Source of the DNA: Halodesulfovibrio sp. MK-HDV | Lineage (GTDB): Bacteria > Desulfobacterota > Desulfovibrionia > Desulfovibrionales > Desulfovibrionaceae | NCBI RefSeq assembly: GCF_009914765.1 | Contig: NZ_WYDS01000003.1 | Coordinates: 1 to 37,135, forward strand | DNA: 37,135 bases | Direction: 5' to 3' | In this document: positions 1 through 37,135 of the stretch, piece by piece | How positions within the stretch are numbered: position 1 is the first letter of the stretch | Layout of the letters: the number at the start of each line of letters is the position of its first letter | Program-made: the position numbers and the translations under genes | The notes under the pieces: model-generated | Database searches by the model: none | Told to the model about the DNA's origin: nothing | Seen by the model: the letters and a program-made list of their open reading frames with translations, nothing else

Positions 1-75
1 TGCATTCTGTTCAATGTAGCGGATAGCTGTTTCTATCCGTTTGTAATCATGAATTTCATTTTGGCGCGTGGTCAT
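1..75 (-). CDS. Partial 5' end of an Ada/AraC-type regulator or methyltransferase
   Basis: An ATG on the minus strand at 75 opens a frame that stays open for 25 codons and runs off the left edge. The residues (MTTRQNEIHDYKRIETAIRY, then IEQNA) resemble the start of bifunctional HTH/methylated-DNA-cysteine methyltransferases of the AdaB/AraC type, which often begin with a 'DYxRIxxAIxYLExN' helix. Those proteins combine an AraC-like DNA-binding domain with an O6-alkylguanine repair domain. Only the first helix is present here, so the assignment is tentative. The gene is divergent from the chemotaxis receptor gene downstream. Confidence 0.5.
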   Translation of the reverse strand, partial: MTTRQNEIHDYKRIETAIRYIEQNA

Positions 76-262
76 GGGTATCCTCGTATGCTTCATGTCC
101 CGATGGTTTGTATACTACGGAACAGATAAAGGACTTTCCACCCGAATATTGCTTTTTTTATATGTTCTGACATTGCTTTTGATGCTAGTAGTATAGAATG
201 TAAAACATTATTTATTGTAGCTGAATGCTAGCTTGAAGGCTCTGGGTACTCATTTTTTTAGA

Positions 263-294
263 GTCGTACTACATGAAAGGGGGGTGTCGTACTA
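263..294. repeat. Pair of 9-bp direct repeats in the Ada/MCP intergenic region
   Basis: GTCGTACTA occurs at 263-271 and again at 286-294, 23 bp apart and separated by a G-rich tract. The pair sits in the divergent region between the Ada-like gene and the MCP gene, so it could be tandem binding sites for a regulator of either. There is no other support. The rest of 76-513 holds no gene I can support. Confidence 0.3.
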
Positions 295-368
295 GAAAAA
301 GAGTTTGTTAACCCTCTTATAATTTACAGTAATACATATTGAATTATGGTAATTGACCGAAAAGACAC

Positions 369-412
369 TTGCGTAGGGGCATCATTCCTGAGTGCCCTCT
401 TCCGCTACGCAA
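369..412 (+). promoter_or_regulatory. Leader hairpin upstream of the chemotaxis receptor gene
   Basis: TTGCGTAG at 369-376 pairs perfectly with CTACGCAA at 405-412, and GGGC at 377-380 can pair with GCCC at 394-397 inside it. No T-tract follows, so it is not a typical terminator. It lies about 100 bp upstream of the MCP start and would form in that gene's 5' untranslated region if transcription starts further upstream. It could affect mRNA stability or be an operator. Confidence 0.4.
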
Positions 413-513
413 CGATTAAATTTAATACACAATGGGTGTAGACGTTGGGGATATTGCATTCGTAGTAGGATGTAATGCATCCGCTGTGTATTGATATTGT
501 AAGGAGTGGAAAA

Positions 514-2100
514 ATGGGAAAATTTTCCCTAAAGATGCAAGTGGTCTTGATTGCCGCAAGTGCGCTCTTGTCGCTTGGGGTTGGGTATGGCTTTTTGTAT
601 ACAGGTTCTGATGGCGCGACTATTTCAATGGGAACGCTCGATACAGCGTTGCTTGTAACAGTCGGGCTATTTACCTTACTGGTGTTGCCACTGGTATTTA
701 TTACATTAAGCACTCTACGCACAGCTACCAGTGTTATTTGTGAAAAAAGCAAACGTGTTTGCGGGGGCGATTTTACGGTTACGTTTCCTTCATCTCCGGC
801 AGTAGACATTGCCGCAGTAGAGCTGGATATTGAAGCTATGTTTGCCAGTATGAAACATCGCCTTGGCTTTGCTCAGGGGGTGCTTACGGGCATTGATACG
901 CCGTTTGTTGTTGTCGATACAGACGAAGTGTTGACGTATACCAACGATTCTCTTCTCACTATTCTTGAACAGAACGGGAAGCCGGAAGATTACTACGGAC
1001 AGAATGTCGCGTATTTCTTTTATGGTGATGCGTCCCGCCGTACGGTTTTAGCAGATAGTCTTGAGAAGCATATTGTAACTAAACGCGAAGTTGTCCTTAC
1101 AGGTCGTAAGGGTGGACAGCGAAAGATTTACATTAACGCGTCTCCGTTGTTCGATTTGAATGGCGAGCTAATGGGTGCGCTTTGTATTTATCAGGACTTA
1201 ACAGCCTTGCGTCAGCGTGAGGAAGAAATACTGAATAAGAATGAGCAGATTGCCTCTGCTGTGCGCGATTCTGAAGATGTTTCCGATGATGTTGCACGCG
1301 TGGCGCATGAGATTTCTGCGCAGATGGAAGAAACGAGCCTTGCTGTTTCTCGTCAGACTGAGCGTGCAATGGAAACAGCGACAGCAATGGAACAGATGAA
1401 TGTTGCCGTTACAGAAGTTGCGCAGAGCGCCTCCAGCGCTGCAGAACAGGCAACGTCTGCCCGTGATAAAGCAGAGCAGGGTTCAAAAGTCGTTGGTGAA
1501 GCCATTGATGCTATTGACGATGTGGCTCGGTTATCACACCAGTTGCACACAGATATGGCCTCGTTGGGTCAGCAGGCTGAAGGTATCGGTACCGTCATGA
1601 ATGTTATTACCGATATTGCAGACCAGACCAACTTGCTTGCACTGAACGCAGCTATTGAAGCTGCCCGAGCAGGCGATGCTGGACGCGGGTTTGCTGTTGT
1701 TGCGGATGAAGTTCGTAAGCTTGCAGAGAAAACAATGCAGGCAACAAAAGAGGTGGGTGACGCCATTGATGCTATTCAGTCAGGCGCCCAGCGCAATCTG
1801 GAAAGCGTTGAGGCTGCGACCACTGCCGTGGCTCGTTCCAGAGAGCTTTCCGGCGCTTCAGGTGAAGTGCTGAGTAGTATTGTGGAACTTGTGACCGATT
1901 CAACAGATCAAGTGCAGGCCATTGCCACAGCAGCCGACGAACAGGCAGCTACCAGTGACCATATTAATCGTTCTGTAGATGAAGTCCGGACAATCTCGGA
2001 ACAATCAGCAGACGATATTGTGACCGCTTCAGACGGTGTTCGTGAATTGTCTGTTATGGCTGGGAAACTGCGAAAAATTATCCAGTCTATAGGGTCTTAA
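514..2100 (+). CDS. Methyl-accepting chemotaxis protein with PAS domain
   Basis: A 528-residue chemoreceptor. The start at 514 has AAGGAG at 501-506 at good spacing; an in-frame ATG at 475 has no ribosome binding site. Two membrane helices (about residues 7-28 and 43-65) flank a very short periplasmic loop, so sensing is probably not periplasmic. A cytoplasmic PAS domain (about 115-235, with 'PFVVVDTDE' and '[17 protein letters not shown]') is the likely input module. The C-terminal half is a methyl-accepting signalling coiled coil with the conserved hairpin '[17 protein letters not shown]' and '[14 protein letters not shown]', which contacts CheA and CheW. No CheR-tethering pentapeptide is visible at the C-terminus. 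The gene is monocistronic and ends at a terminator shared with the convergent HD-GYP gene. The ligand cannot be read from sequence; redox or an internal metabolite is plausible for a PAS-linked MCP. Confidence 0.95.
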
Positions 2101-2140
2101 CTTCACATGGGTGGTGTTTAGTAGATAGGTATTGTGAAAT

Positions 2141-2184
2141 AAAAAAGGCTGAGGAACGCAAATGTCGTTTCTCAGCCTTTTTTT
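2141..2184. terminator. Bidirectional intrinsic terminator
   Basis: AAGGCTGAG near 2145-2153 pairs with CTCAGCCTT at 2171-2179, with an A-run on the left and a T-run on the right. It lies between the convergent MCP and HD-GYP genes and can serve both strands. Confidence 0.85.
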
Positions 2185-2188
2185 GTTG

Positions 2189-4027
2189 TTATGCTGGGGA
2201 CGATTCGTTTTTATCCAGATATTGTTCCCGTATTTGTCGTATTTCTTCTTCGTATTTGGTGAAGATATCTACGAGCTGTGGATCAAAGGCTTTGGCGCGT
2301 TCTGAAGCTATGTAGGAAACAACGCGATCCCGAGGCCATGCTTCTTTGTAACAACGCTTTGAGCAGAGTGCGTCGTACACGTCGGCCAGCATAGTCACTC
2401 GTGCAAAAATACTGATTCCGTCTTCACGCAATCCATTCGGGTACCCGTTCCCGTCCCACCTTTCATGATGCTGATGTGCAATTTCACATGCGATCTTTAA
2501 TAACTCTCTACTGGAACCATCCAAAATATCTTTTCCGATGGAAGTGTGTGTTTTAATAATCTCAAATTCTTCTACAGTAAGCTTTCCGGGTTTATGCAGA
2601 ATAGCTTCAGGAATCCCTATCTTTCCAACATCGTGCATAGGAGATGCGGCTTCGAGCAAGTCGAGGTCTTTTTCTTTCATTCCTATGTGGTTACCAATGA
2701 AACGAGATATTTTCGCGACCCGTTGCACGTGCCCGCCTGTCTCTTTTGATCGAGCCTCAATAACCTCGCCCAGAGTTGAAACAATAACTTTTTGTGTTTC
2801 TATCACTTCTTTATCCAGAATGATTATGCGTTCTTTGCTTTGGCGCAAAATGATTTGTTTTTGCAGGTTATTGTAGGTGAGAAAGAGTATGAGAGATAAT
2901 ATAAAAATGATTGCAAGTGCAGGAATGAGAGCTTTGTTGTGTTTAATAAAAAAAGATTCTGGCTTGTTGATAAGTGAGGCCTCGATAGGAAGTGTGTCGA
3001 GAGCAATGTTGAATTTTTTAAGGCGTTGGTAGTCATAAATACTTTTATGTACGTTCGCATCGAGTTGAAGAGGGATGACTGGCTGTCCTGCCAACAGGCG
3101 GATGATAGAAAAGGCAGCCTGTTTACCCAGACTGTCAGCGGAAAGGACTTTACCCCCGAGTACACCTGTTTCTAATTGAAAAGACCAGGATACGAGAATG
3201 GGAACTGATGAAATTTTTGCGAGCTCTTTTTCAATAGATCCCTGTGTGTAAAATTTATCGTCAGCAGTTTTGAAATGCGGGAGCAGATATATGATTTCGT
3301 GGGATTTTCTGGATTTTACGAAGACCTTAAGCTCTTCAAGAGTCATGACCGGAGTTAGTTTGAGATTGATTTGCTGAGGAAGTTTTGACGCAATGCTGCT
3401 GATTTCTTCAATCATGGAATGACATGTAGGACTTTCGTCTCCAATGATATGCACTATACGTATGTAGGGACGCATTCGGATGGCTTGACGGATTGTTCCG
3501 AGATGATCGGCTTTTTCTGCAATGATCGAGCGTATGTTGGAATCTGCGGAAGGTAGTTGCGCGTTATTAATGCCGCTTGCGACTACAGGAACATTCGGAA
3601 AAATATCAACGCCGTATGTTTGCATGAAACGTAAGGCATCGTTATCTGTAGCGATAATTCCGTCTGGCAACGTGAATGCATATTTATTTGCATACATGAG
3701 AGCTAATGAACTTAGATAGCTTGGGTCAGAAAAATTCTTACTATCCATAAATTCAAAGCGAAGCCGTGTGGCGGGTGATTGCCTCTTAAATGTATCTATG
3801 ATCGCTTTGTTTGTGTTAACCGTCCATGTGTCGGTGGGAGAAAAAGAATGTATGATGAGAATAGTTTTTGGTGCACAGATAGGGATACTGTGTGCAGGAA
3901 CTGCGCTGGATATAATACAATAGATAATAAGAAAGAGAGTTGCACAAAGTATTAAACAAAGTTGTGCAACCCGTTGTGAAAAAAAGATATGTATGGAAGG
4001 ATTAATTTCCTCGATATCAATACGCAT
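2189..4027 (-). CDS. HD-GYP cyclic-di-GMP phosphodiesterase with periplasmic ABC-substrate-binding-like sensor
   Basis: A 612-residue membrane sensor. A hydrophobic helix (about residues 21-44) is followed by a periplasmic region (about 52-345) resembling the ABC-type substrate-binding fold of the TrpX/PF04392 kind ('TILIIHSFSPTDTW', 'DGIIATDNDALRF', 'NVPVVASGINN'). A second membrane helix (about 367-388) and a short linker lead to a C-terminal HD-GYP domain. That domain has the metal-binding HD pair in 'PMHDVGKIGIP', further histidines in 'IAHQHHERWDG', and an intact GYP motif ('GNGYPNG'), so it should hydrolyse c-di-GMP. The ATG at 4027 has only a weak ribosome binding site and no better start is visible. 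Upstream, 4028-4279 has no gene; ACAGTATG occurs twice there (4175 and 4191). It is a functional counterpart of the GGDEF gene upstream on the same strand. Confidence 0.9.
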   Translation of the reverse strand: MRIDIEEINPSIHIFFSQRVAQLCLILCATLFLIIYCIISSAVPAHSIPICAPKTILIIHSFSPTDTWTVNTNKAIIDTFKRQSPATRLRFEFMDSKNFSDPSYLSSLALMYANKYAFTLPDGIIATDNDALRFMQTYGVDIFPNVPVVASGINNAQLPSADSNIRSIIAEKADHLGTIRQAIRMRPYIRIVHIIGDESPTCHSMIEEISSIASKLPQQINLKLTPVMTLEELKVFVKSRKSHEIIYLLPHFKTADDKFYTQGSIEKELAKISSVPILVSWSFQLETGVLGGKVLSADSLGKQAAFSIIRLLAGQPVIPLQLDANVHKSIYDYQRLKKFNIALDTLPIEASLINKPESFFIKHNKALIPALAIIFILSLILFLTYNNLQKQIILRQSKERIIILDKEVIETQKVIVSTLGEVIEARSKETGGHVQRVAKISRFIGNHIGMKEKDLDLLEAASPMHDVGKIGIPEAILHKPGKLTVEEFEIIKTHTSIGKDILDGSSRELLKIACEIAHQHHERWDGNGYPNGLREDGISIFARVTMLADVYDALCSKRCYKEAWPRDRVVSYIASERAKAFDPQLVDIFTKYEEEIRQIREQYLDKNESSPA

Positions 4028-4279
4028 GAAATATTATTTCACGTCATGATCACAGAGGTAATTATTAGCTGTGTATTCTATGGCAGTAAAAAATGATATT
4101 TTTAACGAAAAGAGGTATTCATTACATTTATTAGAAGAAAGTAAAGAGCATGTTTTATGGATGCACTATTTTCTACAGTATGTTTTGAATACAGTATGAT
4201 GAATATTGAAAAGAAGTAATGTTGAAAATATGTTGTAATGTAATAGTTCTATTTTTAGAGACAGATATATTTGGAAGAA

Positions 4280-4873
4280 CTAAATATCAATAATTTGTCC
4301 GGTAATATCGCATTCAATAATGTCCAGATAAGATTGCGCAACATCTTTTACAGATACAGTGTTTTCTGCATGCATTCCCATTTTTTCCATTGTTTCCTGA
4401 ATCCATCCGGGGCTGACAGCATTTATGCGTTGGTCTTTTCCTAATTCTAGGGCGGCTGCGTATACAAAGGAATTTATTGCTCCGCTGGCAAATGCGGCGC
4501 CAGCTGTCCCTGTGATTGGGTGTCTGGCTAAAATACCACTGGTAAGTGTGATAGAACCACGCGGTGGCAGGTAGTTGCGGGCTTCAAGAGCTATATGTAT
4601 CTGACCGAGCATTTTGCTGCGGACGCTGTACATGAGTTTATCTTCATCCAGTTCAGTTAAGGGGGCAAATGAAGCATCACCAGCGGTAACGACTACATGG
4701 TCAAATGCTCCAATCCTTTTGAAAAACGTAGATACTGATGCGGGATCGGTCATGTCGATCGCAGGAGAAGTATGTCTTGAAGCTTCGATAACAATGAATT
4801 TAGGACGTGCGGCCTGCACAACATGCGATCCAATTAAGCCGCTAGCACCAATAACGATTACGCGTTGGGGCAT
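4280..4873 (-). CDS. SDR-fold protein, atypical (Lin1944-like), lacking catalytic motif
   Basis: A 197-residue short-chain dehydrogenase/reductase-fold protein. The N-terminal dinucleotide-binding loop is clear ('VIVIGASGLIGSHV'), as are 'DHVVVTAGDA' and 'INAVSPGWIQETM'. The usual active-site Tyr-x-x-x-Lys is absent: the matching helix reads 'AGAAFASGAINSFVYAAALE'. This matches the subgroup typified by Listeria Lin1944, described as SDRs that lack the typical catalytic residues and have no known function. It is shorter than classical SDRs (about 250 residues). The ATG at 4873 lies inside the end of the upstream diguanylate cyclase gene (16-bp overlap), which implies a shared mRNA and translational coupling. 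It may bind NAD(P) without catalysis, for example as a sensor; that is inference. Confidence 0.85.
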   Translation of the reverse strand: MPQRVIVIGASGLIGSHVVQAARPKFIVIEASRHTSPAIDMTDPASVSTFFKRIGAFDHVVVTAGDASFAPLTELDEDKLMYSVRSKMLGQIHIALEARNYLPPRGSITLTSGILARHPITGTAGAAFASGAINSFVYAAALELGKDQRINAVSPGWIQETMEKMGMHAENTVSVKDVAQSYLDIIECDITGQIIDI

Positions 4874-5790
4874 AGCAATCTCTTTTCTTCTGTATTGTCA
4901 ATGACTGTGCGGTTTCGTCCAGAATTTTTGCAGTGGTATAGCTGCTTGTCTGCCCGTGTAAGGACTGCGATGCTGTATTCATTATGTTGAGACATGGCAC
5001 CGCCAAATGATGCAGTAACGCTGACTTTTTCACCATCGTGCATAAGCCACGCGTTTTGAACAATCTTACGTAATCGTTCTGCCATTCCGGTGAGATTTTC
5101 TATGGTTGTGTTGGGCACAAATACAACAAATTCTTCTCCGCCCCATCGGCATATGACATCAAGAAAGCGTAACGAGCTCATCAGCGTTTGTGCAACCATG
5201 TGGATGACTTGGTCTCCTATGTAGTGCCCGAACGTGTCATTTACAGCTTTAAAATCATCAATATCAATGAAGAGAACACCAAACGGGGCAAGGTTTTGCT
5301 CCATTGCGTGGTCAAGATTTCGCATGGTTATTTCGGCATAACGGCGATTGCCGATACCGGTGAGTTTGTCAGTTAAAACCTCTTTGCGAAGCAGTTCCAT
5401 TTCTCGACGAATATTGAGTGACTCACTGTTCTCCGCAAAGACTTCTACTGCACCTACGATTTTCCCGCCGGAGTCAAGCATAGGTGATGCCTGAACCGTA
5501 ACTGGGACTTTGTGTCCAAGCTTATGACGCATGAAGACGCTATGGTGTTTTTCTTTTCCGTCACACAGAGTCGCAGCAAGCGGGCAGCCCTTTTCACAGA
5601 GGGCACAGCCACTTTCATCTTCATGCCGTAGAAGATTTTCTGAACAAATTTTCCCCACCATTTCAGCTGCGGTGTATCCGCTAAGCCGTTCTGCTGCCTT
5701 ATTCCAATACGTAATGCGACGTTCTGCATCTACAAAATAGATACCATCAGTCACTGAGTTGAGCAGAGTTTGATAAAACATTTGATCCAT
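4858..5790 (-). CDS. Diguanylate cyclase with Cys-rich PAS domain
   Basis: A 310-residue soluble sensor that makes c-di-GMP from GTP. I place the start at 5790, which has a GGGGGAG ribosome binding site 7 bases upstream; the in-frame ATG at 5829 has none. An N-terminal PAS domain (about 5-125) contains a cysteine cluster 'CALCEKGCPLAATLC', which suggests a metal or Fe-S cofactor or redox sensing. The GGDEF domain (about 135-300) has an intact GGEEF active site and, exactly five residues before it, an RxxD inhibitory site ('RFLD'), so feedback inhibition by c-di-GMP is expected. There is no membrane segment. The 3' end overlaps the SDR gene by 16 bp. With the HD-GYP gene just downstream it forms a local c-di-GMP synthesis and breakdown set. 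Confidence 0.93.
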   Translation of the reverse strand: MDQMFYQTLLNSVTDGIYFVDAERRITYWNKAAERLSGYTAAEMVGKICSENLLRHEDESGCALCEKGCPLAATLCDGKEKHHSVFMRHKLGHKVPVTVQASPMLDSGGKIVGAVEVFAENSESLNIRREMELLRKEVLTDKLTGIGNRRYAEITMRNLDHAMEQNLAPFGVLFIDIDDFKAVNDTFGHYIGDQVIHMVAQTLMSSLRFLDVICRWGGEEFVVFVPNTTIENLTGMAERLRKIVQNAWLMHDGEKVSVTASFGGAMSQHNEYSIAVLTRADKQLYHCKNSGRNRTVIDNTEEKRLLCPNA

Positions 5791-6081
5791 AAAGAAACTC
5801 CCCCGAAAAGAGTACAGCACGCACAACATATTCTCCCCGATAACTGGAATAGTGTTGCATTAGCTGGCAAAGCGCAAAGTAAGACCAGGCGTCTGTATGA
5901 TCAGTGGCGAAGTAATCAACGAGATTCATTTTGCTGGAGTAAAGTAAGATACTTTGCGCAAACAAAAGAAATATATCTATACATACACTGTTTGTGTCGT
6001 AAAAACAACTGGTTGAGAGTGTTTCAGGTCTGTCTGTTTTTTTGGACAATGAAAGGTGGCTGCTTAATGTGATGATAATCA

Positions 6082-6115
6082 ATTCTTGAGAATAATTAAT
6101 ATTTTTATATATAAT
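6082..6115 (+). promoter_or_regulatory. Sigma-70-type promoter with overlapping palindrome
   Basis: TTGAGA at 6086-6091 and TATAAT at 6110-6115 are separated by 18 bp, a good housekeeping promoter. The -35 box lies within the palindrome ATTCTTGAGAAT (6082-6093), which could be an operator. Transcription would begin near 6122 and run into the structured leader before the TauE/SafE gene. The region from 5791 to this site holds no supportable gene. Confidence 0.6.
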
Positions 6116-6173
6116 CAGAAAAACACTGTTATCGTGGTGGGTTCGAAGGATTAGACAAAAGAGTTGCTCGCTT

Positions 6174-6338
6174 TTTATTCCTGTTACCCCATTGATACTG
6201 GCTGTAAGTACGACTTGTTTCGCCAGTAAAAGGAATAAAGCTTCGTCAGTGATAGATGAGTGACGGAGCGTAATTGTGCTCTTGTTGGACGGAAGGAATT
6301 AGAACAGTAAGGCTTAATGCTTTGCTGTTTTCTCTTTT
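6174..6338 (+). ncRNA. Structured leader with intrinsic terminator (candidate attenuator, riboswitch or small RNA)
   Basis: Three elements follow the promoter at 6086-6115. First, a two-tier stem: TTTATTCCT (6174-6182) pairs with AGGAATAAA (6231-6239), enclosing ACTGGC (6197-6202) with GCCAGT (6222-6227). Second, GCTTCGTCA (6240-6248) pairs with TGACGGAGC (6261-6269). Third, an 11-bp stem AACAGTAAGGC (6303-6313) with GCTTTGCTGTT (6319-6329), closed by a 5-nt loop and followed by a pyrimidine run ending TCTCTTTT. The last is a credible intrinsic terminator about 90 bp before the exporter ATG. The order promoter, fold, terminator, gene is that of an attenuator or riboswitch, but a free small RNA of about 215 nt is equally possible. 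I do not recognise a known riboswitch class. Confidence 0.5.
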
Positions 6339-6427
6339 ATTATAACTGGTTTGGTAGGCTTTAGAGGCAGTGCATTACAAATAAAGCCGTGATATGGTCT
6401 CGAAAAATATAAGTAGGACGTGTGCTT

Positions 6428-7183
6428 ATGGATTCACTTACTGTTCTCATATTCGGTTTGTCATTCAGTTTCAGTTTTATATTTGCTCTCGGTGGTATCG
6501 GGTCGGCTGCCGCGATTATTCCAGTACTCACATGGGTCGGTGTTCCCTTTAATATAGCGCGTCCGACAGGGTTATTCATCAACACGTTAAGCATGGGCGG
6601 CGCTACTTATTCTAATATTAAAGGTGGCAGGCTCGATTTTAAATTAGGTTTGCCGGTAATTGTGACTTCATTAGTTATGGCTCCCATAGGCGCGTGGAGC
6701 GGACACTTTTTTCCTACGCAATATATTCTGATTGCGCTTGTAGTTTTCCTGATGTTTGCATCATGCATGATGCTTTTCTTCAAGGGACTGAAGGGTGAAG
6801 TCGTTTATCGGGATGATCATCCGTTTGTAGGTCCTGCTTTTGTGGGTGTTCTTGCTGGCTTTTTTTCCGGCCTGCTTGGAGTAGGAGGCGGTGCGCTTAT
6901 TTCTCCACTGTTGATTCTGCAGGGTTTCAATCCCAAAAAGATTGCTGCCATTACGGCGTTTGCCGTGCCTTTTTCTTCTCTAGCCGGATTTATTACATAT
7001 GCTCTTATGGGCTCGGTTGCTTGGAAAATTTGGATAGTTGCGGGTGTTGCGGCATGTATTGGCGGGTATCTCGGAACAAGTGTTATGCATAAACGAATGC
7101 AGCCTTCCGCGGTAAAAAAATTCCTTGGTTGCATTCTCTTTCTTGTGGGACTTCGCATCCTTTTAGACATGATTTTCACATAG
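6428..7183 (+). CDS. TauE/SafE-family sulfite/organosulfur-type exporter
   Basis: A 251-residue polytopic membrane protein of the TauE/SafE (DUF81) family, members of which export sulfite, sulfoacetate or related anions. It has about eight hydrophobic segments in two similar halves, each with the glycine-rich family signature: 'FALGGIGSAAAIIPVLTWVG' near the N-terminus and 'GLLGVGGGALISPLLILQG' in the middle. The ATG at 6428 is chosen because AGGA at 6415-6418 is 9 bases away; the GTG two codons earlier is too close to it. It is a single gene with its own promoter and leader upstream and a strong terminator just after the stop. The substrate is unknown; sulfite or a sulfonate would suit a sulfate reducer. 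Confidence 0.9.
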   Translation: MDSLTVLIFGLSFSFSFIFALGGIGSAAAIIPVLTWVGVPFNIARPTGLFINTLSMGGATYSNIKGGRLDFKLGLPVIVTSLVMAPIGAWSGHFFPTQYILIALVVFLMFASCMMLFFKGLKGEVVYRDDHPFVGPAFVGVLAGFFSGLLGVGGGALISPLLILQGFNPKKIAAITAFAVPFSSLAGFITYALMGSVAWKIWIVAGVAACIGGYLGTSVMHKRMQPSAVKKFLGCILFLVGLRILLDMIFT

Positions 7184-7202
7184 ATAAAAATAGATGAGTA
7201 AT

Positions 7203-7237
7203 AAAAAAAGAGACCATAGTTATGGTCTCTTTTTTTT
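7203..7237 (+). terminator. Intrinsic terminator after the TauE/SafE gene
   Basis: AGAGACCATA pairs perfectly with TATGGTCTCT across a 2-nt loop, preceded by an A-run and followed by eight T. It is symmetric and would also work on the minus strand. Confidence 0.9.
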
Positions 7238-7396
7238 GGGGATATCTGAGGGGATGTAGAAATAAGTGAACCTCCCCTGGTGAGGGGGAGGCACACAAAG
7301 AAGAGCGTTCTAATTCTAAAATTTTTTAGAAGGTACCAGCATGAATGGTGGTGCATGAAAGTAACCTGCGGAATAGTTACTTTGGTACCAGAACAA

Positions 7397-7414
7397 ATTG
7401 ATTGCTCAATCAAT
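7397..7414. promoter_or_regulatory. Palindromic operator-like site, copy 1
   Basis: ATTGATTG-CT-CAATCAAT is a perfect 8-bp inverted repeat. Its 16-bp core TTGATTGCTCAATCAA differs by one base from a second site at 7976-7991, so the two are probably recognised by the same dimeric protein. Confidence 0.45.
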
Positions 7415-7973
7415 AAGTAGTTTTTTAAATTTTCATGCTCTCTGTGTCAATGTAAAAAAAAGAGAAAGTTACTAATAGTTTAATCAGATGACAGATTTTT
7501 TAAAATAAAGTTAATAAAATTAGATAGCTGTCTCTTGAAGAGGGAGTAGAAAGAAAATTGTTATTGTTCAAATTGAGCACAAAACAGGAAATTGGTTGGT
7601 CCAAGATATTTTTTTCATTAAAAAAAGATTGCACGAATAACTGTACAACAGATGCAGCTTAGTAAAATAAATTTACAGCTTGTTTTCTAATGATGTGCTT
7701 GAAAAAGGAAGCGTGAATGAAGAAAAAAGCAGAGAAGAAATACGATAATATTTAATATTTTTGATATCTTAATGTGTAAAATAGCATGAGATAAGCACGT
7801 GAGTGTTGAGTTTTTTTTTAGAAGTGGCTTCGCGAAAAATATATTAGTAGCTTCAAAAAAGTGAGCATAGGTGCTTGTAGTTATATCTAGCGCATTTTTA
7901 AATCGACAGATCACTCTTGTGATGTGTGGTGCTAAAGGACTTTGCTAAAATTTTACATCGTGATAATTCTTCC

Positions 7974-7991
7974 GGTTGATTGCTCAACCAA
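7974..7991. promoter_or_regulatory. Palindromic operator-like site, copy 2
   Basis: GGTTGA-TTGC-TCAACC is a perfect 6-bp inverted repeat that includes TTGATTGCTCAACCAA (7976-7991), a near-identical copy of the site at 7398-7413. It lies about 190 bp before the lactate permease start. TTGA-N4-TCAA symmetry is compatible with a GntR- or TetR-type regulator; the identity is unknown. Confidence 0.45.
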
Positions 7992-8064
7992 CTGCGTTGA
8001 GCTTCAACTCTGTGGGCCCTTATGCAGGACGTTGCCGTTCTCTGCATGAATAGGGTGGTGGACT

Positions 8065-8156
8065 GTCATACTGCCTGCGCTCTGGTACAGCCAGGCAGTA
8101 TGACAGAGAGTTAGACACATGTAGGTAGCGTTCCGTTGGCCTGGTCTCTACCTACA
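8065..8156 (+). promoter_or_regulatory. Two strong leader hairpins before lactate permease
   Basis: GTCATACTGCCTG (8065-8077) pairs perfectly with CAGGCAGTATGAC (8092-8104) across a 14-nt loop. A second stem, TGTAGGTAG (8120-8128) with CTACCTACA (8148-8156), ends 12 bp before the ribosome binding site. Neither is followed by a T-tract, so they are not terminators. They would form in the mRNA leader and may affect stability or translation. Confidence 0.5.
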
Positions 8157-8178
8157 CATACCTGAACTAGGACCTGTG

Positions 8179-9696
8179 ATGGAATACTTGTCTTTTTTAT
8201 TGGCGCTCTTGCCAATCGCGTGGCTTATCTTTTCGCTTGTTGTTCTCAAGCTCCCAGCACATAAAACTTGTACTGCAACCTTAGTTGTCACACTTGCGAT
8301 CGCCGTATTCGGTAAATGGCAAATGCCTGCACTTGAAGCTGCTTCTGCTGCTGCAGAGGGCGGTGTATTGGCACTTTGGCCTATCATGATTGTTATCATC
8401 GCTGCTGTATTTACATACAATCTGTCTACACAGACTGGCAGCATGAACGTAATCACAAAAATGCTTTCCGGCATTACCACCGACCGCCGTTTGCTCGTGC
8501 TTATTGTCGCATGGGGCTTTGGCGGTTTTCTTGAAGGTGTAGCTGGCTATGGTACTGCCGTGGCTATTCCTGCAAGTATTCTTGCTGCTATGGGTTTTGC
8601 CCCAATGCATGCAGCCGTAATTTGTCTTGTAGCTAATACCGTACCGACTGCGTTTGGCGCAATCGGAATTCCCATTTCTACAATGGCAAGCGTAACCGGT
8701 ATCCCTGTTGAGGTAGTAAGCTACCTTACAGCGTTCCAGCTTTCTACATTCATCGTTCTCATTACCTTTCTTGTTGTCGGCCTTGTAGATGGCTTTAAAG
8801 GTCTGAAAGGCGTTGTTGGTGCTTGTCTTGTTTCCGGGTTTAGCTTTGCTCTTCCGCAATTGTATGTAGCCAAGTATATGGGTGCAGAACTTCCATGTCT
8901 TGTTGGTAGTATCTGTAGTATGGCGGCAACCATTGCATACACCCGCATGGTACATCGCAGCACAGCTGCTGAAGCGGAAGAAGTTGTTACTGCAAAAAGT
9001 AAGTTCCTCGCGTGGGTTCCTTACATGCTTATTCTCACGTTTATCGTTCTTTGCAGTAACTTGTTTCCTGCGATTAAAGAAGTGGTTGGCTCCCTTAAGT
9101 CAGTTATCACTATTTATGGTGATAAGCCGTTTACTATTAAATGGGTTGCCACTCCGGGTGTCCTCATCATTCTCGCTACATATATCGGCGGTATGATTCA
9201 GGGTGTTTCTTTCGCAGAAATCACAAAAGTTCTGGCCAATACTGCAAAGCAGCTCACCAAGTCTGCTATTACAGTAGTGGCCATTGTCGCGCTTGCGAAG
9301 GTGATGTCCTACAGTGGTATGATTAATACCATTGCGTTAGTCATCGCCGAGTTAACCGGCTCCTTCTACCCATTCATCTCACCAATGGTGGGCGCGCTTG
9401 GTACCTTTGTCACTGGCTCCGATACATCTTCAAATGTGCTCTTCGGGCAATTGCAGATGCAGGTTGCAGCAAAGATCGGGGTAGATCAGGCCTGGCTGGT
9501 TTCAGCTTCCGCAGCTGGTGCCACAGCAGGTAAAATGATCTCTCCACAGTCTATTGCTATTGCAACAGCAGCAACCGGTATTACCGGTAGCGAAGGTCGT
9601 ATTATGAATAAGACCATCGTTATTTGCTGTGGCTATGTGCTCATTTTAGGTACACTTGTGTACGGACTTATTCCGTACCTGCACGTAATCTACTAG
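8179..9696 (+). CDS. lctP: L-lactate permease (LctP family)
   Basis: A 505-residue membrane transporter that imports lactate, a main electron donor of Desulfovibrionales. It has about 12 or more hydrophobic segments and family hallmarks 'WGFGGFLEGVAGYGTAVAIP' (about 112-131), 'NTVPTAFGAIGIP' and, near the C-terminus, 'GTFVTGSDTSSNVLFG' and 'TAGKMISPQSIAIATAA'. The length is close to the usual 500-560. The ATG at 8179 follows AGGA at 8169-8172 by 6 bases; the overlapping GTG at 8176 is too near the ribosome binding site. No lactate dehydrogenase gene is adjacent, so this copy stands alone. It is preceded by an unusually long, structured upstream region. Confidence 0.95.
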   Translation: MEYLSFLLALLPIAWLIFSLVVLKLPAHKTCTATLVVTLAIAVFGKWQMPALEAASAAAEGGVLALWPIMIVIIAAVFTYNLSTQTGSMNVITKMLSGITTDRRLLVLIVAWGFGGFLEGVAGYGTAVAIPASILAAMGFAPMHAAVICLVANTVPTAFGAIGIPISTMASVTGIPVEVVSYLTAFQLSTFIVLITFLVVGLVDGFKGLKGVVGACLVSGFSFALPQLYVAKYMGAELPCLVGSICSMAATIAYTRMVHRSTAAEAEEVVTAKSKFLAWVPYMLILTFIVLCSNLFPAIKEVVGSLKSVITIYGDKPFTIKWVATPGVLIILATYIGGMIQGVSFAEITKVLANTAKQLTKSAITVVAIVALAKVMSYSGMINTIALVIAELTGSFYPFISPMVGALGTFVTGSDTSSNVLFGQLQMQVAAKIGVDQAWLVSASAAGATAGKMISPQSIAIATAATGITGSEGRIMNKTIVICCGYVLILGTLVYGLIPYLHVIY

Positions 9697-9713
9697 ATAA
9701 TTCGCAGTGCGAC

Positions 9714-9732
9714 GGAGGCGCTTTGCGCCTCC
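9714..9732. terminator. GC-rich hairpin after lactate permease
   Basis: GGAGGCG pairs with CGCCTCC across CTTTG, and flanking TGCG and GCA extend it. There is no T-run on the plus strand, so it is at best a weak terminator or a 3' stabilising stem. It also lies just downstream of the convergent membrane protein gene. Confidence 0.5.
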
Positions 9733-9792
9733 CCGCATTGAAAAAATCCTGCCTATTACGCATTCAGCAATGCTTTGCTGTTTTTGCCGTCG

Positions 9793-10329
9793 CTACAGTG
9801 TCTGTTCTGCAAAACCAAACTTTGAAAGCTGGTCGCACAGCACTTGCCGTGCAAGATACAAAACACCGAGCATGAGTAATCCGGAAACGAAAACGTTTGT
9901 CCGGAAGGCAAAAGAAACAACAAAACATACGGCTGTTACTGCAAGCTGAATTTGAGCAAATTTTTCTGGAACTGCACTATGGGATACAAGCAGCCATTGC
10001 GGCTTGGTTCCATATAAAAAGAGAGAAACCAGAAAAATTGCGCCTAGAATTCCAGCAGCTTTTAAATCCGCAAGCAGAACCGGAAATCCAGGTGTGCCTC
10101 CACTAAGCAATGCAGCGCTTAGTAAAATATACATATTAATCCCGACAATTACGGGATCTGGAATAGCTTTTTTTATCAGGAAAATACCAAGAGTGACCAA
10201 CGCGGTGCCTGCTGCCACATAAAATGGCATCATCCAGCTGTCCGGTTGAGAAACATCAACATATCGAAAAGAAAATGCAAATACCTGAAGCGGTAGCAAC
10301 TCGAGCAGAATCCGTAACCAGCGGTTCAT
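9793..10329 (-). CDS. Small polytopic membrane protein, YciB/IspZ-like architecture
   Basis: A 178-residue membrane protein with about six hydrophobic segments. I cannot name its function. The start ('LRILLELLPLQVFAFSFRY') and overall layout recall the YciB/septation protein A group, but the similarity is only impressionistic. It shares an alignable pattern with the 174-residue protein at 20649-21173: 'LLELLPLQVFAF' against 'FFEVIPLATFLI' and 'VGINMYILLSAAL' against 'LGINCYLISGAVG'. These look like distant paralogues. The gene is monocistronic, convergent with lactate permease and leaves a 477-bp gap on its 5' side. Confidence 0.75.
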   Translation of the reverse strand: MNRWLRILLELLPLQVFAFSFRYVDVSQPDSWMMPFYVAAGTALVTLGIFLIKKAIPDPVIVGINMYILLSAALLSGGTPGFPVLLADLKAAGILGAIFLVSLFLYGTKPQWLLVSHSAVPEKFAQIQLAVTAVCFVVSFAFRTNVFVSGLLMLGVLYLARQVLCDQLSKFGFAEQTL

Positions 10330-10616
10330 AGCGTTTCCCCTTGGTACTGTGTGCTGAATCGTCCCTTGCGCATGACATCAAGCAAGTAAAAGTAAGGACG
10401 AGCAAACACGTTATGTACAATGCTGAGAATAAGTATTGCAGATTATTTTTTATGTTTACAAGTTCTATTTCTTAATTGTGCTTTCAAACAGTTTGGATTG
10501 GTGAGTTCCTGCAAAGCACATCTATTTTAAAATGTTAACTAAAATGAATTTTTTCATTTTCTTTGAGTAATTAAAGAAAATTGAAAGAACACATATCCAT
10601 TTTGGACGTAAGTATT

Positions 10617-10659
10617 CACTCTGTGGAGCAGGCTATGCCTATTCTGCAGAGTGTTTTTT
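10617..10659 (+). terminator. Orphan intrinsic terminator
   Basis: CACTCTGTGG (from 10617) pairs with CTGCAGAGTG (10644-10653) with two wobbles, followed by six T. No plus-strand gene lies between lactate permease and this point, so it may end an unannotated small RNA. Confidence 0.6.
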
Positions 10660-10700
10660 GTTGTTTTGCGCAACATGCTGGTATGGATGGTACTGAGAAC

Positions 10701-10740
10701 ATACATTACAAGGCCCTGTTATGCAGGGCCTTTCATGTAT
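10701..10740. terminator. 40-bp inverted repeat, probable terminator of the small minus-strand gene
   Basis: AAGGCCCTG (10710-10718) pairs with CAGGGCCTT (10724-10732), and outer arms ATACAT (10701-10706) and ATGTAT (10735-10740) also pair. T-tracts are short on both sides. It lies about 65 bp beyond the stop of the gene at 10807-10962. Confidence 0.5.
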
Positions 10741-10806
10741 GAAGGAGGATGTTGGCAAGACCTGTCTGGTGGAATGGCCAGTCTGCCAGATTAAGCAAGC
10801 GCTATC

Positions 10807-10962
10807 TTACTTAATGTACTGAGCTACCTGTAAAACATTTGCGCCTACGGCATGGGCTTTGATGGAGAAAGCAGTGAGAAGAATTGCCATAGTGAGCAGT
10901 GTTGCGTGTTTTGCAGAGCCGCTAGTGTATTTTGAGTCGTCAACGTTGAAAAACAGATTCAT
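10807..10962 (-). CDS. Small hypothetical protein with one hydrophobic segment
   Basis: A 51-residue frame whose ATG at 10962 is preceded by AAGGGA at good spacing. It has a polar N-terminus, a hydrophobic helix (about 22-34, 'TLLTMAILLTAFSI') and then 'KAHAVGANVLQV'. The Ala-His-Ala could be a signal-peptidase site, which would release a peptide of about 13 residues; a small single-span protein is equally possible. The frame is open upstream to an ATG at 11319 (170 residues, with 'YESAELEITEKTYLLYRKE' near the start and a second hydrophobic stretch at about 90-110). That longer start has no visible ribosome binding site, but such a long open frame in AT-rich DNA may be coding. I do not recognise either form. 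Confidence 0.45.
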   Translation of the reverse strand: MNLFFNVDDSKYTSGSAKHATLLTMAILLTAFSIKAHAVGANVLQVAQYIK

Positions 10963-11319
10963 TGTATTCCCTTTTGTTCCGCAAAAGAGGTTGAATAAAA
11001 TTGTTTTGATTGAGCGACCAAACAATAACAAAAAGGCTAACGTTGTAAAGTGGTAAATCGGGTTTTTGAAGATTTTTGTTACAAGCCGCAAGGCTGTTGA
11101 TGTTTGAGAGAAAAGCTTGCTGAAGACTAGCTGTGAAGTGGTAAGCTTGTTTGTGTCTATATGAGTGAATGGCTTTTTAGGTTCAAGGTTAGAAGTTTTT
11201 TCATTGGGAGCAAGTTTGTGGTTGGAAAATGAGGGGAAAGCGTAAAAACATTCTTTACGATATAGCAAATACGTTTTTTCTGTAATTTCAAGCTCTGCAC
11301 TCTCATAAATAAGTTTCAT

Positions 11320-11753
11320 GGGGTTATAAATTAAAGTGTTCGGCCATTTTTAGATATAAACTTTAAAAAAACAGGATGTTGTGTGTTTAGTGGGAAAGGG
11401 TGTTTGTTTAAAATTATTAATTACTTAGCTTGATCATCCAACAAAATAAGAGGGCTAATGCAATCATGAATTGTTCGAAGGTCAAGATATGAGCCAGCGC
11501 ATACTAACACTTGGAGTGCGCGGATATTCAGCTTTATTATTCGGAGAGTAAGGTTCGTGAAAAACTCCTCAGTCGTCTTTTTAGTACTATTGTGGGGCGT
11601 TCTTATCCCATTGTTGGCAATATAAGCCAGTCTAAGTCTAAAGCGACTTAAAAAGAATAAAAACTGATGCATAAATGAATTGCTATTGAGTGTGGAAACA
11701 GGGTTTTTTTTATTAGTGCTTTAAAAACAGAGAGTTACGTTTTTGCATTTTTT
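11320..11753. other. AT-rich intergenic region, no supported gene
   Basis: An 83-codon minus-strand frame (11421-11672) exists but has no ribosome binding site and no recognisable family pattern; I treat it as non-coding. Nothing else is visible before the sigma-54 promoter at 11754. Confidence 0.4.
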
Positions 11754-11769
11754 TGGCACGCGAGATGCA
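11754..11769 (+). promoter_or_regulatory. Sigma-54 (RpoN) -24/-12 promoter for the APC permease
   Basis: TGGCACGCGAGATGCA has the -24 GG and -12 GC exactly 10 bp apart and fits the consensus TGGCACG-N4-TTGCW except for one T. Transcription would start near 11780, about 210 bp upstream of the permease ATG, leaving a leader that can fold (CCTAA..TTAGG near 11783-11806). Expression would need an enhancer-binding activator; none is encoded in this window. Confidence 0.75.
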
Positions 11770-11990
11770 TTAGGGTGAGTGCTCCTAAAGAGTGCCAAAA
11801 CCTTAGGCATGGGCCTGTGCTACCTTTTTGGAAGAACAGACGTCCCTCTGCATGAGTAATCTCATCGTTGCTATTGGGTGGTATGTAACCTGTCCCCAAG
11901 ATTTAGTTCTCCTGCCAGTAACGACGCTATGGTTAAAAGGTAAACATAAAAGTGACTTCGGTCATTTTCTTAATTTAGGAGAGGCTTACT

Positions 11991-13451
11991 ATGAGTGGTA
12001 TATCAACGAATTCTGACGAAACTCCATCGCTAAAGAAATCTATTAAGCCATCTCAAGCATGGGCTCTTGCATTAGGGGCTATTCTTGGGTGGGGTGCATT
12101 TGTCCTGCCTGCATTGCGCTTTTTGCCTTCCGCAGGGCCACTGGCAGCTTGCATCGGATTTGTTTTAGGTGGAGGGATGTTATTCTTTGTAGCCATTAGT
12201 TATGGTAACATGGTGAGCAAGTATCCTGTAGCAGGAGGCGCATTTACTTTTGCTTACATCGGTTTCGGGCCGACTGCAGCGTTTATCTGTGGTTGGGCTC
12301 TCGTGCTTGGATACATCTGTATTATTGCGCTTAACGCAACTGCCCTCGCGTTACTATCGCGCTTTTTATTACCGGGTGTATTTGAAATCGGGTACCTGTA
12401 TACTATTGTTGGTTGGAAAGTTTACGCAGGTGAATTGGCAATGCTTATTGCTATTCTCGCTGGCTGTGGCTTTTTGAACTACTGTGGTGCCGATCTTGTA
12501 GGTAAGATACAAGTTTTCTTAGCATTTGCTTTGGTTTCTGGAGTATTTGCCCTCTTCGCAGGTTCCTGCCTGACGGAGACTGCATCTATTTCAAACCTGT
12601 TTCCGTTATACGCGGAAAATAAAGGGCCAATCGCTAGCGTTATGGCGATTACAGCTATTGCACCTTGGCTGTATGTTGGCTTTGATACCATTCCACAAGC
12701 GGCAGAAGAGTTTGACTTTCCACATAAAGACGCTCAGCGCTTGATGCTTTCAGCAATTACATGGGGTGTACTTTTGTACGCACTGGTAACGATTGCTGTA
12801 GCAGTTGTTATGCCGTATCCGGAGTTGCTTGGCATGGACGTGCCATGGGCAACCGGAACAATCGCAAAAATTAGCCTTGGTAATGCAGGTAGTGTGATTT
12901 TGGCTACTGCCGTATCCGCTGCAATCTTTACCGGTATTAACGGCTTCTTTATTGCTTCTTCCCGTCTGCTTTTCAGTATGGGACGTGCAAAAGTGCTTCC
13001 AGCATGGTTTGCACAGATCCATCCTAAGCATCAGACTCCGCACAATGCTATTTTATTCGTACTTGTTATCGCAATTTCTGCGCCATTCTTCGGTCGTGAA
13101 GTACTCAACTGGGTTGTAGACATGTCTGCAATCGGAACAGTAGTGGCGTATCTCTACTCCTGTCTCGCAGCGTATAAATATATGGCTGCACACCCATTTG
13201 ATGAAGGCTCCAAAAAAGGTAAAATTTGTGCAGCACTCGGATCATTAAGTTCTGTGATCTGCCTCTGTCTTCTTACCATTCCAGGTTCACCTGGTGCAAT
13301 CGGTTCTGAATCTTGGATGGCATTGTTAGTTTGGTGTGGCCTTGGCTTCATCTTCTACAAAACAAAAATTGGTGACTTTACATCAATGAGCCGCAAAGAA
13401 CAGACAGAATTGATTTTGGGTTGCTCATCTCGTCCGGTATTTTTTAAATAG
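11991..13451 (+). CDS. APC-superfamily amino acid/amine permease
   Basis: A 486-residue transporter with about 12 hydrophobic segments. The N-terminal family pattern is present: 'ALALGAILGWGAFVLP' (the unwound substrate-binding helix 1 region), 'SKYPVAGGAFTFAYIGFGP' in helix 3, and 'LYVGFDTIPQAAEEFDFP' in the middle. This belongs to the amino acid-polyamine-organocation family; the substrate (amino acid, amine or ethanolamine-like) is not readable. The start has AGGAGAGG at 11977-11984. It is monocistronic, driven by the sigma-54 promoter and closed by a perfect terminator. The LysE exporter and AraC regulator downstream are separately transcribed. Confidence 0.92.
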   Translation: MSGISTNSDETPSLKKSIKPSQAWALALGAILGWGAFVLPALRFLPSAGPLAACIGFVLGGGMLFFVAISYGNMVSKYPVAGGAFTFAYIGFGPTAAFICGWALVLGYICIIALNATALALLSRFLLPGVFEIGYLYTIVGWKVYAGELAMLIAILAGCGFLNYCGADLVGKIQVFLAFALVSGVFALFAGSCLTETASISNLFPLYAENKGPIASVMAITAIAPWLYVGFDTIPQAAEEFDFPHKDAQRLMLSAITWGVLLYALVTIAVAVVMPYPELLGMDVPWATGTIAKISLGNAGSVILATAVSAAIFTGINGFFIASSRLLFSMGRAKVLPAWFAQIHPKHQTPHNAILFVLVIAISAPFFGREVLNWVVDMSAIGTVVAYLYSCLAAYKYMAAHPFDEGSKKGKICAALGSLSSVICLCLLTIPGSPGAIGSESWMALLVWCGLGFIFYKTKIGDFTSMSRKEQTELILGCSSRPVFFK

Positions 13452-13516
13452 ACACTGATACTTGTTAGCTCCATGTGCAAGGAGCTCTACGTAACAGAAC
13501 GCTCTTTGGTTTTATT

Positions 13517-13553
13517 CAGCAGCATAATAGAAATATTATGCTGCTGTTTTTTT
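13517..13553 (+). terminator. Intrinsic terminator after the APC permease
   Basis: A perfect 13-bp stem, CAGCAGCATAATA with TATTATGCTGCTG, closed by a GAAA tetraloop and followed by seven T. Confidence 0.95.
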
Positions 13554-13712
13554 ATGGAGTTGAAAAAAAGAACGACCATAGCTTTTTGATTCATTCTACT
13601 TCCTTTCTCTTTTTCCATTCCATTCTCATGTGTTCTCCATGAGCAATATCGTTCAATATTCACGTCACACTATTGTGTATGATTTCTCCTTATTCTTTAA
13701 GGAGGGTTTTAC

Positions 13713-14312
13713 GTGTCCATTTATCTTTCTATGGTGGCTTTCACGTTGGTGGGGGCAATTTCACCGGGGCCGGTTAATGTTATTGCTGCAAGTTCCGGAG
13801 CCAGAGCAGGGTACAAAAAAACCACGCCGTATGTTTTTGGAGCCAGTGTTTCGTACACTCTTGTTGTTGTAATTAGTGGTGTAAGTCTTGAACAGGTAGC
13901 TTTTGTTGTGCCACAGATTACTTGGCTTCTTAAAATTTTGGGTGCAATATTTTTGCTTTTCGTGGCGTACAAGATAGCGATGTCAAAAGGATTTGCATCA
14001 GCTCAAAATGGTGAAGGTGTCTCGCTCCCGGGATTTTGGGAAGGGGCGTTGGTGCAGGTGCTTAATCCTAAAGCATGGCTTGTTGCAATGTCCGGTGTAA
14101 GTTTGTTTACGCTTGGGCGAAACCCTGCCATGATGTATCTCATCAATTTTAGTATTACTTCTTTTGTGATGTGTTTTGCCGGTGTCTCGGTATGGGGCGC
14201 ATTGGGCAGCTATATAAGACAATTTCTGGCGACTCCAAAGCGGCAGATTGGCTTTAACTACACAATGGGAACCCTGCTTAGTGTGACGGTTCTATACATG
14301 CTGGCGGGATAA
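13713..14312 (+). CDS. LysE/RhtB-family amino acid exporter
   Basis: A 199-residue membrane exporter with about six helices. Family signatures are 'AISPGPVNVIAASSGARAG' near the N-terminus and 'LVQVLNPKAWLVAMSGV' in the second half. Members export lysine, homoserine, threonine or similar amino acids. It starts with GTG at 13713, supported by AAGGAGG at 13699-13705. It lies 10 bp ahead of the AraC regulator gene, so the two form an operon and the regulator probably senses the exported compound or a related stress. Confidence 0.93.
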   Translation: MSIYLSMVAFTLVGAISPGPVNVIAASSGARAGYKKTTPYVFGASVSYTLVVVISGVSLEQVAFVVPQITWLLKILGAIFLLFVAYKIAMSKGFASAQNGEGVSLPGFWEGALVQVLNPKAWLVAMSGVSLFTLGRNPAMMYLINFSITSFVMCFAGVSVWGALGSYIRQFLATPKRQIGFNYTMGTLLSVTVLYMLAG

Positions 14313-14322
14313 CGGAGCAAGA

Positions 14323-15141
14323 ATGAAGCAGGACAGCACAGTTTTTTTGCGTAAATGCAAAGGGTTGCCGTTTGTTGAAGTACGGACGGCGCTGAACTCT
14401 GCTGTCTGCTATCATGCTCATTCGCATGATGAGTTTTCATTCGGCGTGATTGATAATGGTACCGCGAGGTACCAGAACTTGAAGACAACTAACCGGATCT
14501 ATAAATTGGATACGGTAACGATTAATCCGGGCGATATTCATTCGTGCAATCCGGATTCAGAATCGTGGTCATACAGGATGTTGTTTGTCGATGCAGGTTG
14601 GATAGGGGCTGCGCAGGAAGAAACTTTCGACATGTATAGTGCCGATTATAACGGTTTCCTAAGAGCGCATAAGACAGACCACGGGCTCTATTCTTGTTTC
14701 GAGGTGCTGTATAATGCATTGATGCAGGGTACGAATCCGTTGGCTTCGGAAAGTTTTTTGCTGCAATACATTGTTCGTAACTTCGATCGGGAAGAGAATG
14801 CGGGGGACGTATGTCGCAAAATGTCTTCTTCTGTTGTCGGCAGGGTGCGAGAAAGGTTGTTCGATCAGCTCGAAACAAATCATTCGTTACATGATTTAGC
14901 GTTGGATGCAGGTTTAAGTCGCTATCATCTCATTAGAAAATTTAAATCGGTCTACGGGCTTTCTCCGCATGCCTTACAGATTGATGAACGCATAAAACGT
15001 GCAAAAGAATTGCTTAAGCAGGGCACAACCATTGCTGAAGCTTCCACCCAGCTTGGTTTTGCAGACCAGGCTCATTTCCAGCGTAATTTCAAAAAACGCT
15101 TGGCCATCACACCAAAACAGTACCAGTCTTTCTTTATATAG
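14323..15141 (+). CDS. AraC-family transcriptional regulator
   Basis: A 272-residue regulator. The N-terminal cupin-like ligand domain (about 20-140) has 'HAHSHDEFSFGVIDNGTARY' and 'PGDIHSCNP', typical of AraC-type arabinose-binding domains. The C-terminal double helix-turn-helix (about 170-272) has 'LHDLALDAGLSRYHLIRKFK' and 'GFADQAHFQRNFKKRLAITP'. It is co-transcribed with and 10 bp downstream of the LysE exporter gene, which is its likely target. The ligand is unknown. Confidence 0.93.
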   Translation: MKQDSTVFLRKCKGLPFVEVRTALNSAVCYHAHSHDEFSFGVIDNGTARYQNLKTTNRIYKLDTVTINPGDIHSCNPDSESWSYRMLFVDAGWIGAAQEETFDMYSADYNGFLRAHKTDHGLYSCFEVLYNALMQGTNPLASESFLLQYIVRNFDREENAGDVCRKMSSSVVGRVRERLFDQLETNHSLHDLALDAGLSRYHLIRKFKSVYGLSPHALQIDERIKRAKELLKQGTTIAEASTQLGFADQAHFQRNFKKRLAITPKQYQSFFI

Positions 15142-15168
15142 TTTGCCGTGCCCGCATGTAACTGGCAT

Positions 15169-15185
15169 TATGAAACGGTTTCATA
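15169..15185. promoter_or_regulatory. Palindrome downstream of the AraC gene
   Basis: TATGAAACGGTTTCATA is a perfect 8-bp inverted repeat around one central base. It has no loop for a terminator and looks like a protein-binding site. It resembles, but does not match, the two operators further downstream. Confidence 0.35.
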
Positions 15186-15284
15186 CGGCACAAAGCAAAA
15201 AAAAAATTAAAATAACATAAAAATTCAATAAAATTGACAAATTACATCGGTTACAGCGTTGTTTTTTACATTTTGTGCGTTGAA

Positions 15285-15300
15285 TGTAAAACCGTTTACA
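15285..15300. promoter_or_regulatory. gap operator site 1 (Rex-like palindrome)
   Basis: TGTAAAACCGTTTACA fits TGT-N-AA-N4-TT-N-ACA, the core of the Rex redox-repressor box, although the outermost T/A pair of that consensus is A/T here. A second copy with one mismatch lies at 15380-15395; centre-to-centre spacing is 95 bp, close to nine helical turns. Confidence 0.55.
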
Positions 15301-15379
15301 TTGTGCGCCTATATGTGTCTAAAAGTGTTGTCAGTAAAGGCTTTACGAAGATTGTTCCAAGTCGTGAACACTCCACTAT

Positions 15380-15395
15380 TGTAAGACCGTTTACA
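15380..15395. promoter_or_regulatory. gap operator site 2 (Rex-like palindrome)
   Basis: TGTAAGACCGTTTACA, identical to site 1 except for one base. It lies just upstream of a candidate promoter (TTGTAA at 15406-15411, 18 bp, TATAAA at 15430-15435). That position suits an activator or a looping repressor acting with site 1. Regulators to consider are Rex, a LacI-type protein or a sugar-phosphate sensor. The rest of 15142-15657 contains no gene I can support. Confidence 0.55.
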
Positions 15396-15405
15396 TTATT
15401 TTGTG

Positions 15406-15435
15406 TTGTAAAAGTTTTCAAAAATGCCCTATAAA
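15406..15435 (+). promoter_or_regulatory. Candidate promoter of gap-pgk
   Basis: TTGTAA and TATAAA are separated by 18 bp, about 220 bp upstream of the gap ATG. The -10 is good and the -35 weak. The proximity of the two operator-like palindromes supports it. Confidence 0.4.
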
Positions 15436-15648
15436 TTTCTCTAGAACTATTCTTTTCAAGCGACCTAAGTCATGTATCAGTAGAAGTTCATTTGAGTGTG
15501 TGCAGTTAGCAATTCCAATGATGAAGAAGCTACGTATGGCATAGGTGCCGAGGTAAAACGTCTTCGCCCATTCGTTTTACAGTGATGTTGCAGAATGCAA
15601 AGAGGCAACACCCGTCTCGGTATGAAAGTAACCATTTAGCACAAGTAA

Positions 15649-16653
<1,005 letters not shown>

Positions 16654-16670
16654 TTCCAGAATGAAGTTTA

Positions 16671-16705
16671 CACTGCGGCTTACCATGTATTAGGTAAGCG
16701 CAGTG
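16671..16705 (+). promoter_or_regulatory. Intercistronic hairpin between gap and pgk
   Basis: CACTGCG-G-CTTACC (16671-16684) pairs with GGTAAGCGCAGTG (16693-16705) with a single bulged G, across an 8-nt loop, and is followed only by ATTTTG. It could be a leaky terminator or a stabiliser of the gap mRNA 3' end, setting different levels of gap and pgk. Confidence 0.6.
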
Positions 16706-16762
16706 ATTTTGTGCTGGGAGTTTTTACAACAAAAATTATCACACCTTACGAGGCATAAACAT

Positions 16763-17959
16763 ATGAACAAACTTTTTATTAACGATCTCAATTGCGAAGA
16801 GAAAACTGTAATCGTACGTGTAGACTTCAACGTGCCTCTTAAAGATGGCGCTGTTGATAATGACAAGCGAATCCGTGCAGCTCTTCCAACCATCACTCAC
16901 TTGGTAGATGAGGGCGCAAAAGTTATTCTTATGTCTCACCTTGGACGTCCTAAGGGACAGCGTGTTGAGGCATTAAGTCTTAAACCTGTTGCGGAACGTC
17001 TTGCAGAGCTTTTGGGAAAACCTGTTGCGTTTGCAGATGACTGCATTGGTGACGTGGCTAAAAAAGCTGTAGCTAAGCTTGCAGCCGGTGAAGTACTTCT
17101 TCTTGAGAACCTTCGTTTCCACAAAGCTGAAACTGACAACGATCCAGAATTTGCAAAACAGCTTGCTGAGCTTGCAGAACTGTACGTTAACGACGCGTTC
17201 GGCACCGCGCATCGCGCACATGCTTCCACCGAAGGTATTACACATTACATGGACACCTGTGCATGTGGTTACCTGCTTAAAAAGGAACTCGACTTCCTCG
17301 GTAGTGCACTTGCAGAACCTAAGCGTCCATTTACCGCTATCATCGGCGGTGCAAAAATTTCCGGTAAAATTGACGTAATTAAAGCGCTTTTGCCAAAAGT
17401 AGATAACTTGATTATCGGCGGCGGCATGGCGTGTACGTTCCTTAAAGCCAAGGGATGCGAAATCGGTAATTCTCTTTGTGAAGAAGATAAATTGCCACTC
17501 GCAAAAGAACTTCTTGAACTTGGCGAAGACAAAATTCTTCTCCCTACAGATTACCTTGTAACCGACAAGCTTGATTTTGATGCACGCGAGATCGGCAGCG
17601 AAGCCATCGTAGCAGAAGATGCCATTACTGAAGGTCTTATGGCTGTGGACATTGGTCCTGACACCATGGAGACTTTCAAAAACATCATCGAAAAATCCGG
17701 CACTGTTGTTTGGAACGGCCCGATGGGTGTATTTGAAATTGATGCCTCTGCCAAAGGTACTTTTGCTGTGGCAGAAGCTCTTGCAGAAGCAACAACAAAG
17801 GGCAGCATCACCGTTATCGGTGGTGGTGACTCAGCATCTGCTATTGAGAAAGCTGGTCTTTCTGAAGCAGTTTCCCACGTTTCTACAGGCGGCGGTGCTT
17901 CCCTCGAATTTCTCGAAGGAAAAACTCTTCCGGGTGTAGAAGCTCTTACCGAAGCATAG
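16763..17959 (+). CDS. pgk: Phosphoglycerate kinase
   Basis: A 398-residue monomeric kinase converting 1,3-bisphosphoglycerate and ADP to 3-phosphoglycerate and ATP. Signatures are 'VIVRVDFNVPLKDG' near the N-terminus, 'LMSHLGRPKGQ', 'LLLENLRFHKAE', 'TAIIGGAKISGKID', the nucleotide-binding 'WNGPMGVFE' and the C-terminal 'GGGDSASAIEKAG'. I chose ATG 16763, with ACGAGG at 16748-16753, over the in-frame GTG at 16703, which lies inside the intercistronic hairpin. Usual length for the family. Its stop codon forms part of the first unit of a tandem repeat. Confidence 0.98.
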   Translation: MNKLFINDLNCEEKTVIVRVDFNVPLKDGAVDNDKRIRAALPTITHLVDEGAKVILMSHLGRPKGQRVEALSLKPVAERLAELLGKPVAFADDCIGDVAKKAVAKLAAGEVLLLENLRFHKAETDNDPEFAKQLAELAELYVNDAFGTAHRAHASTEGITHYMDTCACGYLLKKELDFLGSALAEPKRPFTAIIGGAKISGKIDVIKALLPKVDNLIIGGGMACTFLKAKGCEIGNSLCEEDKLPLAKELLELGEDKILLPTDYLVTDKLDFDAREIGSEAIVAEDAITEGLMAVDIGPDTMETFKNIIEKSGTVVWNGPMGVFEIDASAKGTFAVAEALAEATTKGSITVIGGGDSASAIEKAGLSEAVSHVSTGGGASLEFLEGKTLPGVEALTEA

Positions 17960-18034
17960 TTCACAAAGTTCGAGCATAGTTCACAAAGTTGGAGCCTAGT
18001 TCATAAAGTTGGAGCCTAGTTCATAAAGCTGGAG
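17955..18034 (+). repeat. Four tandem 20-bp repeats starting at the pgk stop codon
   Basis: Four units of exactly 20 bp (17955-17974, 17975-17994, 17995-18014, 18015-18034) follow the pattern C[A/C]TAGTTCA[C/T]AAAGTTGGAG. Units 1-2 and 3-4 form sub-pairs: A and C at the variable positions in the first pair, C and T in the second. Every unit contains TAG, and the first supplies the pgk stop. The array is followed by a terminator. Confidence 0.9.
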
Positions 18035-18090
18035 ATAACGCACGGCAGTGCTGTTTCCGGCAAAAGAACGGCTAGTTTAGTAAAAGATAA

Positions 18091-18127
18091 AGCGGCATGT
18101 TGAATATTCAACATGCCGCTTTTTTTA
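18091..18127 (+). terminator. Terminator of gap-pgk
   Basis: A perfect 15-bp inverted repeat with arms AGCGGCATGTTGAAT (18091-18105) and ATTCAACATGCCGCT (18106-18120), followed by eight T. Confidence 0.95.
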
Positions 18128-18236
18128 TTTCATCTCCATTGATATTCCAGCGCGTTGTCAAAGAAAAATAAAATGTAGAAAAAAGTTTGCGTCTTTTTGA
18201 CTTGCGAATCGTCTACCTTTTCGAACTGTCTGCATA

Positions 18237-18269
18237 GAGCAGGCAGCAATTGGAGCAGTAACCCTGCTC
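18237..18269 (+). promoter_or_regulatory. Leader hairpin before the 2Fe-2S protein gene
   Basis: GAGCAGG (18237-18243) pairs with CCTGCTC (18263-18269), 8 bp before the strong ribosome binding site AAAAGGAGAGG. It could influence translation. Confidence 0.4.
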
Positions 18270-18290
18270 GTTTCATAAAAGGAGAGGCGT

Positions 18291-18638
18291 ATGAATATTA
18301 CTATTGATGGAATTCAGGTAGAGTTTTCGGCTGAAGATACAAATATTGTGGAAGTAGCAGGCAGGAGCGACATTTGCATTCCGGCACCGTGTTACCTTGC
18401 CAATCGTAAACACGGTTGCTGTAAGGTGTGTGTGATCGAAGTAAACGGCGAAGAAAAGTATGCTTGTGTAACGAAACCGCAGGAAGGGATGCAGATTGTT
18501 TTTGATCGCGATGATCTGAATACTCTGCGTAAAGAGCGTATTGTTGCATACAGTAAAGCAAAGAATGATCCTTCGTTACGTTGTGAATGTGACTGTGCTG
18601 AAGTTGATGACCGTTCTTCGGAGTTACGTTGCTGCTAA
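18291..18638 (+). CDS. Small 2Fe-2S ferredoxin-like protein (NuoG/HydA N-terminal type)
   Basis: A 115-residue protein starting like the N-terminal [2Fe-2S] domain of NuoG and Fe-hydrogenase subunits: 'MNITIDGIQVEF', then cysteines in 'PAPC' and 'CCKVC' and a later 'YAC' (C-x9-C-x2-C-x11-C), followed by 'EGMQIVFDRDDLNTLRKER'. A C-terminal tail adds more cysteines ('CECDC' and a final 'RCC') and may bind another metal or form disulfides. It stands alone, not as part of a large subunit, so it is probably an electron carrier. The ribosome binding site is strong. The SigZ-like sigma gene follows about 150 bp downstream on the same strand, with no terminator visible between them. Confidence 0.85.
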   Translation: MNITIDGIQVEFSAEDTNIVEVAGRSDICIPAPCYLANRKHGCCKVCVIEVNGEEKYACVTKPQEGMQIVFDRDDLNTLRKERIVAYSKAKNDPSLRCECDCAEVDDRSSELRCC

Positions 18639-18785
18639 GATAGAAGTGGCAACGTCGGCTAAAGATATTCTTGGAGCGTAATCCGTCATTTTGACAACAG
18701 GCGCAACAGCCTTACTTTGTATCGCATAGAAACAGAGCTAGAGTTCGGGTTTGATTCTGAGCCAGAAAAGCGTGTCGGAGAATAT

Positions 18786-19334
18786 ATGGAACAGTTAGAA
18801 GCAATGTGGCTGGAGCATCAGGATAGCCTGTTAGGGTTTATTAAAAAGCGTGTCGGTAGCAAAGAAACTGCTGAAGATATGCTGCATGACGTCTTTTTGA
18901 AATTTCATGCTCATTTTGCAACTATCACAGATCATACAAGGATTCGTAGCTGGCTGTTTCAGGTAACCCGTAACGTGATTATTGATCACTATCGTACCCG
19001 CACATTTACCGTTGCCTTGCCGGAATATCTGGAAGCTGAATCTGCCTCTAAAGAAGAAAAAGTGCAGCAGGCACTCTCCACCTGCGTGGAGAAAATGGTG
19101 CTTCGGTTGCCGAGAAAATATCGTGTTGCTGTACAACTTGCAGATTTGGAAGGGCAGCCGCAGCTGGATGTCGCAAGTCTGGAAAACATTTCTCTTTCCG
19201 GTGCAAAATCTAGAGTTCAGCGTGGACGTAAGCTTTTGCGGGATATGATGTTTGACTGTTGTTCTTTTGAAGTGGACAGGGAAAGTCAGGTTGTAGACTG
19301 GAGTCCGCGCCACAAGACCTGTAAGTATTGTTGA
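18786..19334 (+). CDS. sigZ: ECF sigma factor, SigZ-like
   Basis: A 182-residue sigma-70-family factor directing RNA polymerase to specific promoters. Region 2 is 'LGFIKKRVGSKETAEDMLHDVFLKF' to 'RIRSWLFQVTRNVIIDHYR'; region 4 is 'RLPRKYRVAVQLADLEG' to 'SLENISLSGAKSRVQRGRKL'. I prefer ATG 18786, with GGAG at 18777-18780, over an in-frame TTG at 18717. The C-terminal tail has a CC pair and a final 'CKYC', which could sense redox state or metal; from memory, SigZ homologues share a similar Cys-containing tail. No anti-sigma gene is adjacent. It follows the 2Fe-2S protein gene and ends at a terminator. Confidence 0.88.
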   Translation: MEQLEAMWLEHQDSLLGFIKKRVGSKETAEDMLHDVFLKFHAHFATITDHTRIRSWLFQVTRNVIIDHYRTRTFTVALPEYLEAESASKEEKVQQALSTCVEKMVLRLPRKYRVAVQLADLEGQPQLDVASLENISLSGAKSRVQRGRKLLRDMMFDCCSFEVDRESQVVDWSPRHKTCKYC

Positions 19335-19360
19335 TAAGTACTGCCATACAAATCAAAAAA

Positions 19361-19395
19361 AGCCCTGCTGGTGTGAATACCGGCAGGGCTTTTTT
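19361..19395. terminator. Intrinsic terminator after sigZ
   Basis: GCCCTGCTGG pairs with CCGGCAGGGC (one wobble), with an A-run before and six T after. It lies between convergent genes and can serve both. Confidence 0.9.
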
Positions 19396-19413
19396 GTGGC
19401 AACAATGATGGCG

Positions 19414-20031
19414 TTATTCTCTTCTACCAAAAGTAGAAACAGGGAAGGATTTTTGATGTGGCTGCATTGCGGAGCCGAGCCAGTGAATGGTCTGCCCGAG
19501 GTTTTCCATGTTCGCCATGGCTTCCGCATCTTTTCTTACATCACCCGGTGCAAGGCCGACACCGATGTTCCAGTAGATTGAACCGGGAACGATCATCTGT
19601 GACATGAGGTACATGTGATTGATGCTGTCAAAAGCGTGGGTCGCGCCGCCACGTCGAACCGCAACAACTGCTGCACCAATTTTTCCGGCTAAGGCTCGAC
19701 CGTTGGCGATGGCAACTAAGCCTGCACGGTCAATAAGACCTTTCAGTTCGGCGGAAACATCAGTGAAATATGTTGGGGTACCAAGAATAATCGCGTCTGC
19801 ACGAAGGATTTTTTCAAACAAGTCGTTGAAAATATCATTTTTGACTATGCAGGAATTATCCTTGGTCTCAAAACATTTGTAGCACGCAATACAGCCTCTA
19901 AGTTTTTTACCGCCAACTTGAACAAGTTCTGTTTCCCAGCCATTTGCGGCTAAAGGAGCCAGTGTTTCCTGTAATAAAATTTCGGTATTGCCGCCTTTAC
20001 GCGGACTGCCGTTAATGGCGAGTACGTACAT
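19414..20031 (-). CDS. Iron-sulfur flavoprotein (NADPH-dependent FMN reductase/flavodoxin fold)
   Basis: A 205-residue flavodoxin-fold protein. 'LAINGSPRKGGNTEILL' at the N-terminus is the FMN phosphate-binding loop. 'GCIACYKCFETKDNSC' gives C-x2-C-x2-C-x7-C, the compact 4Fe-4S motif of archaeal iron-sulfur flavoproteins (Isf). 'ADAIILGTPTYF' and 'SAELKGLIDRAG' complete the fold. It probably transfers electrons in quinone, oxygen or peroxide detoxification. The start has AAGGA upstream. It is divergent from an HxlR-family regulator, which is the likely controller; the 160-bp region between them should hold the operator. Confidence 0.9.
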   Translation of the reverse strand: MYVLAINGSPRKGGNTEILLQETLAPLAANGWETELVQVGGKKLRGCIACYKCFETKDNSCIVKNDIFNDLFEKILRADAIILGTPTYFTDVSAELKGLIDRAGLVAIANGRALAGKIGAAVVAVRRGGATHAFDSINHMYLMSQMIVPGSIYWNIGVGLAPGDVRKDAEAMANMENLGQTIHWLGSAMQPHQKSFPVSTFGRRE

Positions 20032-20193
20032 GGAATATATCCTTATTAGTGTTTGTATGATGGCTTATTAGATATCCAGCCTCGACAATTAGAAGATGAT
20101 GGCTAGATTGAGAGATAGTGACATATTTTTGAGAATGTACAAGTACGGTTTTTTTTGTGCCTAAGTATCATGCAGGGTACCGTTGGAGATAAA

Positions 20194-20592
20194 ATGATTC
20201 GAAGATGTGACGTAAAAGAGGTGGGCGGTAAGAGCTATAGGTGCTTTTTCGAGCTGACCATGCAGGTTATCGGTGGAAAATGGAAACCTGTCATTTTGTA
20301 TCATTTATCACAGGAAAAAGTGCTGCGCTTCGGTGCTCTGAAAAAATCGCTATACGGCATAACGCAAAGGATGCTTACAAAGCAATTGCGGGAGCTGGAG
20401 GCTGATAGAATTGTTACGCGTACGGTCTTTAATGAGGTTCCGCCCAAAGTGGAGTATTCTCTCACTGAGTTAGGCGAGTCACTGATTCCCATTTTTCTGG
20501 AAATGAAGAAATGGGGCATCCGTTATGAGGAATGTATCGCGGGTGAAGTTATTACGGGTGATACCTACGAGTCTGTAGATGATCCGGAATAG
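20194..20592 (+). CDS. HxlR-family transcriptional regulator
   Basis: A 132-residue winged-helix regulator. The family pattern is clear: 'QVIGGKWKPVILYHL', 'LRFGALKKSLYGITQRMLTKQLRELEADRIV' and 'PPKVEYSLTELGESL'. I chose ATG 20194 with GGAG at 20185-20188; the upstream TTG and ATG codons have no ribosome binding site. Cysteines at about residues 5 and 16 precede the DNA-binding core. Related regulators (YodB, HypR, QorR) use N-terminal cysteines to sense quinones or disulfide stress, so a thiol switch is plausible. It is divergent from the flavoprotein gene and is followed by a terminator. Confidence 0.92.
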   Translation: MIRRCDVKEVGGKSYRCFFELTMQVIGGKWKPVILYHLSQEKVLRFGALKKSLYGITQRMLTKQLRELEADRIVTRTVFNEVPPKVEYSLTELGESLIPIFLEMKKWGIRYEECIAGEVITGDTYESVDDPE

Positions 20593-20613
20593 TACAAACT
20601 AACGATGGAAATG

Positions 20614-20650
20614 AAAAAGGCAGATTGATGTATTCAATCTGCCTTTTTTT
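20614..20650. terminator. Bidirectional terminator between hxlR-like and membrane protein genes
   Basis: AAGGCAGATTGA pairs with TCAATCTGCCTT across a 5-nt loop, with A-run and T-run flanks. It reaches into the stop region of the convergent minus-strand gene. Confidence 0.9.
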
Positions 20651-21173
20651 ATGCGGGTCGTATGGCCTGCTTTGATTCCAGCCGGAATGTGAGCATATAG
20701 TAGATGATGAGTAAGGCAAGGAAGGGAACTGTTTCCGAAAGCAGTTTGCTTTCCGGATAGCTATACGCGAGTCCAAATGCTCCGATGGTTAGCAGAGTCA
20801 TAAAACTTTCGTATAATCGTACGCGTGCGCTTTGGCGCAGTTGTACTGGAAACCAGCTGGAAAACAGAAGCGCAAAAATGCCAATTCCCATTATCCACAT
20901 GAGCATGGCAGCGGATTGCATTGAACTGTACAAGTTCATCAGCCATGCTTGATTAGTAACAATTCCCACGGCACCGGATATTAAATAGCAATTGATTCCA
21001 AGAAAGATTTTGTTTTGGAATCCATGGGTAAAGACGTTGAAACTGATACACCCGATAGCCGCAAGTGCGCTGATGCCATATGTCAGTAGCCAGTAGTTTT
21101 CACTTGATGGATTACTGTTACGCATGATTATTAGAAATGTTGCAAGTGGTATAACTTCAAAGAATCGTCCCAT
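20649..21173 (-). CDS. Small polytopic membrane protein downstream of pqiC
   Basis: A 174-residue membrane protein with about six hydrophobic segments and no family name I can give with confidence. It begins 'MGRFFEVIPLATFLI', recalling the YciB/IspZ architecture, and shares a pattern with the protein at 9793-10329. It lies 50 bp after pqiC on the same strand with no terminator between, and the shared terminator follows it. It is therefore probably the last gene of a pqiABC operon, which points to an envelope role (inference). GGAG lies about 10 bases before the ATG. Confidence 0.75.
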   Translation of the reverse strand: MGRFFEVIPLATFLIIMRNSNPSSENYWLLTYGISALAAIGCISFNVFTHGFQNKIFLGINCYLISGAVGIVTNQAWLMNLYSSMQSAAMLMWIMGIGIFALLFSSWFPVQLRQSARVRLYESFMTLLTIGAFGLAYSYPESKLLSETVPFLALLIIYYMLTFRLESKQAIRPA

Positions 21174-21223
21174 GATGATTACTCCACGCTTTTGTTATTG
21201 TCAGGGTACTCTTGAGAGGTCTT

Positions 21224-21826
21224 TTATTGCCTTGCTACCGTGTGCAGCCCTTTTGCAATTTCCTGACTTAGAGTTTCCAGCGCATCGCTTTGTGTTTGAA
21301 CATATGCGCTCATGTCTGAACCGGCGACTGGGAATGTCTGAACAAAGTGGCGTGTAAGTAACGATCTGTCTGTGTTTACATCCACAATCTGCCATATGGT
21401 ATCCAGCGTTACATTCATGCCCGCTTTGCCTTCAAAACGGCGGACCGTGACATATACCTGATATTTTGGTCGTTGTGCCCGTTCCCACGGATACACGGAA
21501 ACTTTTGGCGTTTGGAGAAGGCTTGAAATGTTTTCCGCGAGAGTTTCTTCCACCTGTGTTTTGAAGGAATCACCCCAGCGTTGGTATTCGTGGATGGTGA
21601 TGCTGTTTTGGCCTGTGGTCGTCACAATCTGGGAACGATCAAGATGTCCTGGAACAGTAACAGGCCCCACGCCGACACTAATGTCATTGAGTGGCTGAAT
21701 CTGTGAGGTCATCTGATTTGAGCTTGTGAGAATGTAGTATGATGAAGGCGGAGACATTGTTCCGCAACCTGTCAAAACGATACACAGACCCGCCAGCAGC
21801 AGGGCGTTTGATACGGTTCTACGCAT
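21224..21826 (-). CDS. pqiC: PqiC-type outer membrane lipoprotein
   Basis: A 200-residue lipoprotein of the ABC-transport auxiliary/PqiC (YmbA) family. A signal peptide ends in the lipobox 'LTGC' (cysteine near residue 21). 'PPSSYYILTSS', 'VGVGPVTVPGHLDRSQIV' and 'RWGDSFKTQVEETLAENI' are typical of the family. In E. coli, PqiC sits in the outer membrane and receives the tip of the PqiB needle, completing a lipid conduit across the periplasm. Its start overlaps the pqiB stop by one base (TAATG), so translation is coupled. Confidence 0.93.
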   Translation of the reverse strand: MRRTVSNALLLAGLCIVLTGCGTMSPPSSYYILTSSNQMTSQIQPLNDISVGVGPVTVPGHLDRSQIVTTTGQNSITIHEYQRWGDSFKTQVEETLAENISSLLQTPKVSVYPWERAQRPKYQVYVTVRRFEGKAGMNVTLDTIWQIVDVNTDRSLLTRHFVQTFPVAGSDMSAYVQTQSDALETLSQEIAKGLHTVARQ

Positions 21827-23424
21827 TATTTTCTCTCTTTTCCTCGAAGTAATGATTCAGGATGGCGTTCCAGTTGGTCGGCAAGCGAACGAACGGCTCG
21901 GGCAGCTTCACTCATTTCACGCATGGCTCGTTGTAATTCTACTATCGTTGCAGAGTCTTTAGATAACAGGTTGTTTGCCCCTTCCATTGTTTCGCGGGTC
22001 TCCTGGAATGCGAGGCGGAGTTCGTTGGAATCTGCAAGTTTTTCTAATTTTTCACTTGCCTTTTTAATGCTCTGCAATGTTTCTACAGCATTGTTCCCAA
22101 TTTTTTCCATTGGAATTTTTTGTAGTTTTTCAAACAGGGCAGACATGTTGCTTGTAAGTTCTTCAATTGGTGTCGGCGTTGTTGGAATTTCGAGTACGCC
22201 ACCATCCGAAACAATTTTTGCCGGTTCAACTGCTTTAAAGAAGTCCAAAGCAACGTAGAGTTTTCCTGTGAGCAGGTTGCCTGTGCGAACCTGTCCGCGC
22301 ATGCCTTGCTTAACAAGCAGTTCCAGCATGGAGTCTGTATCAGCTTCCCCTGTCTGGGATGCAATACGTGCTAAGCGCTCTTTTTCAACTTCGATGCGAA
22401 CGGGAACCAGAACTTCTTTACTTTTCCAATCGAATTCGATGCCTATGTCGGCAACGCGTCCCACTGGAAATCCTTTAAATTCGACAGGAGCACCGATTGA
22501 AAGTCCACGAACAGACTGAGCGAACTTGAGGATGTAGTATTCCTTTTGAACGAACTGTTCTTTCATGGCTGCATCCCGCGTCGGGAACAGTTGGAACATA
22601 TCGCCGGCATCAGCAATCGGTGTGCCCTTGATATGCTCAGGGTTCGTTAGAGAAATGCCGCCAATAAGTAAGCTTACTAGAGATTCTGTATCAAAACGGA
22701 TGCCGTCTGCATCCATTTCCAAATCCATACCGGATGCCAGCCAGAAGCGGGAAGAGTCTTTTACGTAGTCGTCATACGGCGCATCGACAAAGACTGTAAT
22801 GTTCACGCCTTCGCCAGTGTTCTGTAACCCGTATCCAACAACCTGCCCGATTTTAATGCCTCGGTAATAGATAGGGGAACCGTAGTCGAGAGAGCCGAGG
22901 TCGCGAGCTTTAAGCGTAAAGAGCTTTCCGGGGGTATCTTCTGTGACGACTGGCGGGATCTCAAGTCCTATGAATTCAGATTGAGAATCACCATCTTTTC
23001 CCGGATCAACCGCTATATATGCACCGGAGAGGAGCGTTCCCAGCCCTGTAACTGTTCCGCCGCTTAATCTTGGACGGACAACCCAGAAGCGGGTCTGATC
23101 ATTTATATAGTCATCAGCTCTTTTTACGAGCGAAACAGTAACTTCAACGTGTTCAAAATCTTCGGTAAGTTTAACAGCTTCAACCTTGCCGATTTCAACG
23201 TCTTTATATTTAACTTTAGTTTTTCCAGCTTCAAGTCCATCCGCAGATGCAAATGTGATGGTAACTGTAGGGCCTTTTTCCATTATCGATGTGTAGACAA
23301 GACCCATGCCGATGATCATGGCAATAAGTGGAACAATCCAGATTAAAGAAAAGCTTTTTTTCTTGCAGACTGAGGCTTGCGGCAGAGTTTCGGGCGATGA
23401 TGGAGCAGTGGTTTCTTCTGACAT
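21826..23424 (-). CDS. pqiB: PqiB, multi-domain MCE (MlaD) protein
   Basis: A 532-residue inner-membrane-anchored periplasmic protein. One N-terminal membrane helix (about 24-44, 'SLIWIVPLIAMIIGMGLVY') is followed by three MCE/MlaD repeats: 'GPTVTITFASADGLEAGKT', 'GKLFTLKARDLGSLDYGSP' and 'YYILKFAQSVRGLSIGAP'. A long C-terminal helical region (about 420-530) corresponds to the needle-like tube of E. coli PqiB, and the domain count and length match that protein. It is thought to move lipids between the membranes. It starts immediately after the pqiA stop and overlaps pqiC. Confidence 0.95.
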   Translation of the reverse strand: MSEETTAPSSPETLPQASVCKKKSFSLIWIVPLIAMIIGMGLVYTSIMEKGPTVTITFASADGLEAGKTKVKYKDVEIGKVEAVKLTEDFEHVEVTVSLVKRADDYINDQTRFWVVRPRLSGGTVTGLGTLLSGAYIAVDPGKDGDSQSEFIGLEIPPVVTEDTPGKLFTLKARDLGSLDYGSPIYYRGIKIGQVVGYGLQNTGEGVNITVFVDAPYDDYVKDSSRFWLASGMDLEMDADGIRFDTESLVSLLIGGISLTNPEHIKGTPIADAGDMFQLFPTRDAAMKEQFVQKEYYILKFAQSVRGLSIGAPVEFKGFPVGRVADIGIEFDWKSKEVLVPVRIEVEKERLARIASQTGEADTDSMLELLVKQGMRGQVRTGNLLTGKLYVALDFFKAVEPAKIVSDGGVLEIPTTPTPIEELTSNMSALFEKLQKIPMEKIGNNAVETLQSIKKASEKLEKLADSNELRLAFQETRETMEGANNLLSKDSATIVELQRAMREMSEAARAVRSLADQLERHPESLLRGKERK

Positions 23425-24651
23425 TTAATCTTCCTTCTGATCCCAGATAAGTCTGGGGTCAAAGCTTTCTGCTGCGAACATGGTGATAACCACAACAGCA
23501 GCAAAATATACAGCACCCGGCCCTGCCTGAATGGCAGCAAACGGGTCTAACTGAACCAGCGCAACAAGCACTGTTACCACATACACATCAACCATAGACC
23601 AACGGCCGACAGCTTCTGTTAATCGGTACATTCTAGTGCGGGTTACCGGTTTCCATTGATGTTGAAATTTTACAGATATAAGCAAATATACCAGCGTGAT
23701 GAGTTTTAAAAGTGGAATAAAAATGCTGGCAATAAAGATGACGAGTGCAATATGCCATGATCCTGAGAACATGAAATATACGACACCGCTCATAATGGTA
23801 TCTGCCTGTGTGCTACCGAATACCTGCGTTACTGTTATGGGCAGCAGGTTGGCAGGCAGGTATAAAAGTATGGCAGCAACGACTAGAGCCGTTGTCCGTT
23901 GAAGACTGTTAGGTTTGCGCAGATGCAGACTGGATCCGCAGCGGGGGCAGGCTGCATGGTGTGCTTCAGGTATGCCGCATACAAGTGAACAGCTGTGACA
24001 CGTGGCAGGCTGAGTGCATGATTCAGGCTCTTTTTCTGAAGAGTTTATAGGGAGCCTTTTCCATATGTCATAGGGGTTTAATCCTGAAAAAGCAGTAATG
24101 ATAACAAGGATTAGTGCCGTATACGCCCACATTGCAGTACCGGGGATAATGGTAGCCATTTTCCCGAGCTTGATCATGGAGACCAGAATACCCAGTAAAA
24201 ACACTTCCATCATGCTCCATGGCATAAGGTGTCGGACGGTTCTAAAAATTTTTCCAGTGCGTGGTGCCAGCTGTCCGAATTGAATAGGAGTGAGTATGAA
24301 AATAAGCGCAATTAATTGAAGCAGCGGCACGAGAATACTTGTGAACAGAACAAGGGCGGATAGTCCCTGCATTCCGTTGGTAAATAACCAGATAACACCG
24401 GTGACAAGGGTAGTTTCCTGTATTCTTCCTTCCACTTGCATGGAAATAAATGGATACGCATTGGCAATGGCAAACAGAATGAGACCGGCAATAGAAAGCG
24501 CTAATGTGCGCTGGGTAGTATCTTTGGTTTTTTGAAAAAGTACAGACCCGCAACGAGTACAGATTGCTTTTGTCCCTTCCGGCATTTCGGGGAGTGTTTG
24601 CGTTAATCCGCAATCGTGGCAAGTCGTTGATAGTTGGGTAGTTATGTCCAT
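23425..24651 (-). CDS. pqiA: PqiA, paraquat-inducible membrane protein A
   Basis: A 408-residue integral membrane protein with two PqiA domains of about four helices each. Each is preceded by a zinc-ribbon-like pair of cysteines: 'CHDCG' and 'CTRCG' in the first half, 'CHSC' and 'CPRCG' in the second. 'ANAYPFISMQVEG' and 'ANLLPITVTQVFG' mark the two repeats. It is the inner-membrane partner of PqiB. The ribosome binding site is weak, and a minus-strand promoter must lie in the long upstream gap. Pqi expression in enterobacteria responds to oxidative stress; no SoxS-like site could be recognised here. Confidence 0.95.
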   Translation of the reverse strand: MDITTQLSTTCHDCGLTQTLPEMPEGTKAICTRCGSVLFQKTKDTTQRTLALSIAGLILFAIANAYPFISMQVEGRIQETTLVTGVIWLFTNGMQGLSALVLFTSILVPLLQLIALIFILTPIQFGQLAPRTGKIFRTVRHLMPWSMMEVFLLGILVSMIKLGKMATIIPGTAMWAYTALILVIITAFSGLNPYDIWKRLPINSSEKEPESCTQPATCHSCSLVCGIPEAHHAACPRCGSSLHLRKPNSLQRTTALVVAAILLYLPANLLPITVTQVFGSTQADTIMSGVVYFMFSGSWHIALVIFIASIFIPLLKLITLVYLLISVKFQHQWKPVTRTRMYRLTEAVGRWSMVDVYVVTVLVALVQLDPFAAIQAGPGAVYFAAVVVITMFAAESFDPRLIWDQKED

Positions 24652-24873
24652 GTGAGGTGAATAGTATTCCTTACAATTTCGAGGTATTATGCGATGTGGT
24701 TAGTTGTGTAAAAGTGATCGCATACTCAATACCGTAGTAGTGTTTTCGTTGGTTTTTCTCAGTAACGCTTACCTGATGCAAGAGGTCACGGCAATACAGA
24801 AAATATTCTATAGATATTGGATGATTAAGCATGGGATATGAAAGTTGTTGTGTAGTACAACTCCATGGGAAAG

Positions 24874-24911
24874 AAATGTGATTTGAATGGTCGGATATTC
24901 TAATCACATTT
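24874..24911. repeat. 10-bp inverted repeat upstream of pqiA
   Basis: AAATGTGATT (24874-24883) and AATCACATTT (24902-24911) are perfectly complementary across 18 bp. Each arm contains a CRP/FNR-like half site (TGTGAT and ATCACA), but the spacing is too wide for one CRP dimer. It could be a hairpin or two half sites in the pqiA control region. Confidence 0.4.
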
Positions 24912-25206
24912 TGATGAGATAAGGCTACCGGTTACGCATAACGAAAGGTAGCTGGAGTTTTACAATCTATTTGGAGCAGAATTTTATTCAAATAATGCGA
25001 CACAGCAATAAACTAATAGATGACACAAGTATCTTTTAGAATACGTTATGGTAGACTGTGTAAATTAGAATGATCAATGGTTCAAGTTGCTTAAAAAGCT
25101 TTTTGAAAAACGTGTTATAGAAATTATGATGCATAGGATGGTTTGACAGCCTGTGTATGTGTAGGTATCGAACAGGTTAGTTCAACACGTAACTAAAGGA
25201 GTTTTT

Positions 25207-25251
25207 GTGTTTACAGGTACGATGGATAATGTATTTCTGGCTGTTGATTAG
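25207..25251 (+). CDS. Possible 14-residue leader peptide upstream of rsgA
   Basis: A GTG at 25207 lies 5 bases after AAAGGAG (25195-25201) and opens a 14-codon frame (MFTGTMDNVFLAVD) ending in TAG. Just upstream, TTAGTT and AACTAA can form a small stem next to the ribosome binding site, and several stems follow downstream. The layout is like an attenuation leader, but there is no run of a regulatory amino acid. Chance occurrence is possible. Confidence 0.25.
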   Translation: MFTGTMDNVFLAVD

Positions 25252-25607
25252 AAACAAGCCGGTTACATACTGAATCGTCATGCTCTGGTTTATGCGGGGC
25301 AACGTAACAGAACATAGCATTATGCTATGCCCGTGCATCTGTTCAGATGTACGTCTTAAGGCTTGCTTTCTCATCAGCAGCCACTCTCCACTACGATAAT
25401 AATCACATATGTGGAGTCTTTTGTTGTGTCTAACAACGACCGCTAACGACTTCTCATTCCTATTATATGCACAACTCTCGGTTGGCTGCGATTTTACGGC
25501 ACAGTATTGTTCCTAGTCTGTAGTCATATGCCGTGGCTAAGCGTAAGCTTGAACCGGTGAAACGATTGAATAAGTCGAGGTTGTGTTTCCTTACCGATGA
25601 GAAAACA

Positions 25608-26717
25608 ATGAATAAAAAAAGTAGTGTTGAGAACAACATCGATTGTTCCATGTCAAACTTAGTCCTTTTAGGTTGGAATGAATTTTTTCAGGCTTCTTAC
25701 GACGGGTTAGAAAATCCTTCGGGAAATCCCGTAAGAGTGAGCGGCGTGAGGAAAAATTCGTTTCTTGTCACGAATGGGCAAGAAGAATGGCTCACCACAA
25801 TATCCGGTAGGTTATTGTATCAAAATCAGGGTCTGTTTCCGGCCGTTGGCGACTGGGTTCTGGTTAATGACCTCGTGATTACTGAAGTACTACCGCGTGA
25901 AAAAACGTTATCCCGTGGTGCTTCTGGCGGGCGTGGAAAGCATGCAGATACCGCAAAGCAACAGCAGGTTATTGCGGCTAATCTTGATTCTGTATTCATC
26001 GTGTGCGGGCTGGATCGGGATTTTAATTTACGCCGAATAGAAAGGTACATAACCCTTGTTTTTAACTGCGGTTTAACCCCTGTTGTAGTGCTTACAAAGG
26101 CTGATACGCACGAAGCACCGGAAAGCTTTATGTACGAGGTAGAAGCCGTGGCTTTCGGTGTATCTGTCCACTTGCTTGGATTTCAAGACGATTCGGGATT
26201 GAATGAGATTAAAGCGTACTTTGCTGACAGCTCAAAAACAGCAGCAATGATCGGCTCATCCGGTGCCGGAAAATCTACGTTACTGAACCGTCTTGCAGGA
26301 AAAGACCTTCAACGGACCGGTGCGATAAGCACAGCCGTCGTGAAAGGAAAGCACACAACGACAGAACGCGATCTGATCATCTTTCCGGATGGGGGGATGA
26401 TTATAGATAATCCGGGTATCAGAGAAATTGCATTCTGGGATGCAGGCGACGGCGTATCAATGTCATTCACAGACATTGAAGGATTAGCCGTTAGGTGCAA
26501 ATTTCAGGATTGTTCCCATACTTCGGAGCCTGGATGTAATGTACTGGCAGCGATTGCAACGGGAGATGTTAAAAAGGAGCGTCTTGTCAGTTACCATAAG
26601 ATGATGCGTGAATTATCTTACGTGGCTGAAAGGCAACACAAGAGCGCGGATCGGCTGGAAAAAGAGCGCTGGAAGGATATTGCAATTTATGCAAAATCGC
26701 TAAAGAAAAATAAATAG
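25608..26717 (+). CDS. rsgA: RsgA, ribosome small-subunit-dependent GTPase
   Basis: A circularly permuted GTPase that checks and helps mature the 30S subunit. An OB-fold region ('VRVSGVRKNSFLV', 'PAVGDWVLV') is followed by the GTPase motifs in permuted order: 'VVLTKAD' (G4), 'IGSSGAGKSTLLNRLAG' (G1), 'TTTERDL' (G2) and 'IIDNPGIREI' (G3, DNPG instead of DTPG). The C-terminal zinc knuckle is 'CKFQDCSHTSEPGC'. The start is uncertain: ATG 25608 gives 369 residues, ATG 25650 ('MSNLVLLGWNEFF') fits the usual family N-terminus, and GTG 25533 is also in frame; none has a strong ribosome binding site. Confidence 0.92.
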   Translation: MNKKSSVENNIDCSMSNLVLLGWNEFFQASYDGLENPSGNPVRVSGVRKNSFLVTNGQEEWLTTISGRLLYQNQGLFPAVGDWVLVNDLVITEVLPREKTLSRGASGGRGKHADTAKQQQVIAANLDSVFIVCGLDRDFNLRRIERYITLVFNCGLTPVVVLTKADTHEAPESFMYEVEAVAFGVSVHLLGFQDDSGLNEIKAYFADSSKTAAMIGSSGAGKSTLLNRLAGKDLQRTGAISTAVVKGKHTTTERDLIIFPDGGMIIDNPGIREIAFWDAGDGVSMSFTDIEGLAVRCKFQDCSHTSEPGCNVLAAIATGDVKKERLVSYHKMMRELSYVAERQHKSADRLEKERWKDIAIYAKSLKKNK

Positions 26718-26735
26718 CTAGTGAATAGATAAAAC

Positions 26736-26776
26736 AAAACGGCAAGTTAGTGTGAGTGCTAGCTTGCCGTTTTTTT
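26736..26776. terminator. Terminator between rsgA and the convergent serine dehydratase gene
   Basis: CGGCAAGTTAG pairs with CTAGCTTGCCG (one wobble), with AAAA before and seven T after. Confidence 0.9.
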
Positions 26777-26788
26777 ATCCATATTATT

Positions 26789-28009
26789 TTAGCAACATGA
26801 ACTGTTGTCTTTCATGTTCCAGTGTTTTGCCAGCCCTGCTTGAGACGTTTCGCGATACCCGCATTTTAGGTCGTGGCCTGTCTCATTCATGGTCTGCACT
26901 ACTTGATCAAAGCTGATGTGGTGTTCACCGTTCGTAAACAGGGTGTACTCCGCAGCGTTGATGGCTCGGATTGCAGAGACAGCATTGCGTTCGATGCACG
27001 GCACCTGAACGTAGCCGCACACAGGATCGCAAGTCATGCCAAGGTGATGCTCAAGCGCCATTTCGGCTGCGTAGTCGATTTGAGGAAGGGTTCCACCAAA
27101 CAGAAATGCCGTCATAGCTCCTGCCATGGCGCACGCTGTGCCTATTTCCCCCTGACAGCCCACTTCGGCTCCAGATATTGAGGCATTTTCTTTAACCAGA
27201 TTGCCGATGAGACCACCAACAGCGAGGGCGTGTAAAATTTCTTGTTCGCCAAGGTTGTAATCTTCCTGCAATGACCGCAACACTGCGGGAACAAGTCCAG
27301 CTGAACCACATGTGGGGGCTGTGACAACTGTTCCGCCAGAGGCATTTTCTTCGGATACAGCTAAGGCATAGGCAAAAGTGTTGCCAGTGCTGCGCAGGCG
27401 TTTTGTCTGGGTACGTGCTTTTTTGAAAAAGGCACTGGCTTTACGAGGGTAGCGCAAGGTTCCAGGAAGTACGCCCGTGCCTTTAAGTCCACGTTCAATG
27501 GAATCCTTCATAGTCTGCCATAGTTCTGCAAGGAACGACCATATTTCTGAACCTTCCTGCCTTTCTACATACTGCCAAAGTTCTATATCTTCTTCCCGAC
27601 AGTACTCTGTAATCGCAGTGAGTGTTGTGTGCGGGTAAAAGGGCTTCGTGCCTCTTGTCGCGGAGTCAGCTTCGGCTATGGTACCACCGCCAACGCTGTA
27701 CACTTCCCACGAAGCTTCCAGATTATCTTCTTTATTTAAGGCTTCGAATACCATCCCGTTGGTGTGAAATGGTCTGACTTCATTTGGTTTCCAGATAATT
27801 TCGGTGCGTTTTGCCCCTAAGGTATTCTCGATTATCCAGTCAGTTAGGTGGCCTTTGCCCGTTGCAGCCAGACTGCCAAGCAGAGTTACTCTGTACCGAG
27901 TGGCAGCAGGTGTGCGTTCCATAAATTGCTTGGCAGCTTTTTGTGGACCCATGGTGTGGCTGCTGGATGGACCGTTACCCACTTTGTAAAGTTCTTGAAG
28001 GGAATCCAT
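26789..28009 (-). CDS. sdaA: L-serine ammonia-lyase, iron-sulfur dependent (single chain)
   Basis: A 406-residue enzyme deaminating L-serine to pyruvate and ammonia through a 4Fe-4S cluster. The N-terminal beta domain begins 'ELYKVGNGPSSSHTMGP'. The alpha domain has 'GGTVVTAPTCGSAGLVPAVL', 'SGAEVGCQGEIGTACAMAGA' and 'GMTCDPVCGYVQVPCIERNA', whose cysteines include the cluster ligands. The start has GGAG upstream. It lies 109 bp after the M20 hydrolase gene, but a minus-strand terminator intervenes, so it is either separately transcribed or reached by read-through. Pyruvate production fits central metabolism here, and a serine-containing substrate of the upstream operon is a possible link (inference). 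Confidence 0.95.
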   Translation of the reverse strand: MDSLQELYKVGNGPSSSHTMGPQKAAKQFMERTPAATRYRVTLLGSLAATGKGHLTDWIIENTLGAKRTEIIWKPNEVRPFHTNGMVFEALNKEDNLEASWEVYSVGGGTIAEADSATRGTKPFYPHTTLTAITEYCREEDIELWQYVERQEGSEIWSFLAELWQTMKDSIERGLKGTGVLPGTLRYPRKASAFFKKARTQTKRLRSTGNTFAYALAVSEENASGGTVVTAPTCGSAGLVPAVLRSLQEDYNLGEQEILHALAVGGLIGNLVKENASISGAEVGCQGEIGTACAMAGAMTAFLFGGTLPQIDYAAEMALEHHLGMTCDPVCGYVQVPCIERNAVSAIRAINAAEYTLFTNGEHHISFDQVVQTMNETGHDLKCGYRETSQAGLAKHWNMKDNSSCC

Positions 28010-28023
28010 GTTATCTCCGTATA

Positions 28024-28072
28024 ATAAAAGAGGCTGTCCGGCTCCGAGTGACCGTAAGCCGAACAGCCTCTA
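28024..28072 (-). terminator. Minus-strand terminator after the M20 hydrolase gene
   Basis: Read on the minus strand, AGAGGCTGT..CGGCT pairs with AGCCG..ACAGCCTCT and is followed by TTTTATT. It separates the DUF3100-M20 operon from the serine dehydratase gene. Confidence 0.85.
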
Positions 28073-28118
28073 GTGCTGTGTGTGAGGGATGCGTTCTATA
28101 TCGCTCACTAGCTCGGGG

Positions 28119-29273
28119 TTATACCTGCTGCATGACCTCTTCAAAGATCTCTGCAAAGAAGGTTGCTCCCACGAGGATGATATCATCATTGAAATCATAT
28201 TTACTGTTGTGGATAACGGCTGAGTCCTTACCGTTACCAATCCATGCAAAGCACCCTTTGGTTTTTTGCATATAAAAGGCGTAGTCCTCGCTCCCCATCG
28301 CTGGCAGTTCATTGGTGAGCACGTTTTCCTCACCAACTATTCTGGCTGCAGCCTTTATGGCAGGCTCTGGCGTGGAGTTTATCAGCACAGGATGCTTACG
28401 GTTGTAAGTGAACTCGGCTTCCACTCCGTATGTTGTGGCGATGCCTTTTGCCAGCTGCCCCAGCGACTCTTCAATTGTGTCCTGAACATCATCAGCAGTG
28501 GTGCGTACGTTACCCCGAACGATAACTTCATCCGGAATAATGTTGTAGGCACTGCCGCCATGCACTTGCGTGATGCTGATAACGGCTTTGTCATGAGCCG
28601 ATATCTTGCGTGGGATGATGGTCTGCGCACCTTTTATAAAGTCAGCTACAGCAGCGAACGGCTCAACACAGAGATGCGGCACAGAAGCGTGCCCACTCTT
28701 GCCGCGGATGACCAGATCGAATCGATCCTCGGAAGCCATGCATGCTCCGTGATGGATTACAATCTGATTCTCTGCGTAGCCCGGCCAGTTGTGCAGCCCG
28801 AACATAGAGTCGATGTCGTATTTCTCGAATAAGCCGTCTTCAATAACTTTCAGCGCGCCACCGAATCCTTCTTCACCGGACTGGAAAAGAAGAAGCACAG
28901 TACCCTTGAAGTTGCGATGGTCTGCCAGATAACGGGCGAATGCCAGCATGGTAGTGGTGTGACCGTCGTGGCCGCATGCATGCATGCGGCCAACAACTTT
29001 GGATTCGTAAGGTAGTCCTGTTTCTTCAGTGGTCTCAAGAGCGTCCATGTCAGCGCGGAAGGCAATAGTTTTGCCTGCTTCGCTTCCATCGACCTTCGCT
29101 AAGAGCGAATTGACACCAATGTTCTCGTAGCTGATACCGAAGTCGTCTAGCTTGTTTTTGACAAAGGCCACGGTTTCGACAGTTTCCAGCCCAACTTCCG
29201 GACAGGAATGCAGATACTGGCGAATGTCTTTCAACTCTGCAAAACAGGCTTCGATTTCAGGCTTCAGGTTCAT
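28119..29273 (-). CDS. M20-family (M20D) amidohydrolase
   Basis: A 384-residue metal-dependent hydrolase of the hippurate/N-acyl-amino-acid/IAA-amino-acid hydrolase group. The metal-binding motifs are 'MHACGHDGHTTTML', 'LLFQSGEEGFGGA' and 'MFGLHNWPGY', with the C-terminal histidine region 'PAMGSEDYAFY' to 'VIHNSKYDF'. A dimerisation domain lies in the middle (about 180-290). Length is typical. There is no signal peptide, so it acts in the cytoplasm on something imported. The ATG abuts the stop of the small membrane protein gene, with GGAG inside that gene, so they are coupled. The likely substrate is an N-acylated amino acid or dipeptide-like amide, delivered by the two membrane proteins upstream. 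Confidence 0.95.
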   Translation of the reverse strand: MNLKPEIEACFAELKDIRQYLHSCPEVGLETVETVAFVKNKLDDFGISYENIGVNSLLAKVDGSEAGKTIAFRADMDALETTEETGLPYESKVVGRMHACGHDGHTTTMLAFARYLADHRNFKGTVLLLFQSGEEGFGGALKVIEDGLFEKYDIDSMFGLHNWPGYAENQIVIHHGACMASEDRFDLVIRGKSGHASVPHLCVEPFAAVADFIKGAQTIIPRKISAHDKAVISITQVHGGSAYNIIPDEVIVRGNVRTTADDVQDTIEESLGQLAKGIATTYGVEAEFTYNRKHPVLINSTPEPAIKAAARIVGEENVLTNELPAMGSEDYAFYMQKTKGCFAWIGNGKDSAVIHNSKYDFNDDIILVGATFFAEIFEEVMQQV

Positions 29274-29720
29274 TTAGATTTCTCCAAGCATTTTGAGCAC
29301 AACATGGGCAATAGCAGCAGAAGCCACGTAGGTTCCGGTCATAACGAACAAACTAACAACTACAATGCGCCAGCCGGTTCTTTTCAGTGCCGGAAGGTCT
29401 TTGCCGATTCCTACACCAGCGTACGCAAGGATAGGAGTGGTAAGTGCTAGAAAGTTGACCTTGGATACCCAGCCAGCAAACAGTGCGTTGCCGGGAACAC
29501 CCGGCATGGTGATGATCATGCCGAAGGTGATTACGTAGAGTACAGTAGGAAGATTGTAGATAAACTTGTTAGCCAGCACGCCGAGGATGCATATGCTTAC
29601 GAGTACAGCCATGCCGGGCAGAGCTTCGACGAGGGTGTAGCCATAACCTATCCAGTTACCGAGCAGGGTGATGGCGGCCACAATAACAAGAACGATTGCA
29701 GATTCAGTGATCTTATTCAT
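29274..29720 (-). CDS. Small membrane partner of the DUF3100-like protein
   Basis: A 148-residue membrane protein with about four to five hydrophobic segments ('IVLVIVAAITLLGNWIGYG', 'AVLVSICILGVLANKF', 'VLYVITFGMIITMPGVPG', 'LFVMTGTYVASAAIAHVVL'). I do not know its family with certainty. It overlaps the DUF3100-like gene by 8 bp, has a near-perfect AGGAGG ribosome binding site inside that gene, and directly abuts the M20 gene. The tight packing suggests that it and the larger protein form one two-component transporter. 'GVGIGKDLPALKRTGWRIVV' resembles loop sequences of putative-sulfate-exporter/LysO-like permeases. Confidence 0.85.
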   Translation of the reverse strand: MNKITESAIVLVIVAAITLLGNWIGYGYTLVEALPGMAVLVSICILGVLANKFIYNLPTVLYVITFGMIITMPGVPGNALFAGWVSKVNFLALTTPILAYAGVGIGKDLPALKRTGWRIVVVSLFVMTGTYVASAAIAHVVLKMLGEI

Positions 29721-30522
29721 TAGTTAAAACCTCCTGAGTGGTGCCGAACTTGATGCGGTACAGAAATGAATAGAGTCTGTTGGACATAGGCAGGGCGATG
29801 AGCATGGACATGTAAACGCCATCCAGTCCGGACAGGGTGTTACTGGCAACGCCGAACGCCTGAATTTTTTCTGCCATTTCCGGATAGATTGCGGAAAGAC
29901 TCCCCACTGTGGCGGTCATCATGCTGGCGGAACCAACACCGGAAGCCATTGCAAGTGCATAAGGGTGGAACCAGTTCAGGATGCTCAGGAATGATGCAGC
30001 CAGACCAAAGAAGATTGTGCCGAAAACTGTACCACAGATGTAGACGCCCATTACGCCGCGTCCTTCAGCAGAATCCAGTCCGTAAATGTCGCCGATAAGG
30101 GCTACGTTAGGTTCACGAGCGATGGAGTGAGCAGCGCCAACGGATTCGCGTTTAAGGCCAAGGAACATAGCAATAGGAATACCAATGAAGATGGTACCGA
30201 TGTTGCCGAATTCCTGTAAAATGAGAGCAGGGCCAGCTTTAAGAATTTCAAAGAACTTTGGTCCTACAAGTGTGCCGTAACGTGCCATAAGTAGCATAAG
30301 AGTCAGACTTACAAGAGCACTTGCGTGATTCATATCTTTGTCGCTGACAATTTTCAGGAATTTTGGGCCCAGAAAGACACCGATCATTACAGCATAGAGC
30401 ATTGGCAGAAGGACAAGCATGCCCGGGCCGATGCTAAATTTCAGAATACCCACGGCCTCGGAGACGGCCACCAGCGCGAGAACGAGCAAGTGTACCTTTA
30501 CGTTCTTGATTGCGTTTAACAT
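29713..30522 (-). CDS. DUF3100-like membrane protein
   Basis: A 269-residue membrane protein with about eight hydrophobic segments. From memory it matches the DUF3100 family, through 'GLKRESVGAAHSIAREPNVA' followed by 'LIGDIYGLDSAEGRGVMGVY' and 'ICGTVFGTIFFGL'. The family has no assigned function that I know of. The conserved polar motif (RES..AHS..REPN) lies in a loop between helices and looks like a substrate or coupling site. It is the first gene of the operon (small partner, then M20 hydrolase). The start has AGGA upstream, and an operator-like site (30715-30746) lies about 190 bp before it. A transporter for the M20 substrate is my inference. Confidence 0.85.
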   Translation of the reverse strand: MLNAIKNVKVHLLVLALVAVSEAVGILKFSIGPGMLVLLPMLYAVMIGVFLGPKFLKIVSDKDMNHASALVSLTLMLLMARYGTLVGPKFFEILKAGPALILQEFGNIGTIFIGIPIAMFLGLKRESVGAAHSIAREPNVALIGDIYGLDSAEGRGVMGVYICGTVFGTIFFGLAASFLSILNWFHPYALAMASGVGSASMMTATVGSLSAIYPEMAEKIQAFGVASNTLSGLDGVYMSMLIALPMSNRLYSFLYRIKFGTTQEVLTNE

Positions 30523-30714
30523 GGTATGTTTCCTACAGTTTGAAATAAGTTGATCTTAATTGTCATCAGTGCGTATTGCACTCCTCGTAAGGAAGCAGGT
30601 GCGGTAATGCCCTGATGCAGCTCTCCTGAACAAAATTTCGTCAGAACCTCTTTCCCGTTTCGAATCAGAACACCCTCCTTTTTTGTTCGAAGGCAGCAGT
30701 ATTTTTGACTATTA

Positions 30715-30746
30715 GGACATGTCCCAAATATGTCCGTAATTGTCCG
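30715..30746. promoter_or_regulatory. Operator-like site A, upstream of the DUF3100 operon
   Basis: GGACATGTC-N7-TGTCC-N-TAATTG (30715-30742) is followed by another TGTCC. The same arrangement, with identical bases at all the fixed positions, occurs at 32132-32159 upstream of the regulator gene. GGACATGTCC is itself a 10-bp palindrome and TGTCC repeats every 10 or 16 bp, which suits cooperative binding on one DNA face. Confidence 0.7.
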
Positions 30747-30763
30747 CAAAAAATACCAACCCC

Positions 30764-32053
30764 TTAAATAGTAATTTTTACTAAATTTTTTGGTCTGCCG
30801 GACTGGTGGGAATTTTCCTTTCCAACCATCGTGGCGTGCCCACTATCTAAAAATTTCTTAAGCACTCTTCGTGCGCTGCGGTCACTGATCCCCAGACATG
30901 CGGCAAGGTCTCCAGAGTCGAAAACACTCTTGCCGGTTTTGTCCATAATGGCTTGAACGCGGTCTACGTAGCTGGGGCTGATACCTATTTCACTCGCGAT
31001 GCGCAGCAGAGTGCTGTCCTCTATACGGGTGCGGTATTTCAGTTCGCCGTCTTCACCAAGCGGGCCGCGAATATGGTCTTCATGAATTAAAAACAAGCCG
31101 CCAGCGGGTAGTTTGCTGCCGTGGGAAAGTGCTTTTTGTGCGGATTTTTCTGCTTCGAAGGCTGTGGAGCCGATGCCGATACCGGAAGATACGCGGATAT
31201 TGTTGTCTCGACCCCAATTCAAAAGGCGAGTGAACATATCCAGATGCACTGGGCTTTCGATAACCCCGCGTGTGGAATAAATGACGTACTCGCGTTTACC
31301 TATGTCAAACAGACTGCCTTGAATGGCGCGAACGTAGTCGAGCAGTTCGAGAAAGAAGCGACCTTCGTCCTTCATCTGATCGTATTGGTTCATCGCGTGT
31401 TCTTCATTGCGATGGAGTCGGACTATCTGGATGGCTATGCCAGCGGAACGCAGGTCGCAAGCCGCTATGTTTGCCCGAAGATGTTCGACAGTTTCACGAA
31501 CTTGAAGTGTGCTTGGCAGCATACGGAATACGTGATGACCGAGTCCGCTCAGTTCTTGATATACGGAACCAAAACCGGAGATGGCTAAATCAACTTTACC
31601 GGATTCCAGAAGGTTGCGATGCCAGTCTTGATATTGCTGCTCGGGGTATTGTGCTTCGAAGGGCATGGAATGCACCTCGCCGAAAGGCATATCAAACTCG
31701 CGGACGACTTCATTGAGTATGGGTTGGGTAACAACATCAATGCTGATGCGGTCGAAAGAGAGTCCTCTGCGGTAAATTTCAGAAAATACGCGAAGAAGGC
31801 TGTAAGCACCGCGTTCGATATGGGCGAATGGTTTAGTGACAACCCCTTTCGCCTTGGCAGATTCCTGAACTCCGATACCTGAAAAAAGCAGACCATCACA
31901 CTCACTCTGGCTTTGCTCCAGCACCTCATGGGTATCTTCAGTGCGCTCTCGGATATATGCTTTGGACGCAAGATCAGGGAAGAATCGATTCATTGATTCC
32001 TGCATGATCTCTACCGAGTCGGAGGGGCCTATAAGAGCGATGGTTTCTTTCAT
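30764..32053 (-). CDS. Transcriptional regulator with cyclase/GGDEF-like fold and C-terminal HTH
   Basis: A 429-residue soluble protein in three parts. The N-terminal part (about 1-200) alternates strands and helices ('TIALIGPSDSVEIM', 'CDGLLFSGIGVQESA', 'FDRISIDVV', 'KVDLAISGFGSVYQEL') and resembles a ligand-binding receiver of the PrpR-N kind. The middle (about 220-335) resembles a class III cyclase/GGDEF fold ('EYVIYSTRGVIE', 'RVSSGIGIGSTAFEAEKSAQ') but has no GGDEF motif. The C-terminus (about 355-425) is a winged helix ('FDSGDLAACLGISDRSARRVLKKFLDSG'). It is the upstream neighbour of the DUF3100-M20 operon on the same strand. Both genes carry the same upstream box, so it is likely their autogenous regulator. 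No family name is assigned with confidence. Confidence 0.8.
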   Translation of the reverse strand: MKETIALIGPSDSVEIMQESMNRFFPDLASKAYIRERTEDTHEVLEQSQSECDGLLFSGIGVQESAKAKGVVTKPFAHIERGAYSLLRVFSEIYRRGLSFDRISIDVVTQPILNEVVREFDMPFGEVHSMPFEAQYPEQQYQDWHRNLLESGKVDLAISGFGSVYQELSGLGHHVFRMLPSTLQVRETVEHLRANIAACDLRSAGIAIQIVRLHRNEEHAMNQYDQMKDEGRFFLELLDYVRAIQGSLFDIGKREYVIYSTRGVIESPVHLDMFTRLLNWGRDNNIRVSSGIGIGSTAFEAEKSAQKALSHGSKLPAGGLFLIHEDHIRGPLGEDGELKYRTRIEDSTLLRIASEIGISPSYVDRVQAIMDKTGKSVFDSGDLAACLGISDRSARRVLKKFLDSGHATMVGKENSHQSGRPKNLVKITI

Positions 32054-32131
32054 ATATGTCCTAAACTTTCAGAAAGCTCTCTATGGTATCTGTACTATTT
32101 TTGTGAAATATTAATCTGTCATGGCAGTTAC

Positions 32132-32159
32132 GGACATGTCAAAAAAGTGTCCTTAATTG
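32132..32159. promoter_or_regulatory. Operator-like site B, upstream of the regulator gene
   Basis: GGACATGTC (32132-32140), 7 bp, TGTCC (32148-32152), 1 bp, TAATTG (32154-32159). It has the same spacing and fixed bases as site A, in the same orientation relative to the transcribed strand. It lies 79 bp upstream of the regulator ATG, in reach of a promoter. Confidence 0.7.
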
Positions 32160-32519
32160 AGCTATTTTTGCCATCGAAATTTAATAGTGTCAAGGAGGCT
32201 TTTAAAATTAATAGGTTACCTTTTTAGTTCCTTTATATGGAGGGGCTGGACTAAGAAGAGATTCAGAACACAGAATGACGTTTCAATGCTTTTCACCAAA
32301 GATGAAGTACGATAAAAATTGCCATCCTCTATGGTCTTAGAACTCGGGGGAGTGTCATCTAGTCAAGCTCTATACAGTATTTGGGGTTAAGTGAGACGCA
32401 CTTCATCTGCCTTTGGAGCCACTACTGCAACTAACGCTGCGACCTGAACATTGAAGCAGTAGTAGATTTCACGCTACCTGCGCGTGTTTGCGTTATTTAT
32501 TCAAAGGGAGTGTTATTTT
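32160..32519. other. Intergenic region between the regulator and DUF2959 genes, no supported gene
   Basis: The region is divergent. ACTACTGC (32421-32428) and GCAGTAGT (32456-32463) form an 8-bp inverted repeat with a 27-bp spacer, about 56 bp before the lipoprotein ATG. I see no other element. Confidence 0.35.
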
Positions 32520-33176
32520 ATGCATGCAAGGACGATTCGTATTACAGCCATCTTGCTAATGCTGGCCGGTGCAACGCTACTAACCGGTTGCCAGAAGGCG
32601 TATTATTCGGCTTTGGAGTCTGTTGGCGTTCATAAACGTGATTTAATGGTGGAGCGGGTGGAAAAGGCTCGCGATACACAGACTGAAGCCAAGGAACAAT
32701 TCAATTCTGCGTTGGAGCGATTCCAAGTTGTGCTGGGTAAGGACGGCGGAGAGCTACAGGATAAGTATGAGCAATTAAATGACGAATACGAGGAAAGTAA
32801 AGAACTGGCAGAAGAGGTGAAAGATCGGATAGATTCTGTTGAAGACGTATCTCTGGCTCTGTTTGATGAATGGGAGCAGGAAATAACGGAATACTCCAGC
32901 AAGAAGCTGGCATCAAAGAGCCGAAGAAAGCTGATTCACACTAGATCTCAGTATAAGACTATGATTACAGCCATGCGGCGTGCTGAGAAATCTATGCACC
33001 CTGTACTGACCACCTTGCATGATCAGGTACTGTATTTGAAGCATAACCTAAATGCTCAGGCCATTTCTTCACTGAAGGAAGATCTTGGGGAAATAAAAAC
33101 CGATGTTGCTTCATTGGTTAAGCGCATGGAAGCCTCTATTGACGAAGCCAATCAGTTTATCAGCACCATAAGATAA
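32520..33176 (+). CDS. DUF2959-family lipoprotein, coiled-coil
   Basis: A 218-residue lipoprotein. The start at 32520 has AAAGGGAG 9 bases upstream; an in-frame ATG at 32484 has none. The signal peptide ends in the lipobox 'LTGC' (cysteine near residue 24), followed by 'QKAYYSALESVGVHKRDLMV', the start of the DUF2959 domain. The mature part is almost wholly charged helix (about 50-218) and likely coiled coil ('ELQDKYEQLNDEYEESKELA'). The function is unknown; the family is found in proteobacterial envelopes. Single gene with its own terminator. Confidence 0.88.
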   Translation: MHARTIRITAILLMLAGATLLTGCQKAYYSALESVGVHKRDLMVERVEKARDTQTEAKEQFNSALERFQVVLGKDGGELQDKYEQLNDEYEESKELAEEVKDRIDSVEDVSLALFDEWEQEITEYSSKKLASKSRRKLIHTRSQYKTMITAMRRAEKSMHPVLTTLHDQVLYLKHNLNAQAISSLKEDLGEIKTDVASLVKRMEASIDEANQFISTIR

Positions 33177-33200
33177 CGGTGTATTTATATACAGCATTCC

Positions 33201-33239
33201 GACAGGCCGATTTTTTCGAAAATCCGGCCTGTTTTTTTA
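33201..33239 (+). terminator. Terminator after the DUF2959 gene
   Basis: ACAGGCCGATTTT pairs with AAAATC-CGGCCTGT (one bulge) across a short TTCG-type loop, followed by seven T. Confidence 0.85.
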
Positions 33240-33312
33240 TACATCTGGGCAGAGAGTATGGTCTTTTGTGAGTGACAGTATGTTAACGGTGAATTTTTTG
33301 GTGAACAAAAAA

Positions 33313-33347
33313 GGGTTCAACTCAATGTGATCTGAGCTCTTTTTTTT
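33313..33347 (-). terminator. Terminator of the Crp/Fnr regulator gene
   Basis: GGGTTCAACTC and GATCTGAGCTC form an imperfect stem with A-run and T-run flanks. It overlaps the stop codon of the minus-strand regulator. It begins with AAAAAAGGGTTCA, as does the hairpin at 35360-35390. Confidence 0.6.
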
Positions 33348-34026
33348 AAATCTTTTCCCAATGCGCATACTCGGCAAGTCGTTCTGGAGAAAAGACTTCA
33401 AAATTATTCTTAGTTATCTTGCCAATAATATTTTCGTCACGAAGCTGGGATAAAGCTCTGGATACAGTCATCTGGTGGAGACCGAAAAAATTACCAATGT
33501 CTTGCTGACTAATGATAATTCCGTTTTTTCTTTCATGTAATTGGAAAAGAATCTCAGCCACTCGTGCAATAGGTTTGCGGTTGAAAAGATTTGCGGTGAA
33601 GTGACTGAAGTATGTACGTTTAAAAATTATGTATTGAGAGAGGTTAATAGACAATTCAGGGTATGAACGGACAAAGTCGACATCAGTAAACAAATCTGAG
33701 GGGAAAGCATATACTTGAGTGTCTGTCAAAAATTCAAATGAAATACGACCCTTATGTTTGATCATGCATCCAGCTTCATTGAATAGAGCATTGGGACCAA
33801 CAAAATACAAAATGCGTTTTTCGCCACTGTGTAAGTAGCAACTATAACTAATATACCCTTTAGTTATCAGATATACTGCGTCGTCAGCCTGATCTACGAC
33901 TTGTCCCTTAGAAAACGAATGGGATTTTGCCAGATGAATAACATCGTTCCAGCATGCATTCATCTCTTCTATAACGAAGTTCATGTTCTTTTGTTTTTCA
34001 GAAAAATTGTAACAAGTATCAATCAT
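33346..34026 (-). CDS. Crp/Fnr-family transcriptional regulator
   Basis: A 226-residue regulator. The N-terminal cyclic-nucleotide-binding-type beta roll covers about 35-120 ('SKGQVVDQADDAVYLITKGY', 'GPNALFNEAGCMI'). The C-terminal Crp-type winged helix covers about 155-220 ('IISQQDIGNFFGLHQMTVSR' to 'ALSQLRDENII'). It lacks the N-terminal cysteine set of FNR, so an oxygen-sensing 4Fe-4S cluster is unlikely; the cysteines are scattered. The ligand is unknown. It is divergent from the VOC gene; 34027-34300 between them holds AGTT-CT-AACT near 34253 but no consensus Crp site I can identify. The first codons could be trimmed to a later ATG ('MNFVIEEMN'). Confidence 0.9.
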   Translation of the reverse strand: MIDTCYNFSEKQKNMNFVIEEMNACWNDVIHLAKSHSFSKGQVVDQADDAVYLITKGYISYSCYLHSGEKRILYFVGPNALFNEAGCMIKHKGRISFEFLTDTQVYAFPSDLFTDVDFVRSYPELSINLSQYIIFKRTYFSHFTANLFNRKPIARVAEILFQLHERKNGIIISQQDIGNFFGLHQMTVSRALSQLRDENIIGKITKNNFEVFSPERLAEYAHWEKI

Positions 34027-34300
34027 CAGGCTTCCCTCTTTTTTCCCTGCCCTGTTTACCTATCAAGTTCTTCTAGTCTGCATTCCGACTATGAGGCTCT
34101 CCAGCCCTGTTTTCTTAGATATCCCCATGTGTCCACTGCATGGAATTCTCTGTTTTAATAGAGAGGTGAATCGCACCGTAGGTTCTAAAAAATATTTTTC
34201 TTCAAAAAAACAACAAATGTTATTTTTCTTCTCATTATCTAGCCTAATATAAGTTCTAACTAAAAATTGAAAGTTAACGCTAAATCATAAAGGAGTTCGA

Positions 34301-34687
34301 ATGATTTTTAAGAAAGTTGATCACGTGGAAATTGTACCCACGAATCCAGACAAAACTCTTGATTTTTATATTTCTATTATTGGGTTTAAAATTAAGAGTC
34401 GGAATGAAGTGAAAATGCCGCCTATGAAAGAGGTAATATATCTTGAGTTAGGAGATACGGTCATTGAAATCATATCCGTAGATAACCCAAAACCGAAATC
34501 AGAAGCCATTTGGGAAGTAGGTTATAGAGGGCTTGCTCTTGAGGTTGAGAATATGACCGAGGCGGTAGAATATCTGTCGGGTAAAGGCATAACTATGGCT
34601 CTAGAGCCAGTAGATTTAGGTGATTCATTTCGTGGCGAGATCAGAGATCCGGATGGTCTGGTGATTGAACTCCGACAATGGAAGTAG
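34301..34687 (+). CDS. VOC-superfamily protein (glyoxalase/dioxygenase fold)
   Basis: A 128-residue protein with two paired beta-alpha-beta-beta-beta modules. 'KKVDHVEIVPTNPDKTLDFY' holds the first metal-ligand histidine; 'VIYLELGDTVIEIISVD' and 'GEIRDPDGLVIELRQ' hold the glutamates. The expected second histidine ('GxxHxAL') is replaced by Arg in 'GYRGLALEVE', so metal binding may be altered. Members act as lyases, isomerases or resistance proteins. Strong ribosome binding site AAAGGAG. It stands next to a cupin gene. Confidence 0.9.
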   Translation: MIFKKVDHVEIVPTNPDKTLDFYISIIGFKIKSRNEVKMPPMKEVIYLELGDTVIEIISVDNPKPKSEAIWEVGYRGLALEVENMTEAVEYLSGKGITMALEPVDLGDSFRGEIRDPDGLVIELRQWK

Positions 34688-34940
34688 TTTGAGTGGTAGA
34701 GACTAACTGCTTTTGAGGGAACTTGTTAGGGCAGCCTGTATTCAGCATGAAAAGATAAACTAACTTCAGGCAGCGGTGACATTGAGTAGCAACAGTCCCC
34801 AACACGTTTAAGAGTAAGGTGGTATTTGGTGACTGTAATCGGCGAAGCAAGAAGATGCCTGCTGCAGTATGCTTACTTTTTTCGACAATGTTGGCTACTG
34901 CCAGTAGTTTCTTGAAAATATTTAACGAAGGTTTGAGGTT

Positions 34941-35210
34941 ATGAATTTAGATTCAATTAAAGAAGCACTGAAGGTGCATGTGTACCATATTCCGTCAGAT
35001 AAAAATGTCCCTATGCATAAGCACGATGACCTTGATGAGATATTTTATTGTATAAAAGGGTCTGGTTTTGGAGTGTTGGAGGATAGCGAACTGATGATGA
35101 ATGTAGGAGATACGTTTGTTGTGCCAGCGGGAGTAATGCATTCACTTAGAAGTGATGAAGAGCTTTTTGTTACAGCACTGCTGGTTCCGGTCGTGGACGG
35201 CAACGAATAA
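34941..35210 (+). CDS. Small cupin-domain protein
   Basis: An 89-residue single cupin barrel. Motif 1 is 'PMHKHDDLDEIFYCIKGSG' (two His and one Glu ligand) and motif 2 is 'GDTFVVPAGVMHSL' (final His), so a metal site is complete. It could be a small dioxygenase, isomerase or binding protein. It follows the VOC gene by 253 bp on the same strand, a gap with no feature I can name. GAGG lies just before the ATG. Confidence 0.9.
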   Translation: MNLDSIKEALKVHVYHIPSDKNVPMHKHDDLDEIFYCIKGSGFGVLEDSELMMNVGDTFVVPAGVMHSLRSDEELFVTALLVPVVDGNE

Positions 35211-35359
35211 ATTTTACTGTTGTGATGTGTTGGGCGCTTCTGTCTGAAGTACGTAGTGTCCGGTGAAGTCGTGCGGGGTTTGTATTCTAGCAAGATGAGC
35301 ATGGTCATCCAGCTCGTTATTATTTGTTGGTTGTGAGCAGACTGCTACCAGCCGTACGA

Positions 35360-35390
35360 AAAAAGGGTTCAGATCTATGCGATCTAAACC
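35360..35390 (-). terminator. Minus-strand terminator after the PNPOx/ferredoxin gene
   Basis: GGGTTCAGATC (35364-35374) pairs with GATCTAAACCC (35380-35390); read on the minus strand it is followed by six T. It lies about 95 bp past the stop of that gene. Confidence 0.75.
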
Positions 35391-35483
35391 CTTTGACTTC
35401 TCTGTGTGATGACGAGATTTGAAGTTCTGTTTTTTGAAATGATCAAGCACGGCTTCAATCTAACTGTCTAAATCTTATTAACT

Positions 35484-36149
35484 TTACATGTACTCAATGG
35501 CGTTAGCTGGACATGTAATATAGCAATCTCCGCAGACATCACATTTATCGAAATTGATCTTATATGTATCTTCGTGCTTAGTGATTGCTTTAAATGAACA
35601 TTTTTTAAAGCATTTACCACACGAGATACAATTCTCTGTAATGCGCATTCCTTTAGCTGGGTTTTTATGCCCGCCGAATGAAAAAGCGGTGCGCAATAGT
35701 TTGTGAGGTCGCTTTTCCATTTCAAAGTCAAAATCAAAGACTTCGCCCCATGCTTTATGAAGGCAGAATGTTGTCATTGCTGGATACTGTTCGATATCTT
35801 TCACGCCAAGGGAAAACATAGTATTGTTTTCAGCTTTTCTTTTGAGCGTGTCAAAATCCACTTCCTCTACGTCTCCTGTTACTCGGATGGTATATCCGGG
35901 AGGAAAGTAAGGCATTCCCTGCTCGTTATGACTCACTGTTGTCGTTGGAGACATTCCACAGATTGATACTGTTTTTGATTCGCTTAATTGTCTGAAAAAT
36001 GGCTTTGTCACCATCGTTCTAAAATATAGCCCTTCACTATCATGCGCAAAAAGATGTGCGATCCGAGTGTGAGGAACCCCTTTTTCGACAGTTGCGAACG
36101 TTAAACATCCTATTTGATCAAACTTATTGTATATTTCAGAAATATTCAT
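35484..36149 (-). CDS. Pyridoxamine-phosphate-oxidase-like flavoprotein fused to a 2[4Fe-4S] ferredoxin domain
   Basis: A 221-residue redox protein. The N-terminal PNPOx-type split-barrel domain (about 1-140) has 'FDQIGCLTFATVEKGVPHTR' and 'GLYFRTMVTKPFFRQL', expected to bind FMN. The C-terminal ferredoxin domain (about 165-221) has two complete clusters, 'CISCGKCFKKCSF' and 'CDVCGDCYITCP', each C-x2-C-x2-C-x3-C. The fusion suggests electron transfer from ferredoxin clusters to a flavin. I prefer ATG 36149; the frame is open to 36287, but that would overlap the neighbouring gene and has no family similarity. The electron acceptor is unknown. Confidence 0.9.
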   Translation of the reverse strand: MNISEIYNKFDQIGCLTFATVEKGVPHTRIAHLFAHDSEGLYFRTMVTKPFFRQLSESKTVSICGMSPTTTVSHNEQGMPYFPPGYTIRVTGDVEEVDFDTLKRKAENNTMFSLGVKDIEQYPAMTTFCLHKAWGEVFDFDFEMEKRPHKLLRTAFSFGGHKNPAKGMRITENCISCGKCFKKCSFKAITKHEDTYKINFDKCDVCGDCYITCPANAIEYM

Positions 36150-36255
36150 TGTGCTTTCTTCTTGTAATTTTAGGTCATATTTATATTGCTGCGGCATGTT
36201 CTGAGCCACAGCATTGCCAGCAAAATTTGCACGAGTCTTATTACCTGAGATAGAA

Positions 36256-37098
36256 CTAGAATTTTCCGTTGTTGTTCTTCCGGTCATGGGGTGCAGCTAT
36301 TGTTTCAATCACATCCCAGTGTTCTGCTATTTTGCCATTTTCCACTCGGAACAGGTCATAGAAAGCTGTAGGCTTGCCAGCAAAAGAACCTTCGCTGACG
36401 GTAAGAACAAAATTACCTTCCCCAAGTACTGTATGGATTCGGTCATACTTCATAACAATGCCTGCTTTGGACATTGCTTCAAGCGCCTTGCCTAAACCGG
36501 AAAGCCCATCGCCGATGTTAGGATTATGTTGGATGTAGTTGTCATCATCAAAGTATGAGGTCAGCCTTTCCATTTTTCCATCACGTAAAATGTCTTGAAC
36601 AAAGGAGTGGACAAGTGCCTTGTTCGCGTCGGTAAGCGTTCTGCCGGTAATGACAGTGGCACCGTCGATCATACTGTGTCCACTTGGTGATGGCCCAGCA
36701 GCAACTTGAAGATTGTCCCAGTGCTCAACGATTTTTCCATTTTCGAATTTGAAAATATCGAAGCCGATTTTTGGGCCGAAAATATCGTATTCAGTATGAG
36801 TAAAAACGTATTCCTCATCTTGAAATGCGCGCACAACATTAACTTTGGCGCTTCCTTCAGGAAGTTGCTTTAGAAGTTCTCCAAAGCCTGCCAAGCCATC
36901 TTTTACCATCAAGTTATGCTGAATATATTTTTCAGGGTTAATATATGACACCGGAGTAGGGTTTCCCGTCTCAATGCTTTCAAGTAAAGCAGTGGCTTTA
37001 TTTTTTTGAGAGAGGGTGTCTTGAGTCGCGTGCTGGTTTTTTGGATAACATGCTGAGCATAGCAATACCAAAGCACAAATCAGTACTAAACGTTTCAT
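36256..37098 (-). CDS. Lipoprotein with two tandem SnoaL/NTF2-like domains
   Basis: A 280-residue lipoprotein. The signal peptide ends in 'LCSAC' (lipid cysteine near residue 17). Two SnoaL-like domains follow (about 30-135 and 165-270), and the second clearly repeats the first: 'EKYIQHNLMVKDGLAGFG' against 'DNYIQHNPNIGDGLSGLG', and 'FKFENGKIVEHWD' against 'FRVENGKIAEHWD'. Such folds bind small hydrophobic molecules or act as isomerases or hydrolases. GGAGG precedes the ATG. It is on the same strand as the PNPOx/ferredoxin gene, which starts 107 bp downstream. Confidence 0.9.
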   Translation of the reverse strand: MKRLVLICALVLLCSACYPKNQHATQDTLSQKNKATALLESIETGNPTPVSYINPEKYIQHNLMVKDGLAGFGELLKQLPEGSAKVNVVRAFQDEEYVFTHTEYDIFGPKIGFDIFKFENGKIVEHWDNLQVAAGPSPSGHSMIDGATVITGRTLTDANKALVHSFVQDILRDGKMERLTSYFDDDNYIQHNPNIGDGLSGLGKALEAMSKAGIVMKYDRIHTVLGEGNFVLTVSEGSFAGKPTAFYDLFRVENGKIAEHWDVIETIAAPHDRKNNNGKF

Positions 37099-37135
37099 AA
37101 TTTCCTCCAGAAGTTGTAGCCTTGAAATGCCAACT

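Follow-up and report, generated by a model that had tools for sequence, protein, structure and literature searches.

Three minus-strand genes in the stretch of Halodesulfovibrio DNA analysed here (37,135 nucleotides, hereafter the window) form a tight operon, and the linkage of their relatives in other genomes, a clustering beyond chance, is very well supported. They encode a membrane protein of the DUF3100 family, a second membrane protein (here SMALL) and an amidohydrolase of the M20 family. Our best explanation, held tentatively and with somewhat less than even confidence, is that the membrane proteins make up a split secondary transporter, probably of the CPA/AT class, which would import an N-acyl amino acid for deacylation by a cytoplasmic M20 enzyme, the amino acid in the window's lineage being perhaps serine or threonine.

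Gene arrangement

The DUF3100 gene, for a 269-aa protein proposed as the large transporter subunit, occupies positions 29713-30522 of the minus strand and overlaps by 8 bp (29713-29720) that of SMALL, the proposed small subunit (148 codons; 29274-29720, minus strand). The stop of SMALL ends at 29274, abutting the ATG at 29273 of the gene for the M20 protein (384 aa; 28119-29273, minus strand), a predicted cytoplasmic N-acyl amino acid hydrolase; the open reading frame coordinates agree with the overlap and abutment claimed in an earlier note on this DNA. Past the M20 gene comes a terminator-like hairpin read by eye (28030-28070, minus strand; stem 28070-28030 with a T-rich stretch next), which is absent from the output of a mechanical hairpin scan with a loop limit of 8, and then the gene for an L-serine ammonia-lyase (serine dehydratase; 406 aa; 26789-28009, minus strand). 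Two related loci, L001 and L002, have a similar hairpin between these genes and at L003 there is no space for one (again by eye). The position of the dehydratase gene beyond the hairpin is an observation against the best explanation. Upstream of the cassette lies a gene for a putative HTH transcriptional regulator (429 aa; 30764-32053, minus strand) with weak HTH matches below cut-off and no PDB match at E 1; it is in the same position at 4 of 47 related loci (L001, L002, L004 and L005).

Two membrane proteins that go together

The window's DUF3100 protein is a clear family member (PF11299, E 6.9e-99, 330.5 bits against a gathering cut-off of 27) and SMALL from the window matches nothing in Pfam or NCBIfam at E 0.1. 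SMALL adjoins DUF3100 at all 47 related loci, the copy at L019 being interrupted by a contig end and the DUF3100 match at L044 falling in two pieces. Among Firmicutes it is present in exactly the DUF3100-bearing genomes (29/398 have DUF3100 and 29/396 SMALL), and 17 of 398 sampled Pseudomonadota genomes have DUF3100, the samples from the two phyla each including a centre genome chosen for having it. The two are fused, with DUF3100 N-terminal, in 16 of the 100 scored loci (Pseudomonadota 10/16, plasmid 5/18, Firmicutes 1/20, close relatives 0/46). What is expected of two subunits, that they occur together and can be fused, is thus seen here, and this co-occurrence and fusion back the ‘two-part’ half of the earlier claim of a two-part transporter; that the two parts, usually touching genes and at times one, jointly make a secondary transporter is a prediction from sequence.

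The linked hydrolase

Pfam places the window's M20 protein in Peptidase_M20 (E 4.4e-41) and TIGR01891 scores it at 318.7 bits, above the cut-off of 153.75; its closest solved relative is YxeP (1ysj, E 1.1e-74). The motif positions Cys100, His102, Glu134, Glu135, His161 and His355, which we take to be the metal ligands and catalytic Glu, are intact; depending on the position, 81-83 of the 83 linked M20s share them, and the few departures are all gaps. As no signal peptide is to be seen by eye at its N-terminus, the description of a hydrolase with intact metal motifs and without such a peptide holds.

Rare co-occurrence elsewhere would have told against the earlier reading, and what was found is an M20 gene within the fetched stretch at 86 of 101 loci with DUF3100 and SMALL: 46/47 for close relatives, 13/18 for plasmids, 11/16 for Pseudomonadota and 16/20 for Firmicutes, counts in which the loci are not independent of one another. 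The linked M20s belong to different clades and stand on different sides of the membrane pair. As a control, 24 M20 loci elsewhere in these Pseudomonadota genomes were examined: none has DUF3100, SMALL, the HIBADH-like enzyme considered below or L-serine ammonia-lyase nearby, and they yielded one 27% Tdh match, one Rid match and two aldehyde dehydrogenase matches. The usual type of M20 is missing from the stretch at 5/18 plasmid, 5/16 Pseudomonadota and 4/20 Firmicutes loci. In two of these five Pseudomonadota genomes a linked-clade M20 lies ~34 and 19 kb off, and none was found anywhere in the genomes of L097, L098 and L103. Some loci without the usual M20 bear other hydrolases, and at three in Firmicutes a metal hydrolase of a different type takes the place of M20.

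Fold class

The membrane pair is probably of CPA/AT type, that is with broken or re-entrant helices and an elevator-like mode, judging from weak profile matches, some of them no better than controls. The mark of this superfamily is a core with two such helices plus a scaffold domain; the models of the two proteins show interrupted helices at modest confidence, the DUF3100 model being helical with pLDDT 75.9 and pTM 0.70. Foldseek gave no significant match for the DUF3100 model or the SMALL model (best E 0.18 and 1.1, respectively), the top, non-significant row for SMALL being CitS, and profile searches against solved structures gave chance matches only. The duplication domain of the AspT/YidE family is weakly matched by 20 of 40 DUF3100 relatives, and by residues 37-121 of the window's protein (TIGR01625, E 2.1e-4, 21.1 bits, under the cut-off of 71.95); in Pfam none of 40 DUF3100 proteins matched a CPA/AT family. 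For SMALL, LysO (PF03956) gives a weak match in 12 of 40 members (best E 2.7e-5), though not in the window's own copy; of ten run individually five match, one equalling the 23.8-bit cut-off and four below it. With 2HCT (PF03390) the best of ten SMALLs reaches 18.2 bits, the cut-off being 26.2, over positions 248-359 of 415. Alignment against alignment, hhalign relates SMALL to the C-terminal part of 2HCT (E 6e-5, probability 65) and to LysO (E 1.4e-3), and nothing clear came from DUF3100 alone. With single sequences the matches span E 0.013 to 0.32 (2HCT 0.013, LysO 0.12), and single LysO and 2HCT sequences do no better than the best of five unrelated single membrane proteins, which reached E 0.0078. 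Because these single-sequence comparisons do not beat the controls, our confidence in the best explanation, and in its boldest form given below, was lowered.

Comparison with known systems

Fused LrgAB proteins have LrgA first; the DUF3100-SMALL fusions differ in having the large part first. The likeness to LrgAB/CidAB lies in the layout of two partner membrane proteins, one large and one small. The group, which includes the PftAB pyruvate transporter of Bacillus subtilis and plastid PLGG1, is presented in PMC5626966 as a two-gene membrane complex acting as a facilitated transporter, with a fused form in plants. Identity with it was rejected: no PF03788 (LrgA) or PF04172 (LrgB) match appeared at E 1 among 40 SMALL and 40 DUF3100 proteins. 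LysO, a CPA/AT family, is likewise known in split (LysA/LysB) and fused forms (PMC8396727). DUF3100 has no match to it, and split LysO loci have the small part first, the order opposite to that of DUF3100 and SMALL. The duplication domain that DUF3100 resembles, well under cut-off, belongs to AspT, YidE and YbjL, and AspT-type proteins are single and longer; the 2HCT members compared, to whose C-terminal part SMALL aligns below the Pfam cut-off, are also single proteins, of 431-458 aa.

On the side of the hydrolase, AbgT with AbgA/AbgB provides a transporter gene beside an M20 hydrolase for p-aminobenzoyl-glutamate, an amide of an amino acid. The aminobenzoyl-glutamate utilization protein 3io1 is a distant match of the M20 protein (E 2.5e-26); AbgT is a single transporter, and no DUF3100 or SMALL protein matched it in Pfam. 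A folate or p-aminobenzoyl-glutamate substrate, suggested by serine hydroxymethyltransferase and presumed MTHFR-like and MetH-like neighbours at some loci, was rejected because the latter two are confined to one Succiniclasticum-like locus group. YxeP of Bacillus subtilis deacetylates N-acetylcysteine, freeing the amino acid, and its locus encodes an ABC transporter, YxeMNO (both from PMC9706529). It is the nearest solved relative of the window's enzyme, and the difference lies in DUF3100 and SMALL standing here in place of an ABC transporter. Ectoine degradation was also discarded: DoeB2 is the second-best M20 profile, with the window at 306.2 against a cut-off of 550, and the DoeB-like hydrolase at L057 scores 290.6 against 402.7. 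PA0743 is a serine dehydrogenase. The phenylserine operon, considered as a parallel for its PA0743-type dehydrogenases, was set aside, the available part of its description giving an MFS transporter and naming no amidohydrolase (PMC2963168).

Serine, threonine and the choice of substrate

In the proposed scheme the transporter would take in an amino acid bearing an N-acyl (probably N-acetyl) group, which the M20 aminoacylase would strip off in the cytoplasm, and the freed amino acid, serine or threonine in the window's lineage and several distant ones, would be deaminated by L-serine ammonia-lyase or processed by another serine/threonine module. For the window the substrate is perhaps N-acetyl-serine or -threonine. 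The ammonia-lyase of the window, proposed to use the released serine, scores 393.5 bits with TIGR00720 (cut-off 345.1), those of L060 and L003 scoring 716.2 and 395.1. Such a gene is near the cassette at the window, L001-L003, L060, L100, L102 and L131: it is downstream of M20 at L001-L003, its start at L003 being 18 bp past the M20 stop, and it adjoins M20 at L060, L100 and L102, the M20s of the last two being close relatives. A weak, partial match near the stretch end of L010 was left out of the support, the raw tally for the close loci being 4/47. Tdh and Kbl occur at L063 and L133, a threonine/serine dehydratase with Rid at L057, serine hydroxymethyltransferase near six loci and kynureninase near four. 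One IlvA-like match and one Rid match were also seen among the 47 close loci. The HIBADH-like protein of L063 has 22 solved relatives, the best being 2-hydroxymethylglutarate dehydrogenase (E 1.4e-45), with 3obb at E 4.8e-35. By tblastn with few reference proteins, the sole means by which these enzymes were sought, no serine/threonine enzyme appeared near most Clostridium and Negativicutes loci; a different substrate may therefore apply in these groups. The earlier hint at serine as a product nonetheless gains support, since enzymes for serine and threonine turn up repeatedly next to the cassette in lineages far apart, though not near most loci of those two groups. Similarly, of the claim of an importer with a cytoplasmic hydrolase for N-acyl compounds, the conserved three-gene linkage is borne out, and substrate and direction are read from sequence.

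That the cassette may have no single substrate, serving different amides in different lineages with the serine link confined to some branches, is about as probable as not, leaning slightly to the negative, and is compatible with the best explanation, which speaks for the window's lineage. Linked M20s fall into several separate clades, other hydrolases replace the usual M20 at 4/20 Firmicutes loci, and the kynureninase genes point the same way; what it has to accommodate is that serine/threonine enzymes appear again and again in lineages far apart, and alongside either main type of M20 (L131 and L133 versus the window's type). Free beta-hydroxy amino acids (serine, threonine and analogues) might instead be what the pair imports, with M20 an accessory that adds to this pool from peptides, or from acylated forms which the cell makes or acquires by another route. 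This would suit the Pseudomonadota, where a HIBADH-like enzyme and an aldehyde dehydrogenase accompany 13 of 16 loci, above the 11 of 16 for M20, and where the two occur at L062, L066, L097, L098 and L103 with no M20 in the stretch; yet M20s of several clades are linked at 46/47 and 16/20 loci elsewhere, and other hydrolases are near the pair at L057, L136, L137, L140 and L141. We regard this reading as unlikely.

Direction is the issue in two further readings. A precursor/product antiporter, swapping an incoming N-acyl amino acid for the amino acid or acid freed by M20, would fit the weak likeness of DUF3100 to a domain of AspT/YidE antiporters (20/40 members), and exchange would save energy in anaerobes, from whose genera many of the DUF3100 loci come. 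At several loci, however, linked enzymes appear to catabolise the freed amino acid inside the cell, and we consider exchange distinctly unlikely. Export of an amino acid that M20 frees from peptides or amides, as LysO does with lysine, we find very improbable: the weak LysO likeness of SMALL (12/40) speaks for it, but linked catabolic modules (serine ammonia-lyase, Tdh with Kbl, HIBADH-like enzyme with aldehyde dehydrogenase) suggest use rather than export.

Distribution and meaning

DUF3100 is present in haloarchaea and on plasmids; among 5426 complete genomes of E. coli, 8 had it, in all cases plasmid-borne, by megablast with a single copy from an E. coli plasmid as query. A literature search found no mention of ‘DUF3100’, and nothing useful on N-acetylserine uptake or N-acetyl amino acid operons. 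The boldest form of the best explanation, doubtful in our estimation, is that of a new two-subunit CPA/AT-type family, its subunits in the opposite order to those of LysO and LrgAB, importing N-acylated hydroxy amino acids and constituting, with M20 and serine/threonine modules, a widespread, partly plasmid-borne and undescribed route for feeding on N-acetyl-serine and -threonine in bacteria and haloarchaea. If so, N-terminally acetylated proteins, for example, may be a source of these compounds.

The hitherto unexplained DUF3100 thus gains a constant partner, SMALL, whose copy in the window matches no Pfam or NCBIfam model, together with a likely job as a transporter; amino acids that are N-acylated or amide-capped are the probable class of substrate, and serine and threonine the specific guess. 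The pair stands next to an amide hydrolase in many bacteria as well as some archaea, and its probable role is to import capped amino acids as food. If true, a superfamily of elevator-type carriers would acquire a split member, and there would be an explanation for the possible use of capped amino acids by many bacteria.

Composition of the cassette

The genes for DUF3100 (29713-30522, minus strand, 269 aa; PF11299, E 6.9e-99), a small membrane protein, here SMALL (29274-29720, minus strand, 148 aa), and an M20 amidohydrolase (28119-29273, minus strand, 384 aa; Peptidase_M20, E 4.4e-41; TIGR01891, 318.7 bits, cut-off 153.75) are a single tight minus-strand unit, the first two overlapping by 8 bp and the M20 start abutting the SMALL stop. 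Searches of Pfam and NCBIfam at E 0.1 returned zero matches for SMALL of the window. The window M20 has all its motif positions, and each is kept in 81 to 83 of 83 linked M20s; every departure is a gap. Upstream of the cassette is a putative 429-aa regulator (30764-32053) whose place is kept in 4/47 close-relative loci; its matches to HTH families are weak and a PDB search with it gave no match.

Constancy of the pair and linkage of the hydrolase

Within the window's phylum DUF3100 was found only in its own genome (sample of 297 genomes). A search of named genomes with the window DUF3100 gave 47 loci, and in all of them SMALL adjoins DUF3100; five close ones (L001-L005) belong to MAGs of Desulfovibrio-like and similar type, two of the five at ~90% identity. 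Among Firmicutes (here the phylum of Clostridium ganghwense) DUF3100 is present in 29/398 genomes and SMALL, by profile search, in 29/396, the same 29, with the provisos that the profile was made from DUF3100-adjacent SMALLs, so that a distant free-standing one could escape it, and that in many genomes just some of the first-look candidates were scored. The two are a single ORF in 10/16 Pseudomonadota, 5/18 plasmid, 1/20 Firmicutes and 0/46 close-relative loci, or 16 of the 100 scored (101 were submitted; L019, a close locus whose SMALL region ends at a contig end, was unscorable). DUF3100 is the N-terminal part of four annotated plasmid fusions in a Pfam scan, with no Pfam family over cut-off in the remainder.

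Linkage of DUF3100, SMALL and M20 we regard as close to certain. An M20 gene lies in the fetched stretch of 46/47 close-relative, 13/18 plasmid, 11/16 Pseudomonadota and 16/20 Firmicutes loci (86/101 overall). The plasmid loci were hand-picked among 60 listed of 70 matching records, the Pseudomonadota set derives from 17 matching genomes of 398 with the seventeenth locus (L045/L104) excluded, and the Firmicutes loci were taken from 20 of the 29 genomes with DUF3100. Order varies, M20 following SMALL in L001-L005 and preceding DUF3100 in the remaining close loci with a computed gap. The full cassette, together with a TdcA-type regulator, occurs in eight of 5426 complete E. coli genomes, each time on a plasmid (plasmid locus L055 is of the same kind), and no chromosomal copy was found at megablast sensitivity.

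The linked M20s are split among several clades in the final tree. An HmrA-like clade of 55, every one linked, has support 1.0, against 0.53 in an earlier tree, and the nearest solved relatives of one Clostridium M20 are HmrA and Xaa-Arg dipeptidase. Smaller linked clades hold 6 M20s of the window lineage, 4 of Acetomicrobium-like loci, 3 from E. coli, Salmonella and Hafnia plasmids and 17 of Pseudomonadota. From Pseudomonadota plasmid records, the M20s of L053, L055 and L061 form their own clade, that of L059 falls among controls, that of L051 within the HmrA-like clade, and a second M20 of L052 lies outside.

The genome of the window and the 16 Pseudomonadota genomes together gave 38 M20 matches: 12 are in DUF3100 loci, the window included, two (G346 and G654) have a DUF3100 gene at a distance of ~34 and ~19 kb, and the remaining 24, spread over 10 genomes, are the controls. 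DUF3100, SMALL, the HIBADH-like dehydrogenase and L-serine ammonia-lyase are absent from all 24 control stretches, some of which end at contig ends; an aldehyde dehydrogenase match occurs in two, a 27% Tdh match in one and a Rid match in one. A 19-member clade (support 0.984) is made up of the 11 M20s from the Pseudomonadota sample, six from plasmids and the two at ~34 and ~19 kb, with zero controls inside; no member of it was among the matches found in the genomes of L097, L098 and L103.

A probable split transporter

DUF3100 and SMALL together are very probably a transporter, and a CPA/AT fold class for them is likely. Weak matches to the AspT/YidE duplication domain occur in 20/40 DUF3100 members (best E 2.1e-4), and SMALL members weakly match LysO (12/40, best E 2.7e-5) and 2HCT (5/40, best E 3.7e-4), as well as DUF2070 (6/40, best E 0.013) and GtrII (4/40, best E 0.0048); no DUF3100 member matched other CPA/AT families in Pfam. 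With hhalign, SMALL reached E 6e-5 (probability 65) with the 2HCT alignment and 1.4e-3 with that of LysO, the fused proteins 1e-3 (LysO) and 0.022 (2HCT), and DUF3100 by itself 0.021 and 0.14. Five single membrane proteins unrelated to these gave 0.0078 or worse; like for like, single LysO or 2HCT sequences gave 0.013 to 0.32, no better than these controls. AlphaFold models are modest (pLDDT 75.9 for DUF3100, 79.0 for SMALL) and Foldseek returned zero significant matches with either, the non-significant rows including, among many unrelated proteins, sodium/proton antiporters and PIN8 for DUF3100 and CitS for SMALL. A split member of CPA/AT would be of a known kind, since a survey of the superfamily treats LysA/LysB and LrgA/LrgB as split members that also exist in fused form (PMC8396727). 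The word DUF3100 was not found in the literature searched.

Neighboring enzymes and the substrate

An L-serine ammonia-lyase gene (26789-28009, minus strand; 393.5 bits, cut-off 345.1) is downstream of M20 in the window. It is also 3' of M20 in L001, L002 and L003, and adjoins it in L060 (a Klebsiella plasmid), L100 and L102; in L131 it is ~3 kb past M20, to which a Rid gene is adjacent. L063 and L133 have threonine dehydrogenase and glycine C-acetyltransferase after the cassette, a Thr/Ser dehydratase and Rid precede it in L057, serine hydroxymethyltransferase is near 6/47 close loci (same strand in four, opposite in two), and TdcA-annotated regulators are adjacent on E. coli, Salmonella and Hafnia plasmids. 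As counter-evidence to a serine or threonine link, no such enzyme turned up near most Clostridium and Negativicutes loci in tblastn searches, the queries being a few reference proteins.

At 406 aa, the window ammonia-lyase falls short of the 450 positions of the profile and seems to be without ~40 residues, because its residues 3-57 fit the start of the beta-domain and the main match restarts near profile position 109; those of L001-L003 are comparably short. Between M20 and this gene, inspection by eye shows a hairpin at 28070-28030, with similar long ones in L001 and L002, which could be a terminator or attenuator; in L003 just 18 bp run from M20 stop to ammonia-lyase start.

Other partners recur. 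HIBADH-like and aldehyde dehydrogenase genes accompany 13/16 Pseudomonadota and 8/18 plasmid loci (L052, L054, L059, L062-L066, L088-L098, L101 and L103); NCBIfam scores of the L063 pair are under all cut-offs shown. For HIBADH, 13/16 versus 0/24 controls gives a Fisher's exact p of 5e-8, a guide only since the loci are related and several controls come from one genome. In three Firmicutes loci lacking M20 a deoxyadenosine-deaminase/TRZ-ATZ-type hydrolase gene immediately follows SMALL (L136, 5149-6483, and L140, 8257-9720, by family scan; L137, 5172-6539, via clustering), which suggests that this hydrolase was swapped in for M20. Upstream in L141, also of Firmicutes, is an M20C carbamoylase-type gene. 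Kynureninase lies ~1.5 kb from M20 on the opposite strand in L047, L126, L127 and L128, the L127 copy identified and the others assigned by clustering.

An imported N-acyl or amide substrate is the prediction that we lean towards. YxeP, the nearest solved relative of the window M20, deacetylates N-acetylcysteine (PMC9706529). As serine differs from cysteine in having oxygen for sulfur, N-acetyl-serine would be a reasonable first candidate. That serine or threonine is the amino acid freed in the window lineage is an evenly balanced proposition. As envisaged, the split carrier would import an N-acyl amino acid, cytoplasmic M20 would release the amino acid from it, and the linked module would degrade serine or threonine wherever M20 frees either.
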